DNA from: Flammeovirgaceae bacterium SG7u.111
Lineage (GTDB): Bacteria; Bacteroidota; Bacteroidia; Cytophagales; Flammeovirgaceae
Length of the DNA stretch: 64,000 bases
Direction: 5' to 3'
Assembly (NCBI GenBank): GCA_034044135.1
Contig: CP139021.1
Coordinates: forward strand, 4,355,635-4,419,634
Part shown: in pieces, positions 1-64,000 of the stretch
Layout: every line of letters starts with the position of its first letter
Position numbering within the stretch: position 1 is the stretch's first letter
The notes under the pieces: model-generated
What the model was told of the DNA's origin: nothing
What the model saw: the letters and a program-made list of their open reading frames with translations, nothing else
Databases searched by the model: none
Made by a program: the position numbers and the translations under genes

Positions 1-324
1 GTTTTCCATGAAAGGAAAATAGTTGGGCAATTGTGACTTTTAGGTGCAAATGTTGCTCAAATAAAAATACAATAAATAGTTAGTATGTAGGTTTTAAGCA
101 AAACAAGTAATAATTTTATTGTTGATTATTATATTTGGTTAACAATTATTCGGTATTTTTGAATCGATTATAACCTTTTTCCTCATATCGATACCTAATG
201 GATGAATTCTCCTGATAGTATAGCCCTAATTTAATCTATTAAATTACCTCTATTATCCTCAAGCTATAAGACACACTTACTTTTTTAAAAAGGATCTTTT
301 AAAGAAACAACATAAACAAAGAAC
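1..324. other. intergenic, upstream of desaturase
   Basis: AT-rich non-coding stretch. No open frame, hairpin or clear promoter box was recognised; the desaturase promoter presumably lies in its right half. Confidence 0.4.
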
Positions 325-1446
325 ATGAATCATAAAGATGTAAAGTTTCCGAACGAAGCTAGTTCGGAATTTGTAAAAACATTAAAATCCCGAGTAAGAG
401 ATTACTTTAAGGAAAACAACATATCCCGGTATGGAAATTCCGAAATGGTGCTGAAATCGATCGCAATGATCTCGATGTTCTTCGTACCTTATTTTATAAT
501 GGTACTCGGCGTTGTGACTAGCCCATGGGCTATCACGGCTATGTGGCTTGCTATGGGCGTTGGCATGGCAGGTATTGGTTTGTCTATTATGCATGATGCC
601 AACCATGGTGCCTACTCAAAAAATAAAACTGTCAATAATTTGATGGGCTGGATGCTAGATGTAGTTGGTGGAAATGCCAGCAACTGGAAAATCCAACATA
701 ACGTGCTCCACCATACTTACACCAACGTTTCGGGTGTTGATGAAGATATTTCGCCTCCAAAATTCATGAGGTTCTCTCCACATGAGCCATTGATGAAAGT
801 TCATAAATACCAACATTTTTATGCTTGGTTTTTCTACGGACTTATGACCTTTGGATGGATTGTAGCCAAAGATTACAAACAATTGATCCGCTATAGGAAA
901 AAAGGATTTATAAAAGGAGATAACAAGTCTTTCAACATGATTTTATTGAAAGTAACTATAGCCAAAATCCTTTATTATACATATATAATTGCCATACCTA
1001 TATTGGTACTTCCATCACCTTGGTGGATGACGCTTATCAACTTCTTCTTGATGCACTTTGTAGCAGGTTTAATTTTGGGGATGATCTTCCAACCGGCACA
1101 CGTAATGCCTTCTTCGGAATACCCACTTCCTGATGAAAAAGGCAACTTAGAAAACTATTGGGCGATCCACCAATTGCTTACTACAACCAATTTTGCACCT
1201 AAGAACAAAATATTCTCGTGGTATGTTGGAGGCTTGAATTATCAAGTAGAACACCATTTATTCCCTAACATCTGCCATGTCCACTACAGGAAAATCTCTG
1301 GAATAGTGGAACAAACAGCAAAAGAGTACGGATTCCCTTACCATTCTGTACCTACTTTTTCTGGCGCACTTTACCAGCACGGAAAGATGTTAAAACTCTT
1401 GGGCAACAACGAACTCAAGCATTTAAAAGGGTTACAACTACATTAG
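325..1446 (+). CDS. membrane fatty acid desaturase
   Basis: A 373-residue membrane di-iron desaturase of the acyl-lipid/acyl-CoA (delta-6, linoleoyl-CoA-like) family, which introduces a double bond into fatty acyl chains with O2 and reduced electron carrier. The three histidine boxes are visible: HDANH near residue 90, HNVLHH near 125, and QVEHH near 308, the Q-x-x-HH form typical of front-end desaturases. Hydrophobic stretches lie before box 1 (about residues 45-85) and between boxes 2 and 3 (about 210-255), as in the family. No fused cytochrome b5 domain is present. It stands alone, followed at once by a strong terminator. The family assignment is firm; regiospecificity cannot be read from the sequence. 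Confidence 0.93.
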   Translation: MNHKDVKFPNEASSEFVKTLKSRVRDYFKENNISRYGNSEMVLKSIAMISMFFVPYFIMVLGVVTSPWAITAMWLAMGVGMAGIGLSIMHDANHGAYSKNKTVNNLMGWMLDVVGGNASNWKIQHNVLHHTYTNVSGVDEDISPPKFMRFSPHEPLMKVHKYQHFYAWFFYGLMTFGWIVAKDYKQLIRYRKKGFIKGDNKSFNMILLKVTIAKILYYTYIIAIPILVLPSPWWMTLINFFLMHFVAGLILGMIFQPAHVMPSSEYPLPDEKGNLENYWAIHQLLTTTNFAPKNKIFSWYVGGLNYQVEHHLFPNICHVHYRKISGIVEQTAKEYGFPYHSVPTFSGALYQHGKMLKLLGNNELKHLKGLQLH

Positions 1447-1470
1447 AAACCCTTTTAAAGAAGCTTCAAA

Positions 1471-1507
1471 AAGCCGTTTCAACTTATAGGTTGAAACGGC
1501 TTTTTTT
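1471..1507 (+). terminator. intrinsic terminator of the desaturase
   Basis: A 13-bp stem (AAGCCGTTTCAAC with GTTGAAACGGCTT) around a 6-nt loop, followed by a run of seven T, 24 bp after the desaturase stop codon. Confidence 0.9.
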
Positions 1508-1559
1508 ATTGTTTTTGGACGATTTTTTCACTTTCATGGTGTTTTGGAAAAGATAATAG

Positions 1560-1567
1560 TATCTTTG
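1560..1567 (+). promoter_or_regulatory. candidate -7 promoter box for the helicase gene
   Basis: TATCTTTG matches the Bacteroidota -7 consensus TANNTTTG and lies about 145 bp upstream of the helicase ATG. The nearest TTTG upstream (1543-1546) is only 13 bp away rather than about 19, so the -33 box is uncertain. Confidence 0.4.
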
Positions 1568-1712
1568 CAGAATATTTCAGGAGGGTTTGGTAAATAAGTA
1601 GTAGTCTTTTCGGTAAAGTCACAAATGTTTAACAAGCTCTTTATAAAAGTCCCTATAACAAGAAATATCGTAGTTGGGGGACATTTCCATAATCTTATTA
1701 AACATATAAAGA

Positions 1713-3545
1713 ATGACTTTCGAAGAAACAGGATTACGTCCGGAAATCCTTAAAGCTTTGGGTGAAATTGGTTTTGAAAGCCCTACTCCCATACAAGAAA
1801 AAACAATCCCACATCTTTTAAATACAGATAAAGACCTAATTGCCTTGGCCCAAACAGGTACTGGTAAAACAGCGGCTTTTGGTTTGCCTGTATTGCATTT
1901 GTCGGATACTGAATTTAATAGCACACAAGCTATCGTCCTTTGCCCTACTAGAGAGCTTTGTCTTCAGATTTACAGAGATTTAGACTCTTTCGCCAAATAT
2001 ATGAAAGGGCTTGATGTAGTTGCTGTGTACGGTGGAGATAGTATCGATAAGCAAATAAAAGCACTTCGCAGAGGTGGACACATAGTAGTTGGAACGCCAG
2101 GTAGGGTGAATGACCTTATCAGGAGAAAAAGGCTTGACCTTTCTTCGGTAAGGACCTTAGTATTGGACGAAGCTGATGAAATGCTCAACATGGGCTTTAA
2201 AGACGAGCTTGACAGCATTCTTTCGGCAATGCCTGAAGAGCGCCAGACATTGCTTTTCTCGGCTACTATGCCAAAAGAAATCAGCCGTATTGCCAAGAAT
2301 TACATGGATACGCCTGACGAGATTGCCGTTGGTAAGAAAAACGAAGGTGCGGATACCGTAACGCACGAATACTACATGGTAAATGCAAGGGACAAATATC
2401 CTGCATTGAAAAGGTTGGTAGACATCAACCCTAATGTATATGGAATTGTTTTCTGCCGAACCCGTGCAGAAACTAAGGAAATAGCCAACAAGCTTGTGCA
2501 CGACGGATACAATGCTGATGCGCTACACGGCGACCTTTCACAAGCTCAGCGTGAACAAGTAATGAATAAGTTCAGGATCAAGCACCTACAGCTTTTAGTT
2601 GCTACAGACGTAGCGGCAAGGGGACTTGATGTTGACAACCTTACACATGTAATCAACTTTAATCTTCCTGATGACCCAGAAGCATACGTGCATAGAAGTG
2701 GTAGAACAGGTAGAGCTGGCAAAAAAGGCATTTCACTTGCCATCATCCATACTCGTGAGACGGGTAGGATTAGGCAGATTGAAAGAATGATGAGCAAAAA
2801 GTTTGATCATAAACAAGTGCCAAATGGCAAGGAAGTTTGTAGCAAACAATTGTTCAACCTTATAGATAAAATTGAAAATATTGAGGTGAATGAAGAGCAA
2901 ATTGAGCAATTCATGCCCGATATCTACAAAAAGCTGGAATGGCTAAGCCGCGAAGAACTTATCAAACATTTTGTTTCTGCTGAGTTCAACAGGTTCCTTA
3001 CCTATTACGAAGATGCTCCAGACTTAAACGTAACTTCACGAGGAAGAGACAATGACCGCGGAAGGGGCAGAGATGGAAGAAGCAGAGACAGGGATAGAGG
3101 AAGAGATCGTGACGACAGAGGAAGAGGTAGAGACCGTGGTGGTGACTTTGACAGAGACGACAGAAAAAGCAACAACTACTCAAGGTTCTTCATTAACATA
3201 GGATCGAAAGATGAGTTCTCTCCTACAAACCTTATCGGTTTGATCAATGATCAGCCAAGCGTAAGCCAAGTTGGTGTTGGTAAAATCGAGATTTTGAAGA
3301 AATTCTCATTCTTTGAAGTTGATAAGCAATACGAAAAAGACATCATAGATGCTTTCCAAGGTGTAAACTATAATGGCATCGATGTGAGCGTAGAGCCTTC
3401 TAACCCAAAACCATCTGCCAGGGATAGAGGCGGTGACCGTGGTGGATATAGCGGCGGCGGAAGAAGACGAAGCAGTGGCGGAGGCTATAGCGGAGGCGGT
3501 GACCGTGGCGGCAGAAGAAGACGTTCTAGCAATAGCAAATACTAG
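1713..3545 (+). CDS. DEAD-box ATP-dependent RNA helicase
   Basis: A 610-residue cytoplasmic RNA helicase related to DeaD/CsdA and DbpA. Visible motifs in order: Q motif (GFESPTPIQ, about 20-28), motif I AQTGTGKT (about 46), Ia PTREL, TPGR, motif II DEAD (about 152), motif III SAT, ARGLD, and motif VI HRSGRTGRAGKKG. After the two RecA domains comes a linker, an Arg/Asp/Gly-rich low-complexity block (about 445-490), a compact segment of about 75 residues resembling the DbpA-type RNA-binding domain, and a Gly/Arg-rich tail (about 570-610). Such tails bind RNA non-specifically and suggest ribosome assembly or cold-adaptation roles. The helicase family is certain; the substrate RNA is not. Confidence 0.95.
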   Translation: MTFEETGLRPEILKALGEIGFESPTPIQEKTIPHLLNTDKDLIALAQTGTGKTAAFGLPVLHLSDTEFNSTQAIVLCPTRELCLQIYRDLDSFAKYMKGLDVVAVYGGDSIDKQIKALRRGGHIVVGTPGRVNDLIRRKRLDLSSVRTLVLDEADEMLNMGFKDELDSILSAMPEERQTLLFSATMPKEISRIAKNYMDTPDEIAVGKKNEGADTVTHEYYMVNARDKYPALKRLVDINPNVYGIVFCRTRAETKEIANKLVHDGYNADALHGDLSQAQREQVMNKFRIKHLQLLVATDVAARGLDVDNLTHVINFNLPDDPEAYVHRSGRTGRAGKKGISLAIIHTRETGRIRQIERMMSKKFDHKQVPNGKEVCSKQLFNLIDKIENIEVNEEQIEQFMPDIYKKLEWLSREELIKHFVSAEFNRFLTYYEDAPDLNVTSRGRDNDRGRGRDGRSRDRDRGRDRDDRGRGRDRGGDFDRDDRKSNNYSRFFINIGSKDEFSPTNLIGLINDQPSVSQVGVGKIEILKKFSFFEVDKQYEKDIIDAFQGVNYNGIDVSVEPSNPKPSARDRGGDRGGYSGGGRRRSSGGGYSGGGDRGGRRRRSSNSKY

Positions 3546-3626
3546 GTTTTGATCAGAAAAACTAAAAAATGCTTGCTTCGTTTCAATGAAATCGTTTTAT
3601 TGAAATTGGAACATCTTTAAGATCAA

Positions 3627-3824
3627 ATGAAAAAATATCGATTACGCTCAGATATTTTAGTTTTAGACAGATTACTTATTCAATTTCCTGCTAGCTTTCT
3701 GAGATGGATAGTCTATTACGGAGGCAAAAAGGAGTTTAGTTCAGTTACCAAAGAACGCCCACTTTTCGATATCATCATTGGTATTTTTATGTGGATCATT
3801 CTCAAAGTAATACTTTTCTTTTGA
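3627..3824 (+). CDS. small hypothetical protein with C-terminal membrane segment
   Basis: A 65-residue frame with a basic N-terminus (MKKYRLRSD) and a hydrophobic C-terminal stretch (about residues 48-65, DIIIGIFMWIILKVILFF) that would span the membrane once. I do not recognise the family. It is likely real because it sits on the same strand as the helicase, 81 bp behind it, with a good terminator 26 bp after its stop. The function is unknown; peripheral or tail-anchored membrane association is inferred only from the hydrophobic tail. Confidence 0.55.
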   Translation: MKKYRLRSDILVLDRLLIQFPASFLRWIVYYGGKKEFSSVTKERPLFDIIIGIFMWIILKVILFF

Positions 3825-3849
3825 ATTGAATAAGGTCAAAAATAAACAG

Positions 3850-3883
3850 AGGTTGTTACGGTTTTCCGTAGCAACCTTTTTTT
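3850..3883 (+). terminator. intrinsic terminator
   Basis: A 12-bp stem (AGGTTGTTACGG with CCGTAGCAACCT, one G-U pair) around TTTT, followed by a run of eight T. It ends the transcript of the helicase and small gene. Confidence 0.85.
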
Positions 3884-3960
3884 GTCATCTGGGCAAGTAA
3901 AAAAGGATTTAGCCAAAAATCCAGCAAAAGCATTTTCTATTCAAATAAGGAGAAAATAGA

Positions 3961-3995
3961 AAAAGGCTGCCTCATTTAAAATAAAGCAGCCTTTC
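3961..3995 (-). terminator. intrinsic terminator of cobA
   Basis: Read on the minus strand, AAAGGCTGC pairs with GCAGCCTTT, followed by TTTTCT. It lies just beyond the cobA stop codon. Confidence 0.75.
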
Positions 3996-4017
3996 TTCTC
4001 AGGATCAGAAACTATTA

Positions 4018-4803
4018 TTATATATCTTGATCTTGGCTGGCATCTTTCAACCCCGCCAATTTCCGATTTACCACAGCCCTGTCGTTTACCACCTCCCCTA
4101 TTACGATAATAGCCGGCGAAGAAAGCCCTCCAGCCTTTACATTTTCTATAATAGTAGAAGCCATTCCAAAAGCTGCTTTTTCATCTGGTCGAGAACCATT
4201 TTGAATCACCGCAAAAGGCTCATCATTCCCACGTAAACTACAGAAAAGCTCAGCTATTTTTTCCAATTGCTTCATTCCCATCAAAACAATCACCGTAGCG
4301 CTTGATTGCGCCGCCAAATGCAAGTCTTTGGAAAAAGCCCCATTTCTGGTAGTACCTGTCACCACCCAAAAGCTTTCGTTTGTACCTCGCTTGGTCAATG
4401 GAATATTTTGTAAAGCTGGTACCGACATCGAACTACTTATTCCGGGAACTACCGTAGTTTCTATCCCGTACTCGACTACGTATTCCACCTCCTCATGCCC
4501 CCTGCCAAATACGAACGGGTCACCACCTTTCAAACGGACTACATGCCCGTGTAGCAAGGCATTCTCTACAATCAATTTATTGATCTTGCGCTGCTGGAAG
4601 TGATGAAACCCTGCTCTTTTACCTACAAATACCTTTATACAGTCTTTTTTAGCATAATTGAGCAATTCTTCATTTGCCAAGGCATCATATAATATAACAT
4701 CTGCTGCTGCTATTGCCTTCACACCTTTAATAGATATCAAATCTGGATCACCTGGGCCAGCTCCTACTAGTGTCAATCGGGGATTTACGTGCTTTTTGTC
4801 CAT
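4018..4803 (-). CDS. cobA: uroporphyrinogen-III C-methyltransferase
   Basis: A 261-residue SAM-dependent methyltransferase that converts uroporphyrinogen III to precorrin-2, the first step to siroheme. Family motifs are clear: LVGAGPGDPDLISIKG at residues 12-27, a conserved VGKRAG block, and the RLKGGDPFVFGRG SAM/substrate loop (about 90-102). The length matches single-domain CobA/SUMT; the CysG dehydrogenase/ferrochelatase domain is absent, so the later siroheme steps must be encoded elsewhere. It is divergent from nirB and shares a 160-bp intergenic region with it. NirB needs siroheme, so co-regulation with nitrite assimilation is the natural reading. Confidence 0.95.
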   Translation of the reverse strand: MDKKHVNPRLTLVGAGPGDPDLISIKGVKAIAAADVILYDALANEELLNYAKKDCIKVFVGKRAGFHHFQQRKINKLIVENALLHGHVVRLKGGDPFVFGRGHEEVEYVVEYGIETTVVPGISSSMSVPALQNIPLTKRGTNESFWVVTGTTRNGAFSKDLHLAAQSSATVIVLMGMKQLEKIAELFCSLRGNDEPFAVIQNGSRPDEKAAFGMASTIIENVKAGGLSSPAIIVIGEVVNDRAVVNRKLAGLKDASQDQDI

Positions 4804-4828
4804 GTCCTGAAAAAAAATTACAGTTTTT

Positions 4829-4875
4829 TACGTGATTATTTGCGTAAAAATATAAATAATACGTAAATTTACGTA
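4829..4875. promoter_or_regulatory. TACGTA site cluster in the cobA/nirB divergent promoter
   Basis: Two perfect TACGTA hexamers at 4860-4865 and 4870-4875, exactly 10 bp apart, and two one-mismatch copies, TACGTG at 4829-4834 and TGCGTA at 4841-4846. The same TACGTA-N4-TACGTA arrangement recurs upstream of the porin gene at 17458-17473. Position between the divergent siroheme and nitrite reductase genes suggests binding sites for the cluster's LuxR-type regulator; this is inference. Confidence 0.6.
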
Positions 4876-4963
4876 GTTAATCTAAGTAATATTTCGTGTT
4901 TTCTTAGAAATTTATGTGGTAAGGTACTGAATAATAACTGTTTAAAATAAAAAATAACCCATT

Positions 4964-7456
4964 ATGAAAAAGGTTGTCATCGTAGGTAATGGAATGGTAG
5001 GTTACAAATTCTGTGAAAAATTACGTAAACGCAAAGAAGCGGCAGGCTTTGAAGTGATAGTATATGGAGAAGAGCCCCGACCCGCTTATGATAGGGTACA
5101 TCTTAGCGAATACTTTGCTGGAAAGAGTGCTGATGAATTGTCGATGGCACCTAGGGAATGGTACGAAGAAAATAATATTACTCTCAAAACTGGTGAGCTC
5201 ATTACTGCCATTGACCGAGAAAATAAGATAATCAGAAGTCATAAAGGCACTGAAGAAAGGTACGACGCTCTCGTATTGGCTACAGGCTCTAGCCCATTTG
5301 TCCCTCCTGTAAAAGGTATGGATAAAGCAGGCGTATTTGTTTATAGGACCATCGAAGATTTGGAAGCGATCACGGCTTATGGACAGCAATCTAAAAGCGC
5401 AGCGGTTCTTGGTGGTGGACTTTTAGGATTGGAAGCGGCAAAAGCAATGATGGACTTGGGACTTGACACCCATGTAGTTGAATTTGCTCCAAGGCTTATG
5501 CCAAGGCAACTCGACGTAAGAGGGTCTGAAGTACTGAAAGAGAAATTAGAATCTCTTGGGATTACTATCCACATGAACAAAAACACCGCCGAAATCCTTG
5601 GGAACGGAAGCTTGGACGGATTGGTATTTACTGACGGAAGTTCTTTAGAAGTTGACATGCTAGTGGTTTCTTGCGGTATCAAACCAAGAGACGAGTTGGC
5701 AAAACAAGCAGGTTTGGCGGTTGGCTCTAGAGGCGGGATTGTGGTAAACGACTTGCTAAAAACAGAAGATAATGATATTTATGCCATAGGCGAATCTGCT
5801 TTGCACAATGGGTTTGTTTACGGTTTGGTAGCCCCAGGCTACGAAATGGCCGAGCAAGTAGTAAACCAATTGATAGAAACTGAGCCTAAGCCTTTTACAG
5901 ACTTCGACATGTCTACCAAACTCAAGTTGATAGGCGTAGACGTGGCAAGCTTTGGTGATCCATTCTGTGAGAAAACACCTCACACCCCCGTGGTATTTGA
6001 AAACCCTTTTTCAGGTATTTATAAAAGAATAAACGTAAGCAAGGACGGCAAAACCCTCTTGGGTGGAGTATTGGTTGGAGATGCTGCCGAATATGGCATG
6101 CTTCTTCAGATCACACAAAATGGCTTGGCACTTCCCCCCGATCCTTCCGAGTTGATCTTGGGCAAAAGAGGCGCTGGCGAAGATGCTGGCTCTGGAATAG
6201 AAAACCTACCCGACGAAGCGCAAGTTTGTTCTTGTGAAAATGTCTCGAAAGGAGCGGTTTGCTCGGCTATAGAAGACCAAGACTTGGAAACTGCCGATCA
6301 GGTAAAAGCATGTACTGGAGCTGGTAGTGGTTGTGGCGGCTGTGTTCCCATGGTGAACGACCTCATTGCCTACACCATGAAAAAAAGCGGCAAAATTGTC
6401 CGCAACACGCTTTGCGAGCATTTTGACTACACTCGTCAAGAACTTTTCGATTTGGTAAAAGTAAAAGGATTAAAATCATACAACGAGGTACTTGACACAC
6501 ACGGAACTGGCGATGGTTGTGAAAAATGTAAGCCAGCTGTAGCTTCTATTTTGGCAAGTGCTTGGAACGATCTCATCACCAAGCAAGACACTATTCAAGA
6601 TACGAACGATCGCTTTTTGGCAAACATCCAGCGCGGGGGCACGTACTCGGTAGTTCCGAGGATAGCAGGCGGAGAAATCACTCCCGACAAGCTTGCCGTT
6701 ATCGCACGGGTTGGACAGAAATACAACCTCTACACAAAAGTAACTGGTGGTCAGCGGATTGATCTATTTGGCGCAAGGCTAGACCAATTGCCTGACATCT
6801 GGGAAGAATTGATAGAAGCCGGTTTTGAAAGTGGGCATGCTTACGGCAAGTCATTGAGAACGGTAAAAAGCTGTGTAGGATCAACTTGGTGTCGTTACGG
6901 AGTGCAAGATGCCGTTTCATTTGCCATAGAAGTTGAAAACAGGTACAAAGGCTTACGTTCTCCTCACAAATTGAAAAGTGCCGTTTCGGGCTGCGTGCGC
7001 GAATGCGCCGAAGCCCAAAGCAAAGACTTTGGCATCATCGCTACGGATAAAGGTTGGAACCTCTACGTAGGTGGAAATGGCGGCGCTAAACCACAACACG
7101 CTCAATTACTCGCAACTGATCTCGACAGCGAAACATGCCTCAAGTACATCGACCGCTTCTTGATGTTCTACATCAAAACAGCAGAGCCTTTGATGCGAAC
7201 TGCCCCATGGCTCAACAAGCTGGAAGGCGGAATTGACTACTTGAAAGAGGTTGTCGTGAACGATAGCTTAGGCATAGCAGAAGACCTTGAGAAAGACATG
7301 CAAAATATTATTGATACGTACGCTTGTGAATGGAAGGCGGTGGTAGAAAACCCTGAGCTAAGGGCCAAGTTCACCCATTTCATCAACAGCGAAATGCCAG
7401 ACCCTACCATTTCTTTCGAAGAAATGAGAGAGCAAAAGAAACCTACTCCTTGGTAG
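4964..7456 (+). CDS. nirB: NADH-dependent nitrite reductase, large subunit
   Basis: An 830-residue assimilatory NAD(P)H nitrite reductase that makes ammonium from nitrite in the cytoplasm. Domain order: FAD-binding Rossmann fold (VIVGNGMVGYKFCEKL, residues 4-19), NAD-binding fold with GGGLLGLEAA (about 149), BFD-like [2Fe-2S] domain (CSCENVS to CTGAGSGCGGC, about 422-456), a second Cys pair (GDGCEKCKP, about 519), a ferredoxin-like half domain, and the siroheme/[4Fe-4S] site with C-x5-C (CVGSTWC) and C-x3-C (CVRECAEA). All key cysteines are present. Length and architecture are normal. It heads a co-directional run with the globin and nirD. Confidence 0.97.
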   Translation: MKKVVIVGNGMVGYKFCEKLRKRKEAAGFEVIVYGEEPRPAYDRVHLSEYFAGKSADELSMAPREWYEENNITLKTGELITAIDRENKIIRSHKGTEERYDALVLATGSSPFVPPVKGMDKAGVFVYRTIEDLEAITAYGQQSKSAAVLGGGLLGLEAAKAMMDLGLDTHVVEFAPRLMPRQLDVRGSEVLKEKLESLGITIHMNKNTAEILGNGSLDGLVFTDGSSLEVDMLVVSCGIKPRDELAKQAGLAVGSRGGIVVNDLLKTEDNDIYAIGESALHNGFVYGLVAPGYEMAEQVVNQLIETEPKPFTDFDMSTKLKLIGVDVASFGDPFCEKTPHTPVVFENPFSGIYKRINVSKDGKTLLGGVLVGDAAEYGMLLQITQNGLALPPDPSELILGKRGAGEDAGSGIENLPDEAQVCSCENVSKGAVCSAIEDQDLETADQVKACTGAGSGCGGCVPMVNDLIAYTMKKSGKIVRNTLCEHFDYTRQELFDLVKVKGLKSYNEVLDTHGTGDGCEKCKPAVASILASAWNDLITKQDTIQDTNDRFLANIQRGGTYSVVPRIAGGEITPDKLAVIARVGQKYNLYTKVTGGQRIDLFGARLDQLPDIWEELIEAGFESGHAYGKSLRTVKSCVGSTWCRYGVQDAVSFAIEVENRYKGLRSPHKLKSAVSGCVRECAEAQSKDFGIIATDKGWNLYVGGNGGAKPQHAQLLATDLDSETCLKYIDRFLMFYIKTAEPLMRTAPWLNKLEGGIDYLKEVVVNDSLGIAEDLEKDMQNIIDTYACEWKAVVENPELRAKFTHFINSEMPDPTISFEEMREQKKPTPW

Positions 7457-7560
7457 AAGCCAATTCATCTAATTACCTTATTATCAAAATCTTACTAACA
7501 TACAGCTCAGTAACTAGGCTGCTAATGAATTTAAATTTACACTCCCAAAAATCAAGTAAC

Positions 7561-7974
7561 ATGACAGAGTCACAAATTCAACTGGTGAAGGAATCGTGGG
7601 GTAAGGTAGTGCCAATTGCTACTCAGGCAGGAGAAATGTTTTACGGACGCCTCTTTGAGGCAGCACCACAGGTAAAGCCGATGTTCAGCAGTGATACCAA
7701 GGCACAAGCTATAAAATTAACATCAATGCTTACGTACGTAGTCAATAAGCTAGATAAGCTGGACGAAATACTTAGCGAAGTACAGCAACTGGCCGTGAGA
7801 CATACCAAATACGGTATCGAACCTGCCCACTATGCAGTAGTAGGCGAATGCCTCATCTGGACGCTGGAGCAAGGCCTAGGCGATGCTTGGAACGATGAGC
7901 TAAAAAAAGCTTGGGTTACTGCTTATACCATACTTTCGGGAGCGATGATCGAAGCTCAGAACAAGGCTGCGTAA
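7561..7974 (+). CDS. single-domain bacterial globin
   Basis: A 137-residue globin of the Vitreoscilla haemoglobin/flavohaemoglobin globin-domain type, without the reductase domain. Features: N-terminal helix MTESQIQLVKESW, Phe42 at the CD1 position (PMFSSDT), proximal His81 in VRHTKYGIEPAHY, and a G/H helix ending AWVTAYTILSGAMIEAQ. The open frame reaches back to 7450, overlapping nirB, but those extra 37 residues are not globin-like, so the ATG at 7561 is chosen. Its place between nirB and nirD suggests binding or detoxification of nitric oxide made as a by-product of nitrite reduction, or nitrite/NO sensing. The fold is firm; the role is inferred from context. Confidence 0.9.
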   Translation: MTESQIQLVKESWGKVVPIATQAGEMFYGRLFEAAPQVKPMFSSDTKAQAIKLTSMLTYVVNKLDKLDEILSEVQQLAVRHTKYGIEPAHYAVVGECLIWTLEQGLGDAWNDELKKAWVTAYTILSGAMIEAQNKAA

Positions 7975-7986
7975 TTAATTTCTTGA

Positions 7987-8018
7987 GATAAAGCAGGTAC
8001 AAAAGCACCTGCTTTATC
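7987..8018 (+). terminator. strong hairpin after the globin gene
   Basis: A perfect 12-bp stem (GATAAAGCAGGT with ACCTGCTTTATC) around 8 nt. There is no T-run after it, so it may attenuate or protect mRNA rather than end transcription before nirD. Confidence 0.55.
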
Positions 8019-8066
8019 CTACTGTCAACTTGATTTTTATTTCACTTTAAAGCATTAAAAATACTC

Positions 8067-8441
8067 ATGATAGATTTTGCAAAATATAAGACTACCAGCG
8101 AAGAGAATGTGAAAATCTGGCTCAAAGCCGCTCCTGTTGACTCTTTCCCCAAAGATGGAGGCTCATGCGTGCTTTACAAAGGATTACAAATTGCGGTTTT
8201 CAACTTTACCCGTAGGGGCGAATGGTTTGCTTGCCAAAACCTATGCCCACACAAAATGCAGATGATCTTGTCAAGGGGCATGATTGGCTCTTCGGCTGAC
8301 GAACCTAAAGTAGCCTGCCCTTACCATAAAAAAACATTTTCACTCAAATCTGGCGAATGCATGAGCGGCGAAGATTATTCTATCGCCACCTACCCAGTAA
8401 AAGTAGAAGATGGATACGTATACGTCGGCTTTGAAGAGTGA
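8067..8441 (+). CDS. nirD: nitrite reductase small subunit, Rieske-type
   Basis: A 124-residue NirD protein, the small partner of NirB. It carries the Rieske-like [2Fe-2S] motif: CPH near residue 68 and CPYH near residue 90 (C-x-H ... C-x2-H, 17-residue type spacing with an insertion), in NLCPHKMQMILSRGM and VACPYHKKTFSLKSG. Some NirD proteins lack the cluster ligands; this one keeps them. It lies 92 bp behind the globin gene and 610 bp behind nirB on the same strand, and is closed by a terminator at 8531-8560. Assignment is firm from motif, length and context. Confidence 0.93.
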   Translation: MIDFAKYKTTSEENVKIWLKAAPVDSFPKDGGSCVLYKGLQIAVFNFTRRGEWFACQNLCPHKMQMILSRGMIGSSADEPKVACPYHKKTFSLKSGECMSGEDYSIATYPVKVEDGYVYVGFEE

Positions 8442-8530
8442 TCAATAAAGATTCATAATGTGGTTGTTGTAAAATAAACTTTCGTATAGTTCAGACTTCA
8501 AAAATAGTTTTTGGGATTTTTTTTTCATGT

Positions 8531-8560
8531 GGGGGCTTAAGTAAAGCCCCCATTTTTTTA
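8531..8560 (+). terminator. intrinsic terminator of the nirB-globin-nirD run
   Basis: GGGGGCTT pairs with AAGCCCCC across a short loop, followed by ATTTTTTTA. It separates nirD from the sensor kinase gene. Confidence 0.85.
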
Positions 8561-8595
8561 CTCATCTATTCATTTTTTGGAATACTTAGCCTACT

Positions 8596-8643
8596 TACGT
8601 AAATTGCCGATAACTCACCTGAAGGCAAGAAGTTAAATACGTA
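8596..8643 (+). promoter_or_regulatory. two TACGTA sites upstream of the sensor kinase
   Basis: TACGTA at 8596-8601 (within TTACGTAA) and at 8638-8643, 42 bp apart (about four helical turns), 56-100 bp upstream of the kinase ATG. They match the sites before nirB and before the porin, and suggest autoregulation of the two-component system. Confidence 0.5.
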
Positions 8644-8698
8644 AGATAACTTACCAACCAGCTTCTTACTTACTTAAAAAATATCATTACCAGTTCTG

Positions 8699-10504
8699 AT
8701 GACCAACGAAATTGCAAGAGATAGATTTGAAAAACTAGGCAGACGCTACATTTTGGCATTGTTGGGAATTGCCATTGCTATCATCAGTAGCCAGCTCCTC
8801 ATACAGACTTTCATTAGCAGGCAAAAAGATGACTCCCGCGTAGTGAATGTGGCAGGCCGCCAACGGATGCTCAGCCAAAAAATAAGTAAATTGGCGCTGA
8901 AGCTTCGCCTAGCCAAAGCAGAAGGCCACTCAGCAGCTGAAAAAGAGCTAGAAGAAGCCGTCGTGCTTTGGAAAACATCTCACGAAGCATTGCTCTATGG
9001 CAACGAAGAAATGGGGATCACCGATGGAAACAGCCAGGTGATAGAAGATAAATTCAAAGAAATAGCTCTTCCGTACAACCAAATGCTCCAAAGCGCCAAC
9101 TCGCTCTTAGACCATGCAAACGAGAAGACCCTCTCCAGCGAGTGCCAAGAAGCCATCGACAACATCCTAAAACATGAAAGCGCCTTTTTGAAGGGAATGG
9201 ATGAAATCGTGTTCCTTTACGATGACGAAGCTAAGGCAAAAGTAGGGACACTGAGCACTACTGAACTTATCCTGCTCACCATTTCTTTGCTCATCATCTT
9301 ATTTGAAATCATTTTCATTTTCAAGCCAACCGCCAAAAACGTAGGCAGCACGATAGAAGAACTGATCCGCTCAGAAAAAACAGCCAAAAGCATGGCCCGG
9401 GAAATCGGTGTGCTTTACAACACCTTGGAAGAATCTTACCAACAATTGGCAGACACCGGCGGAGAACCCGAACTCCCTACCCTCTTCATGAGAACTACTC
9501 GAGAAGGCGACATGCTTTTTATCCCTGAAAAGTCATTGAAAACGATGGAATGCGGTAGAGAGGAATTCCCCAAAAACGTGTTCCAGTGGTTTATTGACGA
9601 AGGGTACTCGCCTGACTTTGTGGAGAAAGTAAAAGGAATAGTTGCAAGGGAACGATCATGGAACGGGGAAATAAAAGTAACTACAGGAGAAGGTGACTTT
9701 CTGTGGCTGGACATCCACCTTGTCCCCGTTGGGAAAACCAAATATCAATCTCAACAAATCATGGTAGCTTGCGCAAACGTAACTGACATAAAAGAAGCAA
9801 AGGAGCGTTCTATAGAAATAAACAAAGCCCGAATAGAGGAGCAAGTAAAAAAACAGCAATTCAGGTCTGTACTGATTTTGGAAGGACAGGAAGAAGAACG
9901 AAAAAGGATTGCCCGAGATATGCACGACGGAGTGGGCCAGATGCTTTACGGCATGCAGCTCAACCTAGAGTCGCTCATGCACAACAGCCCCAAAGCCTTG
10001 CGTAGCCAACTCTCTAACATCCAAGAACTCCTCACCAATGTGATTAGGGAAGTAAGAAGAGTTTCTTTTAACCTTACTCCTTCTAGTTTGAGCGATTTCG
10101 GGATAGGACCAGCCATAAAAAAATACTGCACCGAGGTTTCCAAACTCATGGGCATCGACATTATTTTTGAGAATAGGGACGGTTTCATAAACAGACTTGA
10201 CAAAAACGTAGAAATCCATTTATACAGAATAGTCCAAGAAGCCATTAACAATGCTATCAAATATGCTAGTGCAAAAAACATTGACGTACTTATGACCTAC
10301 GATTACCACAATCTCAGCATAGAAGTAACGGATAACGGCAAAGGCTTTGATTACGACAGGCTCAACAGAGATGGGTATTTTGCCGAATCTGGGCACGGCC
10401 TTTTTAATATGCAAGAAAGAACAAGCTTCTTCAACGGCAGCTTCGCTGTAGACTCCAAAATAGGAAGAGGCACGACTATAAAAGTAAATTTACCAATAAA
10501 CTAA
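8699..10504 (+). CDS. NarX-like sensor histidine kinase
   Basis: A 601-residue membrane sensor kinase. TM1 spans about 17-38 and TM2 about 188-207; the extracytoplasmic domain between them begins with VVNVAGRQRMLSQKISKLAL, the PilJ-type signature that corresponds to the nitrate-binding P-box region of NarX. A coiled-coil linker and a PAS-like domain (about 265-365) follow. Then comes a HisKA_3 domain with His409 in RIARDMHDGVGQ and a HATPase domain with N box EAINNAIKYA, DNGKGFD and GHGLFNMQER, the NarL/DegS-type kinase class. It is 7 bp from the LuxR-type regulator gene. Inferred role: sensing nitrate or nitrite and controlling this cluster. The ligand is inferred, not shown. Confidence 0.88.
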   Translation: MTNEIARDRFEKLGRRYILALLGIAIAIISSQLLIQTFISRQKDDSRVVNVAGRQRMLSQKISKLALKLRLAKAEGHSAAEKELEEAVVLWKTSHEALLYGNEEMGITDGNSQVIEDKFKEIALPYNQMLQSANSLLDHANEKTLSSECQEAIDNILKHESAFLKGMDEIVFLYDDEAKAKVGTLSTTELILLTISLLIILFEIIFIFKPTAKNVGSTIEELIRSEKTAKSMAREIGVLYNTLEESYQQLADTGGEPELPTLFMRTTREGDMLFIPEKSLKTMECGREEFPKNVFQWFIDEGYSPDFVEKVKGIVARERSWNGEIKVTTGEGDFLWLDIHLVPVGKTKYQSQQIMVACANVTDIKEAKERSIEINKARIEEQVKKQQFRSVLILEGQEEERKRIARDMHDGVGQMLYGMQLNLESLMHNSPKALRSQLSNIQELLTNVIREVRRVSFNLTPSSLSDFGIGPAIKKYCTEVSKLMGIDIIFENRDGFINRLDKNVEIHLYRIVQEAINNAIKYASAKNIDVLMTYDYHNLSIEVTDNGKGFDYDRLNRDGYFAESGHGLFNMQERTSFFNGSFAVDSKIGRGTTIKVNLPIN

Positions 10505-10511
10505 AAACGTT

Positions 10512-11228
10512 ATGGACATAAAACGAGTAGTTCTAGCAGATGATCATGAAATAATTCGCAATGGTATCAAGATGATTCTCCAAAGCTCGGAAGATATAGA
10601 AGTTGTGGGCGAAGCATCGGATGGCTTGGAAGCACTTCAAAAAGTTGAGGAATTGAAGCCTCACGTACTGGTGGTGGACATCCGAATGCCCAACCAAAAC
10701 GGCATAGAAACCGCCGCAATTATGCGCGACAAATTCCCCGACACCAAGGTCCTCATCCTCTCCATGCACGACGACGAGGAATACATCATCAAATCAGTAG
10801 AGTGTGGGGCATCGGGCTATTTGCTGAAAGACACCAACCAAACTGAGTTTATAAAAGCAGTGAGGTCAGTGTATAATGGTGAAAAATACTTTAGTGGGGA
10901 TATTTCTTCGGTAATCGTGAATCATTACCTCAATGCAACCAAGGGGGGAAATGCTGCTACTGCCACCACCACCCGACCTTCAGCAGCTTCTGCCCCAGTT
11001 GCCGACAATTACGACCTCACCAAAAGGGAAAAGCAAATTTTGAGCCTGCTGTACAGAGGGGAAAACAACAAGCAAATAGCCGACAGATTCAACAAGAGCA
11101 TCCGAACCATAGAAACCCACAGGTTCAACATCATGAAAAAAATGAAGGTCAACAATGTGATAGACCTGATAAAAAAAGTAGACGAAGAGCCGAGCTTGAA
11201 AAAACTGATTGAAGTTGAGCCTGTGTAA
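10512..11228 (+). CDS. NarL/LuxR-family response regulator
   Basis: A 238-residue two-component response regulator, the evident partner of the adjacent kinase. Receiver domain about 1-125 with acidic pocket ADDHE, phospho-acceptor Asp56 in VVDIRMPNQNG and a conserved Lys in LLKDTN. The C-terminal LuxR-type HTH (about 168-225) reads LTKREKQILSLL ... NKQIADRFNKSIRTIETHR. The two are joined by an unusually Ala/Thr/Pro-rich linker (about 138-163). Expected to bind DNA as a dimer; the TACGTA arrays of the cluster are the best candidate targets. It is the last nitrate gene before the RHS/IS island. Confidence 0.92.
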   Translation: MDIKRVVLADDHEIIRNGIKMILQSSEDIEVVGEASDGLEALQKVEELKPHVLVVDIRMPNQNGIETAAIMRDKFPDTKVLILSMHDDEEYIIKSVECGASGYLLKDTNQTEFIKAVRSVYNGEKYFSGDISSVIVNHYLNATKGGNAATATTTRPSAASAPVADNYDLTKREKQILSLLYRGENNKQIADRFNKSIRTIETHRFNIMKKMKVNNVIDLIKKVDEEPSLKKLIEVEPV

Positions 11229-11271
11229 ACTCAACATACTTAACCCACCCTCGGTGATTCACCCTGAGGCA

Positions 11272-11916
11272 TCAAGTTTTTAAGATCCCCGTTGACCCCC
11301 AACGGTATTCTCCCCCCGCTTTCTTGATCTGGGCGAGGTAGCTTTTCTCCAATGCGCTGAGGTCGCCGACCGAGAGTTCTTCCCCGCTGTCGGGAAGGAG
11401 CTCTTGGGCGAAGGGGTTGTCAATACCGTTATTCCCTTTTATTTTCTCCGTCATTCCTGCGGACGCAGGAATCTCCAACCTATTGTCCAACAAGCTCTCC
11501 CCCTTTTCCAACAGTTGTTGGGGAGTAGGCTGGAGATCCCGTATCTCCGCTACGCTGCGTACGGGATGACGGGTAGTATTCAGCAATTGCTTCGCGTAGG
11601 TGGGAGATCCCGCATCTGCGCTATGCTCCGTGCGGGATGACGGAATGGGGTTGCTTCCTGCCAAGTTTGCTCCAATACTATCCACCGCTGCCGGTACCTT
11701 GCCCTTTTTGCGGGTGGTGTCTCCAGCGACGACATCGCTTGGAGCGATGTCGTCGCTTTTCTTCTGTAGCGTGAACGCCGGCGGGGCCAGGGGCAATAGC
11801 TGGGGCTGCGGCTTGGGCAATGCGGGCTGCGCGCCTTGCGACTGGGCAAGGGCGGGCAGGGACGCCAGCCAGAATAAGGCAAATAGCAACAGGAACATGG
11901 GGACTTTTCTGTCCAT
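11272..11916 (-). CDS. RHS-like N-terminal fragment riddled with REP palindromes
   Basis: A 214-residue frame of unknown function. It begins with a clear signal peptide (residues 1-25, ending PALAQ), followed by a Pro/Leu-rich segment. Residues about 90-160 are largely translated REP palindromes (for example RLEIPASAGMT and the RSVAEIRDLQPTP stretch), then an acidic tail ending GGEYRWGSTG. Its GC-rich base use and signal peptide fit the 5' end of an RHS-type surface protein gene, the part missing from the RHS gene at 14964-17198, but no RHS repeats follow. It probably is a decayed N-terminal remnant. The IS element inserted 53 bp upstream of its start. Confidence 0.45.
   Translation of the reverse strand: MDRKVPMFLLLFALFWLASLPALAQSQGAQPALPKPQPQLLPLAPPAFTLQKKSDDIAPSDVVAGDTTRKKGKVPAAVDSIGANLAGSNPIPSSRTEHSADAGSPTYAKQLLNTTRHPVRSVAEIRDLQPTPQQLLEKGESLLDNRLEIPASAGMTEKIKGNNGIDNPFAQELLPDSGEELSVGDLSALEKSYLAQIKKAGGEYRWGSTGILKT
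11448..11644. repeat. three REP-like palindromes, family 1
   Basis: Copies at 11448-11480 (GTCATTCCTGCGGACGCAGG, then AATCTCC), 11531-11573 (GGAGATCCCGT ... ACGGGATGACGGG) and 11601-11644 (GGAGATCCCGC ... GCGGGATGACGG). The first lies in the opposite orientation to the other two. A further clear copy is at 59868-59899 and a degraded one near 30455-30490. Confidence 0.75.
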
Positions 11917-11969
11917 TTCGTTTAGTTTGTTTCGAAGTTTGTTTAGTTTATTTTTTTACTAGTTGGTTA

Positions 11970-13290
11970 CACTAGTGTCCCATTAAAATTGGGACGTTAT
12001 CAATAATTAAACAAATTTGGCTCATTCAGCCTAAAACGTTCTTTGTCATTTTGAAATTTAGTTCTCTGGAAGAGGTCTCGAAGATGAGTTTTATCGGTCA
12101 ATGATATACTCAATATCTGTAAGACCTCATATGTGCTTCTGTTAAGTTTCATGTCTTTCTGGACAATTGCCACCAAACAGTAGGTGCATATAGCAACATA
12201 GATCTGTATACGGACCGCATTTTCAGTAGTACCCCAGAATTTTTTGATTTTCAGATGTTGCTTTAACCATTTGAAGAACAACTCGACTTGCCAGCGATTT
12301 TTATAAAGCTGGGCAACTTGCAAAGCAGAAATGTGCATTGCATTGGTCAAGAATAGAAGCTGGCGCTTTTGTTCTTCATCCCAATATCTGACGAGCCGAA
12401 GATGTCCTGGATAATATTGTTTTGGATAAAAACCAGTCAATTCAACTGTAACATCAGAAAGTACGTTCTTGGGCAACCTCCGTTTCCATTTGATTGTCTT
12501 GTATTGGAGGTTCTTTTTTGCCCTGACAACGAAGAAAGCCCCTATCTGATGAATCTTATACAACATCTTGAAGTGGTTATATGCACGGTCAAATATGTAA
12601 TAAGATCCTGGTTCATAAGGAATCTCTTTCATCGCCGTAGAATCGTGTACAGAAGCTTCTGTAATATGAAAGAATGCGGGGATCTGCGTCTCTACATCAT
12701 ATAATGTATGCACTTTGATTCCGCCTTTTTTCTTACGGAACTTCGCCCACCAGAATACAGAAAGGCACAAGTCAATCGTAGTAGAGTCAAAAGCGTAGAC
12801 ATTGCCGTCAAGCTTGAAGATGTCAGAAACCCGTTTCTGACGGGCTTCATCAACCAGATAGTAAGCATACTCTTCAAAGATGCGATGGTCCCTGTCCTGG
12901 TTGGCCCTAGACAAGGATGACCTAGAAACATTCTTGCCCAAACCCAAATGATAAGATTTGGAATGATGGGCATCAAGTGCGACAATCAGATCTCTCAGGC
13001 TTTCACGATTGGATAATTGCCCAAACATCAGGGCAAGCAGCTGGTTCCAACAGGTGAAATGCTTCACGTATTTGTTTCCGTCATACTTACGAACGATGTA
13101 GTTAAACTTATTCCTATCCAGAAACGATGCTAACTGAGCGAAAACGTATTTATCCTTATGCATTTGCTATTCTCTTTAGGAATGAATGGCGAAAATGCAA
13201 ATTGAAATCCGTTTAATCGAAAAACACCTACAACTAACTAAATTTCAAATATTTAAAAGAGTCTTATTGGATTTTAATGGGACAGCAATG
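11970..13290 (-). mobile_element. complete IS4-family-like insertion sequence
   Basis: A 1321-bp element. Its ends are 20-bp imperfect inverted repeats (CACTAGTGTCCCATTAAAAT left; CATTGCTGTCCCATTAAAAT on the complement right; 17 of 20 match). It is flanked by a 9-bp direct repeat AGTTGGTTA at 11961-11969 and 13291-13299, the expected target duplication. A subterminal palindrome GTCCCA-N7-TGGGAC lies at 11977-11995. One transposase gene fills the element. Intact gene, ends and target duplication indicate a fairly recent insertion. Confidence 0.85.
12000..13163 (-). CDS. IS4-family DDE transposase
   Basis: A 387-residue transposase. The N-terminal region (about 1-75, MHKDKYVFAQLASFLDRNKF ... 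LSNRESLRDLI) is the DUF4372-like domain common to Bacteroidota IS4-type elements. The catalytic core follows: first Asp in YAFDSTTIDLCLS (about 125), second Asp in YIFDRAYNHF (about 195), and the YREK-like block with the catalytic Glu in YKNRWQVELFFKWLKQHLKIK (about 290-310). The length is usual for the family and the frame is intact, so the enzyme may be active. It reads in the same direction as the island genes. Confidence 0.93.
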   Translation of the reverse strand: MHKDKYVFAQLASFLDRNKFNYIVRKYDGNKYVKHFTCWNQLLALMFGQLSNRESLRDLIVALDAHHSKSYHLGLGKNVSRSSLSRANQDRDHRIFEEYAYYLVDEARQKRVSDIFKLDGNVYAFDSTTIDLCLSVFWWAKFRKKKGGIKVHTLYDVETQIPAFFHITEASVHDSTAMKEIPYEPGSYYIFDRAYNHFKMLYKIHQIGAFFVVRAKKNLQYKTIKWKRRLPKNVLSDVTVELTGFYPKQYYPGHLRLVRYWDEEQKRQLLFLTNAMHISALQVAQLYKNRWQVELFFKWLKQHLKIKKFWGTTENAVRIQIYVAICTYCLVAIVQKDMKLNRSTYEVLQILSISLTDKTHLRDLFQRTKFQNDKERFRLNEPNLFNY

Positions 13291-13530
13291 AGTTGGTTAG
13301 TGTTTGGATTCTTTTGTTGTTAGTTGTTTGTTTGAAAATATCCAGCCCTTGTTTGGAGCTCGTCCACCGCATCTTTGCGGTCATAAAGCAAAATCGAAAA
13401 TATGAAAAAAATTATACACATCCCCTTGCATAAACCATAAGAGTAGTGGGTTTATTTTTTTGCTAGCCGGTCAGTGATTGGTGTTTTTTGTTGTTAGTCG
13501 TTTGGTTTGTGTTTGCTTGGAAATATCGGT
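13291..13530. repeat. imperfect direct repeat flanking the IS
   Basis: The sequence interrupted by the IS (11947-11969 continued at 13291-13350) and the stretch 13451-13530 are similar: both read TTTATTTTTTT, then CTAG, a GGT-rich stretch, and TTTTGTTGTTAGT-GTTTG, then GAAATATC or GAAAATATC. The non-coding gap 13164-13590 holds this and the palindrome at 13540; no gene was seen. Confidence 0.55.
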
Positions 13531-13539
13531 CCTTTGTGG

Positions 13540-13563
13540 GCACAAGCGGGACGCTTGCGCCAT
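13540..13563. repeat. REP-like palindrome, family 2
   Basis: GCACAAGCGGGACGCTTGCG forms a short hairpin (CAAGCG with CGCTTG). Related copies lie at 31881-31896 and 31945-31966. Confidence 0.6.
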
Positions 13564-13590
13564 TGGGTGCTCCGACCAAAGGGGTGATTT

Positions 13591-14232
13591 TTAACTTTTT
13601 TCAATTAAACCCAAATAATAGCTACCCCAATACTGATAATGTTCAACTTTTGACAAAGAAAACTCTTCCGCTATAGGTTTGATATGTCTATAAATTGGTT
13701 TAAAATCAAAATCTACAATTGAATTGTTCCTTATAGGACTAATGTCCATTAACGCACACATAGAGCTAAACTTAATTTCTTTATTTTTGTCCTCTAATCC
13801 TCTGATCAAGACTTTTACAATTTCAGTTTTATTGGAGTTTAAATTTGAATTTCTTTTAATAGCCCAAATTGCTTTTTCTCTCAACTGTAAATCTGAAGAT
13901 TTAGCCGCCTTTATCAAATATTCTAAAGCATCTTTTCCTATAATACTTAAGGCCCATACCGTTCTATCTACAATAGGAGCATGAACGTCTTTTAAGAGAA
14001 AAATCAGAATCTGAATCACATTTTCTCCACACTCTGATAGTTCTTTTTGGAAATCTTCAATCAGATAAAAAAGAGCAAAAAATCTGATTTTATCGTCATT
14101 ATTTTTAAGTAAGCTCACTAATACTTTGAAGGTTTCAATATCTAAATAAGATGAATCTATATTTCTATATGCATCATATTTTGCATCTTCTGGTGAGTGT
14201 TTTAATATTTTTATAAATTCTTCCTTTGTCAT
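13591..14232 (-). CDS. HEAT-repeat-like protein, candidate immunity protein
   Basis: A 213-residue, probably cytoplasmic all-helical protein. It shows four or five HEAT/PBS-lyase-like units of about 30-36 residues, for example LVSLLKNNDDKIRFFALFYL, LIFLLKDVHAPIVDRTVWAL, LIKAAKSSDLQLREKAIWAI and LIRGLEDKNKEIKFSSMCAL. No catalytic motif is visible. It lies 51 bp behind the macrodomain gene and is the third gene of the RHS toxin transcript, so it may be a second immunity protein or the remnant of an older one; small HEAT-like proteins are frequent immunity or accessory proteins behind polymorphic toxins. The base composition is AT-rich, unlike the RHS core. Function is inferred from position only. 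Confidence 0.65.
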   Translation of the reverse strand: MTKEEFIKILKHSPEDAKYDAYRNIDSSYLDIETFKVLVSLLKNNDDKIRFFALFYLIEDFQKELSECGENVIQILIFLLKDVHAPIVDRTVWALSIIGKDALEYLIKAAKSSDLQLREKAIWAIKRNSNLNSNKTEIVKVLIRGLEDKNKEIKFSSMCALMDISPIRNNSIVDFDFKPIYRHIKPIAEEFSLSKVEHYQYWGSYYLGLIEKS

Positions 14233-14283
14233 ACCTAGTTATTTCGCTTCTATTGTTATACTATATCTTAAATAAGAGGACAA

Positions 14284-14916
14284 TTACGGAATATTATATC
14301 CTAAATCTTTTTCATCATGAGTAAAAAAGTATGCATAATTCGACCGTAATTCGTCCCAACCATTCTGAGTTTTAAATTTTTCATTTATCACATCTTCCCA
14401 TGCAATACGCATTTGTCTTGCACATACAATTGGTGGAACTTGCCCCGTACCTGTTCCCAAACCAGGAACAGCTATGCTTTGAATTTTATCTTTTATTAGA
14501 TCCCCATTATCGAACCTTCCATAGATTAACAATATTAGTATTGCTTTCATAGCAAGATAGACATTAGGAGACTTTAAAATTGTCATTGGGGTTCGCATTG
14601 TTGGTGCTGAAATTAAATATGAAAAATCAGAGTGTTCAGTTTCAATTACCGTAGCTTGTCCAACTAATAATTCACCATAATAATCTCTTCTGATTTTACC
14701 TTGAAGCTTCTTTTCAATATGCCATCCTAAATTTTTAGAAATAGCAAAATCAAGTCCTCCATTCATAAACCCAAAGCTATTTGCTGGACTCACAATTGCA
14801 TCACACGGATAATTAAATATTGAATCATATTTAATTATTACATCTTGAACTCCATTAAATACTTTTTCCCATGCTTCTGTTAATTCGGAACTAGTACTGA
14901 TAAAATAGTATGTCAT
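14284..14916 (-). CDS. macrodomain protein, candidate ADP-ribose hydrolase immunity protein
   Basis: A 210-residue macro (A1pp-type) domain protein. Diagnostic segments: DAIVSPANSFGFMNGG (about 39-54), the adenine/distal-ribose loop with conserved Asn; YGELLVGQATV (about 79-90); SAPTMRTPM (about 102-110); and the phosphate-binding loop VPGLGTGTGQVPP (about 149-161). Macrodomains bind ADP-ribose and many remove it from proteins, DNA or RNA. It starts 47 bp behind the RHS gene whose C-terminal tip resembles an ADP-ribosyltransferase. The likely job is to reverse self-modification by that toxin, in the manner DarG counteracts DarT. The fold is confident; the immunity role is inferred. Confidence 0.85.
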   Translation of the reverse strand: MTYYFISTSSELTEAWEKVFNGVQDVIIKYDSIFNYPCDAIVSPANSFGFMNGGLDFAISKNLGWHIEKKLQGKIRRDYYGELLVGQATVIETEHSDFSYLISAPTMRTPMTILKSPNVYLAMKAILILLIYGRFDNGDLIKDKIQSIAVPGLGTGTGQVPPIVCARQMRIAWEDVINEKFKTQNGWDELRSNYAYFFTHDEKDLGYNIP

Positions 14917-14963
14917 GATTTATTTTGTAATATTTTAAACAAATCAAATTAAGCCTAAAATGG

Positions 14964-17198
14964 TTAATAACCAATCTCTTTTTCTTTATAAAAAGTATTG
15001 AGCTTATCTAGCTCCTTATTGGGTAATCTGATTTGAAATCTCCCACCTTCATAAGGCTCTATATATTTTTTTTCTACCCAATCGTCCCAAGTTGCTTTTG
15101 GAATGTCAACCCTGATTAAATAATCATCGTACGTTCCCTGTCTCGAATATTCAAGCGCAAGTTCACGCTCTTTTGCAAAATGAATTTCTCTTGCTCCTGT
15201 ATCAAACCCATTCTTCATAATATTATCAACAGTCCCTTTTCTAGGTGCTCGATACATAGGAACAACATCATCAGCAAGAGGGATCATACTTCCTTCTTTT
15301 GCAGCAGCCCCTAAACTTCTGGGGGCAACCATTCTTCTTCCTGCCGCGCCTCTAATCGCTTCTCTACCGCCAACCAATATATCACCTATTGCAATTAATG
15401 CTTCAATCCTTTCTTCGATATTTTGGTTTCTTGCCATGCCTTGCCAAAACTGAGCCTTTTCATTTCCTTCAAAGGCACGGATTGCCAAATACCCTTCAAT
15501 CTCAGTACTACCATTTATCTCACGAGCTAACCAATTTGGATCATACTTAGTCCATCCCAAGGCATTCCATAAATTGTTCTGTATTTCAAATTGATCATTA
15601 TACTCCTCATCTACTGGTATCCAGTTATTCTTTTGTCTAGACCACCAAGTTGCTTCGTGTACAAAAAACTTAATGTCATCATCATCTGTAAAAACTATAA
15701 CAGGAACAAAACTGCCATCAAATTTTTCATAAAAATGAACCTCATCATTTCCATCAGGATCAATATTCCATATTGGAGAGTTTTGTCCAAACTGATATGG
15801 TGAGACAAAACTCTTCACTACTTTATCAGGACTCAACCATTTTCCAATTTTTGAATTATATCCCCTAGCCCCAAAATCGACTATTCCTTTTCCTAGATCA
15901 GGATCATTTTCTTTATTATTAAACCCATATCGGTAGCCGATGTCCTCTCCTTTGGTGTATCCCCTGCCCGGCATCTGCATGCCAAAGGGGTGGTAGTCGC
16001 TCACGCTCGCCACGTCCGCAAAGCCGTCCGTCTTTTTCAGGTCGGTCACGGTCGCCAGCACGTTGCCCAGGTGGTTGCTTAGCTCAAACTGCCTTAGCCC
16101 CCAGGTGCGCTCGCCCATGGTCATGTCCGCATCCTCTGCATGTTCCCCGCCGTTCAGCGCGCCCAACCTAGAGCTGCCATAGATCGGTCTTTCTTTAAGC
16201 GTTATCTCTTCCTCTCCTTTTTTCTTGTAAATCGCCATCACGTTGCCCGAGGCATCCCTCACATAGTAGTCAGTCGCCACAATGTTGTCCCCTTCCCAGA
16301 GCTGCTTTACCGCGCGGTTGCCGTCGGGGGCGTAGCGGTATTGCACGCTCTTTTCCGCGCCCTCCACCGTCTTGCTCACCTTGGCCACCTTGCCCTGTAT
16401 GGTCCAGTCTATGTCCGTAATGTTCTCCGAGTCGTCCCTTATCAGGTTGCCTATGGCGTCGTAGGCATAGTTGCCTTCTTCTTGCCCCAGCCTGGTGGAA
16501 AGGGTCTTCAGCTCGCCCAGCTTGGCGGAGAATTCTCCGCCCGGCTCCACCACAAAACCCGGCTCTATCTTGAAGCTCTCCTTGGCGGTGAGGGTGATGT
16601 CCTCGCCCTCTTGTACCCTCGCCCCGTCCGTAAGGGTGATGTTGTTGTAGTTCTCTTCTTGTGTTTGGGGCAGCGGGGTGTAGTCGTACGTAATGTCGCC
16701 GTTGGCGTCACCGCCTGGTGGAAGTGCCTCTACTTCCTCGTTGTCCTCTACATGTGCCAACCTGTTGGAGCCCTCTAGGTAGTTGGTCGTGAACCTGTAA
16801 CCTTGGTTCTCCTCCTTCTCCATATAGCTGCCGTCCATGTAGTTGTATGTGATCAGGATCACCTCCCTGTCCAGCTCTTGGTTCCTGCCCAGTTGCTCTA
16901 TGTTGCCGTTGCCGTCGTAGGTATAGTGGCTGTCGTAGGCTTTTTGCACGTCGGGCGTGCGGTTTGCCCAGGCCGTGCCGTCAAAGGCGGAAGACCTCGC
17001 AAAGGAGATGCGGTTGAGCTGGTCGTAGCCGTAGTGCATGGCCTGCAGCGCCTTGTCGGGGCGGGTAGAGCCGTCTTCTTTCCTTCCCAGTTGGGGCAGG
17101 TCGGTCGCCATCCAGGCGATGTTCCCGTTGTAGAGCCCCACATTGCCCGCCAGGTCGTTGGCATGGGCATGGTCGTCCCACAACTGGCCGTTGGCCAT
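14964..17198 (-). CDS. 5'-truncated RHS protein with C-terminal toxin-like domain
   Basis: A 744-residue C-terminal part of an RHS/YD-repeat polymorphic toxin. YD repeats are visible (for example YAYDAIGNLIRDD, VQYRYAPDGNRAVKQ, YYVRDASGNVMAIY), then the RHS core RGYNSKIGKWLSPD and the NIDPDGND boundary (about residues 450-485). After a linker comes a tip of about 105 residues, from PMYRAPRKGTVDNIMKNGFD through FAKERELALEYSRQGTYDDY to the C-terminus, which resembles small ADP-ribosyltransferase toxins (Arg in the first strand, Ser/Tyr in the second element, a late Glu). The open frame runs upstream to a TAG at 17298-17300 with RHS-like sequence but no signal peptide or N-terminal domain. The core is GC-rich and the tip AT-rich. 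Confidence 0.8.
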   Translation of the reverse strand: MANGQLWDDHAHANDLAGNVGLYNGNIAWMATDLPQLGRKEDGSTRPDKALQAMHYGYDQLNRISFARSSAFDGTAWANRTPDVQKAYDSHYTYDGNGNIEQLGRNQELDREVILITYNYMDGSYMEKEENQGYRFTTNYLEGSNRLAHVEDNEEVEALPPGGDANGDITYDYTPLPQTQEENYNNITLTDGARVQEGEDITLTAKESFKIEPGFVVEPGGEFSAKLGELKTLSTRLGQEEGNYAYDAIGNLIRDDSENITDIDWTIQGKVAKVSKTVEGAEKSVQYRYAPDGNRAVKQLWEGDNIVATDYYVRDASGNVMAIYKKKGEEEITLKERPIYGSSRLGALNGGEHAEDADMTMGERTWGLRQFELSNHLGNVLATVTDLKKTDGFADVASVSDYHPFGMQMPGRGYTKGEDIGYRYGFNNKENDPDLGKGIVDFGARGYNSKIGKWLSPDKVVKSFVSPYQFGQNSPIWNIDPDGNDEVHFYEKFDGSFVPVIVFTDDDDIKFFVHEATWWSRQKNNWIPVDEEYNDQFEIQNNLWNALGWTKYDPNWLAREINGSTEIEGYLAIRAFEGNEKAQFWQGMARNQNIEERIEALIAIGDILVGGREAIRGAAGRRMVAPRSLGAAAKEGSMIPLADDVVPMYRAPRKGTVDNIMKNGFDTGAREIHFAKERELALEYSRQGTYDDYLIRVDIPKATWDDWVEKKYIEPYEGGRFQIRLPNKELDKLNTFYKEKEIGY

Positions 17199-17298
17199 TG
17201 CCCCTAGCCCTAGGCCTTCCTTGATCGGCGCATAGTCGCCCTTGTAGTAGCCGAGGGCATAGGCGAACTCGTCTTTGGGGAGGGAAGGAGGATACTTC

Positions 17299-17629
17299 TA
17301 GCCTATTGCCATCTACTTCAGAGTAAAGGATACTAGTCGCTATTATTCATCTCACAAAAACTATTTTTTTTGCGCGCCAAAAAAAAACACAAACCATTCA
17401 TTTTCAATTGCTTAATACTAAAACTACGTAATTACGTAAATTAATTAAAAAATTTATTACGTATTACTACGTATTTTTTAAAAATAATCCCTTACCTTAG
17501 TATCAATAAATAAGTAAAACAACGGAAAATTATACGTAACCGATCAACACATTAAAAGAGTTTCTAAGTAAATATGAAAATCGTCTCACTACCAACTTTA
17601 CATTTTAAACCTGAAACGCTTTAAGCTAT
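17299..17629. other. intergenic, RHS truncation point to porin
   Basis: Holds the point where RHS homology stops (about 17281-17300), then a strongly AT-rich stretch with the TACGTA array described separately. No gene seen. Confidence 0.5.
17425..17538 (+). promoter_or_regulatory. array of five TACGTA sites upstream of the porin gene
   Basis: Perfect TACGTA at 17425-17430, 17433-17438, 17458-17463, 17468-17473 and 17533-17538. The third and fourth are exactly 10 bp apart, as in the cobA/nirB region. By base composition one such hexamer is expected about every 3 kb, so five in 114 bp is a marked cluster. Likely binding sites of the NarL-like regulator for the porin/transporter/nitrate reductase half of the cluster. 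Confidence 0.6.
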
Positions 17630-18910
17630 ATGTTCAATTTTACTAAAAAGATACTTTTACTGGGTTTGTTCCTAATAGGAGCCCTCTCTACTGTTTATGG
17701 TCAGTTCTCTATAGTTGGTGAAATTCGCCCAAGGGCAGAATTCAGAAACGGTTTCAAAACCTTAAATAAAGACAATACCGACCCTGCATTTTTTATTGAG
17801 CAGCGTTCGAGACTGTACTTTGGCTACAAAGCAGATAAAATCAACTTTAAGCTTTCTTTGCAAGATGTGAGAATCTGGGGTAACGCAGACCAGATCTACA
17901 AAGAAGACCCTGCACTTGCCAATGTGTACGAAGCTTGGGCTGAGTATGAGCTTTCTAGCAAATGGGCGGTGAAGGCTGGTCGCCAAGACTTGAACTACGA
18001 CAATGCTCGTTTCTTAGGAAACCTCGGATGGGCTCAACAAGGAAGAAGCCACGATGCGTTGTTGCTTACGTTCAAAGACAGTACCGGTACTCAGCTTCAC
18101 ATAGGCGGCGCATTCAACCAAAACGTTCCTTTCGAGCCAGGCAAATTGTTTTCTACGTACTATGAAGGCGTAAACAACTACAAAACCATCCAATACGCTT
18201 GGTTGCACAAAGACCTTGGCAACTCAAATTTTTCGGTACTTGTATTCAACGATGGTCGCCAAGCAGCTGACTCGGCAGTGCATTTCCGCCAAACGTATGG
18301 GTTCTTTGGAAACACAAAAGTAGGAAATGTAAAATTACAAGGAGAGCTGTATTACCAAGGTGGTAAAAACGGTGGAGGGGCTGATGTTAGCGCTTACATG
18401 ATTGCCTTAAACGCTACATTGCCCACCAAAATCACACCTCTTACCATTGGCTTCGATTACCTATCGGGCACAGAAGCTTCGGACGACAAAGACAAATCAT
18501 TTGCTCCACTATATGGCACTAACCATAAATTCTACGGTCTGATGGATTATTTCTACGTAGGAAATGGCCACAATGTAGGAGGAAAATCAATCGGATTGGT
18601 TGACATCTTCCTCAAGACCAACTTCAAACTAAGTAAAAAATCTTCCCTTTTGGGTCACCTCCATTACTTCTCGTCTCCAGTAGCTATCCAAAACCCAGAA
18701 GGCAGCGGAGAAGCTTCAGCGGGACTAGGTACTGAGCTTGACTTGGTATGGAATGTAAACATGTCGAAATGGGCAAACTTCAAGCTTGGCTACTCTCAAA
18801 TGTTCGCTACAGAGACTATGGGAATAGTGAAAAGTGGAAACCACGACATGACCAACAACTGGGCATGGGCGATGCTAACGATCAAACCTGAATTATTCAA
18901 ATCAAAGTAA
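17630..18910 (+). CDS. outer-membrane channel, alginate-export-like
   Basis: A 426-residue beta-barrel protein. A signal peptide (about 1-24, ending TVYGQ) precedes FSIVGEIRPRAEFRNG, the start of the alginate-export (Alginate_exp-like) porin family, followed by alternating hydrophobic/polar strands such as SRLYFGYKADKINFKLSLQDVRI and AVKAGRQDLNYDN. It ends with the short strand LTIKPELF. It lies 48 bp upstream of the NarK-type transporter gene and is preceded by the largest TACGTA array, so it probably admits nitrate or nitrite through the outer membrane. The barrel is confident; the substrate is inferred from neighbours. Confidence 0.8.
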   Translation: MFNFTKKILLLGLFLIGALSTVYGQFSIVGEIRPRAEFRNGFKTLNKDNTDPAFFIEQRSRLYFGYKADKINFKLSLQDVRIWGNADQIYKEDPALANVYEAWAEYELSSKWAVKAGRQDLNYDNARFLGNLGWAQQGRSHDALLLTFKDSTGTQLHIGGAFNQNVPFEPGKLFSTYYEGVNNYKTIQYAWLHKDLGNSNFSVLVFNDGRQAADSAVHFRQTYGFFGNTKVGNVKLQGELYYQGGKNGGGADVSAYMIALNATLPTKITPLTIGFDYLSGTEASDDKDKSFAPLYGTNHKFYGLMDYFYVGNGHNVGGKSIGLVDIFLKTNFKLSKKSSLLGHLHYFSSPVAIQNPEGSGEASAGLGTELDLVWNVNMSKWANFKLGYSQMFATETMGIVKSGNHDMTNNWAWAMLTIKPELFKSK

Positions 18911-18958
18911 GTATTTGTAATCAAGATCTAAATTATTAACCCCTAAATCCAAATTAAA

Positions 18959-20314
18959 ATGAGTACATCAGCTACAGGAAAGGCTACCAAAATCAACTTG
19001 TTTAGCCTGAAAACCATCAACATGAGAACATTCCATCTTACGTGGTTCTCTTTCTTCCTATGTTTCTTCGGATGGTTCGGTATTGCGCCTCTTATGGCGG
19101 TTGTAAGGGAAGAACTTGCCCTTTCAAAAGGTCAAATTGGTAACATCATTATCTCGTCGGTTGCCATTACGGTGTTCGCCCGCCTAGCCATTGGCTGGTT
19201 GTGCGACAAGATCGGCCCTAGGATTACCTATTCGGCGTTGCTTATTTTTGGTTCGCTTCCAGTAATCTTCATCGGCTTGGCAGACAGCTATATGAGTTTC
19301 TTGCTTTTCAGATTGGCAATTGGTGTGATCGGTGCTTCTTTCGTAATCACTCAGTACCACACTTCAATGATGTTTGCACCAAACGTGGTAGGAACAGCAA
19401 ATGCTACTACTGCAGGATGGGGTAACCTTGGTGGTGGTGTTACGCAAATGATAATGCCATTGGTTTTTGCTATGTTCGTTGGGTTTGGATACGCCGATGC
19501 TTCTGCTTGGAGATATGCTATGGTAATCCCAGGTCTTGCGTTAATTGTTTGCGGTGTTTTATACTACAAATACACTACTGACTTGCCAGAAGGAAACCTT
19601 GCTGACCTAAAGAAAAACGACCCTGAATTTAAAGTAAAAAGCAAAGAATCGAAAGGATCTTTCAAAATGGCGCTTAAAGACCACAGGGTATGGGCACTTT
19701 TCGTAATCTACGGAGCATGCTTCGGTGTAGAGTTGACTATCAACAACATTGCAGCTATCTACTACCATGATTACTTCCAACTGGATCTTAAAACTGCTGG
19801 TCTGATTGCAGGTCTGTTCGGATTGATGAACATTTTCGCTAGATCTTTAGGAGGTTTCTTCGGAGACAAAGCAGGTATAAAGTGGGGATTGAAAGGACGG
19901 GTTTACTTCTTAGGCGCTGTTCTTCTTATAGAAGGTCTTGCTCTTATCTTATTCTCTAAAATGGCGATCTTGCCAGTGGCTATCATCACCATGATCATCT
20001 TTAGTTTGTTCGTGCAGATGTCAGAAGGAGCAACGTATTCAGTAGTTCCTTTCATCAACAAAAAAGCAATTGGCGCCATTTCAGGTATAGTAGGAGCTGG
20101 CGGTAACGCTGGTGCGGTTGCAGCAGGTTTCTTATTGAAGTCTGAAGGGATTTCTTACCCAGAAGCATTGACCATCATCGGAATCTGTGTAATAGGCGCA
20201 TCGGCACTTTCTCTTCTGGTAAGGTTCTCTACTCAAGCGGAATCTGAAGCTAAAGTAGAGATGGACGAATCATTGGCTGCGGCTAACTTGCAACCAATTC
20301 CTGTTAAAGCTTAA
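18959..20314 (+). CDS. narK: nitrate/nitrite transporter, NarK/NasA type
   Basis: A 451-residue major facilitator of the nitrate/nitrite porter family with about 12 membrane segments. Family signatures include FFLCFFGWFGIAPLM in TM1, NATTAGWGNLGGGVTQ (nitrate signature 1, TM5), and GIVGAGGNAGAVAAGF (signature 2, TM11), with conserved Arg in the FARLAIGWLCDKIG region. It lies between the outer-membrane channel and the nitrate reductase on the same strand and would carry nitrate across the inner membrane. Fusion partners or a second half are absent. Assignment is firm. Confidence 0.95.
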   Translation: MSTSATGKATKINLFSLKTINMRTFHLTWFSFFLCFFGWFGIAPLMAVVREELALSKGQIGNIIISSVAITVFARLAIGWLCDKIGPRITYSALLIFGSLPVIFIGLADSYMSFLLFRLAIGVIGASFVITQYHTSMMFAPNVVGTANATTAGWGNLGGGVTQMIMPLVFAMFVGFGYADASAWRYAMVIPGLALIVCGVLYYKYTTDLPEGNLADLKKNDPEFKVKSKESKGSFKMALKDHRVWALFVIYGACFGVELTINNIAAIYYHDYFQLDLKTAGLIAGLFGLMNIFARSLGGFFGDKAGIKWGLKGRVYFLGAVLLIEGLALILFSKMAILPVAIITMIIFSLFVQMSEGATYSVVPFINKKAIGAISGIVGAGGNAGAVAAGFLLKSEGISYPEALTIIGICVIGASALSLLVRFSTQAESEAKVEMDESLAAANLQPIPVKA

Positions 20315-20380
20315 ATACACTGAAAAATACGTTTCCGTACAGATTTCGATACTAAAAAATTATTTCATACCTACTGAGAG

Positions 20381-20510
20381 TTGCTGGTTGCTAGTTTCTT
20401 GTCACTAGTTTTCGAAAGAGAAAAAGGTAACGCTCTCCAATTATCAATGTAATAACACCTCATTTTTTTTTACGATTGGAAAGCCTTAATAACTAGCAAC
20501 TTGTAACCGG
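20381..20510. repeat. MITE-like inverted-repeat element, copy 1
   Basis: The left arm TTGCTGGTTGCTAGTTTCTT and the right arm AACTAGCAACTTGTAACC are roughly inverted, with CTCTCCAATTA between. A second copy with the same arms lies at about 25882-26003, and a left-arm-like piece at 37281-37312. Confidence 0.45.
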
Positions 20511-20602
20511 TTAAAAAGAAATAAAATGGATACGTTAACTACGTTCAGTAATTCAGCTCACAGAATGCTTAATACTTTCACCTAATCTACTTCATATAGA
20601 TT

Positions 20603-20626
20603 CCCCCTGTGCTTTGGCATAGGGGG
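20603..20626 (+). terminator. hairpin after narK, possible terminator
   Basis: CCCCCTGTGC pairs with GCATAGGGGG around TTTG (one G-U pair), followed by TTTCAAAA. Weak T-run. Confidence 0.5.
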
Positions 20627-20805
20627 TTTCAAAATAAACACCTAGTAAAGCTTAGTTCAAACGAAGCTAGCTTTCACAAAACAAGATTTAAGGTTTGGAT
20701 CACCTTTTTTCCTTGTAGATAAAAATATGTGGCTATTAACGTTTTAAGTTGTTTCACTCCAAAACATACTAACAAGTATATCACTTACTTAAAAACAAAT
20801 TCGGA

Positions 20806-23800
20806 ATGCAATCCCTGAGAAAATCATACAAAACTACTTGCTCATATTGTGGCGTTGGCTGCGGCATAGAAGTGAGCAAAAACAGAAATGGGCAACTCGT
20901 CTTGAAAGGTGACGAAGACCATCCTGTAAATAAGGGCATGCTCTGCTCAAAAGGGATGAACCTTCACTACACGGTACAAGATCACTCTGACAGGATTATG
21001 AACCCGAAAATGCGTTGGAGTAGAAACCATCCGCTCGAAAGAGTAAGTTGGGATACAGCACTCACAAGAGCATCGGCTGTTTTCAAAACGTTTATTAAGC
21101 AACATGGTCCCGATTCGGTAGGGTTTTATGTTTCAGGGCAATGCACCACCGAAGAATATTACTTGGTGAACAAACTCACTAAGGGCTTTTTTGGAACGAA
21201 TAACATCGATACTAATTCCCGCCTTTGCATGAGCGGAGCTGTAGTAGGTTACGTAAAAACATTGGGAGAAGACGCCGTACCTGTTTCGTACGACGATATA
21301 GAAAAAGCAGACTGTTTTTTCATTACAGGGGCTAACCCTGCATGGTGCCACCCTATTTTGTTCAGGAGAATAGAGGCACATAAAGAGAACAATCCTGACA
21401 CCAAAATAATAGTGGTTGATCCAAGGGTGACGCAATCTTGCGCCTTGGCCGACCTTCACCTCCAAATTAGGCCTGGCACCGATACGGTTCTTTACCATGC
21501 CATAGGTCGTTGCCTCATCGAAAACGGCGATGTTGATATGGATTTTATCAACAACCACGCTAACGGCTACAAAGAGTACCGCGACGAGGTAATGAAAACA
21601 AGCCTAGAAGAAGCTTCTACTATTTGTGGGGTAACCGAAAGTGACATCAGATTGGCAGCCAGCTACATTGGCAATGCCAAAGGATATATATCCATGTGGG
21701 CAATGGGACTGAACCAAAGCACCGATGGAGTAAATAGGAATTTAGCCTTACTTTCACTCAACCTTATTACAGGACATATTGGCAAGCCTGGTTCGGGACC
21801 TTTTTCCCTTACCGGGCAACCCAATGCTATGGGTGGCAGGGAAGTAGGCGGCATGGCCAATCTTTTGGCTGCGCACAGAGTACAAGGAAATGCCGAACAC
21901 CGAGATGAAGTTGCTAAGTTTTGGGGAGTAGACTCCCTGCCCGATAAACCGGGAAAAACGGCTACTCAAATGTTTGAGGCACTCCGCTCAGGCGAGATGA
22001 AGGCGATCTGGATTGTGTGTACCAATCCATCGGTAAGTATGCCCGATGCAAAGTTGGTTGACGAAGCGCTCAAGCAAGCCAAGTTCGTAATCGTCCAAGA
22101 TATTTCTACTAAATCGGATACGGCTAAATATGCCGACCTTGTTCTTCCTGCTGCTGGTTGGTTGGAGAAAGAAGGTACGATGACCAACTCGGAAAGAAGG
22201 ATCAGCTACTTGAATAAAGTTGTCTCTCCTCCGGGCGAAGCAAGACCCGACTGGGAAATTTTTTGCGATTTTGCCAAAAAAATGGGCTACCATGGCTTCG
22301 ATTTCAAATCTGCCGCTGCGGTATATGACGAGCACTGCCAACTCACCAAAGGTACCAACATAGACATTAGCGGATTGAGCTACAAACGCCTCCAAGCGGA
22401 AGGCACGTTCCAGTGGCCCGTTCCAAGCACCGACTCGAAGGGCACAAAACGCCTTTTTACAGACAAAAAATTCTATACGCCTAACCAAAAGGCAAATATA
22501 TTGATAAGCGGGGCATCGGTAGAAGCCGAGCCAGTAACCCCGGAGTTCCCACTCATTCTTACCACAGGCCGTATCCGTGACCAATGGCACACCATGACCC
22601 GTACGGGCAAGGTAAACCGCCTCAACAAACACATCGCTCGACCTTTCTTAGAAATCCACCCGAACGATGCAGCAGAAAGAGGAATTGCAGACGGAGACAT
22701 CGTAAAGGTTACAAACGACAGAGGCGAAGTGAAGGTGAGTGCCACTATTACCGAAAGCATTAGGGAAGGCGTTATTTTCTTGCCAATGCACTGGGGAAAA
22801 ATATTCAGCAATGACTTCTCTAGGGCCAATAACCTTACCAACAGCGCATTTGACCCGCAGTCTAAACAACCAGGCTTCAAGTACTCGGCGGTGCAGGTAA
22901 CCCCTCTTACCAAAAAGAAAGAGAAAGTCATCATTATTGGTGCAGGCGCAGCGGGCTATAGGTTCATCAACACCTACCGTGAGCTGAACCAAGAGGATGA
23001 ACTCCATGTGTTTTCTAAAGAAAAATATCCTTTCTACAACCGTGTACTTTTGCCAGAATACGTAAACGGGCAAAAAGACTGGGAAAACCTGTTGAAATTC
23101 CGCCAAGGTGAATTTGAAGCACTCAAAGTTCATCTGCACAATGAAAACAGCATTGAGCTGATCGACAGGGACAACAAAAAAGTGTTAGATGCAAAAGGAG
23201 AATGGCATTCGTACGATAAACTTATAGTAGCCACGGGTAGCAGGGCGTTCGTTCCGCCAGATGCTCCTATGCACTTACCAGGTCTTTTCACGGTAAGAAG
23301 CAGGCAAGATGCAGATCGTTTGAAATTACACCTGAACAAGGACAAGAACAAAGTATTGGTAATAGGCGGAGGGTTGCTTGGCCTAGAATTGTCTGCCGCT
23401 TTGACTGAGATTGACGTAGACGTAACTATCATCCAGCTTTCTTCTAGACTGATGGAAAGGCAGTTGGACGCTACCGCCAGCAACATGTTGATAGACGTAG
23501 TAGAAGACATGGGCATCAATGTGTACCTCAACGACCAAGTACAAGAGCTAAGCAAAAGCGAGATAAATGAAAACGGTCTTCATGTAAAAATGAAGAGTGG
23601 TAGGGAACTAGACTACGATGCCGTGGTATATGCCATTGGTACGAGACCAAATATTGAAATTGCTAAAAATGCCGACCTCGTTAGCGGAAGGGGCATAAAA
23701 GTAAACAGCTATTTGCAAACGAGCGACCCAGATATTTTTGCACTAGGCGAAGTAGCCGAGCACGAGGGCAAGATCAACGGAATTACCGCCGCTGCAGAAA

Positions 23801-24318
23801 AACAAGCCGATATTTCTGCACGATTCATTGCCGGTGATCCATTCAGCATCTACAATGGAAATGTCCCGATGAACATTCTCAAGTTTGCCAACCTCGACCT
23901 GTGCTCTATAGGAATGGTCACTATTCCTGCCAACGAAAAAGACTATGAAGAGGTCATCTTGATAGATAAATCCCGAACCTATTATAAGAAGTGCTTGGTA
24001 AAACAAGACAAACTGGTGGGTGCGATAATGATGGGCGACAAAGCCGAATTTGCCGAGTTCAAAAGGCTTATTGAAGAACAAACCGAACTTTCTGAAAAAC
24101 GTGGGGAACTGCTCAGGGGAGCTTCTCCGGGCGAACCAATGATAGGCGAACTGGTATGTAGCTGTGGCAATGTGGGTAAAGGCAACATTGAAAAAGCCGT
24201 TACAGGCGGCTGCCACCACCTCAAAGAAGTCTGCATGCAAACAGGTGCGGGACTTGGCTGCGGTAGTTGCAAACCAGAAGTCAAAAACATCATTGATGAA
24301 ATGCTGGTATTGAAATAG
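20806..24318 (+). CDS. nasA: assimilatory nitrate reductase fused to NirB-like diaphorase
   Basis: A 1170-residue cytoplasmic nitrate reductase with its electron-input module on the same chain. N-terminal [4Fe-4S] ligands are Cys12, 15, 19 and 47 (C-x2-C-x3-C-x27-C); Cys141 in SRLCMSG is the expected Mo ligand of NasA/NapA-type enzymes; the molybdopterin-binding C-terminal domain ends near residue 700. Then comes an FAD/NAD-binding module (KVIIIGAGAAGY, about 706; VLVIGGGLLGLELSAAL, about 848) and a C-terminal BFD-like [2Fe-2S] domain (CSCGNVGKG ... CMQTGAGLGCGSCKP). The second half resembles the front of NirB. Electrons would pass from NAD(P)H through FAD and Fe-S to the Mo site. Confidence 0.95.
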   Translation: MQSLRKSYKTTCSYCGVGCGIEVSKNRNGQLVLKGDEDHPVNKGMLCSKGMNLHYTVQDHSDRIMNPKMRWSRNHPLERVSWDTALTRASAVFKTFIKQHGPDSVGFYVSGQCTTEEYYLVNKLTKGFFGTNNIDTNSRLCMSGAVVGYVKTLGEDAVPVSYDDIEKADCFFITGANPAWCHPILFRRIEAHKENNPDTKIIVVDPRVTQSCALADLHLQIRPGTDTVLYHAIGRCLIENGDVDMDFINNHANGYKEYRDEVMKTSLEEASTICGVTESDIRLAASYIGNAKGYISMWAMGLNQSTDGVNRNLALLSLNLITGHIGKPGSGPFSLTGQPNAMGGREVGGMANLLAAHRVQGNAEHRDEVAKFWGVDSLPDKPGKTATQMFEALRSGEMKAIWIVCTNPSVSMPDAKLVDEALKQAKFVIVQDISTKSDTAKYADLVLPAAGWLEKEGTMTNSERRISYLNKVVSPPGEARPDWEIFCDFAKKMGYHGFDFKSAAAVYDEHCQLTKGTNIDISGLSYKRLQAEGTFQWPVPSTDSKGTKRLFTDKKFYTPNQKANILISGASVEAEPVTPEFPLILTTGRIRDQWHTMTRTGKVNRLNKHIARPFLEIHPNDAAERGIADGDIVKVTNDRGEVKVSATITESIREGVIFLPMHWGKIFSNDFSRANNLTNSAFDPQSKQPGFKYSAVQVTPLTKKKEKVIIIGAGAAGYRFINTYRELNQEDELHVFSKEKYPFYNRVLLPEYVNGQKDWENLLKFRQGEFEALKVHLHNENSIELIDRDNKKVLDAKGEWHSYDKLIVATGSRAFVPPDAPMHLPGLFTVRSRQDADRLKLHLNKDKNKVLVIGGGLLGLELSAALTEIDVDVTIIQLSSRLMERQLDATASNMLIDVVEDMGINVYLNDQVQELSKSEINENGLHVKMKSGRELDYDAVVYAIGTRPNIEIAKNADLVSGRGIKVNSYLQTSDPDIFALGEVAEHEGKINGITAAAEKQADISARFIAGDPFSIYNGNVPMNILKFANLDLCSIGMVTIPANEKDYEEVILIDKSRTYYKKCLVKQDKLVGAIMMGDKAEFAEFKRLIEEQTELSEKRGELLRGASPGEPMIGELVCSCGNVGKGNIEKAVTGGCHHLKEVCMQTGAGLGCGSCKPEVKNIIDEMLVLK

Positions 24319-24386
24319 CCGATCGTAGAGACGCCCCAATCTAACCGATACAAAAAAATTAAAAGAATAAGCCTAACTTTGAGAAA

Positions 24387-25853
24387 GTGATAACAACAGA
24401 AGAAACAGTGAATATACAACAAGTGGCAAATGTTGAAAAACATGAACTGGTAAGGGTTTTTGTAAAAGGCGGCGTGATCAGCGCGGGCGATCTCCTCAAG
24501 ATCATCCACACCGTAGAAGGCTTCGGCTTGGACTACATCCATTTCGGATCGAGGCAAGACATCATGTTCCCAGCCTCCTCCAACGTTCGCAACATCATTG
24601 ACGAAACGTTCAATGCTATCCATACTTCCTACGATATGGATGGGGAATCTTACCAAAATATAGTAAGCTCCTACCCTGCCCTCAACGTAATGCCCAAAAG
24701 GCAATGGTTGGCCACGCATATTTACCACTACATTTTCGAAACATTCGATTACCAGCCAAAACTCAAAATCAACATTGTTGATCCTACACAAAGCTTAGTA
24801 CCGCTTTTCACCGGTAACCTCAATTTCATTGCCTCCCAAAAAGAGAGCTATTGGTACATGTTCATCAGGCTAGAAAACATTGACGAGAAACCTTGGCAAG
24901 TGCCAATCTTGATCTATAGCTACGACATTGCCAAAACTTCCAAGGCCATAGAAGAAGCCCTACAGAACAAGAAATTTGACAACTACCAAGAGCTCTTCAA
25001 TGAGGTAATAAGCCCGTTGAAAATAAATGCGCAAGCAGCAAAAGAGTCTTTGGTATATCCTGACACCAACTTTCCCTACTACGAGGGCATAAACCTTTCG
25101 GAAGACGGCCACTATTGGCTGGGATTATACTGGAGAAATAACTGCTTTAGTATCAAGTTCTTAAAAGCCTTGTGCGAGCTTTGCCAAGAAACCAAAGTAG
25201 GAAAGCTTTGTCTTACTCCTTGGAAATCGTTCATTATCCAAGGGATAAATGAATCGGACAAGCTGCTGTGGGAAAAGTTACTGGGCAAATACGGCATAAA
25301 TATGCGCCACTCGGCCATAGAGCTTAACTGGCACCTGCCCGTGCTCGACCAAGAAGCCTTGGAGCTCAAAACCTTTTTGGTAAGAGCGCTCGACCAACAA
25401 GACATCAGCACCTACGGGCTTTCCTTCACTATCCGAAATACGCAAGACATCATCTTGTTCACTTCCGTAGTGATAGAAAAAAACGAAGAAAGGTCAGGAA
25501 AATCCCCTACGTACAACGTGTTGTATTCCAAGGATTTTAACCCGAACCTTACCGAATATACAGCCTATGCCAAAGGCGTGACCAAAGAAGTGTTGCCCCC
25601 TATCTTGATAGAACTGAGCAAGCGCTACTACGAACAACTGGAAACGCGCAGCACCCCTACGGGAAGCAAGCGCAGCAAAAAAACAGGAGAAAAAGTATTG
25701 TACCAATGCACCAACTGCATGACTGTTTACGATGATGCCTTTGGAGAACCAGATACGGGCATAGAACCGGGCATCCCATTTGGGAAACTACCCGAAAGCT
25801 ACACCTGCCCCACGTGTTCATCGCCCAAAAGTAGCTTTATGCCGCTGGGGTAG
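24387..25853 (+). CDS. rubredoxin-tailed protein with nitrite-reductase-like half domains
   Basis: A 488-residue protein of uncertain function. The N-terminal half contains two segments resembling the ferredoxin-like half domains of nitrite/sulfite reductases (GLDYIHFGSRQDIMFP, about 50-65, and GKLCLTPWKSFIIQGI, about 272-287), but the siroheme/[4Fe-4S] cysteine motifs are missing. The last 50 residues are a rubredoxin: CTNC and CPTC ligands flanking the TGIEPGIPFGKLPESY signature. The start is a GTG at 24387, 68 bp behind the nitrate reductase; later GTG codons at 24408 and 24423 are possible. Inferred role: an electron-transfer or assembly partner for the nitrate reductase. It closes the cluster. 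Confidence 0.75.
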   Translation: MITTEETVNIQQVANVEKHELVRVFVKGGVISAGDLLKIIHTVEGFGLDYIHFGSRQDIMFPASSNVRNIIDETFNAIHTSYDMDGESYQNIVSSYPALNVMPKRQWLATHIYHYIFETFDYQPKLKINIVDPTQSLVPLFTGNLNFIASQKESYWYMFIRLENIDEKPWQVPILIYSYDIAKTSKAIEEALQNKKFDNYQELFNEVISPLKINAQAAKESLVYPDTNFPYYEGINLSEDGHYWLGLYWRNNCFSIKFLKALCELCQETKVGKLCLTPWKSFIIQGINESDKLLWEKLLGKYGINMRHSAIELNWHLPVLDQEALELKTFLVRALDQQDISTYGLSFTIRNTQDIILFTSVVIEKNEERSGKSPTYNVLYSKDFNPNLTEYTAYAKGVTKEVLPPILIELSKRYYEQLETRSTPTGSKRSKKTGEKVLYQCTNCMTVYDDAFGEPDTGIEPGIPFGKLPESYTCPTCSSPKSSFMPLG

Positions 25854-25881
25854 AATTAGGGTTAGCTAAGTTTTAAGTAAT

Positions 25882-26003
25882 AATTGCCAACTAGCAACAT
25901 ATATCTCACTTTGATAAAAGTTGCTAGTTACTTGTCGCTTGTTACTGGTTTTAGTAATTGGAGAGATAAAAACTAAAACTAGCAATCCGCAACCGTTAGC
26001 CAT
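25882..26003. repeat. MITE-like inverted-repeat element, copy 2
   Basis: TTGCTAGTTACTTGTCGCTT at 25921-25940 and the inverted arm AACTAGCAATCCGCAACC at its right end, with TAATTGGAGAG between, the complement of the copy 1 core. An extra inverted AACTAGCAAC lies at 25889-25898. Confidence 0.45.
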
Positions 26004-26301
26004 GAAACTAACTATCAGTAAACTAACAAAGCTCGATTTCTACCAAACTCGCATTCCGATCCACTAGACTATGAGGCTTATACAAGAGTTTGCCAAACTA
26101 AAGTGGTAAGAAAAATGAAAGGCATTGGCGACCGATACATCTTTTTTCGCTTATAGCCTGCAAATGTAAGCCGGAGAGGCTCAATAAACCCTAACCGGTA
26201 AACCTTAAACATTTTAAGTAGCATTCCGATCCACATAATATATAAGATAAGGAACGTTGTATCATCTTTCCCTATCTCTCAGGACTTACTATAAATTCGT
26301 T

Positions 26302-26365
26302 TGATTGATTAGTAGTTCAAATTCAATAGAGCCAGCGGTTGTAAAAAGTCGCTGGCTTTTTTGTT
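26302..26365. terminator. repeated terminator-like module, copy 1
   Basis: A stem AGCCAGCG/CGCTGGCT followed by TTTTTTG, preceded by the conserved lead TGATTGATTAGTAGTTCAAA. It closely resembles 27795-27857. It could terminate plus-strand transcripts from the nitrate cluster side. Confidence 0.65.
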
Positions 26366-26465
26366 GCTATCACCCAAATCAGCTATCCTGAATTTGATTT
26401 AGAACCTCCGCCCTAGTATTCAGCATGCTACATTCAGGAAGCTTTCAAACCAAACATACCCTACT

Positions 26466-27320
26466 CTACAATTTTTTCAGGTAATTAGCCAGTTGATTTG
26501 GTCTGGTAACAAAGGGGGAATGGTCAGAATTATTGATAGTATGGATGGACGTCCCAGGAAACCTACTGTACATAAAGCTTTGCAAACCAGGCGTAACAGC
26601 CTGATCGTTCGGACAAGCCACATAGTTTTTGGGCAAAGAAGCATAATTCGACCCAAGAGATACTGTATCTAAAGCAGTTTGTATAGGTTGAGGTCTCAGC
26701 AAAGGTAAAACATCATTTATTTCCTGCTGCAAAGGCTGGTTATTATTATTCAGGGAGTAGTTATAAAAGGCTTCTATTAAAATGGAATCAGGTAAATATA
26801 TGCCAGGAGGATTCACTATCACATTTTGGGTTATTACAGACAGTGTATCTTGCAAGGAAAGCTGAATAAGTGACTCTCCACTAACAGGCATAAATGCTGA
26901 AACATAAACCAACCTCTTTATTTTTTGTGGAATAGATTCGCCTACTTGCGAAATGACCACCCCACCATACGAATGCCCTACTAAAATCACCTCTTCGGGT
27001 TGTGCATTAATTGCCGCAATCACTTGGTCTACATGCGTTTGCAAATTTACCGACCCTATTGGAGTATTATCATTGCCCAAACCAGCTAACTGCACCGCAA
27101 TGATGGTATGACCAAATTCTTCAAGCTTGTCTTGTACATTGCCCCAAACAGATTCAGGATGCCAAGCCCCATGTATGAGTACATAGGTATGAAGTGTTTT
27201 CTTTTTGTGGTAAAACTCATCTGCTACCACAGATTTTTCCAGTTGCTCTAACTCATCTTGGCAAGCATTACATAGCAACAGCATCGCCATTGCTACAAAA
27301 GACCCTAATATAGTTCTCAT
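26466..27320 (-). CDS. alpha/beta hydrolase, exported esterase-like
   Basis: A 284-residue alpha/beta-fold hydrolase. The N-terminus is a signal or lipoprotein-type leader ending in LLLCNAC (about residues 14-20; the lipobox is imperfect). Catalytic features: oxyanion-hole HGAW (50-53), nucleophile Ser117 in VGHSYGG, a probable acid in YVACPNDQ, and His267 in NNSDHSPF. It resembles the EstC/methylesterase-like group that includes hydroxynitrile-lyase relatives; the natural substrate cannot be read. It is a single gene between two repeated terminator modules. Cell location outside the cytoplasm is inferred from the leader. Confidence 0.85.
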   Translation of the reverse strand: MRTILGSFVAMAMLLLCNACQDELEQLEKSVVADEFYHKKKTLHTYVLIHGAWHPESVWGNVQDKLEEFGHTIIAVQLAGLGNDNTPIGSVNLQTHVDQVIAAINAQPEEVILVGHSYGGVVISQVGESIPQKIKRLVYVSAFMPVSGESLIQLSLQDTLSVITQNVIVNPPGIYLPDSILIEAFYNYSLNNNNQPLQQEINDVLPLLRPQPIQTALDTVSLGSNYASLPKNYVACPNDQAVTPGLQSFMYSRFPGTSIHTINNSDHSPFVTRPNQLANYLKKL

Positions 27321-28011
27321 CGTAACTTAGTAATTTACAGAATTTTAAATTGGCTTATCATTCGTTTAACGCACCACTTGTTACATAGTATAAAATCTCA
27401 TACTATTCTTGACCTCACCAGTATAAAACACATACTCACTTTGTTTTTATGTAACAAAGCAACATAGAAGACTATTCTAAATGGACTAAAATTATTGGAA
27501 CCTCACCTCTTAATATAACTTGAGACATATATACAAAAGCTTAACTGACAGCATTGAGCGAAACATACCTAGGGAAAGTTAAACATTTTATCACCCCAGC
27601 CCTGAGCCAGAATCACTTGCCTAACACCCCGAAATACTAGCTCTTTTGCACAATATGTGAGAGATATCACCTGGTTCGAGCATCTCGCTCAGATCTTGGT
27701 GGTATTGGCTTTTTAGACAACCCTCCTACCGCTCGCTTCTAGAGCATGCCAAACTTTAGTATTAGCATGGAATGGCAACTGATTTTATAGCGGCTGATTA
27801 ATTAGTAGTTCAAATTTATTAAGGCCAGCAACTGTAAAAACCGTTGGCTTTTTTGTTTTTGTACCCACACCAAGAAACTAATCGAATAGCTTTGAAAGCA
27901 GGTTGTTTTCAATTAGTTTTAAAAGAGGTATTTTGAGTAGATCTTGCCAAAAACATACTCAACGCACCCTATCTAAAATAGTCTTATTACAGGCCTCAAC
28001 CCTCAGCTTCT
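27321..28011. other. intergenic between hydrolase and membrane protein
   Basis: A 690-bp AT-rich gap. The only structured element is the terminator module at 27795-27857. No coding potential of note. Confidence 0.45.
27795..27857. terminator. repeated terminator-like module, copy 2
   Basis: TGATTAATTAGTAGTTCAAA, then GCCAGCAACTG-AAAAA-CCGTTGGC and TTTTTTG. It has about 80 percent identity by eye to 26302-26365, in the same orientation. No plus-strand gene lies immediately before it. Confidence 0.6.
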
Positions 28012-29316
28012 ATGTTCAATATTTCAGATCTGATAAATTCGATTGAAAAACTCACCTTTCAGTTGATATCATGGATTATCCTAATCCCCAAGACTCTATT
28101 TTGGATATTGGCAGCTCCTGCTAGCATGGTCAAGTATATTGATCACCAATTGGAACAGAAAAACCCCGAATTCCAGAGCTTCATCTCCCCTATTTTTTTA
28201 TTCCTTTTGGTAGGGCTCGGTCCCATCGCACTAGAAAGCTTTATCAAACTGCCTGAAATTCATATTGATGGGAAGAGAAATGTGATGGTGGATTCTACCT
28301 ATCAGTACACTGCCAAAATTGACTACTTAAGCGACTGGACGGAGTACCGCACCAATAAACATATTTATGAATATGTGTGGAGTCATGGGAAAAACAGATC
28401 CGATAAAAAACTGATCAAAACTTACCTGTTCGAAAACTTCCTTCCCGAAGAAAACATTCTTGATATCACCTTTGCCCGTGAATTTTATAACGAAAACGAA
28501 GTAGACTCCTTGCCAACCACAACTACTCTTAGCAATAAAACCAACAGTGAATCAATCACCATCTCTCGCGACTCAACCCATTTATTTTTAGATATATACG
28601 CATACAAACTAGCCGACTACACAGATTTTGATGAAGAGAAATCTACTACCTATTCTGGGGGAAATACATTGCCTGATAGGTACCAATATGTTGCTGGAAA
28701 TAAAGATACATTACCTTTTCAGGTATCCATCCCCATCAATGTATTCGACAGCCAATTGAAACTAAAAAATGTAGAAAGGATCACTTCAAAAGATGCAGAA
28801 GACAGCACTACAGGAACAATTGCTATCGACGAAAAGCAACTGTATGCCATTGGGATTGCCCTGATGTCGCTTCCTTTGTTTTTTGCCGTAAGCCTTATCA
28901 TAAAAGAAGATGAAAAAATAAACCTGACCAATCTTAAAAGGCGTCTTTATGCTCAGTGCGCATTATTCACGCCCATCGTTTTAATTTTCCAGTTCGGTAT
29001 TCTTTACGAGAATATAGTCCCGCCACAATATACAGGCAATGTAATATTCGTAATCCTTATATTAGGACTTGCCAGCATAGTCTGGTTTACCATTGTCCAA
29101 GCTAATATTTACCTTTTAAGCATTAAGGAAGTTATTGCCATCTTATTTGGGCTGCCATTTTTGATCACTATTTCCATCATGCTCTTCATAGAAGCCCTTA
29201 TAGAGTTTTCGCATTTCAAATGGATTGTATGGTTATTTGTAATAGCCATTTCCATCCCGTTAGTAATGAGCTTGGGCTTGAGTGACAAAAACTTTATAGA
29301 AGAAGAAGAGGCATAA
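28012..29316 (+). CDS. large membrane protein of unknown function
   Basis: A 434-residue protein I do not recognise. An N-terminal hydrophobic part (about 15-40, and 61-80, SPIFLFLLVGLGPIALESF) is followed by a soluble, extracytoplasmic-looking domain (about 82-275) containing long charged and Thr/Ser-rich stretches. Five further hydrophobic segments follow at about 277-297, 315-333, 343-360, 372-392 and 405-422. It ends with an acidic tail EEEEA. The topology resembles a membrane sensor or transporter-associated protein, but no conserved motif was found. It stands alone on its strand. Confidence 0.75.
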   Translation: MFNISDLINSIEKLTFQLISWIILIPKTLFWILAAPASMVKYIDHQLEQKNPEFQSFISPIFLFLLVGLGPIALESFIKLPEIHIDGKRNVMVDSTYQYTAKIDYLSDWTEYRTNKHIYEYVWSHGKNRSDKKLIKTYLFENFLPEENILDITFAREFYNENEVDSLPTTTTLSNKTNSESITISRDSTHLFLDIYAYKLADYTDFDEEKSTTYSGGNTLPDRYQYVAGNKDTLPFQVSIPINVFDSQLKLKNVERITSKDAEDSTTGTIAIDEKQLYAIGIALMSLPLFFAVSLIIKEDEKINLTNLKRRLYAQCALFTPIVLIFQFGILYENIVPPQYTGNVIFVILILGLASIVWFTIVQANIYLLSIKEVIAILFGLPFLITISIMLFIEALIEFSHFKWIVWLFVIAISIPLVMSLGLSDKNFIEEEEA

Positions 29317-29624
29317 AGAAGTACTTCCTTATGGTAGTATTTGATTTCATTTGGGGTTGAGAGACTTGCTCCATCGGGGATGGCACTATTTTTTGCTTCA
29401 TCGAGTTATTCACCAATTCGAGTCGTTCCTTGCTTGACAAAGAATCTCCCTCCAGTGTTCTGCAAAGCTCCGCAAGGACAGCTGGTGCATGGGTGAGAGA
29501 TAACCGCGTCAAGTGCAAGATGACACTTGTGATTGCTTATTTGAACATTAAGTACCTAAGCCCAAATACAAAAAGGATTGCCGATGAACACGACAACCCT
29601 TTAATCCAATCTATACACTACTTT
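29317..29624. other. intergenic, no supported gene
   Basis: About 308 bp with short overlapping frames on both strands that look like chance. No repeat or hairpin was recognised. Confidence 0.4.
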
Positions 29625-29921
29625 CTACATATTATTCGATAAAACAAGCTTCATCTGAAAGGTGCTGCCTTCCTTAGGCGTATTTGCCTCCTTTACTTGA
29701 AGAACCTTGCTAATAGGAGCCACCTTTTTGAACTTAATACCTTTGATATTTTTTTTTGCATCCATTGTTATTATACTAGGATCAAAATCAACTTGAACAT
29801 CGAAGGTAAATTCAACTTCTTCCAGGTCTACCTGCACCTCTTCCTTTTTAAGGTTCATGCACGCGTCCTCATACGATTTGGAAAATGCAATTAAAAGATT
29901 TGTTAAATCCACTTCAGTCAT
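29625..29921 (-). CDS. small acidic protein, unknown
   Basis: A 98-residue protein, no signal peptide. The N-terminus is a helix (TEVDLTNLLIAFSKSYEDAC), followed by beta-like strands beginning VQVDLEEVEFTFDVQVDF and ending TFQMKLVLS. The layout, helix followed by an E-x-E-F strand and a closing strand, parallels the neighbour at 29932-30246, so the two look like distant paralogues. It resembles the Trypco2/DUF2589-type small proteins only loosely. It starts 10 bp behind the neighbour's stop, one transcript. Function unknown. Confidence 0.65.
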   Translation of the reverse strand: MTEVDLTNLLIAFSKSYEDACMNLKKEEVQVDLEEVEFTFDVQVDFDPSIITMDAKKNIKGIKFKKVAPISKVLQVKEANTPKEGSTFQMKLVLSNNM

Positions 29922-29931
29922 AGAGTTAAGG

Positions 29932-30246
29932 TTATTGAACTGCCTCTTCTTCTTCCACTTCCTTTCCAGAAAACAGAAACCTTACCTTAAGGCCATAGGT
30001 AGCTTTGGAGCGTGAAGTTCGAGTATGCCCGATTTTCGCCTTTGCGGTGACAAACCTAAAGTTCACCCCAGAAGAAAACTGCCCATCTGTTTTTTTGGTC
30101 AATTCCGTTTCGGCAGCGTAGGTCACTTCCATTTCAAACTCATCCAACTCTACAGGAATATTATTACTTTGAAGTACCGATACTCCTTCACTTGCGCCTT
30201 CTGCCGCACTTAAAATCAATGACTTGATTGTCGCTTCTTGAGCCAT
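29932..30246 (-). CDS. small protein, possible Trypco2-like domain
   Basis: A 104-residue protein. A short N-terminal helix (ATIKSLILSAAEGASEGVSV) leads to strands VPVELDEF-type (IPVELDEFEMEVTYAAETEL), then VNFRFVTAKAKIG, a basic loop HTRTSRSKATYG, and a last strand LKVRFLFSG, ending in Glu-rich EVEEEEAVQ. The helix plus 'F-x-E-V' strand order is reminiscent of the trypsin-co-occurring (Trypco2) domain described in predicted conflict systems, but this is a weak resemblance. It is the first gene of a two-gene transcript with 29625-29921. Confidence 0.65.
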   Translation of the reverse strand: MAQEATIKSLILSAAEGASEGVSVLQSNNIPVELDEFEMEVTYAAETELTKKTDGQFSSGVNFRFVTAKAKIGHTRTSRSKATYGLKVRFLFSGKEVEEEEAVQ

Positions 30247-31173
30247 AACTATACAATTTAGTGTTTAAGGTTAAATAAAATGTTGATGGAGCTAAGATAG
30301 CCTACCCGCTACCCCTTTTTTAGAAAGATTCCGACAATTCAAAAAAACAATTAAACAAAATGCTTATACAATTCCGACAACCCGAATAATTATACGACAT
30401 ATCCATAAAAAACCGACATTTCTTACGAGATGGAAACCACTAGCCGTCGTCCTAAACGTGATGCCCGACAGCTAGTCTCAGGATCTCCCCCCTTTTGCTG
30501 CAGTGCCCCAAAGTACTTGAGCTTATTGATGTGTAGATGGAATGGACTGGGTCTTCGCCCGGAACGAGAATTTGGAATAGTACTGATTTGGGGTTGGTTT
30601 TAGATATTTTTCAAACAGATCCAAAACTTACAAACTCAAAACAACTACATATTACTGCTGGACGACTACTTTTTGGTGCAAAACAAGGTCTTTTTAGTGC
30701 CGATGAAAGACTTATTTCTTCTGAAATATGAAAAATCAAAGACGATATATGAAATATTTGTGCCGATGAACGTCTTATTTTTCAAGAAATATGAAAAATC
30801 AAAGCCGTTATTAGACTTACGAAAGACGATATGCTCCTTATTTTTTCCTTTTCACCTCTTATTTATGTCTTTTTTCTTCTTTTATGAGCCGTATGAAGGC
30901 TTATTTACCCTTGCGGATATATTTTTAGTTTTTTTGAACAGCATTTCTATAAATTCAGTAAAAAGTGGAAAGAGCTTACATCCAATTTTCTGCAAATCGA
31001 CTACCCTACTTCCCCAGCAATGCCACCCCTTTTGTACAATAGGCTGGAGATCCTATGTCAAGCACGAGACGACATGCTTTTCTCCCAAAATCTTTTCCTA
31101 AAAAATGGATTTTTACTAGGAAAGGAAGAGATAAACAAACTCCTTCGTAAATTTGCCAAAAAAGAACACTAGA
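30247..31173. other. long AT-rich non-coding region
   Basis: About 930 bp. Contains a degraded family 1 REP near 30455-30490 (GATGCCCGACA ... AGGATCTCC), a two-copy repeat at 30696-30811, and a second REP-like trace near 31032. A 142-codon open frame (30673-31101) arises largely from the repeat and looks non-coding. Confidence 0.45.
30696..30811. repeat. two tandem copies of a roughly 52-bp unit
   Basis: GTGCCGATGAAAGACTTATT at about 30698 and GTGCCGATGAACGTCTTATT at about 30763, each followed by GAAATATGAAAAATCAAAG. The period is about 65 bp. Confidence 0.6.
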
Positions 31174-31815
31174 ATGAATATAGCAGATATAAGAAAAGAA
31201 TATAGCCAGTCGAAGCTTAGCCGCAAGGAGGTAGATAAAAACCCTCTTGTTCAATTCAAGCAATGGTTCGATGAAGCAGTTAGTTCTAACATCCACGAGC
31301 CTACGGCCATGAACCTCTGCACGGTGGGGGAAAATGGCAGACCATCTTCCCGTATCGTCCTGTTGAAGGGGATTGAGCACGATATGTTTGTATTTTACAC
31401 CAACTACAACAGCAAAAAGGGCTCGGACATGGCCAACAATCCTTTTGTATCCCTCACCTTCTTCTGGCCAGAGCTGGAGCGGCAAGTGCGGGTGGAAGGG
31501 CAGGTAAAGAAAGTACCCGCCGAGATGTCGGACACGTATTTTGCCAGCCGCCCACGGGATAGCCGCATAGGTGCGCATGCTTCTCCGCAAAGCCAAGAGA
31601 TCAAAAGCAAATCTTCTATCTTGAAAGATGCGGTGCTGATAGGCACAAAGTACATGGGCAGGGATGTTCCCCGACCTGAACACTGGGGAGGCTATTTTGT
31701 AAAGCCCGATAAGATAGAATTTTGGCAAGGCAGGCCTAGCCGCCTCCACGACCGAATCGTATATTCTCTTCCCGAGGAAAATGGGGATTGGGTAATGAGC
31801 CGCTTGGCGCCTTGA
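31174..31815 (+). CDS. pdxH: pyridoxamine 5'-phosphate oxidase
   Basis: A 213-residue FMN enzyme that oxidises pyridoxamine/pyridoxine 5'-phosphate to PLP. Motifs: NLCTVGENGRPSSRIVLLKG (FMN/substrate, about 45-64), FYTNYNSKKGSDM (FMN phosphate), the FWPELERQVRVEG block, and C-terminal WGGYFVKPDKIEFWQGRPSRLHDR, the classic family signature, ending in RLAP. The frame opens with a TTG at 31153, but the ATG at 31174 gives the usual N-terminus (MNIADIRKEY). It lies about 260 bp upstream of a PLP-dependent decarboxylase on the same strand. Confidence 0.96.
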   Translation: MNIADIRKEYSQSKLSRKEVDKNPLVQFKQWFDEAVSSNIHEPTAMNLCTVGENGRPSSRIVLLKGIEHDMFVFYTNYNSKKGSDMANNPFVSLTFFWPELERQVRVEGQVKKVPAEMSDTYFASRPRDSRIGAHASPQSQEIKSKSSILKDAVLIGTKYMGRDVPRPEHWGGYFVKPDKIEFWQGRPSRLHDRIVYSLPEENGDWVMSRLAP

Positions 31816-31880
31816 TTCTTTTTTGGTAGAGGCTGGAGGTTAGACGTTAGATGAACTAGCTCACTAACTTGGGGGGAAAT

Positions 31881-31966
31881 TCAAGCGGACGCTTGAAAAA
31901 TGTAATAGGGCACAAGCGAGATAGTTCAATGGTACTTAAAAAGGACACGAGCGGACGCTCGCGCCA
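31881..31966. repeat. REP-like palindromes, family 2
   Basis: TCAAGCGGACGCTTGA at 31881-31896 and ACACGAGCGGACGCTCGCGC at 31945-31964. Between them, GGGCACAAGCG at 31908-31918 is a half copy. Confidence 0.6.
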
Positions 31967-32074
31967 GAGACAATTTCTATTCTACGCCTTGTGCTAGGTA
32001 TTGAGATTACTACCAAAACCTTAATCGTCCTTGGTTAAAGCCAAGGAAATCAAACCAACAATAAACAACAACAC

Positions 32075-33292
32075 ATGACTACTTGGAAAAAATTGGGGCA
32101 TCAGCAGATCAAAGAACGTGTATTTGCTGCGCTCAAAGAGAATGTAAATTATTTGGAGGAAAACGTCTTAGGCATCCCTGCCTCTTACCTCGACGATAAG
32201 GTATTTAACCAAGACACTCCCTTTCTAAAAGATGCCCCGTTTATTTCTTCTTTGGTCTATAACCCTAACCATATCGGTTGCCATACACTAGGCAACTCCG
32301 AGCGGTATTTTAAAGGGACACAGGAACTGGAAAGAGAGGTGATCGAGATTTGTGCTTCCAGTATTTTGAAAGCCGAACCAGGGCAAACCGATGGCTACGT
32401 GTCGGCGGGTGGAACAGAAGCCAACATGCAGGCGATCTGGATTTACCGCAACTACTTTATACAGGAGCTGAAGGCAGATATCAACCAAATTTGCATCCTT
32501 TGTTCTTCGGATAGTCATTATTCCATGAGTAAGTCGGCGAATATCTTGAACATTGCCAAGGCAGAAGTGAAGGTAGATGAAAAGACGAGGGAAATCAGTC
32601 GGGAAAAAGTAAAAGCGGCCATAGAAAAAGCTCAGGCGGAAGGAAAGAAATACTTCATTGTAGTCTCTAACATGATGACCACCATGTTTGGCTCGGTAGA
32701 CGAATCAAAAGCCTATACCGATGTACTTACTGAACTAGATGTGCCTTTCAAGTTGCACATCGATGGCGCATACGGTGGCTTTTATTACCCATTTGCCAAT
32801 TCGGAAAGTGATTTGAATTTCCAAAACCCACATATTTCTTCCGTTACGCTCGATGCTCACAAAATGGTGCAAGCTCCTTACGGAACAGGTATTTTCCTTA
32901 TCAGAAAAGGAATGATACGCTATGCCAACACACAGGATGCGAGCTACATCAAAGGACAAGACTCCACCATTTCGGGAAGCAGATCGGGGGCAAATGCGGT
33001 CGCCATCTGGATGATATTGATGACCTACGGGCCCTATGGCTGGACGGAAAAAATCTTTATCCTCCAAAAAAGAACCGATTGGCTTTGCGAGCTGCTAGAC
33101 AAAAAAGGAATTGAATATTACCGAGAGAAATATTCGAACATCGTCACCATCCCCAACGAATATGTAAGCCCAGAAGCCGCTACAGAATTTGGCCTAGTTC
33201 CCGATAACCACGAAAACCCTGCTTGGCAAAAAATAGTGGTAATGGACCATGTGTTCATCGAGAAATTGCTGCCGCTGTTGGAGAAGTTGTAA
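32075..33292 (+). CDS. PLP-dependent group II decarboxylase
   Basis: A 405-residue aspartate-aminotransferase-fold decarboxylase (glutamate/tyrosine/histidine decarboxylase-like). Evidence: SAGGTEANMQAIWIYRN (PLP phosphate loop, about 110-126), SDSHYSMSKSANIL (stacking His), HIDGAYGGF (Asp that pairs with the PLP ring N), and Lys263 in TLDAHKMVQAPYG, the Schiff-base lysine. The amine product cannot be deduced; substrate-loop residues differ from GadB. Placed behind pdxH, so local PLP supply is plausible. A bidirectional terminator follows directly. Confidence 0.88.
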   Translation: MTTWKKLGHQQIKERVFAALKENVNYLEENVLGIPASYLDDKVFNQDTPFLKDAPFISSLVYNPNHIGCHTLGNSERYFKGTQELEREVIEICASSILKAEPGQTDGYVSAGGTEANMQAIWIYRNYFIQELKADINQICILCSSDSHYSMSKSANILNIAKAEVKVDEKTREISREKVKAAIEKAQAEGKKYFIVVSNMMTTMFGSVDESKAYTDVLTELDVPFKLHIDGAYGGFYYPFANSESDLNFQNPHISSVTLDAHKMVQAPYGTGIFLIRKGMIRYANTQDASYIKGQDSTISGSRSGANAVAIWMILMTYGPYGWTEKIFILQKRTDWLCELLDKKGIEYYREKYSNIVTIPNEYVSPEAATEFGLVPDNHENPAWQKIVVMDHVFIEKLLPLLEKL

Positions 33293-33302
33293 AACTTCAA
33301 AG

Positions 33303-33341
33303 AAAATCGTCGTGGAAGAACGAATAGTCCACGACGATTTT
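33303..33341. terminator. bidirectional terminator
   Basis: A 14-bp perfect stem, AAAATCGTCGTGGA with TCCACGACGATTTT, between the convergent decarboxylase and porin genes. Short A/T runs lie on both sides. Confidence 0.8.
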
Positions 33342-33346
33342 CACTT

Positions 33347-34438
33347 CTATTCAATTTTCACGGCTATGGAAGCTACCACGAATAAGTTGGAATCCACTTG
33401 GTTGCTGCCCTCTGTGAAAATTGCATCCTTGCTATTGAGCCAGCGGCTTTCTATTCTACACGCCACTTTGGGCAATGGTCGGTAATCGAGATTGAGGGAA
33501 TAGCCCATGGTGTTAAAGCCATTTTCCGTTTCTGGAGCTATTATCACTTGGCTTTCGTCTTTGAAATATTCGGCTCGGAAAGCTGCTGCCCACTTTTCAT
33601 CAAAGCGGTATTGGGCAATGAGCACGGGCGCTACCCACGTATCGTTTTCGCTGCTCCCTTTCGCTTTTTGTTGGAAACCGAAATCAACGCCAGCAATCAA
33701 CTCTACGTTATCGGTTAGTTGGAAAATACCATATACATTATTGAAAAAGCGATTTCTCCTGAGCGAGTCAGGATCTTCCGTTCCGTAAAATGTGCTCCAG
33801 TTCAGCGTTGTATTTTCAGACGGCTTATAGCTGACTTGTGTTCCATAACTCATCATCGAATTGCCGGGCACTCGTTGCATCCGTTGCCAGCCATTACACA
33901 GCACAAGTAAAAGCTCCCACTGCTCCGTAGGGTTGTAGGTCATTTTTGCCCCTGCCAAATAATAAGGCGAACTCTCCGCCACCAGTGAGCGGGTAAGCGT
34001 AAGGTTGTCGGTAGAAATGGCGCTCTCAAAACCTAAATGGGAGGGGAAGATCCCTGCATCTAACCACAAGTTATTTTGCTTGTTGAGGGAAAGCCCCACA
34101 TTGGCTTCAAAGATGTTTTTAAGCGAACCGGGTTCTGCCGCAAAATTATCGTTTACAAAAGTGCCCGCCTGCAAAGCCAAGTTTGCCCTGTATTTTTCGT
34201 GCTCCACTCCTATTTTGAGCAGCCCAAGGTTTACGGTAAACTCATTGTGGCGGTTATGATTGAAAAAGAAGTCTTGCCTTTGCCCATCAGCTGGTTTATT
34301 GAAATCGTAAGCATAATAGACATCCACAAATCCAGAGAAATGTATCTGTGCTTTTTCAGTGTCGCTATCTTGTGCCAAGGTTTTTCCAGTAAAAAGAAAG
34401 GTAACAAATAGCAGTATTAAGGTTAAGGTCTTTTTCAT
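33347..34438 (-). CDS. outer-membrane beta-barrel porin, OmpL-like
   Basis: A 363-residue porin. The start chosen is MKKTLTLILL at 34438, which gives a normal signal peptide (about 1-23, ending TLAQ); an upstream ATG at 34474 would add 12 odd residues. The mature part opens with QIHFSGFVDVYYAYDFN, the hallmark of the Bacteroidota putative beta-barrel porin-2 (OmpL-like/BBP2) family, followed by regular amphipathic strands and the GIFPSHLGFESA motif. It ends with strand VASIAVKIE. The solute is unknown. Confidence 0.85.
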   Translation of the reverse strand: MKKTLTLILLFVTFLFTGKTLAQDSDTEKAQIHFSGFVDVYYAYDFNKPADGQRQDFFFNHNRHNEFTVNLGLLKIGVEHEKYRANLALQAGTFVNDNFAAEPGSLKNIFEANVGLSLNKQNNLWLDAGIFPSHLGFESAISTDNLTLTRSLVAESSPYYLAGAKMTYNPTEQWELLLVLCNGWQRMQRVPGNSMMSYGTQVSYKPSENTTLNWSTFYGTEDPDSLRRNRFFNNVYGIFQLTDNVELIAGVDFGFQQKAKGSSENDTWVAPVLIAQYRFDEKWAAAFRAEYFKDESQVIIAPETENGFNTMGYSLNLDYRPLPKVACRIESRWLNSKDAIFTEGSNQVDSNLFVVASIAVKIE

Positions 34439-34652
34439 CTGTTGTTGTTTTGGTTGGTATGCTAATTTATACAAATATGCTAAGGATGTGAAGGCTAAAA
34501 AAACTGGAGAGAGAAAGCGATGAGCTTTGGGAAGGGGAAAATGTTTTTGGGCAGGTCAAAACTTGGTTCATCTCAGCGTTTTTTGTACGTTTATGAGGTC
34601 TTCTCTTCTAGATAATTCGAAGTAAGAGGTACTTGAAAAATAGCCACTACAA

Positions 34653-35219
34653 ATGAATGAAATCAGAAGATTTATTGAAAATATAACCCCAATTAACGAT
34701 TCTGATTGGGAGTTTTTTTCCTCAAAATTACAAGAAGTAAAACTCAAAAAACATTCTATTCTATTGAATGTTGGAGAGATTGAAAACCACCTATCATTTA
34801 TAACAAAAGGAATAATCAGGCTTTATGTTCCAAGAGAAGAATCCGATTTAACTTTTGGTTTTTTATTCGAAAATGAATTCGTCACTGGATATGATTCATT
34901 TTTAACACAAGCTCCTTCTGAGTACCAAATTGAAACTTTGACTGAAACCATTCTGTGGAAAATTTCCCACGAAGACTTGCAAGAGGTTTATGAAAGAACA
35001 AACAGCGGAAATATTATTGGACGTAAAATGGCTGAAAACATGTTCTTAATAAAATCAAAAAGAGAACTTTCGCTATTAAGCAAAACTGCAGAAGAACGAT
35101 ATTTGGACTTATTCTCTGACCGTCCAAAATTAATCCAGCAAATTCCACTAAAATATATTGCCTCCTACGTTGGCGTTACTCCGCAAGCATTGAGCAGAAT
35201 AAGAAGACGTATTACTTAA
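34653..35219 (+). CDS. Crp/Fnr-family transcription regulator
   Basis: A 188-residue regulator with an N-terminal cyclic-nucleotide-binding-like beta barrel (about 20-115; NVGEIENHLSFITKGIIRLY, then FLFENEFVTGYDSF) and a C-terminal winged helix (about 140-188; LIQQIPLKYIASYVGVTPQALSRIRRRI). It lacks Fnr-type cysteines and a clear cAMP-binding RGE-x-A loop, as is common for the short Bacteroidota members that control small adjacent genes. It lies 63 bp upstream of a DoxX-like membrane protein on the same strand, the probable target or partner. Confidence 0.88.
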   Translation: MNEIRRFIENITPINDSDWEFFSSKLQEVKLKKHSILLNVGEIENHLSFITKGIIRLYVPREESDLTFGFLFENEFVTGYDSFLTQAPSEYQIETLTETILWKISHEDLQEVYERTNSGNIIGRKMAENMFLIKSKRELSLLSKTAEERYLDLFSDRPKLIQQIPLKYIASYVGVTPQALSRIRRRIT

Positions 35220-35282
35220 CTTGGGTTCATTGTTTTCACCTAGATGTTTTCTGAAATTTGCATTTCAATATAATAGGAAAAC

Positions 35283-35735
35283 ATGAAACCACTAATTGTA
35301 CTTTTACTAAGTTTTGCAATCTCTATTTTCGTAATTAAGGTCATCAAAAAAGAGTATGACGTTGCCTTTGCAGCAAGAATTGCAATGTCAATAATGCTTC
35401 TTTTTACAGCTATTGGACATTTTGTATTTACAAAAGGAATGTCGATGATGATACCTGGGTTTATTCCATTTAAAGAAAGTGTAGTTTACTTAAGTGGAAT
35501 ATTTGAAATACTATTAGCATTAGGCTTACTAATTCCTAAGTTCCAAACAGTAGCTGGGTGGGCACTTATTGTTTTTCTCCTGCTAATGTTACCAGCCAAT
35601 ATATATGCTTCTGTAAATAATATAAATTACCAAAAAGGAACATTTGACGGAAATGGTCTTATCTATCTATGGTTTAGAATCCCATTACAATTCCTGTTTA
35701 TTATTTGGGCTTATATTAGTGCAATCCGAATTTAA
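35283..35735 (+). CDS. DoxX-like membrane protein
   Basis: A 150-residue protein with four predicted membrane helices (about 4-20, 30-52, 66-84, 92-110) and a hydrophobic C-terminal end, matching the DoxX/SURF4-like fold. The segment FTAIGHFVFTKGMSMMIPGFIPF and the following GIFEILLALGLLIP are typical of Bacteroidota DoxX-like proteins. Biochemical function in the family is poorly defined; redox or quinone-linked roles have been proposed. It follows the Crp-like regulator by 63 bp. Confidence 0.82.
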   Translation: MKPLIVLLLSFAISIFVIKVIKKEYDVAFAARIAMSIMLLFTAIGHFVFTKGMSMMIPGFIPFKESVVYLSGIFEILLALGLLIPKFQTVAGWALIVFLLLMLPANIYASVNNINYQKGTFDGNGLIYLWFRIPLQFLFIIWAYISAIRI

Positions 35736-35888
35736 TAAAGTAAAGCCAGTGGCTAACAAATACTATCACCCCGCTATTTGGATTTTGCAAATTCCGAAGA
35801 GCAGCGAGTAATGTTTCTAAATCCCGCCCTACTGCCCATATTCAAACCGTTAAATTAAATTTCACAAAGAGGATATCCATTCCCCCTA

Positions 35889-36458
35889 CTACACCGAAGC
35901 CTCATAGCTCCTCTTCCACTGGAAGTAGCCCGCAAAGGAGAGGATGAAATACAAGACCATCAGCCCTGCATAGACTTCCAACCCTCTTACAAAATAGAGC
36001 CAGATAGATATTCCGTTGATGACTATCCAAAATATCCATGAGCTTAGGATTTTGTGGGCTTCGAGGTAACTGGCTATGAAGCTGAAAATACTAGTAGTTG
36101 AGTCAATAAAAGGCTTTTCGGCATCGGAAAACCTATTGAAGGTATAGCCCAGCAAAAAGGACAGGGCAAACCCAACGACAAGAATCAATGCATGCGCTTT
36201 TGCTCCCCAAGTGGTTACTCCTAAGGTATTCCCGTTCTTCTTTTTCGACCATTTTACCCACCCGTACACACCAATTAGCACATAATAGAAGTAAAGTATG
36301 GCTTCAGAGTATAACTTTGCCTCCACAAAAAGGTAGATGCCGAGAATGGAGGAAAGGATTCCGAATATCCAACACCAAATATTTTCCCGCATCATTAGCA
36401 CCAAATAGGCTAATCCGAACACTACCGAAATAATTTCAATTACCAAACTACGATCCAT
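35889..36458 (-). CDS. pnuC: PnuC-type nicotinamide riboside transporter
   Basis: A 189-residue inner-membrane carrier of the PnuC family with about seven helices. Signatures: NIWCWIFGILSSILGIYLF, SEAILYFYYVLIGVYGWVKW (the conserved W-x-W block), and WIFWIVINGISIWLYF. PnuC imports nicotinamide riboside for NAD; related PnuT imports thiamine and the two are hard to tell apart by eye. No TPP riboswitch can fit because the divergent oxygenase gene begins only 8 bp away, which favours PnuC. Vitamin specificity is therefore inferred. Confidence 0.88.
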   Translation of the reverse strand: MDRSLVIEIISVVFGLAYLVLMMRENIWCWIFGILSSILGIYLFVEAKLYSEAILYFYYVLIGVYGWVKWSKKKNGNTLGVTTWGAKAHALILVVGFALSFLLGYTFNRFSDAEKPFIDSTTSIFSFIASYLEAHKILSSWIFWIVINGISIWLYFVRGLEVYAGLMVLYFILSFAGYFQWKRSYEASV

Positions 36459-36466
36459 TGTTACCT

Positions 36467-37267
36467 ATGATTGATTGCAAAGCGGCAAAACTACTTCTTC
36501 AAAATGGTTTTTATGTTACGGACATCCCGATTTTAAAAGGGCATTTGCTCGAAAAAGGATTTCGAGATTTTTTGATCCAAGAAGAACGCTACAAGCTTGA
36601 CTTTTTACAGAAAAAATACGGTTATGCTTTTGATGGCTACTCCTTTTTGGGGCAGGAAGACAGCAGCAACCAAGCCTACAACGACTTGGTGCACACCTTC
36701 GTGGTCTCAGATTTTCACCAGCCCGATAAATTCCCCAAGGAATTTGCCGCATTTTTTGAGCAGGAATGGGATGAATGCTTGGGCTTAGTAAGCGAAGTGG
36801 AGAGGGAAATAATACAACAACTCGAATTGAAAGGGTTGGCGGAGTTGTACAAGGAAAAATTGGGGCACATGGTTTCGTGCAACTACTACCCTCCTATCAA
36901 AGGTTTTGAAAGCTACGCAGTGGAAAACACCCGCCTTTCTGCCCATAATGACATTTCACTTTTCACGGTATTCCCTTTTGGCTTGGCAGCAGGCTTTGAG
37001 TTTGAAAATGCCGAGGGTGAATGGATACAAGTCCCGCCCTGCGACACGGTGCTAATCTTCCCGGATTTCATGTTGGAGTATTGGACGCAGGGGAAACTCA
37101 AATCGCTCAACCACAGGGTTTCCCTGCCCCAAAGCCGAAGCTCTGACCGAGTTTCCTTTGCCTTTTTCTCTTTGCCCAAGCCTGAGCAGTCTTTCGGCCT
37201 TTGTGAGGGTGAAGGAGCTTGTACAAGTGAGGTTTATTTTGAGAAGTATTTGGGGCAGTTTGATTGA
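36467..37267 (+). CDS. isopenicillin-N-synthase-like 2OG-Fe(II) oxygenase
   Basis: A 266-residue non-haem iron dioxygenase. The double-stranded beta-helix carries CNYYPP (about 147-152), the Fe ligands His and Asp in RLSAHNDISLFTVFPF (about 165-170), the third ligand His in SLNHRVSLP (about 221), and the 2OG-binding R-x-S in DRVSFAFF (about 232). The start is the ATG at 36467; a TTG at 36458 would overlap the pnuC start. It is divergent from pnuC with only 8 bp between the ATGs, and 105 bp upstream of a creatininase-like gene. The substrate is unknown. Confidence 0.85.
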   Translation: MIDCKAAKLLLQNGFYVTDIPILKGHLLEKGFRDFLIQEERYKLDFLQKKYGYAFDGYSFLGQEDSSNQAYNDLVHTFVVSDFHQPDKFPKEFAAFFEQEWDECLGLVSEVEREIIQQLELKGLAELYKEKLGHMVSCNYYPPIKGFESYAVENTRLSAHNDISLFTVFPFGLAAGFEFENAEGEWIQVPPCDTVLIFPDFMLEYWTQGKLKSLNHRVSLPQSRSSDRVSFAFFSLPKPEQSFGLCEGEGACTSEVYFEKYLGQFD

Positions 37268-37372
37268 GGATGTGTGTATCTGCTGGTTGCTTGTTTCTAG
37301 TTACAGGTTTTCTTATTCAAAAGGCTTATTTTGGGGTGTTCAGAAAAAATATTTCACCAAAACCTAAAACTT

Positions 37373-38155
37373 ATGTCAGCAGCTTGCGATGGACCTAGAC
37401 CTTATATTTTAGCAGAAACGAATTGGAAAACGGTGAAGGACACCGACTACACCGTGGCTATTTTGCCTTGGGGAGCTACCGAGGCGCACAATTATCATCT
37501 CCCCTATGCTACCGATACTATCCAGTGCGATTATGTAGCTGCCGAGGCGGCAAAAAAAGCGTGGGATCAGGGAGCAAAGCCGATTGTGCTACCAACAGTC
37601 CCTTTTGGCTTGAACACGGGCCAGCTCGATGTGAAGCTCTGCCTAAATATGAACATGAGCACGCAACTAGCTGTGCTGAAAGACTTGGTGGATGTCCTGA
37701 ACCGCCATGGGATCGATAAGCTCATCATTATGAACGGGCATGGTGGGAATCATTTCAAACAACAAATCCGTGAGCTTTCCTTCTATTATCCAGAAATATT
37801 TGTCTGTGCAATAGATTGGTTCAAAGCGGTAGATTGGAACAAGTATTTTGAAGAGCCTGGCGACCATGCAGGGGAAATGGAGACGAGCTGCATGCAATTG
37901 ATGGCCCCGCATCTGACCCTTCCGCTGGAAGAAGCGGGCGAAGGAAAAGCAAAGACATTTAGGATAAAGGCATTTAAGGAAGGCTGGGCTTCTGCACAAA
38001 GGCAATGGACGAAGGTAACGGAAGATACGGGGGTGGGAAATCCGGGAAAAGCGACTCCTGAAAAGGCGAGAAAGTATGTGGGGGATGTGACGGATAAAAT
38101 AGCTGAGTTAATAGTGGAGCTTTCTACAGCAGATGTGGATGATTTGTATGAGTAG
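37373..38155 (+). CDS. creatininase-family amidohydrolase
   Basis: A 260-residue metal-dependent amidase of the creatininase family. Metal ligands are seen in WGATEAHNYHLPYATD (Glu, His, Asp, about 32-47), NGHGGN (about 122-127) and GDHAGEMETS (Glu, about 164). The ATG at 37373 is preferred to an in-frame TTG at 37331. Besides creatinine hydrolases, the family includes MftE-type peptidases and formamide hydrolases of FAPy in riboflavin/deazaflavin biosynthesis, so the substrate is open. Same strand as the 2OG oxygenase, which may share its transcript. Confidence 0.88.
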   Translation: MSAACDGPRPYILAETNWKTVKDTDYTVAILPWGATEAHNYHLPYATDTIQCDYVAAEAAKKAWDQGAKPIVLPTVPFGLNTGQLDVKLCLNMNMSTQLAVLKDLVDVLNRHGIDKLIIMNGHGGNHFKQQIRELSFYYPEIFVCAIDWFKAVDWNKYFEEPGDHAGEMETSCMQLMAPHLTLPLEEAGEGKAKTFRIKAFKEGWASAQRQWTKVTEDTGVGNPGKATPEKARKYVGDVTDKIAELIVELSTADVDDLYE

Positions 38156-38261
38156 CGCCTAGCCCATGTACTAAGAAAAACTTGGGCACTTTGAGTTTAC
38201 ATTATTGTGGATGGTTTTAAACTACCACGATTCAAGTACTTGCCAAGTTTACAATTTGTGG

Positions 38262-38296
38262 TCATAAAAAAGAAACCCCGCTGATGGCGGGGTTTC
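38262..38296 (-). terminator. intrinsic terminator of the ferredoxin gene
   Basis: AAACCCCGC pairs with GCGGGGTTT around TGATG; the minus-strand reading continues into CTTTTTT. Confidence 0.85.
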
Positions 38297-38302
38297 AAAT
38301 TC

Positions 38303-38650
38303 TTACTCTGCATGAAGCCATTCTTTCTTGGCTTCCAATTCTTCTTTAGTCTCCACATAATCTGGATCTTCCACGCAACAATCAACTGGACAAACAGCAG
38401 CACATTGCGGCTCTTCGTGGAATCCTGTACACTCGGTACATTTTTCCGAGACTATATAATAAAACTCATCAGAGATAGGTTCTTGAGCTTCTTCGCCCGA
38501 TACGGACACACCATCTTCTAAATCAACGGTGGTCAGACTGGTACCACCACCCCATGTCCACTCGACTCCTCCTTCGTAGATGGCAGTGTTGGGGCATTCT
38601 GGCTCACATGCACCGCAGTTGATGCATTCGTCTGTAATGATAATTGCCAT
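38303..38650 (-). CDS. 2x[4Fe-4S] ferredoxin
   Basis: A 115-residue bacterial-type ferredoxin. Cluster 1 ligands: [12 protein letters not shown] (C-x2-C-x2-C-x3-C-P, about 11-22). Cluster 2: [22 protein letters not shown] (about 74-95), with the enlarged spacer between the second and third Cys typical of the YfhL/Chromatium-type (Alvin) ferredoxins. A 30-residue insertion and a Glu-rich tail extend it beyond the usual 80 residues. It is a soluble low-potential electron carrier; partner unknown. Candidate -7 box (TAATTTTG on the minus strand) at 38682-38689. Confidence 0.93.
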
Positions 38651-38772
38651 AACTAATTTTTATGTTTATAAAGTGATTTAACAAAATTACAGTCTATTAT
38701 GTTTGTACTCAACAATATTCCAAAAAAATAGTCAAACTTTTAAGATTCTATTAAGAAACAATCACTACATAC

Positions 38773-40719
38773 TTAGGCATCTTTTTGAACCCCAGCTTTT
38801 TGAACTACTTTTTGTACCTCGTCTTTCTCTCCTGACGAATCATCTAAATAATTTTTTTCCCAAATCATTTTGTCGGCACTTGTCTGATTAAAGCGAACTT
38901 TATCATTTTCTACCTGTTCTATGACATTACCTTCTACGGTTAGCAACTGGCTAGATTGGTCGAAAAACATACCATTGCTGAATGAGCCAACAGCTCCTTT
39001 TGCTCTTTTGATATCATGAATATAGTTCTCTTTCAAAATACTCCCATTCATTTTTCCCAAAGTATAAATTCCACCCCCATCTGTCAGCGTCTGCATTACG
39101 TGGTGGATGTGGTTGTAGGCAATATAGTTTTGATGGGTAAATGTTTCTGCCTCATTCCATGTCCAGCCAAGGCTGATCCCTGAGTAAGGCATATTATATA
39201 ACTCATTATTTACTACTTGGTTTTCCATAGATTGCGCCAGCCAAATCCCTACTGCTCCTGCATGGACTTTCCCAATGTCATGGATTTTAGTATTGCTGAT
39301 AATATTTTGGCGGGGAATAATATCTGATTTCAGGTTAGCTCTTTTCACGTCTTTCACCCACATGCCTAACCTAATTCCACCGCTACCAAGATCCGATATT
39401 TCACAAGCATCAATGGTTATTTGCTTACTTCTCCTACCTATATTAATAGCATAGCCACCAAGTTGGTTGAACTGACATTCTAAAAACACCACATTTTCCG
39501 CATCGCTAATCAACACTGCTTGCCCCGAATTGAGCGCAGCTTGAGGCTCCATATAACCTGGATTCGCATACCTAGGCAAATCGACACCTTGATCTATTGC
39601 ATGATCAGGCCACATAGTAAGTGTGAAAGGGCCGTTTTCCAACTTCCCTTCCATCATATAATGCCCTGAGTTCACATAAATACCCATAGGATAAGCCGTA
39701 TGGCTAAATTGGATGTTTTCGAAACGGATATGTTCAATGGGCTTATCGCTAGAACTAAATGCTTCTACTGTAATCAGGTTTTCAAGAACTGGGGCTATAA
39801 AGCTTATTTCTGGTACATTTTCACCTTCTTTGGCAAGGTAAAAGAGCTCACCATTGAGTAAGTCCAAATACCATTCCCCTGGTTCGTCCAATGCTGATTT
39901 TACATTTTCTATTCTGAAACGGACATGTTTGCCTTCCTCGCCAAAGAACCCAACAGGACACCAAGACGGCGTATTGAAATATATTTCATTATTGCCTTCA
40001 TCTATTTTGCAGACAGTCTGCCAAGAAGACTCCCAGCTATGGTGAGTAAGCACTTCGGCATTGAGGTAATCTTCCTCGGCTATGTAAGGCATATTTCCCT
40101 CTTGGTATTCGAAACCGCAAAAAGCTTCTATCTCATTGTTAAAAAGGGTTGTCCTACCTTCAAAATCCCAAGGCTTAATTTCCAGTTGGTATTTCTTGAG
40201 TGCCCCTTCGGTCGTGAAATAGCCTTCATTGGGGATTCTTGCCCTTGTAAGCCTTTTTCCATCGGCAAAAAGCTGCCTGAAATGCCACATGCCATCTTTT
40301 ACCTCTGGCAATTCGACCTTCCAAAGCCCAGGCTCTACATTTTCCCAACCTCCGATTTCTTGACCACCACTAAACACTACTTTTTCACCTTCAAAGGCTT
40401 TGTAGGTGATAGGCGCTTGCTCATGCCCACCATCGGTAGAAGTAAACTGGAGAGGTTGCCCTAAAAAGTACGTGCCCTCTCTAAAAATGACTTCGATACC
40501 CCCTTCGGGAAGTTCATGGCTTAGTTTCTGGAAAGCAATGTATTGTTTCGCTCCAAATGGTGTAGCAAAAGGCGAATCTTTGGAGCCCATATTGTCATCG
40601 CTACCCTTTGGGGAAACATAAATTTTACCAGAATCGAAAGGGGATTGTTGTGTACAAGAATTAAAAAAAAGACAGGAAGATAACAATAGAAATATTCCCA
40701 AATAGAATTTGGTTCTCAT
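38773..40719 (-). CDS. parallel beta-helix lipoprotein, putative glycan-active enzyme
   Basis: A 648-residue exported protein with a lipoprotein leader: hydrophobic residues 6-20 and Cys22 in LFFNSC. The mature protein opens with KIYVSPKGSDDNMGSKDSPFATP, the usual front of right-handed beta-helix carbohydrate enzymes. It continues through FRQLFADGKRLTRARIPNEGYF and repeated PbH1-like coils (for example VVFLECQFNQLGGYAINIG, ITIDACEISDLGSGGIRLG, NQVVNNELYNMPYSGISLG). The pattern resembles GH141-type proteins. Enzyme activity is inferred. It stands alone on the minus strand. Confidence 0.78.
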   Translation of the reverse strand: MRTKFYLGIFLLLSSCLFFNSCTQQSPFDSGKIYVSPKGSDDNMGSKDSPFATPFGAKQYIAFQKLSHELPEGGIEVIFREGTYFLGQPLQFTSTDGGHEQAPITYKAFEGEKVVFSGGQEIGGWENVEPGLWKVELPEVKDGMWHFRQLFADGKRLTRARIPNEGYFTTEGALKKYQLEIKPWDFEGRTTLFNNEIEAFCGFEYQEGNMPYIAEEDYLNAEVLTHHSWESSWQTVCKIDEGNNEIYFNTPSWCPVGFFGEEGKHVRFRIENVKSALDEPGEWYLDLLNGELFYLAKEGENVPEISFIAPVLENLITVEAFSSSDKPIEHIRFENIQFSHTAYPMGIYVNSGHYMMEGKLENGPFTLTMWPDHAIDQGVDLPRYANPGYMEPQAALNSGQAVLISDAENVVFLECQFNQLGGYAINIGRRSKQITIDACEISDLGSGGIRLGMWVKDVKRANLKSDIIPRQNIISNTKIHDIGKVHAGAVGIWLAQSMENQVVNNELYNMPYSGISLGWTWNEAETFTHQNYIAYNHIHHVMQTLTDGGGIYTLGKMNGSILKENYIHDIKRAKGAVGSFSNGMFFDQSSQLLTVEGNVIEQVENDKVRFNQTSADKMIWEKNYLDDSSGEKDEVQKVVQKAGVQKDA

Positions 40720-41161
40720 AGGATGAATAGGTTAGATTATTTGGATTAATCGGCTTGTTCTAAAAACTGCCGCCTTTGTTTTTTTTATAAAAAACGATTT
40801 TGGGTAAATTTAAATTATAGAAAGGTGAACGAATGTCTGATAAAAAAATAAAAGTATTTACATTATGAAGTTATCTAAAGTAAATCCTTTCGGTTACGAA
40901 ACCCCTTACTTTAAACAACTTCTATGATATAAAACCCTAAATAAAAGAAAAATTTTAGGCTAACCAACCATTCCCAAAATGCTCCTGTCTTTTATCAAAA
41001 CAATACAATTAAAGCTCAATAACGTTATATAAGAAAGCCTAGGGAAACTGGATTAGTTGGGCAGGAAATTTGCCGCAAATTATCATGACTTATTAACTAA
41101 TAACTTTACTTGCCCATAAAGGGCATAAGAATAGTTTTATTAAAAAACCAAATTAAACCAA
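40720..41161. other. intergenic between beta-helix and glucosaminidase genes
   Basis: About 440 bp, AT-rich. A 20-codon frame (40865-40927) was seen but has no support. No clear promoter boxes or hairpins recognised. Confidence 0.4.
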
Positions 41162-42130
41162 ATGAAGAAAGGATTCTTATTTCTACTTTTAATTTCATTG
41201 CTTGCCAAGCTTAGCTTTTCACAATCGATCACCCCTGACCAGTACATAGATAGGTATAAAAATGCCGCTGTTCAGAGCATGCACCAAAACCATATCCCTG
41301 CAAGTATTATACTTGCCCAAGGTATATTGGAATCGGGAAATGGCAATAGCAAGTTAGCACAAAAAGGGAACAACCATTTCGGGATTAAATGCCATGACTG
41401 GACTGGCCCTACCATCAAGATTGACGATGACAGAAGGAACGAATGCTTCAGAAAATATAGCTCTGTACTAGACTCGTACAACGACCATGCACTTTTCTTG
41501 AGCAGCAGGGATAGATACAGTTCGCTTTTTACCCTCCAGCTTACCGATTATAAAGGGTGGGCAAAAGGATTGAAAAAAGCGGGGTATGCAACTAGCCCCA
41601 CGTACGCAAAAAAACTAATCGACATTATAGAAAGGTATAGGCTCTATGAATATGATACTGCCAACCCTAGCGATTACCCTGTTGCCAACAACAGGCCACT
41701 GATAGCCTCTACATCTGCTGGAGCCGCAGGAACAGCTGCTGTAGGCGGAGGCGTATTTGCCTCCAGAGCCCAAGACGTATTCTCTATCAACAAAAAGAAG
41801 TGCATCAAAGTAATGGCCGGGGAAACAAAAAACAGCTTAGCACTTTCACTCGATATAAAAGTTTCGAAAATAGAAAACTACAACGAACTGGGCAAAGGGG
41901 ACAAGCTAAAGCCTGGACAAGTGATTTTCCTTGAGGCCAAAAAGTCGAAGGCTGCTAAAGGAAATGATTACCATACGGTGAAACCAGGCGACTCATTCTA
42001 TTCTATCTCTCAAAAATACGGTATCCAGATGGAAGCTTTACTAAAGAAAAATAATATGTGGTATGGATCTGAGCTGATACCAGGCGACAAGTTATACTTA
42101 AGAAAGACTAAGCCATTAGCTGGAATATAG
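41162..42130 (+). CDS. LysM peptidoglycan glucosaminidase
   Basis: A 322-residue exported muralytic enzyme. Signal peptide about 1-20 (ending SFSQ). Catalytic domain of the FlgJ/Mannosyl-glycoprotein endo-beta-N-acetylglucosaminidase type about 24-165, with Glu57 in LAQGILESGNG as the likely acid, plus NHFGIKCH and YSSVLDSYNDH. Then an Ala/Gly-rich linker (about 183-200) and two LysM-like units: a divergent one (about 217-258) and a standard one (YHTVKPGDSFYSISQKYGI, about 275-318) that binds peptidoglycan. A role in wall turnover or cell separation is inferred from the family. It is monocistronic, with a clear terminator. Confidence 0.9.
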   Translation: MKKGFLFLLLISLLAKLSFSQSITPDQYIDRYKNAAVQSMHQNHIPASIILAQGILESGNGNSKLAQKGNNHFGIKCHDWTGPTIKIDDDRRNECFRKYSSVLDSYNDHALFLSSRDRYSSLFTLQLTDYKGWAKGLKKAGYATSPTYAKKLIDIIERYRLYEYDTANPSDYPVANNRPLIASTSAGAAGTAAVGGGVFASRAQDVFSINKKKCIKVMAGETKNSLALSLDIKVSKIENYNELGKGDKLKPGQVIFLEAKKSKAAKGNDYHTVKPGDSFYSISQKYGIQMEALLKKNNMWYGSELIPGDKLYLRKTKPLAGI

Positions 42131-42165
42131 AGAACCGCCTTCCTGAGTATATTTTGGTTACTTTT

Positions 42166-42196
42166 GAAAACTGCCTGCAGAGGCAGTTTTCTTTTT
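42166..42196 (+). terminator. intrinsic terminator
   Basis: An 11-bp stem GAAAACTGCCT with AGGCAGTTTTC around GCAG, followed by TTTTT. Confidence 0.85.
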
Positions 42197-42453
42197 TACT
42201 GACATTTGCCCCACATGTATATCTACATGTAATATTTTAAAGAAATTTGAACTTTATTGGATTTTAACACCTCATTCACACAACTTATAAACCTCTGGTG
42301 ACGTTATTTTACTAACATACCCATATTTACCATACTTGTAATATTTTGCCATAACATTAACATTAATTAAAAAAAATAAATATATTTAGATGAATCTTAC
42401 ATCTATATTTGTAAAGTACTAGAAGGTAAAAAAAGCATTTAATAAACTTACTT

Positions 42454-42714
42454 ATGTTGACATTCCAAAAATTCAGTAATCTCTCGACAGAAAACAAACT
42501 TAAATACTTGTCGGAACATGGTACTTTGCTTTGCACTCGTACGTATGCAAAAACCAAAGTCTCACTTTATGCTATCGGGCGCTTCTATGCAGAAGTATGG
42601 TTCAATAGGAACACCGATGACATAAGCAATATTCTTCCTTTTACAACTACCAAATGTCTGAAGGTTTACCTCGATATGATTGATATCAACGATGTATTCC
42701 AGAACAAGAAATAA
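42454..42714 (+). CDS. small conserved-looking hypothetical protein
   Basis: An 86-residue cytoplasmic protein, no signal peptide or membrane segment. It starts MLTFQKFSNLSTENKLKYL, contains YAIGRFYAEVWFN and ends FQNKK. I recall similar short proteins in Bacteroidota but no function. Support for being real: own 320-bp upstream region with a TATATTTG box at 42404-42411, and a strong palindromic terminator 90 bp behind its stop. Function unknown. Confidence 0.7.
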   Translation: MLTFQKFSNLSTENKLKYLSEHGTLLCTRTYAKTKVSLYAIGRFYAEVWFNRNTDDISNILPFTTTKCLKVYLDMIDINDVFQNKK

Positions 42715-42804
42715 CAACAAACTTCTCCAATCTACTACTAGGTTTCCCTCATTTGAGGTTCTTCTTTAATCTGACTCTGAATCAAAATTCAACTCATTCA
42801 TAAA

Positions 42805-42842
42805 AAAAGACCCTTTCTCAGTTAACTGAGAAAGGGTCTTTT
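42805..42842. terminator. 38-bp perfect palindrome, bidirectional terminator
   Basis: AAAAGACCCTTTCTCAG with CTGAGAAAGGGTCTTTT and TTAA at the centre. It lies between convergent genes ending at 42714 and 42866 and ends with A/T runs on both sides, so it can terminate both. Confidence 0.9.
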
Positions 42843-42865
42843 ACTTTTTTAAAAGTATTTTATAC

Positions 42866-43378
42866 CTATTCAGGTACACCCCCTACTTTGGTGATCACGT
42901 CAGTTGTGATATCGAACTGAGGCTTAGCGAAAATGAACAACTGCTGCTGAACCACAAAATCAAGATCTTTCTCTTTGGCTACAGCTTCAATTCCTTCCTG
43001 TACTTTCTCATAAATTGGACCCATTGCATCTTGCTCCTTCTTTTGGAGATTCTGCTGAGATTTCTGAGTAAACTGCTGAATACTTGCTTCTAACTGCTGT
43101 AACTCTAAGGTTTTGTCTTCAATCACATCAGGAATCCAAGTATTGTAATTTGCTTTTAATTCAGCAAGCTTTGTTTCATACTCTTTGCTTTTAGACTGTA
43201 ACTGGGCTTGAAGTTGTTTTCCGTAAGACTCAAGCTCCTTAGACTTTGTCTTAAACTCAGGTAAAGAACGTACTACACTATCTGAATTTACATAAGCTAT
43301 TTTCAACCCTTCTTGGGCAAACACACTTGCTGCAGCTGATAGCATCAGAAAGCTTAATACTAAAAAACTTTTTTTCAT
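42866..43378 (-). CDS. OmpH/Skp-family periplasmic chaperone
   Basis: A 170-residue OmpH protein. Signal peptide about 1-21 (ending VFAQ), then the usual GLKIAYVNSDSVVRSLPEF start and a long coiled-coil hairpin (about 40-120, Gln/Lys/Glu-rich), closing with KDLDFVVQQQ. Skp-like trimers hold unfolded outer-membrane proteins in the periplasm. It is the last of three OmpH genes downstream of bamA. It lies 113 bp behind the double-domain OmpH gene and is closed by the palindrome at 42805-42842. Confidence 0.92.
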   Translation of the reverse strand: MKKSFLVLSFLMLSAAASVFAQEGLKIAYVNSDSVVRSLPEFKTKSKELESYGKQLQAQLQSKSKEYETKLAELKANYNTWIPDVIEDKTLELQQLEASIQQFTQKSQQNLQKKEQDAMGPIYEKVQEGIEAVAKEKDLDFVVQQQLFIFAKPQFDITTDVITKVGGVPE

Positions 43379-43491
43379 CTAATTAAAATTTACAATTATA
43401 TAATACACTTATAAAACAACTACCAGTTTCCTTGTAGCCATCGGAATTAAAAAATATAGTTCTGATATTCTACTTAAATCATACCAGTTGG

Positions 43492-44538
43492 TTATTTCAC
43501 TACATCAGCAGGGTCGCCCAATTCTAGTTGTTCCAATACATAATCTGTATAATCATGTACAGGGTTAGCATAGATCATGGTCACATCACCCACTTTATCA
43601 AAAATAAAATCAACTGCCTTTTCATTGGCTACCTTTTCCGTAGCCTCAAATATTTTCTCTTGGAGAGGCTTCATCAACTCCTGTCTTCTCGAATAAATAA
43701 GACCTTCAGGTCCAAAGCGCTCATTTTTAAACTCACATAGTTCATTTACCTTTTCAAGTATCAACTTCTCTTGTTCATCTCTCAGTTCCTTTGTCAAAAG
43801 AACTTTTTCCTCCTCATACGCTAGCTTCATGCTATCTAAGGAGCTTTGCTTTTCAGCTATTTGAGCTATCCATAACTTTTCCAGCCCTTCCATTTCTGCG
43901 TTCACGTCTAAGAATCCTGGCATTTTAGCTATAATAGTCTCGGTATTAATATACCCAGATCTATCAGCTGGTTCAGGTTTAAACTCCTCTTGTTCCCTTG
44001 GGTCGTAGTCTTCTTCTTCCTCCTCTTTAGGCAAAAGAGTTGTTAGAATCAGTTCAGTATAATTATGAATAGGGTTAGCATAAATAATGACTACACTACT
44101 TGCCTTGTCAAAAACATATTCAAGCCTATTCTTTCTCCCCACTGTTTCTACCGCCTTGAGTACCTTCTCTTGCAAAGGTATAACCAATTCTTGCCTTTTT
44201 AGAAAAAGCAGCCCTTGATATCCAAAGTATTTTTGATTTAATTGCTTAAACTCTAGTTCTTTCTCCCTTATTTTAAGTAAAAGCTCTTCTCTTTTTTCCC
44301 TTGTATCTAATACTTCTTTCGCTTGAAATTCTTCTCTCAAGACCGTTATTTCTGCTTGCTTATCTTCAAGTTCTTTTTTCCATCCCGAAGCTAAGTTTTG
44401 CAATTCGGTTTCAGCTTGTTGGTACTCTGGTAGCTGAGAAACTATCGCCCTTGAATCCATGTAGCCAAACTTCTGAGAGAACCCCAAAGCTGGAAACATC
44501 ATAGCCAATACCAATATCTTTATATTCTTAGGCATCAT
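43492..44538 (-). CDS. tandem-domain OmpH/Skp-like protein
   Basis: A 348-residue protein made of two OmpH domains in one chain. Start taken at MMPKNIKIL (44538), which gives a signal peptide ending LGFSQ; an upstream ATG at 44559 overlaps the preceding gene. Domain 1 (about 22-170) starts KFGYMDSRAIVSQLPEYQQAE and ends YANPIHNYTELIL. Domain 2 (about 195-340) starts GYINTETIIAKMPGFLDVNAE and ends YANPVHDYTDYVL. A Glu/Asp-rich linker joins them. Both domains keep the coiled-coil arm. A fused two-domain OmpH is unusual; it could change trimer geometry or arm number. Confidence 0.88.
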   Translation of the reverse strand: MMPKNIKILVLAMMFPALGFSQKFGYMDSRAIVSQLPEYQQAETELQNLASGWKKELEDKQAEITVLREEFQAKEVLDTREKREELLLKIREKELEFKQLNQKYFGYQGLLFLKRQELVIPLQEKVLKAVETVGRKNRLEYVFDKASSVVIIYANPIHNYTELILTTLLPKEEEEEDYDPREQEEFKPEPADRSGYINTETIIAKMPGFLDVNAEMEGLEKLWIAQIAEKQSSLDSMKLAYEEEKVLLTKELRDEQEKLILEKVNELCEFKNERFGPEGLIYSRRQELMKPLQEKIFEATEKVANEKAVDFIFDKVGDVTMIYANPVHDYTDYVLEQLELGDPADVVK

Positions 44539-44545
44539 CTTTAAT

Positions 44546-45067
44546 TCATTCACTAACAACTACCCCCAACTGTTCTAGCACCTTAGTGGTATAATTTCTA
44601 CCCTTACTAGCATAGGGAAGCACCATATCAGCAGAAAGGTCGAACATGAAATCTACTTTATTCTTCTTGCTTACACGCTCTACTGCTTCGCTCATCTTCG
44701 CCTTTACCGGTTCTATAAGCTGCTCTCTTTTGAGATAAAGCATCCCCTCATAGCCAAACCTTTTATTTTGGTATTCCCTCAGCTCGTTTTCTAATACTTC
44801 TATCTGTCCAAGCATTTCTTCTTCCATAGTCAGCGTGAGCATTGGCTTATCTGAAAGGTAATCGTGCTTCATTTTTTCAAGCTCTTTTTGCTTCTGAAGG
44901 ATTTCTGATTCCCAGTTTTTTGTAAGCAAATCAATCTCTTCCAATGCTTCTATGTACTCAGGCATTTTGCTCAGCACTTCTTCCGAATGAATATGCCCTA
45001 CCTTTTGCGCTACCGTTTGGGAAGTCACAAAAAAGAATAGTAGGACCAATAGACTGCTAAATTTCAT
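44546..45067 (-). CDS. OmpH/Skp-family periplasmic chaperone
   Basis: A 173-residue OmpH protein. Signal peptide about 1-20 (ending TVAQ), then KVGHIHSEEVLSKMPEYIEALEE, a charged coiled coil (about 40-110) and the C-terminal NKVDFMFDLSADMVLPYASKGRNYTTKVLEQLG. Its closing segment is very similar in layout to both domains of the neighbour (NPIHNYT, NPVHDYT), so the four domains probably arose by local duplication. It is the first of three OmpH genes, 279 bp behind bamA and separated from it by a terminator. Confidence 0.92.
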   Translation of the reverse strand: MKFSSLLVLLFFFVTSQTVAQKVGHIHSEEVLSKMPEYIEALEEIDLLTKNWESEILQKQKELEKMKHDYLSDKPMLTLTMEEEMLGQIEVLENELREYQNKRFGYEGMLYLKREQLIEPVKAKMSEAVERVSKKNKVDFMFDLSADMVLPYASKGRNYTTKVLEQLGVVVSE

Positions 45068-45305
45068 ACCGTAAGCTTTTTTTCAATCATTATGACCTCA
45101 GAGCATATTGAAATATACCCATGGACAAATAGGCGCACTAAATTATAAAAGCCTTTTGGAGCAACAAAAACAAAGTTGATGATTTTTGTAAATTCGAATA
45201 ACATCCAACTGCTAAACATCTGAATTATTGGTTTAGAGATTATTTGGATAGTATTGATTAGTGATAGGACAATGGATTGGAAAAGAATGACAAATATAAA
45301 AAAAA

Positions 45306-45335
45306 CAAAGGAGGGATGTAATCATCCCTCCTTTG
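45306..45335 (-). terminator. intrinsic terminator of bamA
   Basis: A 13-bp stem CAAAGGAGGGATG with CATCCCTCCTTTG around a 4-nt loop; the minus-strand reading continues TTTTTTTATA. Confidence 0.9.
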
Positions 45336-45346
45336 TACTATAAAAT

Positions 45347-47911
45347 TTACCTAAACTGCTGGCCAAGTGTAAAGTGGAACTGACCTCCATTCCCTCCCGG
45401 ACGGTTTGGAATGTCATCAAAACCATAGCCCCAGTCAACACCAAGCAAACCAAATGCTGGCATAAATACCCTTGCTCCTACACCTACCGAACGGTACATT
45501 TTGAATGGATTGAATTCGTAAAAATCTCCCCAGTTATTTCCGCCTTCTGCAAAAGCAAGTACAAATATGGTAGCAGAAGGGTTGAGCGAAACAGGGTAAC
45601 GAAGCTCCATCACGTATTTGTTATAAACAACACCACCAGTTCCATCAGATTCTACAGGTAAAATGGAGTTGTTTTCATATCCTCTAAGCCCTACTATGTC
45701 CGTTCCGAGTAAGAAGCTGTTTTGAGACAAACCATCTCCACCAAGAATAAACCTTTCAAACGGACCAAGCCCTTTGTCTGCTTGGTTTCCATATTGACCT
45801 AAAAAGCCCATATTCACCCTTGTATTCAATACCAATTTACCTATTAGGCTAATGAACCATGAATTATCAAACATCCATTTGTGGTATTCTACCCATTTGA
45901 ATCGAGACTGGTCATCTATTTCAGAGAAGCTGTTTCCAGAAAAACTAGAATAAGGGGGAGTTAAACTCAAGCTAAGAGAAATATTTGAACCACTACGCGG
46001 AAAAGTCGGATTGTCAATACTATTTCTGGCTATAGTTGTATTAAAGGTAAAATTATAAGAGTTTCCTGTATTATAAGTTCCAAACTCAGGTCTATTATAG
46101 TTATCCAATTCATAAACCAAAAAGCTCAAAGAGTTTTGCATGGTAAACCAGTCATCTGGCCAAGTAAGCCTTCTTCCAAGTCCCACAGTAATACCGTTAA
46201 TCTTCAGGCTACCGTATTCAGTTCTGTTGTAATCGAGCAATCTCTGAACAGATCGGTTCAAGTTGATAGAGAATGAGTTTGGTTTTCTTCCCCCTAACCA
46301 TGGCTCGGTGAAAGAGATTGAATACGTTTGGAATTGCCTACCATTTGCTTGCAACCTTAAGTTCAGTCGTTGTCCATCACCTTTTGGCAAGGGTTTCCAA
46401 TACTTAAAATTAGTAAGCCTTCTTGCAGAGAAGTTATTGAACACAAGCCCTAAAGTACCTACAAAGCCGAAATATCCACCCCAACCACCAGAAAGCTCAA
46501 TTTGGTCGTTTGGTCTTTCTGTCACATCATATACTATGTCTACAGTACCATCAGCATAATTTGGTATAGGGTTAATCCCAATAGTTTCCGGATCAAAATA
46601 GCCTAAAGTAGCAAGTTCACGCTGAGTTCTGATCAAATCACGACGGCTAAACTTCTCACCTGGCACAGTCCTAAGTTCTCGATAAATTACGTGGTCATTC
46701 GTTTGGGTATTACCATTTACTATTACTTTATTGATAGTAGCCTGCTCTCCTTCAAACACTCTCATTTCTATATCAATAGAATCACCTTCTACTAACACTT
46801 CTACAGGTTCTACAGTAAAGAAAAGGTACCCATCATCCATGTACAAAGACGTAACATCCGTCCCGTTCGGGTTAAAGTTCAACCTTTCAGAAAGCTCGGT
46901 AGGATTATATACATCTCCTTTTTGAATACCCAATACCCTCGACATGTATGTATCGTCATAAAGGTAGTTTCCCGTCCATTCTATGTTTCTATGGTAAAAC
47001 TTATTGCCTTCATCAATCTTAAGGCGAATGTTTACCGTGCGGTCATCGTGTGCCCAAACAGAGTCTTCAACTATAGTAGCATTTCTAAATCCGTTCTCAC
47101 GATAGTAATTAACCAATGCCTGCTTGTCGTTTTTATACTCTATTTCGGTAAACTTAGAAGGGTTGAAGATTCTGAAAGGAGCTTTTTCCCTCGTCTTCTT
47201 CATTTTTTTGAGAAGCTTTTTCTCCTCAATCTGGGTTACCCCTACAAAACTGATATCATTAATCTTGACCTTAGGTCCTCTGTCAATTTTGATTTTCAGC
47301 TTCACGCTATTACTAAATACAGTGTCTTTTTCTTGAATAATCTTGACATCTGCATTTCTAAAACCCTTTTCAGCATAATGTGACTTTAATGAGTTTACGG
47401 TGTTTTTAACCATCACATCCGTCACAATTCTACCTCTTATCAGTTTCACTTCATCTTTCAATGTAGATTGTTGAGATTTAGAAATCCCCTCAAAATAAAA
47501 GTTCGATAACCTTGCTCGCTCTTTTAGTTCTATCTGAAGAAATGCTTTGGTTCCTTGAATTTCTGTAACAGAAATTCTGATGTCTCCTAAAATACCTTGT
47601 TTCCAAAGTTTCTTTACGGCATTGGAGATTTCATCTCCAGGAATTTTAATCTTTTCCCCTACGGTAAGCCCTGTAATTGAAATCAATGAATTTCTATCTA
47701 AGAACTTAGCCCCTACTACGTTTATACCGCCTATTTCATATTCGATAGGCGTGCCATAGTCTATGTTGATAGGTGAAGTTTGGGAAAAGCCCAAATGGGG
47801 CATGATAAGTAAAAAAGCAACAGCTATAGCAGATTTGATAGTATCAGTAAGCCACTTAATTTTGCTTGAGTTGGTGGTATTATTCTTATTATAGTTGTTC
47901 AATGCTTCCAT
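45347..47911 (-). CDS. bamA: outer membrane protein assembly factor BamA
   Basis: An 854-residue Omp85 protein, the core of the machinery that folds outer-membrane barrels. A long leader (about 1-45, hydrophobic IKSAIAVAFLLIMPHLGFSQ) precedes five POTRA-like domains (about 55-460; for example YEIGGINVVGAKFLD, VKINDISFVGVTQIEE, INKVIVNGNTQTNDHVI) and the 16-strand surface-antigen barrel (about 480-854) with the GGDGL-x-RGYEN-type lid-lock region (RFILGGDGLS ... GLRGYEN). It ends in F-R (LGQQFR), a usual C-terminal beta signal. It follows uppS by 21 bp. Confidence 0.97.
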   Translation of the reverse strand: MEALNNYNKNNTTNSSKIKWLTDTIKSAIAVAFLLIMPHLGFSQTSPINIDYGTPIEYEIGGINVVGAKFLDRNSLISITGLTVGEKIKIPGDEISNAVKKLWKQGILGDIRISVTEIQGTKAFLQIELKERARLSNFYFEGISKSQQSTLKDEVKLIRGRIVTDVMVKNTVNSLKSHYAEKGFRNADVKIIQEKDTVFSNSVKLKIKIDRGPKVKINDISFVGVTQIEEKKLLKKMKKTREKAPFRIFNPSKFTEIEYKNDKQALVNYYRENGFRNATIVEDSVWAHDDRTVNIRLKIDEGNKFYHRNIEWTGNYLYDDTYMSRVLGIQKGDVYNPTELSERLNFNPNGTDVTSLYMDDGYLFFTVEPVEVLVEGDSIDIEMRVFEGEQATINKVIVNGNTQTNDHVIYRELRTVPGEKFSRRDLIRTQRELATLGYFDPETIGINPIPNYADGTVDIVYDVTERPNDQIELSGGWGGYFGFVGTLGLVFNNFSARRLTNFKYWKPLPKGDGQRLNLRLQANGRQFQTYSISFTEPWLGGRKPNSFSINLNRSVQRLLDYNRTEYGSLKINGITVGLGRRLTWPDDWFTMQNSLSFLVYELDNYNRPEFGTYNTGNSYNFTFNTTIARNSIDNPTFPRSGSNISLSLSLTPPYSSFSGNSFSEIDDQSRFKWVEYHKWMFDNSWFISLIGKLVLNTRVNMGFLGQYGNQADKGLGPFERFILGGDGLSQNSFLLGTDIVGLRGYENNSILPVESDGTGGVVYNKYVMELRYPVSLNPSATIFVLAFAEGGNNWGDFYEFNPFKMYRSVGVGARVFMPAFGLLGVDWGYGFDDIPNRPGGNGGQFHFTLGQQFR

Positions 47912-47932
47912 TCTAAATGGTTGAAATTTCTT

Positions 47933-48679
47933 TTACTTATTATCTGATTGAAGCTGTTCACTGATCTTTCCAAATCGCCTTTCTCTTTTTTGGAAAACCT
48001 CTATCGCTTCATAAAGATGTTCTTTTCTAAAGTCTGGCCACAAAACATCGGTGAAAAATAGTTCTGCATAAGCAAGCTCCCACAAGAGAAAATTGCTAAT
48101 CCTCATCTCTCCGCTTGTCCTGATCATCAGTTCGGGATCTGGCAATTGAGCCGTGCTCATGTAGTTCCTTAGGTCAGCTTCTGTTAGTTCTTGTTTATCT
48201 AACTTACCGTTTTTTGCATCCTCCACTAGCTTATTCATCGCCTGTACAATATCCCAGCGACCGCTATAACTTAAAGCTAGTGTCAGTACCATCCCGTCAT
48301 TTCCCTTAGTAATTTCGATGGCCTCGGCAAGTTCTCTTTGGCAACTTTTTGGCAAAGCTTCAATATCGCCAATGGCATTAAGCCTTATTTTATTTTTGGA
48401 AAGTGTCGGCGTTTCTGCCCTTATGGTCGAAACCAATAGTTTCATGAGCGCATTCACTTCACTTTGAGGTCTGTTCCAGTTTTCGGTAGAAAACGCATAC
48501 AGTGTCAAGAATTTCACCCCCAACCTCGCAGAGTTTTCTGTGGTTTCACGCACCGCTTTCACAGCGTTCTGGTGACCAAAAATCCTCACATTCCCCTTTT
48601 TCTTTGCCCATCGCCCATTACCGTCCATGATCACGGCAATGTGGCTAGGTATATTTTTTTTATCGCTAAGCTCGGTCAT
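47933..48679 (-). CDS. uppS: cis-prenyltransferase, undecaprenyl diphosphate synthase
   Basis: A 248-residue isoprenyl transferase that elongates FPP with IPP to the C55 carrier lipid for wall and glycan synthesis. The catalytic Asp19 lies in HIAVIMDGNGRWAKKKG; other family blocks are TLYAFSTENWNRP, LALSYSGRWDI, and the C-terminal PDPELMIRTSGEMRISNFLLWE with the DVLWPDF strand. The length is normal. It begins the uppS-bamA transcript, 21 bp upstream of bamA, a common Bacteroidota arrangement, and is preceded by a good promoter (48717-48747). Confidence 0.96.
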   Translation of the reverse strand: MTELSDKKNIPSHIAVIMDGNGRWAKKKGNVRIFGHQNAVKAVRETTENSARLGVKFLTLYAFSTENWNRPQSEVNALMKLLVSTIRAETPTLSKNKIRLNAIGDIEALPKSCQRELAEAIEITKGNDGMVLTLALSYSGRWDIVQAMNKLVEDAKNGKLDKQELTEADLRNYMSTAQLPDPELMIRTSGEMRISNFLLWELAYAELFFTDVLWPDFRKEHLYEAIEVFQKRERRFGKISEQLQSDNK

Positions 48680-48716
48680 TCAAATCCAAAATTGATAGCC
48701 CCAATTATACAGGATG

Positions 48717-48747
48717 CAAAGGTACGCAACTAAGGCCTATTCACAAA
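48717..48747 (-). promoter_or_regulatory. promoter of uppS-bamA
   Basis: On the minus strand: -33 box TTTG (48744-48747), 19-bp spacer, -7 box TACCTTTG (48717-48724). This is a full match to the Bacteroidota consensus TTTG-N19-TANNTTTG, 38 bp upstream of the uppS ATG. Confidence 0.75.
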
Positions 48748-48883
48748 GCTATTTGTATTATCAGGCTGACTTGCTTATCATATATTTGAAATGACAAGAT
48801 GGTTGGGTTGGTTGCCTCACCTTTTTAATCATCTCAAAAAACTCTAGCCCTCCACTCACTTATTTCTACGTCTGGACAAAAAA

Positions 48884-48909
48884 AAGACAGACACCTATGT
48901 GCCTGTCTT
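48884..48909 (-). terminator. intrinsic terminator of the TerB-like gene
   Basis: AAGACAG-CAC with GTG-CTGTCTT (one mismatch in the stem), followed on the minus strand by TTTTTTT. Confidence 0.75.
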
Positions 48910-48932
48910 CTCAAATATATAACTATTTCTTT

Positions 48933-49925
48933 TTATGAATTCCTTAGTTCAAATAAGGTTTTCCTCATTTTCTCTATTTTATTTTCTGCGTCTATCAAAT
49001 AGTTCATCGTATTGGCTATGTTCGAAGGAATATGTAAATGCTCTGCGGCTTTTCTTACCGCCTCTTTCTCTTCTTCAGCATAATCTTGATCTGCACGAGC
49101 CATTTTAATCGAGCTATACAAAAGCGTTTTCGCATGATTAATTGATATATCAGACGAAAGATCAGAAATTACTTTTTCTAAGCGCAACTCCTTGAAATCA
49201 ACCGCTAGTACCTTCTCAATAATATGGTCAGGTGTTTTATACATTCTAGCAAACTCATTTTTATACCAGTTCTTCTCAGCTTCGGAAACTACACCATCCG
49301 CCCCGGCAATAATCATCAGAGCATAACCATAATTGAGGTCAATTGCATCGGTTGTTTCTTCAATTCCAAAAGTTTGTTTTACCAACGGAGTCGTTTTCCT
49401 CATTTCCACGCCAGGCTTCGACCTCAGCTCTTCCCAGTCTAATGTTTCTACCTCAAAAATGGATTTTCTTGTAGTTTCAATAGACTTTTCTGTCCTTACC
49501 AGCCCTTCTAGGGTATTGGCTAAAAACACAGGGACATTCAATAGTTTAGCGGCGCTGATTACCGCTTTTTTCTCACTTTCGGCATATACGTCATCTGCAT
49601 AGGCCATTTTTATTGCATCGTATAAAAGCACTCTTTTATAATTGATATCAACATTAAATTTTATGTTGGGTAGTATCGATTCTAGGCTAGCTTTTTTAAA
49701 ATCAAATGCCTTCACCTCTTTTATAAAGTCTTCAGGAGCATTGATAATGGCAATAAAATCACTCATTAACCATTTCATTTCTGCACTCGAAACCTCATGG
49801 TCCGAACCGGCAATCACCAGCAAAGCATAAGCATAGTTCAGCCAAGTATCCGAAGGGACATCTTCTATCCCATAAATCGTTTTGGCAGCTGTAGAACCTT
49901 TGATTACGTTATCCATAAAAAGCAA
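48933..49925 (-). CDS. tandem TerB-like domain protein
   Basis: A 330-residue cytoplasmic helical protein made of two copies of about 150 residues. Each copy has two acidic metal-binding-like loops: GSDHEVSSAEMKWLMSDF and ADDVYAESEKKAV in copy 1, GADGVVSEAEKNWYKNEF and ADQDYAEEEKEAV in copy 2. These resemble the TerB (tellurite-resistance/DjlA-like) domain, which binds metal with Asp/Glu residues. The copies align well throughout (for example WLNYAYALLVIAGSDHE with DLNYGYALMIIAGADGV). No Ter operon partners are near. Function in the cell is unknown; metal or stress sensing is a family-based guess. Confidence 0.78.
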   Translation of the reverse strand: MLFMDNVIKGSTAAKTIYGIEDVPSDTWLNYAYALLVIAGSDHEVSSAEMKWLMSDFIAIINAPEDFIKEVKAFDFKKASLESILPNIKFNVDINYKRVLLYDAIKMAYADDVYAESEKKAVISAAKLLNVPVFLANTLEGLVRTEKSIETTRKSIFEVETLDWEELRSKPGVEMRKTTPLVKQTFGIEETTDAIDLNYGYALMIIAGADGVVSEAEKNWYKNEFARMYKTPDHIIEKVLAVDFKELRLEKVISDLSSDISINHAKTLLYSSIKMARADQDYAEEEKEAVRKAAEHLHIPSNIANTMNYLIDAENKIEKMRKTLFELRNS

Positions 49926-50258
49926 TATAAGTAATACCTAATTAAATATTAGTCCCAAAATACAAGGAACGAACTTCATAGCAAATACTAGGCATAAATC
50001 CGAACCTATTTTATTAATAAAGCATGTATCTCAATTATTCCAATATTAATAAGGATACGCTGAAAGCCCATCCAATTTACGTATTTCTTTACTAAAAAAA
50101 ACAAATCCGTTTTTTGGAAAAACGCAATTATATCCTATAAATTCTAATTTAAATACAATTATTCCGCTATTAGCCTAACTTTTTTAAAAACAAAAAACTG
50201 CTGGCAACAAGTCTTACTTGAAACCAGCAGTTCCTAAAGTTTATAAAATAAGCTATTT
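49926..50258. other. intergenic between TerB-like gene and ilvC
   Basis: AT-rich non-coding gap of about 330 bp. It holds the ilvC terminator at 50192-50232 and presumably the promoter of the TerB-like gene; nothing else seen. Confidence 0.45.
50192..50232 (-). terminator. terminator of the ilv operon
   Basis: AACTGCTGG pairs with CCAGCAGTT around a loop that contains a smaller CAAG/CTTG stem; the minus-strand reading continues TTTTG. It lies 27 bp beyond the ilvC stop. Confidence 0.75.
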
Positions 50259-51305
50259 CTAGCTATTCTCTGGTCTTAAACCACGAACAGCTTTTCCAGC
50301 TCTCCACATTTCTGACTCTTCAATTTCCTTAAGCTCAGCTTCAAGTTTCACCCTGTAGTCTGACTGAGAGTTAGAATCGATTGATTTTTGAGCCTCAACA
50401 CCATCAGTAACTGACTTGTAAAGTTTCTCAAAAACTGGCTTAGTAGCTTCGTAGAAAGGACCCATCCAGTCTAGTGCACCACGCTGAGCTGTAGTAGAAC
50501 AGTTAGCGTACATCCAGTCCATTCCTTTTTCAGCTATAAGCGGATAAAGCGATTGAGTTGCCTCTTCTACAGTTTCGTTGAAAGCCTCTGATGGAGAGTG
50601 GCCATTTTCTCTAAGCACTTCGTACTGAGCACGGAAGATACCTTGGATAGCACCCATCAGCGTACCTCTTTCGCCTGTAAGATCAGAAGAAACTTCTTTG
50701 TAGAAAGTAGTTTCGAACAAGTAACCTGAACCTACGCCAATTCCAAGTGAAATTGCCTTTTCTCTTGCTTTTCCAGTAGCATCTTGGTGAACGGCGAAGC
50801 TAGAGTTCAAGCCTTTTCCTTCTACAAAAAGCCTTCTCAATGAAGTACCTGATCCCTTTGGAGCTACCAACATTACATCCACATCTGCTGGAGGAACGAT
50901 GCCAGTTTTCTCGCTATAAGTCACACCAAATCCATGTGAGAAATATAAGGTTTTACCTGCTGTAAGGTGTTTTTTAACAGTTGGCCAAAGCTGAATTTGA
51001 GCAGCATCTGAAAGTAGGTAGCAAATGACAGTTCCTTTTTCCAATGCTTCTTCAATTTCAAATAGCGTTTCGCCAGGAACAAACCCGTCTTCTACCGCTT
51101 TATCCCATGATTTTGAAGGCTTACGCTGTCCGACAATCACGTTGATACCATTGTCTTTCAAGTTTAATGACTGACCTGGGCCTTGAACGCCATAGCCAAT
51201 TACTGCAACAGTCTCATCTTTTAGCACTTCTTGCGCTTTTTCCAACGGAAATTCTTCACGGGTTACTACTTCCTCTTCTACTCCGCCAAAATTGATTTTT
51301 GCCAT
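50259..51305 (-). CDS. ilvC: ketol-acid reductoisomerase
   Basis: A 348-residue class I KARI that isomerises and reduces acetolactate (or acetohydroxybutyrate) with NADPH and Mg. The NAD(P)-binding loop is VIGYGVQGPGQSLNLKDNG (about 35-53) followed by QRKPSKSW; the Mg-binding knotted domain includes DLTGERGTLMGAIQG and the conserved EATQSLYPLI. It is the last gene of the ilv operon, 62 bp behind ilvN, and closed by the terminator at 50192-50232. The assignment is firm. Confidence 0.96.
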   Translation of the reverse strand: MAKINFGGVEEEVVTREEFPLEKAQEVLKDETVAVIGYGVQGPGQSLNLKDNGINVIVGQRKPSKSWDKAVEDGFVPGETLFEIEEALEKGTVICYLLSDAAQIQLWPTVKKHLTAGKTLYFSHGFGVTYSEKTGIVPPADVDVMLVAPKGSGTSLRRLFVEGKGLNSSFAVHQDATGKAREKAISLGIGVGSGYLFETTFYKEVSSDLTGERGTLMGAIQGIFRAQYEVLRENGHSPSEAFNETVEEATQSLYPLIAEKGMDWMYANCSTTAQRGALDWMGPFYEATKPVFEKLYKSVTDGVEAQKSIDSNSQSDYRVKLEAELKEIEESEMWRAGKAVRGLRPENS

Positions 51306-51367
51306 GTTTGATCTGATTAATTACTAAGGTTTAGAAAAAATATGCATTAAATTAATAACCCCACTCA

Positions 51368-51964
51368 CTAGTAATGGGTATTGTTTTCGATATCTTCGAT
51401 GTACGACATTACCTTCTTCATAGGCTTGGGCAAAGCCACTCTACCAGAGCGAACAAAGCCAATTACACCATAAGGCTGAAGCTTTTCAAATAACTCAGTC
51501 GTCTCACGTTCGTGGCCAGTTTTCTCGATGATTACAAACTCTTTTTCGACTGTAATTATCCTAGCATAATGCTCACGGATAATGTGCTCGATGGTAGTCC
51601 CTCCAAATAAGGCTTCGGTAGGAATTTTGTACAATGCCAATTCTTGATAAATCACTTGGTCATCCTCATAGAAAAAAGCTTTCAACACGCCAATTAGCTT
51701 TTCAACTTGCTTGGTCACTTTTTCCATCATATCCCGGGTGGTCTTGAGCACAATTGTAAAGCGGAAAACACCTTTGTTTTCAGACTCAGAGGTAGTCAAA
51801 CTCACAATATTGATCTTTCTTCTTGTAAAGACGATCGTGAGTTTATTGACCAGTCCTATTTTATCTTCTGCAAAAACAGATAAGGTATAGTTGTTTTCTT
51901 TTTGCTCATCCATTGATTTATCATTTAAACCGGAATTGCTATTTTGTGGAGGCAATTTGGTCAT
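51368..51964 (-). CDS. ilvN: acetolactate synthase small (regulatory) subunit
   Basis: A 198-residue regulatory subunit. An ACT domain lies at about 26-95 (YTLSVFAEDKIGLVNKLTIVF, then INIVSLTTSES), where valine would bind for feedback control, followed by the ALS_SS C-terminal domain (YARIITVEKEFVIIEKTGHERETTELFEKLQPYG split as in IlvH). The N-terminal 17 residues before MDEQKENNY may not be translated, as an internal ATG at 51913 begins closer to the ACT domain. Gene order ilvB-ilvN-ilvC is conserved. Confidence 0.93.
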   Translation of the reverse strand: MTKLPPQNSNSGLNDKSMDEQKENNYTLSVFAEDKIGLVNKLTIVFTRRKINIVSLTTSESENKGVFRFTIVLKTTRDMMEKVTKQVEKLIGVLKAFFYEDDQVIYQELALYKIPTEALFGGTTIEHIIREHYARIITVEKEFVIIEKTGHERETTELFEKLQPYGVIGFVRSGRVALPKPMKKVMSYIEDIENNTHY

Positions 51965-52086
51965 GGTTATTTTCCTTTTCGGGTTTCAAATATAAAACAA
52001 GTTCTATAAAAGTGGGCTAAAAGCTTGGGGCAAAACAATTTCAAATAACTGATTACTAAAAACTTGCACTGCCCCAGCCCAAATAT

Positions 52087-53826
52087 TTATTCCAAGCGAA
52101 TATTAGAAACAGATTCGCCTGTTGGAATCATTGGAAATACATCCGTTTCTTTTTCCACCACTACTTCCATGAAGTAAGGTCCTTTGGCTGCAAGCATTTT
52201 ATCCATAGCATCCGAAAGTTCTTCTCTTTTGGTCACCTTGTTGGCTTCTACCCCAAAGCCATCAGCTAGTTTGATGAAATCAGGATTGACCATCTCAGTG
52301 AATGAATAGCGATCGTCGAAGAACATATGCTGCCACTGCCGCACCATCCCCAAGAAGCTGTTGTTCAATAGCAATACCTTTACTGGAATATTGTACTGAG
52401 CAATGGTTGCCATTTCTTGCAAGGTCATTTGAAAACCTCCATCACCCACAATCACAACAACTTCCCGATCAGGCTTGCCAAGCTTTGCACCCATAGCAGC
52501 CGGAAGGGCAAAACCCATTGTACCCAAACCACCAGAGGTTACATTGCTATCAGTTTCCATGTATTCATAGTACCTTGAAACTATCATTTGGTGCTGTCCA
52601 ACATCAGAAACCGTAATCGCTTTCCCTTCCGTTTTCTTAGAAAGAGTATTGACTACCTCAGCCATTTTGAGTTTCGTAGTATTAGCAGCGAAATCTCCCA
52701 TTATGACTTTTCTCTCTTCCACGGATTTGCAAGCATTGAACTCGTCCATCCATTCAGGGTATGATTTTTCTTTTACCAAAGGAGTCAAACCAGCTAGTGC
52801 TTCTTTAGCATCACCAAGGATAGCTACTTCAGTTTTTACGTTTTTATCTATTTCCGCAGGATCAATTTCCACATGAATTACCTTAGCCTGCTTTGCATAG
52901 CGTTTCAAATCACCCGTAACCCTGTCATCGAACCTCATGCCAACGGCGATCAACACATCACATTCGTTAGTCTTGATATTTGGTCCGTAGTTTCCATGCA
53001 TTCCCAAATACCCAACATAATTAGGGTGATTATTAGGCATAGCCGAAAGCCCTAAAAGGGTGCTGGCAAACGGAATCCCTGTTTTTTCTACAAAAGCAGT
53101 AAGCTCCGCTTGTGCTTGCGAAAGCAAAATCCCATGCCCAATCAACAAATATGGGCGCTGCGCATGGTTAATAATCTCAGCCGCCTCCTCTAACCTTCTC
53201 TGATTTACTTTAGGCTTAGGGTGATAACTACTTACTTTCTCACACTTTTTATATACGAAATCAAATTTTTCGTACTGCGCATTTTTGGTAATATCGATCA
53301 ACACTGGCCCTGGCCTACCTGTTCTAGCAATATAAAATGCTTTTGCCAATACTTCAGGAATCTCATCGGCAGAAGTGACTTGGTAGTTCCACTTGGTGAC
53401 GGGCATAGAAATACCGACCACATCGGTTTCCTGAAAAGCATCCGTACCCAACAGTTTTTTGTCCACTTGCCCTGTGATACACACCATTGCAGTTGAATCA
53501 ATCATTGCATCTGCAATTCCCGTGATCAGGTTAGTTGCCCCCGGCCCTGAAGTTGCCATGCAAACACCGACTTTGTTGGTGACTCGTGCATACCCTTGGG
53601 CAGCATGCGCCGCACCTTGCTCGTGTCTTACCAAAATATGATTCATCTTGTCCTGATAATCATACATCGCATCATAAATAGGCATAATTGCTCCGCCAGG
53701 ATACCCAAAAATAGTATCCACACCTTCCTCAAGTAGGGAAAGGAGTACTGCTTCAGACCCCGTTATACCTTCTTTTTGGATGGATGGCTTCTGAGCCAGC
53801 TTAATGTCATTTACCAATGTTGCCAT
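52087..53826 (-). CDS. ilvB: acetolactate synthase large subunit
   Basis: A 579-residue ThDP-, FAD- and Mg-dependent enzyme that condenses two pyruvates, or pyruvate with 2-oxobutyrate. Key pieces: GYPGGAIMPIYD with the catalytic Glu in VRHEQGAAHAAQG (about 45), the FAD domain, and the ThDP motif GDGGFQMTLQEMATIAQYNIPVKVLLLNN split as GDG ... NN. The frame opens 18 codons earlier at 53880, but MATLVNDIKL at 53826 is a more usual start. The operon neighbours on both sides are ilv genes. Confidence 0.95.
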   Translation of the reverse strand: MATLVNDIKLAQKPSIQKEGITGSEAVLLSLLEEGVDTIFGYPGGAIMPIYDAMYDYQDKMNHILVRHEQGAAHAAQGYARVTNKVGVCMATSGPGATNLITGIADAMIDSTAMVCITGQVDKKLLGTDAFQETDVVGISMPVTKWNYQVTSADEIPEVLAKAFYIARTGRPGPVLIDITKNAQYEKFDFVYKKCEKVSSYHPKPKVNQRRLEEAAEIINHAQRPYLLIGHGILLSQAQAELTAFVEKTGIPFASTLLGLSAMPNNHPNYVGYLGMHGNYGPNIKTNECDVLIAVGMRFDDRVTGDLKRYAKQAKVIHVEIDPAEIDKNVKTEVAILGDAKEALAGLTPLVKEKSYPEWMDEFNACKSVEERKVIMGDFAANTTKLKMAEVVNTLSKKTEGKAITVSDVGQHQMIVSRYYEYMETDSNVTSGGLGTMGFALPAAMGAKLGKPDREVVVIVGDGGFQMTLQEMATIAQYNIPVKVLLLNNSFLGMVRQWQHMFFDDRYSFTEMVNPDFIKLADGFGVEANKVTKREELSDAMDKMLAAKGPYFMEVVVEKETDVFPMIPTGESVSNIRLE

Positions 53827-53935
53827 TTTCTTACGTTTTGAAAACTTAGATATAAAAGTCCTAGCCAAAGTACCGGACAACCCGGGTTTTGCCCGGTCGC
53901 AAGGCTAGTATTGAATTAATTTATTAAAGTAAAAG

Positions 53936-55618
53936 TTAGTCCTCGTCGGTCACACAGCCTTTTGAAGCTGGAGATACCATTTTGGCATATTTATACAATG
54001 CACCACTTTTTACTTTCAATGGTGGTTGAACCCACTTAGCTCTTCTTTCGGCAAGCTCTTCGTCAGTAAGTGCCACTTCCAATTTATTGTCAATAGCATC
54101 TACCGTTATCATGTCTCCGTCTTGCACCAAAGCAATATTGCCACCCACTTGTGCTTCTGGAGTAATGTGCCCTACCACAAAACCATGAGTGCCTCCAGAG
54201 AAACGACCGTCGGTGATCAATGCCACACTTTTGCCCAACTGTGCACCCATAATAGCTGAAGTGATTTTCAACATTTCTGGCATGCCTGGTGCACCTTTCG
54301 GTCCAGAGAACCTAATTACCACCACATCGCCTTTCTGTACTTTTCCATCCTGTATTCCTTTGATTGTTTCAAATTCATCATTGAATACTCTAGCCGGACC
54401 AGTGAACTTTTCTCCTTCTTTACCACTGATTTTAGCAACAGACCCTTCCTGAGCAATATTGCCATAAAGAATTTGTAAGTGACCAGTCTCTTTCAAAGGC
54501 TTGTCAACAGGAACTATTACTTTTTGCCCTTCTTGTAATGACGGCAGTTCAGCCAAGTTTTCAGAGATGGTTTTTCCTGTAACAGTCATGCTGCTACCGT
54601 CAATCATTTCTTCTTCCAATAAAAACTTCATAACTGCTGGTGTACCACCTACCGCATCTACATCTTCCATCAGGTATTTACCACTTGGCTTCATATCGCC
54701 CAATAGCGGAGTTTTATCACTGATTCTTTGGAAATCATCTACCGTCAAGTCCACATCAAATGCTCTTGCAACTGCTAGCAAATGAAGCACCGCATTCGTA
54801 GATCCGCCCATCACCGTAATGTAGGTGATCGCATTTAAGAAAGATTGCTTAGTTACAATATCTTTCGGCTTCAAATCCATTTCCAAAAGCTTTCTAAATG
54901 CTGCTCCTACGCTCAAGCATTCCGCTTTCTTTTTGGCACTTACCGCTGGGTTCGAAGAGCTGTAAGGCAAGCTCAACCCCATTACTTCCATAGCAGAAGC
55001 CATGGTATTTGCCGTGTACATTCCACCACAAGCACCTGCTCCTGGGCAAGAATTTTGGATAACACCTTTATAATCTTCGTCGCTGATTTGCCCCGTGAAC
55101 TTCTCGCCCAAAGCCTCAAATGCAGAAACGATATTTAGTTTTTTCTCTTTGTAGCAACCTGATGCAATTGAACCTCCATACATCAAAATAGAAGGGCGGT
55201 TCAGCCTGCCCGCAGCTATCATGGCACCAGGCATGTTTTTATCACAACCAACAACGGCAACCATACCATCATAATACTGGGCATTTACCACCGTCTCAAT
55301 AGAATCAGCAATAATGTCCCTTGAAGGAAGTGAATACATCATCCCCTCCGTTCCATTCGAAATCCCATCACTCACACCTATTGTATGGAAAATCAACCCG
55401 ATAAGGTCAGCATCTTGCACGCCTGTTTTAATATCAACAGCCAAGTCGTTGAGGTGCATATTACAAGGGTTGCCCTCATAACCCGTACTTACTATACCTA
55501 CTTGTGGTTTTTTCAAATCATCTTCTGTTAGGCCAATAGCGTACAACATTGCTTGGGAAGCAGGTTGTGAAGGGTCTTGCGTAATACGTTTGCTGTGTTT
55601 GTTAAGAATTTCGCTCAT
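53936..55618 (-). CDS. ilvD: dihydroxy-acid dehydratase
   Basis: A 560-residue IlvD/Edd-family Fe-S dehydratase making 2-oxo acids for Val, Ile and Leu. Cluster-ligand cysteines are visible in GNPCNMH (about 52), VGCDKNMPG (about 125) and [15 protein letters not shown] (about 192). The substrate-binding [11 protein letters not shown] and GHITPEA are near the C-terminus. Length and motifs are normal. It lies 43 bp behind ilvE and 109 bp ahead of ilvB. Confidence 0.96.
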
Positions 55619-55661
55619 TCTTTTTGTTCAATAAGGTGTAAAAAATTAAAATGAATACTAT

Positions 55662-56552
55662 TTATATAATAGAATATGATTCAAAATCGTCGTGGGTGAC
55701 TCGCTGCCTATATTTGGTCAAAAGCTGAAAGCCCAGCGTATCTTCCCATTCTTTTTTAAATTCCTTTTTATTAATAGACTTTATGCCCGCAATCTCAGTT
55801 CCTGTACCAGTAAAGAAAGCTCCGTCAGCATCAAGCAACTCATCTTCCGTAAACAAATGCTCCACAACTTCAATCCCCATCTCCGTAGCCATCTCAATGA
55901 CCGTTTTACGAGTAATGCCAGGATAAATATGACCCAATGGTGGTGTATGTAGCACCCCGTCTTTTTCAAAGAAAAAGTTGTCACCAGGACCTTGTGCTAT
56001 AAACCCACCCGAGTCACGCAACAGCGCCTCGTCAAACCCCTTGTCCTTCGCCTCGTTTGTCGCCAACATCGAGTTTACATAGTGACCTGTAATCTTCGCA
56101 TCTACATAAGATGCCTTCGGATTTGGTCGCTGGAAAGACGAAATCATCACATCCAGCTGGTCACTTGTTTGGTATCTCCCCCACTTCCATGCAGAAATGA
56201 AAACATTCATCTCCTTTACTTTTGTTAGTCTCATATTCTGGCCTACCGTAATCAAAGGCCTGATATAAGCATTGGTCAAATTATTTTCCTCTAGCAGCTG
56301 GTAAGAAATACTCACCAACTCTTCAGAAGTGTATTTTACATCCAAATGGATTCGTCCTGCTGCTTTCAAAAAGCGGTCATAATGCTCTCTGGCTTTAAAA
56401 GCTTGCGTGCCCGCATCGGTTTTGTAAGCTCTTATTCCATCAAAAACCCCAATTCCATAGTGAACTGTTTGCGAATACAAATCGCCTTTTGCTTCTGAGG
56501 CCTTTATGAACTGACCATTATGAAAAACAACTGTGTTTTTGTTAAAATACAT
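55662..56552 (-). CDS. ilvE: branched-chain amino acid aminotransferase
   Basis: A 296-residue class IV (fold-type IV) PLP aminotransferase that makes Val, Ile and Leu from their 2-oxo acids. Motifs: HYGIGVFDGIRAY near the start, the Schiff-base lysine in VDAKITGHYVNSMLA (about 154), and the family tail GDNFFFEKDGVLHTPPLGH with GITRKTVIEMA. It is the first structural gene of the operon, 60 bp downstream of the attenuator terminator. Confidence 0.94.
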   Translation of the reverse strand: MYFNKNTVVFHNGQFIKASEAKGDLYSQTVHYGIGVFDGIRAYKTDAGTQAFKAREHYDRFLKAAGRIHLDVKYTSEELVSISYQLLEENNLTNAYIRPLITVGQNMRLTKVKEMNVFISAWKWGRYQTSDQLDVMISSFQRPNPKASYVDAKITGHYVNSMLATNEAKDKGFDEALLRDSGGFIAQGPGDNFFFEKDGVLHTPPLGHIYPGITRKTVIEMATEMGIEVVEHLFTEDELLDADGAFFTGTGTEIAGIKSINKKEFKKEWEDTLGFQLLTKYRQRVTHDDFESYSII

Positions 56553-56611
56553 ACCTATATCATTTCTTGGTTATCGCCTTATTTCAGACCTTAAACATTG
56601 AGCGTAAGGTA

Positions 56612-56643
56612 TAAAAAAAACCTTTCTCTGGTTGGAGAAAGGT
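56612..56643 (-). terminator. ilv attenuator terminator
   Basis: On the minus strand, ACCTTTCTC pairs with GAGAAAGGT around CCAACCA-type loop bases, then TTTTTTTT. It lies between the leader peptide and ilvE. Its 5' strand (CCTTTCTC) can instead pair with GAGAGGGG at the leader stop codon. Confidence 0.9.
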
Positions 56644-56688
56644 CTTCTTACTATATTTTTATATATACGTATAGGAACCTAACCCCTC

Positions 56689-56760
56689 TCAATCCGAAAG
56701 GACGACGACCACTACCAGCACAATAATGCTCAGTGATGATATAGAAAGGCTCCTCAACAT
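56689..56760 (-). CDS. branched-chain amino acid leader peptide (attenuator)
   Basis: A 23-residue frame, too short for usual gene calling. It starts MLRSLSISS and continues with a run rich in Ile, Val and Leu, with five consecutive Val codons (residues 16-20), then LSD and stop. Five Leu, three Ile and six Val make 14 of 23 residues, exactly the amino acids made by the operon. A terminator and alternative stems follow. When charged Val/Leu/Ile tRNA is scarce the ribosome stalls at the Val run and frees the strand that prevents the terminator. It is analogous in logic to IlvL of enterobacteria. Confidence 0.85.
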   Translation of the reverse strand: MLRSLSISSLSIIVLVVVVVLSD

Positions 56761-56811
56761 CTTTATCTTAATTAATTATATTTTTGAATATGTTATTTAG
56801 CAACTATCGAA

Positions 56812-56844
56812 CAAATATAAAATACCTTTAAATTAAAACACAAA
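56812..56844 (-). promoter_or_regulatory. candidate promoter of the ilv leader
   Basis: On the minus strand, TATATTTG (56812-56819) fits TANNTTTG and TTTG at 56841-56844 fits the -33 box. The spacer is 21 bp, slightly long. It lies 52 bp upstream of the leader ATG. Confidence 0.55.
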
Positions 56845-56936
56845 CAATCGACTCATTTTTATAAATATTTTACCTTTTCAGCCATATTTTTAGTCAATTC
56901 AAATTTGCCCAAAACTCAAAGACTACTTTCATAACA

Positions 56937-57360
56937 GACAGTATAACTCTGGTTTGCAATAAATTAAGCTCAAGACTTCAATACAAAATGCTGTTTGGGC
57001 TGTTTTTTCCTAAAAAACACGATGCCCACTTCAAACAAATCGAGCGATAAATGTAACCGCTTCGTGCGATTTGATTTCCTCCCAAGCCTTCGCCATCTCT
57101 CCCGACCCTTTGTTTTTGAACCAACCCTAAGATCTGCCACTTCTATTTCCCTTTAGTCTTCCAACAGCTTTTGCTTTAATTTGGCAAGAGCCTAAGCCTA
57201 AAAGCAAAACATTTTTTTTGTAGGACGGATCACATGCATATATAGCTCAAAAAGAAAAGGCGAATGGAGGCTATGCTCGTTTTTTGCTTTGAAGAGATAG
57301 GAAGATATTGTAAAAAGTTTGCCCAAAAAGATCAATGATAAGATGAAGTTGATATAGTTA
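56937..57360 (-). pseudogene. decayed, internally deleted copy of the methyltransferase gene
   Basis: Closely similar to 57823-58672, the intact methyltransferase gene at 57855-58679 with its downstream flank. About the first 170 bp (left end) and the last 240 bp match, while roughly 420 bp of the middle is missing (the break is near 57107, which corresponds to parent positions about 57992 and 58428). The kept parts carry many changes and frameshifts. It is an old tandem duplicate, no longer coding. Confidence 0.8.
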
Positions 57361-57569
57361 ATTACTACCAGCACTCCCCATTAATAGGGATTTTTATGAA
57401 TGGTAGATATTTTACTATTTGTTTTATCATTATTTTATCTATACCTTCAACAAGGTTGATACATAGATATATATCTAATAATTTAGCCCTAATTTGGTTT
57501 TCAACCTTTAATAAAAATAGATACTTACTTGTATCATCTCTTATTACACCATAGAAAAAGTATTTAAAA

Positions 57570-57683
57570 ATGGATATACTTCTTAACTGGACCTGGCCGT
57601 TTGTCAATGTCTTAGGACTTTTTTTTCTAGGATATGTAGTTTACTTGTTGATGAAGTCATTAAGGAAATACTTAAATAGCTAG
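57570..57683 (+). CDS. 37-residue single-span membrane protein
   Basis: A 37-codon frame starting MDILLNWTWPFVNVLG, with a continuous hydrophobic core (about 9-29, through LFFLGYVVYLLM) and a basic end KSLRKYLNS, the positive-inside pattern. A hairpin terminator (57703-57732) starts 20 bp after the stop. It lies between the methyltransferase pseudogene and the intact gene, on the opposite strand to both. Size, hydropathy, charge and terminator favour a real small protein; function unknown. Confidence 0.55.
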   Translation: MDILLNWTWPFVNVLGLFFLGYVVYLLMKSLRKYLNS

Positions 57684-57702
57684 GGCAACACTAAAAATTA
57701 TC

Positions 57703-57732
57703 AGTAGCGTAAATTATTTCATTTGCGCTACT
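57703..57732 (+). terminator. terminator of the small membrane protein gene
   Basis: AGTAGCG pairs with CGCTACT, extended by AAAT/ATTT, followed by a pyrimidine run CTCTCTTCTT rather than pure T. Confidence 0.6.
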
Positions 57733-57854
57733 CTCTCTTCTTAACCCCAATAATCCCTATTGAAAATAATATTTGATAGATTTACCCTAAGTAATCAAGT
57801 GTTACTTTATGATCATCAATAAACAGTATAACTCTGGTTTGCAATAAATTAAGC

Positions 57855-58679
57855 TCAAAACTTCAATACAAAATGCTGCTTGGGTTGTTTTTTCCTAAAA
57901 AACACGATGCCCACCTCAAACAAATCGAGCGATAAAGTAACCGCTGCATGCGATTTGATTTCCTCCCAAACCTTCGCCATCTCTTCCGACCAATAAATAT
58001 CATCGAACACAAACACCGAGTCTTCATGGGCTTTTTCCAAGCACATCGCAAAATAATTGAGCGTGGGCTCGTACCTGTGGTTCGCATCGAAAAACACAAA
58101 ATCGAGCTTTTCTAGCTCGGAAAGTTTTGCAGGCAAGGTTTCATCAATATTTCCCTTTATTATTTCGGGCGAAAGCCCAAACCATTCAAAATTATCTTTG
58201 GCTACTTGGGCTATATTGGGGCATCCTTCAAACGTGTAGAGTTTGGCAGTGGAAATTGGGGCTTGCATATATAAGGAGTTCACCCCCAAAGAAGTCCCCA
58301 GTTCTATCATCGTTTTGGGCTGGAACCTTTCCACCAACTTAAAAAGCAACTGGCTAGTAGCCGTAGGGCTTACCGACACTTTGGCTATGGAGCGCACACT
58401 TCTAGTTTTTTTTGCCTTCGTTCGTGAACCAGCCCCAAAATCCGTTACTTCTATCTGCCTTCTATCATCGCTCAGCTTGAATTTCAGCTCTGTAAGCCGA
58501 TCAAACACATAGTACTTTTTTGCAGGTCGGATCACTTGAGTGTACAACTCAAAAAGAAAGGGAGAATGAAGGCTATGCTCGTTTTTTGCTCGGCGGAGGT
58601 AGCGCAGGTAAGAAGATATTGTAAAAAGTTTGCCCAAAAAGTTTCGAATGATAAGATGAATTGATACGGTAACACCCAA
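57855..58679 (-). CDS. class I SAM-dependent methyltransferase
   Basis: A 274-residue methyltransferase. After an N-terminal helical part (about 15-60) it shows the SAM-binding motif [16 protein letters not shown] (about 140-154), the acidic motif II loop YTFEGCPN (about 164-171), and the [13 protein letters not shown] and [18 protein letters not shown] blocks of the O-methyltransferase-like (Methyltransf_24) group. The target is unknown. A decayed duplicate lies just downstream at 56937-57360. It is divergent from ychF. Confidence 0.85.
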
Positions 58680-58685
58680 AATTCT

Positions 58686-58693
58686 TATCTTTG
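58686..58693 (+). promoter_or_regulatory. candidate -7 box for ychF
   Basis: TATCTTTG fits TANNTTTG, 60 bp upstream of the ychF ATG. The -33 box is weak (ATTGA at 58659-58664). Confidence 0.45.
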
Positions 58694-58752
58694 CAGACTT
58701 TGGGCGAGCGTGCTCATTATTTTGGCTTAAATATAACTATAGAATCTATAAA

Positions 58753-59850
58753 ATGGGATTAAAATGTGGCATTGTTGGTTTGCCAAACGTCGGCAAATCT
58801 ACCTTATTCAACTCACTTTCGAGTGCTAAAGCCGAATCGGCAAATTACCCTTTTTGTACCATAGAGCCTAATGTGGGCGTGGTAACCGTTCCAGATCCAA
58901 GGCTTCAAATTTTGGAAGGATTGGTAAACCCTAAAAGGGTATTGCCGACCGTGATCGAATTTGTGGATATTGCAGGCCTGGTAGAAGGAGCGAGCAAAGG
59001 CGAAGGCTTGGGCAACAAATTTTTAGCAAATATCCGTGAGGTGGATGCCATCCTCCACGTAGTGCGTTGCTTCCAAGACGAAAATATCGTTCACGTAGCA
59101 GGAAAAGTAAACCCTGTCACCGACAAGGAAGTAATTGATACCGAACTTCAATTAAAAGATTTGGATTCTATAGATAATAGGATCAAACGAATCTCAAGGC
59201 AAGCCAAATCTGGCGATAAGCAGATGAAGGCAGAGATGGAGGTAATGGATAGGTTCAAGGCGCACTTAGAAAGTGGCAAAAACCTTCGACTGCTAGATGC
59301 CACGGAAGAAGAATGGGAGTTGGTTCGTGACCTCTGCCTACTCACTGCCAAGCCCGTTATGTACATTGCCAATGTGGATGAAGCATCTATCTTGAAAGGA
59401 AACGAGCACGTAGAAGAGCTGAAAGCCGCAGTTGCAGAAGAAAATGCAGAGGTAGTGGTAATTTGCGCTGCTATTGAAGAGCAAATTGCTTCTTTCGACG
59501 ATCCTGAAGAGAAAGAAATGTTCTTAGAAGAATACGGCTTAAAAGAATCGGGATTAAACAAACTAATCCGCACGGCCTATTCTTTGCTCAACCTTATCAC
59601 CTACTTCACCGCTGGGGTGCAGGAAGTAAGGGCCTGGACCATTGAAGAAGGATGGAAAGCGCCACAAGCAGCGGGTGTGATCCACACCGATTTTGAGCGT
59701 GGATTTATCCGTGCCGAGGTAATAAAAATAGACGATTACGTGCAGTACAAAACCGAAGCAGGCTGCCGAGAAGCTGGAAAACTTGGCGTAGAAGGAAAAG
59801 ATTATGTCGTAAAGGATGGAGATGTGATGCATTTCCGGTTCAATGTTTAG
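58753..59850 (+). CDS. ychF: redox-regulated ATPase YchF/Ola1
   Basis: A 365-residue Obg-family P-loop NTPase that prefers ATP. G1 GLPNVGKST (9-17), G3 [10 protein letters not shown] (about 72), G4-like NVDEA (about 209; the altered G4 explains the ATP preference), a helical coiled-coil domain (about 120-200) and the C-terminal TGS domain ([22 protein letters not shown] split, about 285-360). Length is normal. Bound to ribosomes; thought to act in translation and stress. The assignment is firm. Confidence 0.97.
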
Positions 59851-59867
59851 TGTTATATAAAAACCGT

Positions 59868-59899
59868 GTCATACCGTGCCTGTCACGGTATCTCCCTCC
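59868..59899. repeat. REP-like palindrome, family 1
   Basis: GTCATACCGTG-CCTGT-CACGGTA and TCTCCCTCC; same build as the elements at 11448-11644. Confidence 0.65.
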
Positions 59900-60016
59900 T
59901 ATGTAAAAGGGCTTTCTCCTATTGCTGGAGCTGCGGAGAGACTCAATTGGGAGTAATTCAAGCGTATGCCTGAAACCATGTTTTTTTTCTAAATACAAAG
60001 TCAAATTATATAAAAA

Positions 60017-61138
60017 ATGCTGGACGAAATAGCTTATCTTATTTTATATATAAGCATTTTCGTCCAGCTTTTTTTTGCCCTCTTCATCTTTAGCCGAATA
60101 CTTTTCCATAATAAAAACAATGCTCCTTCAAAAACTATTACTGGTATTTCCGTAATTATCGCTTGCCGAAATGAAGAGGAAAACCTGCCCAAATTGCTAG
60201 ATGTTTTGCGGAACCAGAGCTACCCCAGCTTCGAGGTGATCATCGCCAACGACCGCTCAACCGACCAAAGCAAAACACTACTAGAAGAAGCCTGCCTGCT
60301 CGACAACCGTTTCAAGTTCATCAACATAGAAGAAACCCTTTCGGGAATCCACCCAAAAAAATATGCGCTGAGCCAAGCTACCGCCCAAGCCCAATTTGAA
60401 ACACTGCTCTTCACCGATGCAGATTGCCTTCCAGGTGAAAACTGGATTTTGGAAATAGCAGAGAGCTACTCCCCCAACACAGAAATAGTTTTGGGCTATA
60501 GCCCTTATCAAAAGACAGACAGCTTGAAGATAAACAGCTTGCTCAACCTTTTTATCAGACACGAAACATTTTACACAGGCATCCAGTACCTCTCATTTGC
60601 CTTGACAGGGATGCCCTACATGGCGGTAGGGCGAAACTTATCTTACAAAAAATCAGTATTTGAACGGAACGGGGGATATGGAAAACACAAACAGGTAAGC
60701 GGCGGGGATGACGACCTGTTTGTAAACCAACAAGCAACTCGAACCAACACGAACATCGTCATAAACAAGGAAAGCCAAGTTATCTCCGTCCCCGAAACCA
60801 CCTGGAAGGGCTGGTTTTGGCAAAAGACTCGACACCTTTCAGTGGGCAAACATTATAAAAACAGAGATATCGCATTATTGGGAATATTAAACCTTTCACA
60901 TATTTGCTTTTACCTAGCTTTAGGGCATCTTTGGCTTACCCAAGCAGAATCTCTAGTTTTGTTCAAATTTTATACACTAAGGTTCATACCTTTGTGTTTT
61001 GTTTTTGGGTTAATAAAAAAGAAGCTATCCGATAATTTCAATATATACTTATTCCCTGTAACAGACTTTCTGTATCTGTGTTATTATATAGTGATAGGAG
61101 TAGCCAGCATATTCATTAAAAGAATCAAATGGAAATAA
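60017..61138 (+). CDS. membrane glycosyltransferase family 2
   Basis: A 373-residue GT2 enzyme. An N-terminal TM (about 5-27) precedes the GT-A domain: ISVIIACRNEEENLPKLLDVL (about 42-62), ANDRST, FTDADCLPG (DxD-like, about 133), GGDDDLFVNQQ (acceptor acid, about 231) and a KTRHLSVGKHY block equivalent to the Q/R-x-x-R-W region. Three C-terminal TMs (about 290-310, 320-338, 345-365) follow. It resembles poly-GlcNAc/hyaluronan-type processive synthases; the product is unknown. It overlaps the sigma factor gene by 10 bp, and its first 17 codons form a long hairpin. Confidence 0.9.
   Translation: MLDEIAYLILYISIFVQLFFALFIFSRILFHNKNNAPSKTITGISVIIACRNEEENLPKLLDVLRNQSYPSFEVIIANDRSTDQSKTLLEEACLLDNRFKFINIEETLSGIHPKKYALSQATAQAQFETLLFTDADCLPGENWILEIAESYSPNTEIVLGYSPYQKTDSLKINSLLNLFIRHETFYTGIQYLSFALTGMPYMAVGRNLSYKKSVFERNGGYGKHKQVSGGDDDLFVNQQATRTNTNIVINKESQVISVPETTWKGWFWQKTRHLSVGKHYKNRDIALLGILNLSHICFYLALGHLWLTQAESLVLFKFYTLRFIPLCFVFGLIKKKLSDNFNIYLFPVTDFLYLCYYIVIGVASIFIKRIKWK
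60019..60068 (+). promoter_or_regulatory. long hairpin at the start codon of the glycosyltransferase
   Basis: GCTGGACGAAA (60019-60029) and GCTTAT (60032-60037) pair with ATAAGC (60050-60055) and TTTCGTCCAGC (60058-60068): 17 bp with one 2x2 internal loop and a 12-nt AT loop. The 5' arm begins at the G of the ATG, so the hairpin would bury the start region. Confidence 0.6.
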
Positions 61139-61734
61139 AGAAGAACTTTTCTGATAAGGCTTTAGAGGACTTTGCGCTAATAGACGACGCAATAGAGGGT
61201 GACCAGCGAGCATATGCGCAGTTGATGGAACGATACAGGAAATCGGTTTACCATACCATGCTCAAAATGGTAAGGAATGTAGATGATGCCGAAGACCTGA
61301 CCATCGAAGCGTTTGCCAAAGCCTTCAAGAACCTTACAAAATTCAAAAAAGACTACACATTTAGTACCTGGCTTTTTAGGGTGGCTACCAACAACTGCAT
61401 CGACTTCATACGAAAGAAAAAGCTTGATACTATGAGCATAAACGCCGATGTGAGCAAACAAGACGGCGAAACCCTCAATATAGATATAAAAGACAAAAAC
61501 CTCGACCCGCAAGAAACGGCAATAAAAAGCCAGAAGGTGGAACTGGTAAGGCAGTTTGTAGACTTACTCCCGCTCAAGTACCAGCGCTTGGTAAAGCTCC
61601 GCTACTTCGACGAACTCTCTTACGAGGAAATAGCTCAAGAAATAGAAGCACCGCTCGGCACGGTAAAAGCCCAACTCCACCGAGCCAGGGAATTACTGTA
61701 CGACTTAGTGAAAAATTCTAAGAACGTTATTTAA
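61129..61734 (+). CDS. sigma-70 family RNA polymerase sigma factor
   Basis: A 201-residue ECF-type sigma factor. Region 2 (about 25-95): LMERYRKSVYHTMLKMVRNV, DAEDLTIEAFAKAF, and FSTWLFRVATNNCIDFIRKKK. Region 4 (about 140-195): LPLKYQRLVKLRYFDELSYEEIAQEIEAPLGTVKAQLHRA. There is no region 1 or 3. It overlaps the glycosyltransferase gene by 10 bp, so the two are co-translated. No anti-sigma factor gene follows; a terminator ends the transcript 4 bp behind. Confidence 0.94.
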   Translation: MEIKKNFSDKALEDFALIDDAIEGDQRAYAQLMERYRKSVYHTMLKMVRNVDDAEDLTIEAFAKAFKNLTKFKKDYTFSTWLFRVATNNCIDFIRKKKLDTMSINADVSKQDGETLNIDIKDKNLDPQETAIKSQKVELVRQFVDLLPLKYQRLVKLRYFDELSYEEIAQEIEAPLGTVKAQLHRARELLYDLVKNSKNVI

Positions 61735-61737
61735 CAA

Positions 61738-61771
61738 AAAGAGCTGCTTCAATTAAATGAAGCAGCTCTTT
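61738..61771 (+). terminator. intrinsic terminator behind the sigma factor gene
   Basis: A 14-bp stem AAAGAGCTGCTTCA with TGAAGCAGCTCTTT around 6 nt, followed by T. Confidence 0.9.
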
Positions 61772-61818
61772 TTTGGTTTGTAAGTCGGTGGGTAAAAATC
61801 GATTAAAGGTAAACCAAC

Positions 61819-62493
61819 CTATTTCTGAGGATCATAATAATCCCCTTTTCTATATTGTTGGTAAAACGTTTCCAACCTAGCATCTCCCTTAATGAATTTA
61901 ACCAAGTCTTCTGATGATTCAGGTAAACCTTTTAAAATTCCATCCCTTTCATTAGGAAGAGCCCATTGGTAAAAAAACTTCATCACTAGGTTATCACACT
62001 TTTGATATTCAATCAAAAGCTTCCTTTTTCTTTCTTCGTACTCTAATTTTAAGACCCTTTTCAATTCTATATCCTCGACAATCCTTTGCTCCTTTTCGTC
62101 CCAATCATAATAATCCCAATGCACATGATAAAAAACCTTTAAAACACCTGTTTTCATCAAATCATTACCATTATAGTAGTAATCAAAAAGCAAGTCACTT
62201 ACTTTTTGCACCCCTAATAATTCAATATAAGGTTTAATGAAATAGCCATTTGCACTAGGATCAGTTTCAGATATACCAGCTTTGAACATTAGATGAAGTA
62301 ACGAAATAGGATATGTCGGTATCTTCTGCAAGTACATCAGTACAATCATCCTTTTTTTGGGCAACAGCAAATGTTGACTTATTAAGGCAAAGTTTTTCTC
62401 ATCAATGTTGGTTGAATACTCATTCCTCAGTATATCTTCAATATTTTCATTTGAAACACTGTCATAGAATGATATGTAATCAAATCTTTTCAT
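61819..62493 (-). CDS. hypothetical protein, mainly helical
   Basis: A 224-residue protein I do not recognise. No signal peptide or membrane span. It begins MKRFDYISFYDSV and has several short helices (for example NFALISQHLLLPKKRMIVLMYL), a Tyr/His/Asp-rich middle (FYHVHWDYYDWDEKEQ) and ends YRKGDYYDPQK. The composition resembles SMI1/immunity-like or restriction-like small cytoplasmic proteins but no motif supports that. The gene is AT-rich and stands alone between terminators and short hairpins. Function unknown. Confidence 0.65.
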   Translation of the reverse strand: MKRFDYISFYDSVSNENIEDILRNEYSTNIDEKNFALISQHLLLPKKRMIVLMYLQKIPTYPISLLHLMFKAGISETDPSANGYFIKPYIELLGVQKVSDLLFDYYYNGNDLMKTGVLKVFYHVHWDYYDWDEKEQRIVEDIELKRVLKLEYEERKRKLLIEYQKCDNLVMKFFYQWALPNERDGILKGLPESSEDLVKFIKGDARLETFYQQYRKGDYYDPQK

Positions 62494-62565
62494 ATAATTC
62501 GATCCTTATTAATTTTGAATTATCAACCTTCCTCGACTCTGTCGAATAAGAATATTTGTGCAGGG

Positions 62566-62609
62566 TAGCCAGAGGCTACAATAATAGTTGCCACTCGGCA
62601 AGAGCCGAG
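62566..62609. repeat. pair of small hairpins between hypothetical genes
   Basis: TAGCC-AGA-GGCTA at 62566-62578 and CTCGGC-AAGA-GCCGAG at 62594-62609, close together; possibly a REP-like unit or the 5' leader of the gene at 61819. Confidence 0.4.
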
Positions 62610-62684
62610 CAGCATGTTCGGGTATAATTTGAGATTCAACTTTCCAATAATTTATGCTCTACCGCATATCCTAAATCAGTCAAC

Positions 62685-63131
62685 TTAGATTCTACGACTA
62701 ATAGTTCCAAGATATAGAAACATAATTTCATCTCTACGACCATTAACAACTACGCTCAGCACAATTTTTTTCTCATCTAATTCTTTAAACTCTAAATAAT
62801 CTATTTGCTCAAATTTTCTTTTTACAGATTTAAAGCGCACCCACAGATTTTTTCTATACACAACCTCTTTCTGTGTAAAAAGAAAAGGATACATGAACAT
62901 TGCCCTTAAAACTCCGTGCAGTATTAGTAAATTAAAAAAAGATAAGAAAATGACCTTCATCATCAAAGAAAGTCCTTCATAATAAGAGACAGATGCGTAC
63001 AATAAACCCACGAAAACCGATAATAAAAAAATTACTATCCAGTAATTCGGCTTGAGAACAACTTCTATACCTCCCGCTCTTTCAAAAAAATATGTATATC
63101 TTGAATTGAATAGAATTTCTTTATCCCTCAT
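62685..63131 (-). CDS. small membrane protein of unknown function
   Basis: A 148-residue protein with two membrane helices (about 28-47, NYWIVIFLLSVFVGLLYASV, and 57-83, LMMKVIFLSFFNLLILHG region). They flank a short loop and are followed by a soluble C-terminal domain with alternating strands (VVYRKNLWVRFKSVKR, IDYLEFKELDEKKIVLSVVV). The plan (two helices then a beta-rich PH-like domain) resembles bPH-type proteins. No known motif. It is divergent from the Rrf2 gene; the intergenic region is shared with that gene's promoter and operator. Confidence 0.65.
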   Translation of the reverse strand: MRDKEILFNSRYTYFFERAGGIEVVLKPNYWIVIFLLSVFVGLLYASVSYYEGLSLMMKVIFLSFFNLLILHGVLRAMFMYPFLFTQKEVVYRKNLWVRFKSVKRKFEQIDYLEFKELDEKKIVLSVVVNGRRDEIMFLYLGTISRRI

Positions 63132-63205
63132 CTTTTATGTTTTTTACCCCTATATACCCTCAACTCTGCCGACTGAAAAATATTTATGGACGAGACAATT
63201 AAAAC

Positions 63206-63229
63206 TAATCGGATAATTTTGTCCGATTA
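63206..63229. promoter_or_regulatory. palindromic operator of the Rrf2 gene
   Basis: TAATCGGA (63206-63213), 8-bp spacer, TCCGATTA (63222-63229): a perfect inverted repeat. The -33 box lies inside its spacer. Likely bound by the Rrf2 regulator itself. Confidence 0.65.
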
Positions 63230-63248
63230 AAAAAATATCCTACATTTG
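63218..63248 (+). promoter_or_regulatory. promoter of the Rrf2 gene
   Basis: TTTG (63218-63221), 19-bp spacer, TACATTTG (63241-63248), a full match to the Bacteroidota promoter consensus, 23 bp upstream of the ATG. Confidence 0.75.
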
Positions 63249-63270
63249 CCGTGTAACTAATGGAGGAAGT

Positions 63271-63717
63271 ATGTTTTCAAAATCTTGTGAATACGGTATA
63301 AAGGCAAGTGTTTTCATTGCGCAGCAGTCCCTCAAAGGAGAGCGTGTCTCGCTGAACGATATTGCCGAGGCAATAGATTCCCCTACGGCATTTACAGCCA
63401 AAACACTCCAGCTTCTATCCAAAAACGGGATCATAAAATCTATAAAAGGGTTTGCTGGAGGCTATGCAATCCCCACTGAAAATCTAGATACGCTAAGCCT
63501 CTTCCACATAGTAGATGCGATTGATGGCGACCCTGTTTACAAAGCCTGTGGGCTGGGCTTAAAAGAATGCAACGAAGCAATGCCCTGCCCTATCCACAAC
63601 GATTTCAAAAAGGTACGCTCAGCATTAAAGAAGATACTTGAAAACACACTCATAAAAAAACTAGCCAACGACCTAGACGGCGGTTTGGTGTACCTCAAAC
63701 GAATAATGGAAAATTAG
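63271..63717 (+). CDS. Rrf2-family Fe-S regulator, NsrR-like
   Basis: A 148-residue Rrf2 winged-helix regulator. The DNA-binding half reads KSCEYGIKASVFIAQQS, then IAEAIDSPTAFTAKTLQLLSKNGIIKSIKGFAGGY. The Fe-S half has three cysteines, Cys93, Cys100 and Cys106 (C-x6-C-x5-C), in KACGLGLKECNEAMPCPIH, comparable with the C-x4-C-x5-C of NsrR and C-x5-C-x5-C of IscR. It precedes a truncated haemoglobin gene by 2 bp, so control by nitric oxide is the likely role; the cluster and ligand are inferred. Confidence 0.9.
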   Translation: MFSKSCEYGIKASVFIAQQSLKGERVSLNDIAEAIDSPTAFTAKTLQLLSKNGIIKSIKGFAGGYAIPTENLDTLSLFHIVDAIDGDPVYKACGLGLKECNEAMPCPIHNDFKKVRSALKKILENTLIKKLANDLDGGLVYLKRIMEN

Positions 63718-63719
63718 CG

Positions 63720-64000
63720 ATGGATACTAAGAAAACAGACATCTTGAGTATTGGAGAGGTAAAAACTTTGGTCAATACTTTTTACGACAATGTAAGAGCC
63801 GATGATTTGCTCAAAGACATTTTCAACCAAAAAATAGGGGATCGTTGGACAGAGCACCTCGAAAAGATGTACCGATTTTGGCAAACGGTGTTGCTTGGTG
63901 AGCACACTTACAACGGCAGCCCATTTCCTCCACATATGCAATTACCTGTGGAAAAAGAGCATTTTGACCGCTGGCAAAGCATATTTCACAACACAGTAGA
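63720..64000 (+). CDS. truncated haemoglobin (group III), partial at window end
   Basis: The gene starts with ATG at 63720, 2 bp after the Rrf2 stop codon, and is still open at 64000 (93 codons seen of about 125-135 expected). The protein reads MDTKKTDILSIGEVKTLVN, FYDNVRADDLLKDIF, then HLEKMYRFWQTVLLGEHTYNGSPF, PPHMQLP and EHFDRWQSIFHNTV. This is the typical layout of group III truncated globins (Ctb-like), with the proximal His in PPHMQLP. Such globins bind O2 or NO and often lie under NO-responsive regulators. The 3' end is outside the window. Confidence 0.88.
   Translation, partial: MDTKKTDILSIGEVKTLVNTFYDNVRADDLLKDIFNQKIGDRWTEHLEKMYRFWQTVLLGEHTYNGSPFPPHMQLPVEKEHFDRWQSIFHNTV

What the first reader, a model, noticed from the sequence alone, without database searches (positions are those of the whole stretch)
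56600..56770. Complete transcription attenuator upstream of ilvEDBNC
A 23-codon leader (14 of 23 residues Val, Leu or Ile, with five Val in a row) is followed by three alternative stems on the minus strand. Strand 1 is CCTTTC inside the last leader codons; strand 2 is GAGAGGGG at the stop codon; strand 3 is CCTTTCTC; strand 4 is GAGAAAGG before eight T. 1:2 protects, 2:3 is the antiterminator (all 8 bases pair, two G-U), 3:4 is the terminator. Ribosome stalling at the Val run would cover strand 1 and allow 2:3.
Basis: seen in the sequence. Interest (0 to 1): 0.72.

Follow-up and report, generated by a model that had tools for sequence, protein, structure and literature searches.

The report
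Valine-sensing attenuator before ilv operon
Just before the genes that make valine, leucine and isoleucine, this bacterium carries a complete, conserved RNA switch that should stop transcription when these amino acids are plentiful; the switch is of a classic kind, but several relatives carry two or three copies of it in a row.

Summary
On the minus strand a 23-codon leader (56760-56689, five Val codons in a row) is followed by strands 1 to 4 and eight T, ahead of ilvE-ilvD-ilvB-ilvN-ilvC. Chance does not give this: a detector found such leader+terminator cassettes upstream of ilvE/ilvD in 97 of 147 Bacteroidota loci, but in 0 of 441 shuffles and 2 of 147 antisense stretches. In the five nearest sequences the 1:2 hairpin shows compensatory change (4 of 7 pairs) and 2:3 pairs in 96% of cells. 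In a folding model 2:3 forms best in the nascent RNA when a ribosome sits on Val16-20 (P 0.62-0.93; 0.27-0.50 at codons 9-15, 0.05 without ribosome, 0 at the stop). Classical ribosome-mediated attenuation is therefore well supported by sequence, but untested in the cell. The kind is known; leader-peptide attenuation of amino-acid operons was already suggested for Flavobacterium psychrophilum (PMC9723704, passages). What looks new lies in relatives, not in the window: 26 of 85 ilvE-anchored loci carry two or three leader+terminator cassettes in series, with leaders rich in Ile/Val/Leu.

The parts
56841..56844 (-). -33 element TTTG of a Bacteroidota-type promoter (consensus recalled)
   Evidence: TTTG-N21-TATATTTG lies 52-84 nt upstream of the leader start; motif match only
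56812..56819 (-). -7 element TATATTTG (TAnnTTTG); start of transcription expected a few bases downstream
   Evidence: L017 and L019 have TATATTTG upstream of their leaders too
56689..56760 (-). leader peptide MLRSLSISSLSIIVLVVVVVLSD and stop TGA
   Evidence: cassette in 16 of 17 family loci, window included
56701..56715 (-). control codons: Val16-Val20 (GTA GTG GTC GTC GTC)
   Evidence: model peak for P(2:3) at these codons
56695..56701 (-). strand 1 (pairs with 56691-56685)
   Evidence: 7 pairs, 35 of 35 cells paired, 4 pairs with changes on both sides
56681..56690 (-). strand 2 (antiterminator 5' half), overlaps the leader stop codon
   Evidence: 10 pairs with strand 3
56635..56644 (-). strand 3 (antiterminator 3' half and terminator 5' arm)
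56619..56628 (-). strand 4 (terminator 3' arm)
   Evidence: 50 of 50 cells paired with strand 3
56613..56620 (-). U tract of the intrinsic terminator (first two T also pair in the stem)
55662..56552 (-). ilvE, branched-chain amino acid transaminase
   Evidence: TIGR01122 268.1 bits, cut-off 245.55
53936..55618 (-). ilvD, dihydroxy-acid dehydratase
   Evidence: TIGR00110 over cut-off
52087..53880 (-). ilvB, acetolactate synthase large subunit
   Evidence: TIGR00118 over cut-off
51368..51964 (-). ilvN, acetolactate synthase small subunit
   Evidence: TIGR00119 over cut-off
50259..51305 (-). ilvC, ketol-acid reductoisomerase
   Evidence: TIGR00465 over cut-off

Best explanation
A classical ribosome-mediated transcription attenuator controls ilvEDBNC. 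Shown from sequence: leader, alternative stems 1:2, 2:3 and 3:4 that exclude one another, U tract, cognate operon, conservation. Inferred: a ribosome starts on the leader as it is transcribed. If Val-tRNA (and to a lesser degree Leu/Ile-tRNA) is scarce, the ribosome pauses on Val16-20, covers strand 1 and leaves strand 2 free; 2:3 forms before strand 4 is made and RNA polymerase reads on into ilvE. If Val is plentiful the ribosome runs to the stop codon and covers strand 2, so 3:4 forms and terminates. Without translation the 5' part of the leader and 1:2 fold up and termination is again the default. The control has to be kinetic, because in the finished window RNA the terminator wins at equilibrium in every state modelled.
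For: Anatomy. Chance controls: 97 of 147 upstream regions (window and one duplicate locus included) against 0 of 441 shuffles, 2 of 147 antisense, 1 of 147 farther upstream. Compensatory change in 1:2; 3:4 in 50 of 50 cells; 2:3 in 96% of 50 cells. Across the phylum terminator stems differ in sequence, yet the region round the leader stop pairs with the 5' arm better than chance: 53 of 101 distinct cassettes have a 2:3 duplex matched by at most 5 of 100 shuffles, median 4; real pairs average -10.4 kcal/mol against -7.2 for swapped unlike arms, 1566 of 8224 swaps being as good. In 61 of 101 the first base of the last Val/Leu/Ile codon lies 12-17 nt before the reported duplex start, about where a ribosome paused there would end (window 9 nt from Leu21, so 12 from Val20). 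Nascent model, window: P(2:3) 0.05 without ribosome, 0.62, 0.79, 0.93, 0.75, 0.72 at Val16-20, 0.30 at Leu21, 0.13 at Ser22, 0 at Asp23 and stop; the four nearest relatives drop to 0-0.01 at the stop.
Against: No RNA or expression data. 2:3 shows no double changes among the five nearest sequences, since strand 3 hardly varies, so its pair count does not beat shuffles (500 of 500 as high). The finished window RNA is 0.99 terminator whatever the ribosome does. For the window's 2:3 duplex 4 of 100 shuffles are as good. In the four relatives P(2:3) is high (0.69-0.99) at nearly all modelled codons before the last few, not only on the Val run, and without a ribosome it is 0.40, 0.87, 0.49 and 0.22 (L017-L020), so there the model shows switching off at the leader end rather than a Val-specific peak. 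48 of 101 distinct cassettes do not pass the 5-of-100 mark for 2:3. One of 17 family loci (L031), 15 of 85 ilvE-anchored and 32 of 61 ilvD-anchored loci show no cassette, in part because another gene lies just upstream. The promoter is a motif match only.
Confidence: 0.9

Rival explanations
1. The terminator is constitutive or controlled by a protein or small RNA, and the leader ORF is accidental or encodes an independent small hydrophobic peptide.
For: No expression data; a 23-aa hydrophobic peptide could sit in a membrane (inference).
Against: Peptide sequences change between lineages while a Val/Leu/Ile-rich stretch before the terminator and its usual distance to strand 2 persist; 1:2 lies in the last codons and covaries.
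Confidence: 0.05
2. The signal is read by an RNA element that binds a ligand or uncharged tRNA directly (riboswitch or T-box), not by a ribosome.
For: The 5' UTR is structured.
Against: No Rfam family, T-box or riboswitch included, reaches its gathering score in the window.
Confidence: 0.02
3. It is an attenuator, but the leader mainly senses leucine or isoleucine rather than valine.
For: Leu21 follows the Val run, Ile12-13 and Leu15 precede it; over the surveyed leaders Ile is the commonest residue (0.258; Val 0.106, Leu 0.107).
Against: In the window P(2:3) peaks at Val17-19; it is 0.30 at Leu21 and 0.36-0.37 at Ile12-13. The four nearest relatives keep three or four Val in a row.
Confidence: 0.15

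Closest known systems
Classical attenuators of E. coli/Salmonella ilvGMEDA and ilvBN (named in PMC1183508, passages read; details recalled)
   Same: Branched-chain-rich leader peptide, alternative stems, intrinsic terminator, same pathway
   Different: Different phylum; no sequence comparison was made here; Bacteroidota-type promoter motif
Caulobacter ilvBN leader (PMC4117421, passages read) and Corynebacterium glutamicum ilvBNC attenuator (PMC11857589, PMC10272879; search listing and start of abstract)
   Same: ilv operon with a leader peptide and terminator
   Different: Proteobacterial and actinobacterial; not compared by sequence
Leader-peptide attenuation upstream of amino-acid operons in Flavobacterium psychrophilum (PMC9723704, passages read)
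   Same: Same phylum and mechanism class; 'strong clues' reported
Tandem attenuators of Salmonella mgtCBR (PMC3641672, passages read)
   Same: Two leader ORFs in one mRNA leader
   Different: Senses two different signals (ATP, proline), called there 'a singular example'; the arrays in relatives of the window repeat a branched-chain signal, each unit with its own terminator. The window has one unit.

Membership tests
Classical ribosome-mediated transcription attenuator | short leader ORF with a run of codons for the end product | tested here: met
   conserved
Classical ribosome-mediated transcription attenuator | intrinsic terminator 3:4 with U tract between leader and first gene | tested here: met
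   the simple scan did not list it on the minus strand
Classical ribosome-mediated transcription attenuator | antiterminator 2:3 that excludes 3:4 | tested here: met
   no double changes in the five nearest sequences
Classical ribosome-mediated transcription attenuator | protector stem 1:2 within the leader end | tested here: met
Classical ribosome-mediated transcription attenuator | cognate biosynthetic operon downstream | tested here: met
Classical ribosome-mediated transcription attenuator | leader and operon share one promoter upstream of the leader | tested here: inconclusive
   motif match only
Classical ribosome-mediated transcription attenuator | translation-dependent termination and a terminated short RNA | not testable with these tools
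   needs RNA data
Any Rfam 15 family (T-box, riboswitch, known leaders) | covariance-model score at or above the gathering cut-off | tested here: not met
   weak matches only
Tandem attenuator array | two or more leader+terminator units in series | tested here: not met
   one cassette in the window, and one in each of the 15 other family loci that have any

The most novel reading that the evidence does not exclude
The window attenuator is the single-unit form of a widespread Bacteroidota ilv attenuator that in several lineages has multiplied into arrays of two or three complete ribosome-read attenuators in series, all sensing branched-chain amino acids. Since RNA polymerase must pass each terminator, readthrough multiplies: leak falls and sensitivity to starvation adds up, so the array would act as a gain amplifier built by repeating one switch.
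Probability: 0.6. Interest if true: 0.65.

Novelty: new member of a known kind. Interest (0 to 1): 0.45.

Why it matters
Attenuation is textbook biology in Proteobacteria and is established in Actinobacteria; for Bacteroidota, which mostly start translation without a Shine-Dalgarno site (recalled), the papers I could search gave only general clues. A conserved ilv attenuator implies that ribosome and RNA polymerase are timed together in these leaders, which can now be tested. The arrays in relatives offer a natural test of the theory of attenuator sensitivity (PMC1183508, passages read): does adding like units in series steepen the response?

Tried and rejected
Rfam at gathering score and with E up to 10: nothing convincing. 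sigma-70-type promoter scan of 56000-58000: 8 sites against 6.9 expected, uninformative. Other Val-run leaders in the same genome: 30 sites with the five-GTN pattern, 20 of 30 fetched as loci; in those 20 none gave a convincing leader+terminator, though L177 has a weak terminator-like stretch 60 nt after its frame; the window's own site is among the 10 not fetched. Runs of five His codons: two sites, one in a 155-residue frame, one in a short frame without a terminator. hisG and four leuA-like genes of this genome: no ATG leader + terminator cassette in the upstream stretch scanned; these need not be first genes of their operons. Pair counting on 2:3 gave no evidence beyond shuffles. Identity between tandem units used lenient gaps and spans typed by hand; I draw nothing from it. 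In L056 and L057 the second terminator has no branched-chain leader that I could see.

Survey limits. Loci were drawn by IlvE/IlvD similarity plus stretches taken. Dropped before counting: 10 loci repeating a genome already held and the weak IlvE paralogue loci L033-L045 (one search kept only loci with IlvE or IlvD above 38% identity). Six ilvD places were neither fetched nor covered by an ilvE locus (in G201, G227, G250, G301, G366 and a second ilvD of G035). That left 147 loci, 146 distinct, L078 being identical to L015. The detector threshold (6 of 8 residues Val/Leu/Ile) was set after the first examples were seen. One search also allowed GTG/TTG starts (for instance L032 and the first unit of L060); and one search used ATG only. 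Ten leaders missed by the detector were added by reading translations, one of them in the duplicate L078; without them the 85 distinct ilvE-anchored loci are 17 with none, 46 one, 17 two, 5 three. A few automatic hits have long, less convincing ORFs (for example L158).

Full report
What is there. The window lies in an unnamed 7.7 Mb genome; the IlvE relatives found among named genomes are all Bacteroidota by their titles (14 of 14 loci; placing the genera recalled). The minus strand carries ilvE-ilvD-ilvB-ilvN-ilvC, each over a curated NCBIfam cut-off.

More than chance. The 163-nt leader RNA folds at z -4.6 against dinucleotide shuffles. A detector for a short ATG ORF with at least 6 of 8 residues Val/Leu/Ile, followed within 80 nt by an intrinsic terminator, found 123 cassettes in the last 500 nt upstream of ilvE or ilvD, in 97 of 147 Bacteroidota loci (window and one duplicate included), against 0 of 441 shuffles, 2 of 147 antisense stretches and 1 of 147 stretches farther upstream; in the whole window it found this cassette and one poor one.

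Conservation. Of the 18 family genomes, 17 have an orthologous ilvE and G015 has no close one. In those 17 loci 16 carry one cassette and L031 none (L028 and L029 read by eye, L032 with a non-ATG start). The four nearest relatives (69-72% IlvE identity; L017-L020) have leaders ending VVVTVVVLIRN, LVVVVLAKC, VVVTVVVLIHN and LVVVVLIRC. There strand 2 follows the TAG stop directly as GAGAAAGG (L017-L019) or GAGGAAGG (L020), so strands 2 and 4 are nearly the same sequence competing for strand 3. The 1:2 hairpin pairs in 35 of 35 cells, with changes on both sides in 4 of 7 pairs; 1 of 500 shuffles reaches its covariation score. 3:4 pairs in 50 of 50 cells with one doubly changed pair; 44 of 500 shuffles reach its score. 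2:3 pairs in 96% of 50 cells but varies on one side only, and does not exceed shuffles.

Mechanism. In a nascent-RNA folding model all RNA through the 13th base counted from the A-site codon is held unpaired (an assumed footprint). In the window the chance of 2:3 before strand 4 is made is 0.05 with no ribosome, 0.27-0.50 with the A site on codons 9-15, 0.62-0.93 on Val16-20, 0.30 on Leu21, 0.13 on Ser22 and 0 at Asp23 and the stop. In the finished window RNA the terminator holds at 0.99 in all states, so the decision must fall during transcription. In L017-L020 P(2:3) is high at most codons before the last few and drops to 0-0.01 at the stop; in L018 it is 0.87 even without a ribosome. So the relatives support switching off by the ribosome at the leader end more clearly than a Val-specific peak. 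Across the phylum the terminator stem differs in sequence (CCTTTCTC, CCATTGTC, CCGCCTCG, CCTGTATC, GTGCCTC and others) and the bases round the leader stop often differ to match: 53 of 101 distinct cassettes have a 2:3 duplex matched by at most 5 of 100 shuffles. The other 48 do not; L012's first cassette, L101 and L121 are no better than shuffles.

Tandem arrays in relatives. Counting by detector plus ten leaders read by eye, 70 of 85 distinct ilvE-anchored loci have at least one cassette, 26 have two or more and 8 have three; 29 of 61 ilvD-anchored loci have one. In four of the eight (L004, L010, L015 and, with a TTG start, L060) the first leader was read by eye or has a non-ATG start. The first leader is of the type MNNLNIIPSIIIANVIITAAEGML, the second and third of the type MTTNTNIIIISIIIRSFE. 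Doubles also occur in unnamed families f13, f15, f19, f25, f26 and f35 (loci, handles). A TAnnTTTG promoter element lies upstream of the first unit in 24 of 98 automatic cases but of inner units in 1 of 28, against 111 of 1960 shuffled first segments. This suggests one transcript for the array, but most first units lack the exact motif. In Brumimicrobium (L011) the stem has changed to a CCTGAC type that can pair with another part of a similar strand 2 (by eye); this pairing is matched by 7 to 15 of 100 shuffles.

Known or new. In the rows shown by ten paper searches (some searches listed only 20 of 135, 15 of 55 and 10 of 143 papers) I saw no ilv attenuator described in Bacteroidota. PMC9723704 reports strong clues for leader-peptide attenuation upstream of amino-acid operons in F. 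psychrophilum (passages); PMC7366714 mentions leader-like short ORFs in Bacteroides (passages). A comparative study by Lopatovskaya and others (2010), cited in PMC4833913 (passages), was not read and may cover Bacteroidota. For tandem arrays the aimed searches were: PMC3641672 calls mgtCBR a singular example of tandem attenuators with different signals (passages); PMC2965389 mentions a second tandem terminator in some rimP leaders (passages); PMC4974804 only refers to tandem attenuators of Mg transporters (passages); in PMC4117421 'tandem' refers to adjacent codons and to mass spectrometry (passages). I saw no report of repeated same-signal leader attenuators in these; the library is open-access only.

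Verdict. By the sequence tests available this is a genuine classical attenuator, a new member of a known kind, with the stated gaps for 2:3. The more interesting extension is the serial array in relatives, which the window itself does not have.

Noticed in passing
L004, L005, L007, L008, L010, L011, L015, L060 (upstream of ilvE): Three leader+terminator cassettes in series upstream of one ilv operon; 18 further loci have two.
   Followed up: partly
window 56933-57107 and 57818-57991: Direct repeat of about 175 nt (stretches at 95% and 91% identity), 884-885 nt apart; the second copy covers the 3' end of a methyltransferase-like ORF (57855-58679, minus; name by eye), so a partial copy of that gene end lies just upstream of the ilv promoter region.
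   Followed up: no
L005, L054, L060, L074 and others, leader coding sequence: ATCAGCATTATTATT or close variants recur in leaders of different families; ATCAGC could pair with a GCTGGT just after the stop in the flavobacterial units, which may be their 1:2 stem (by eye).
   Followed up: no
L056, L057 (upstream of ilvE): A second terminator downstream of the branched-chain cassette has no visible branched-chain leader.
   Followed up: no
ilvD-anchored loci such as L089, L102, L118: 29 of 61 ilvD-anchored loci carry one cassette, with leaders like MLSTVISLVIIRVIGISYRSGKAIC or MMQISIIITSVVVVNVIHTSASGML.
   Followed up: partly
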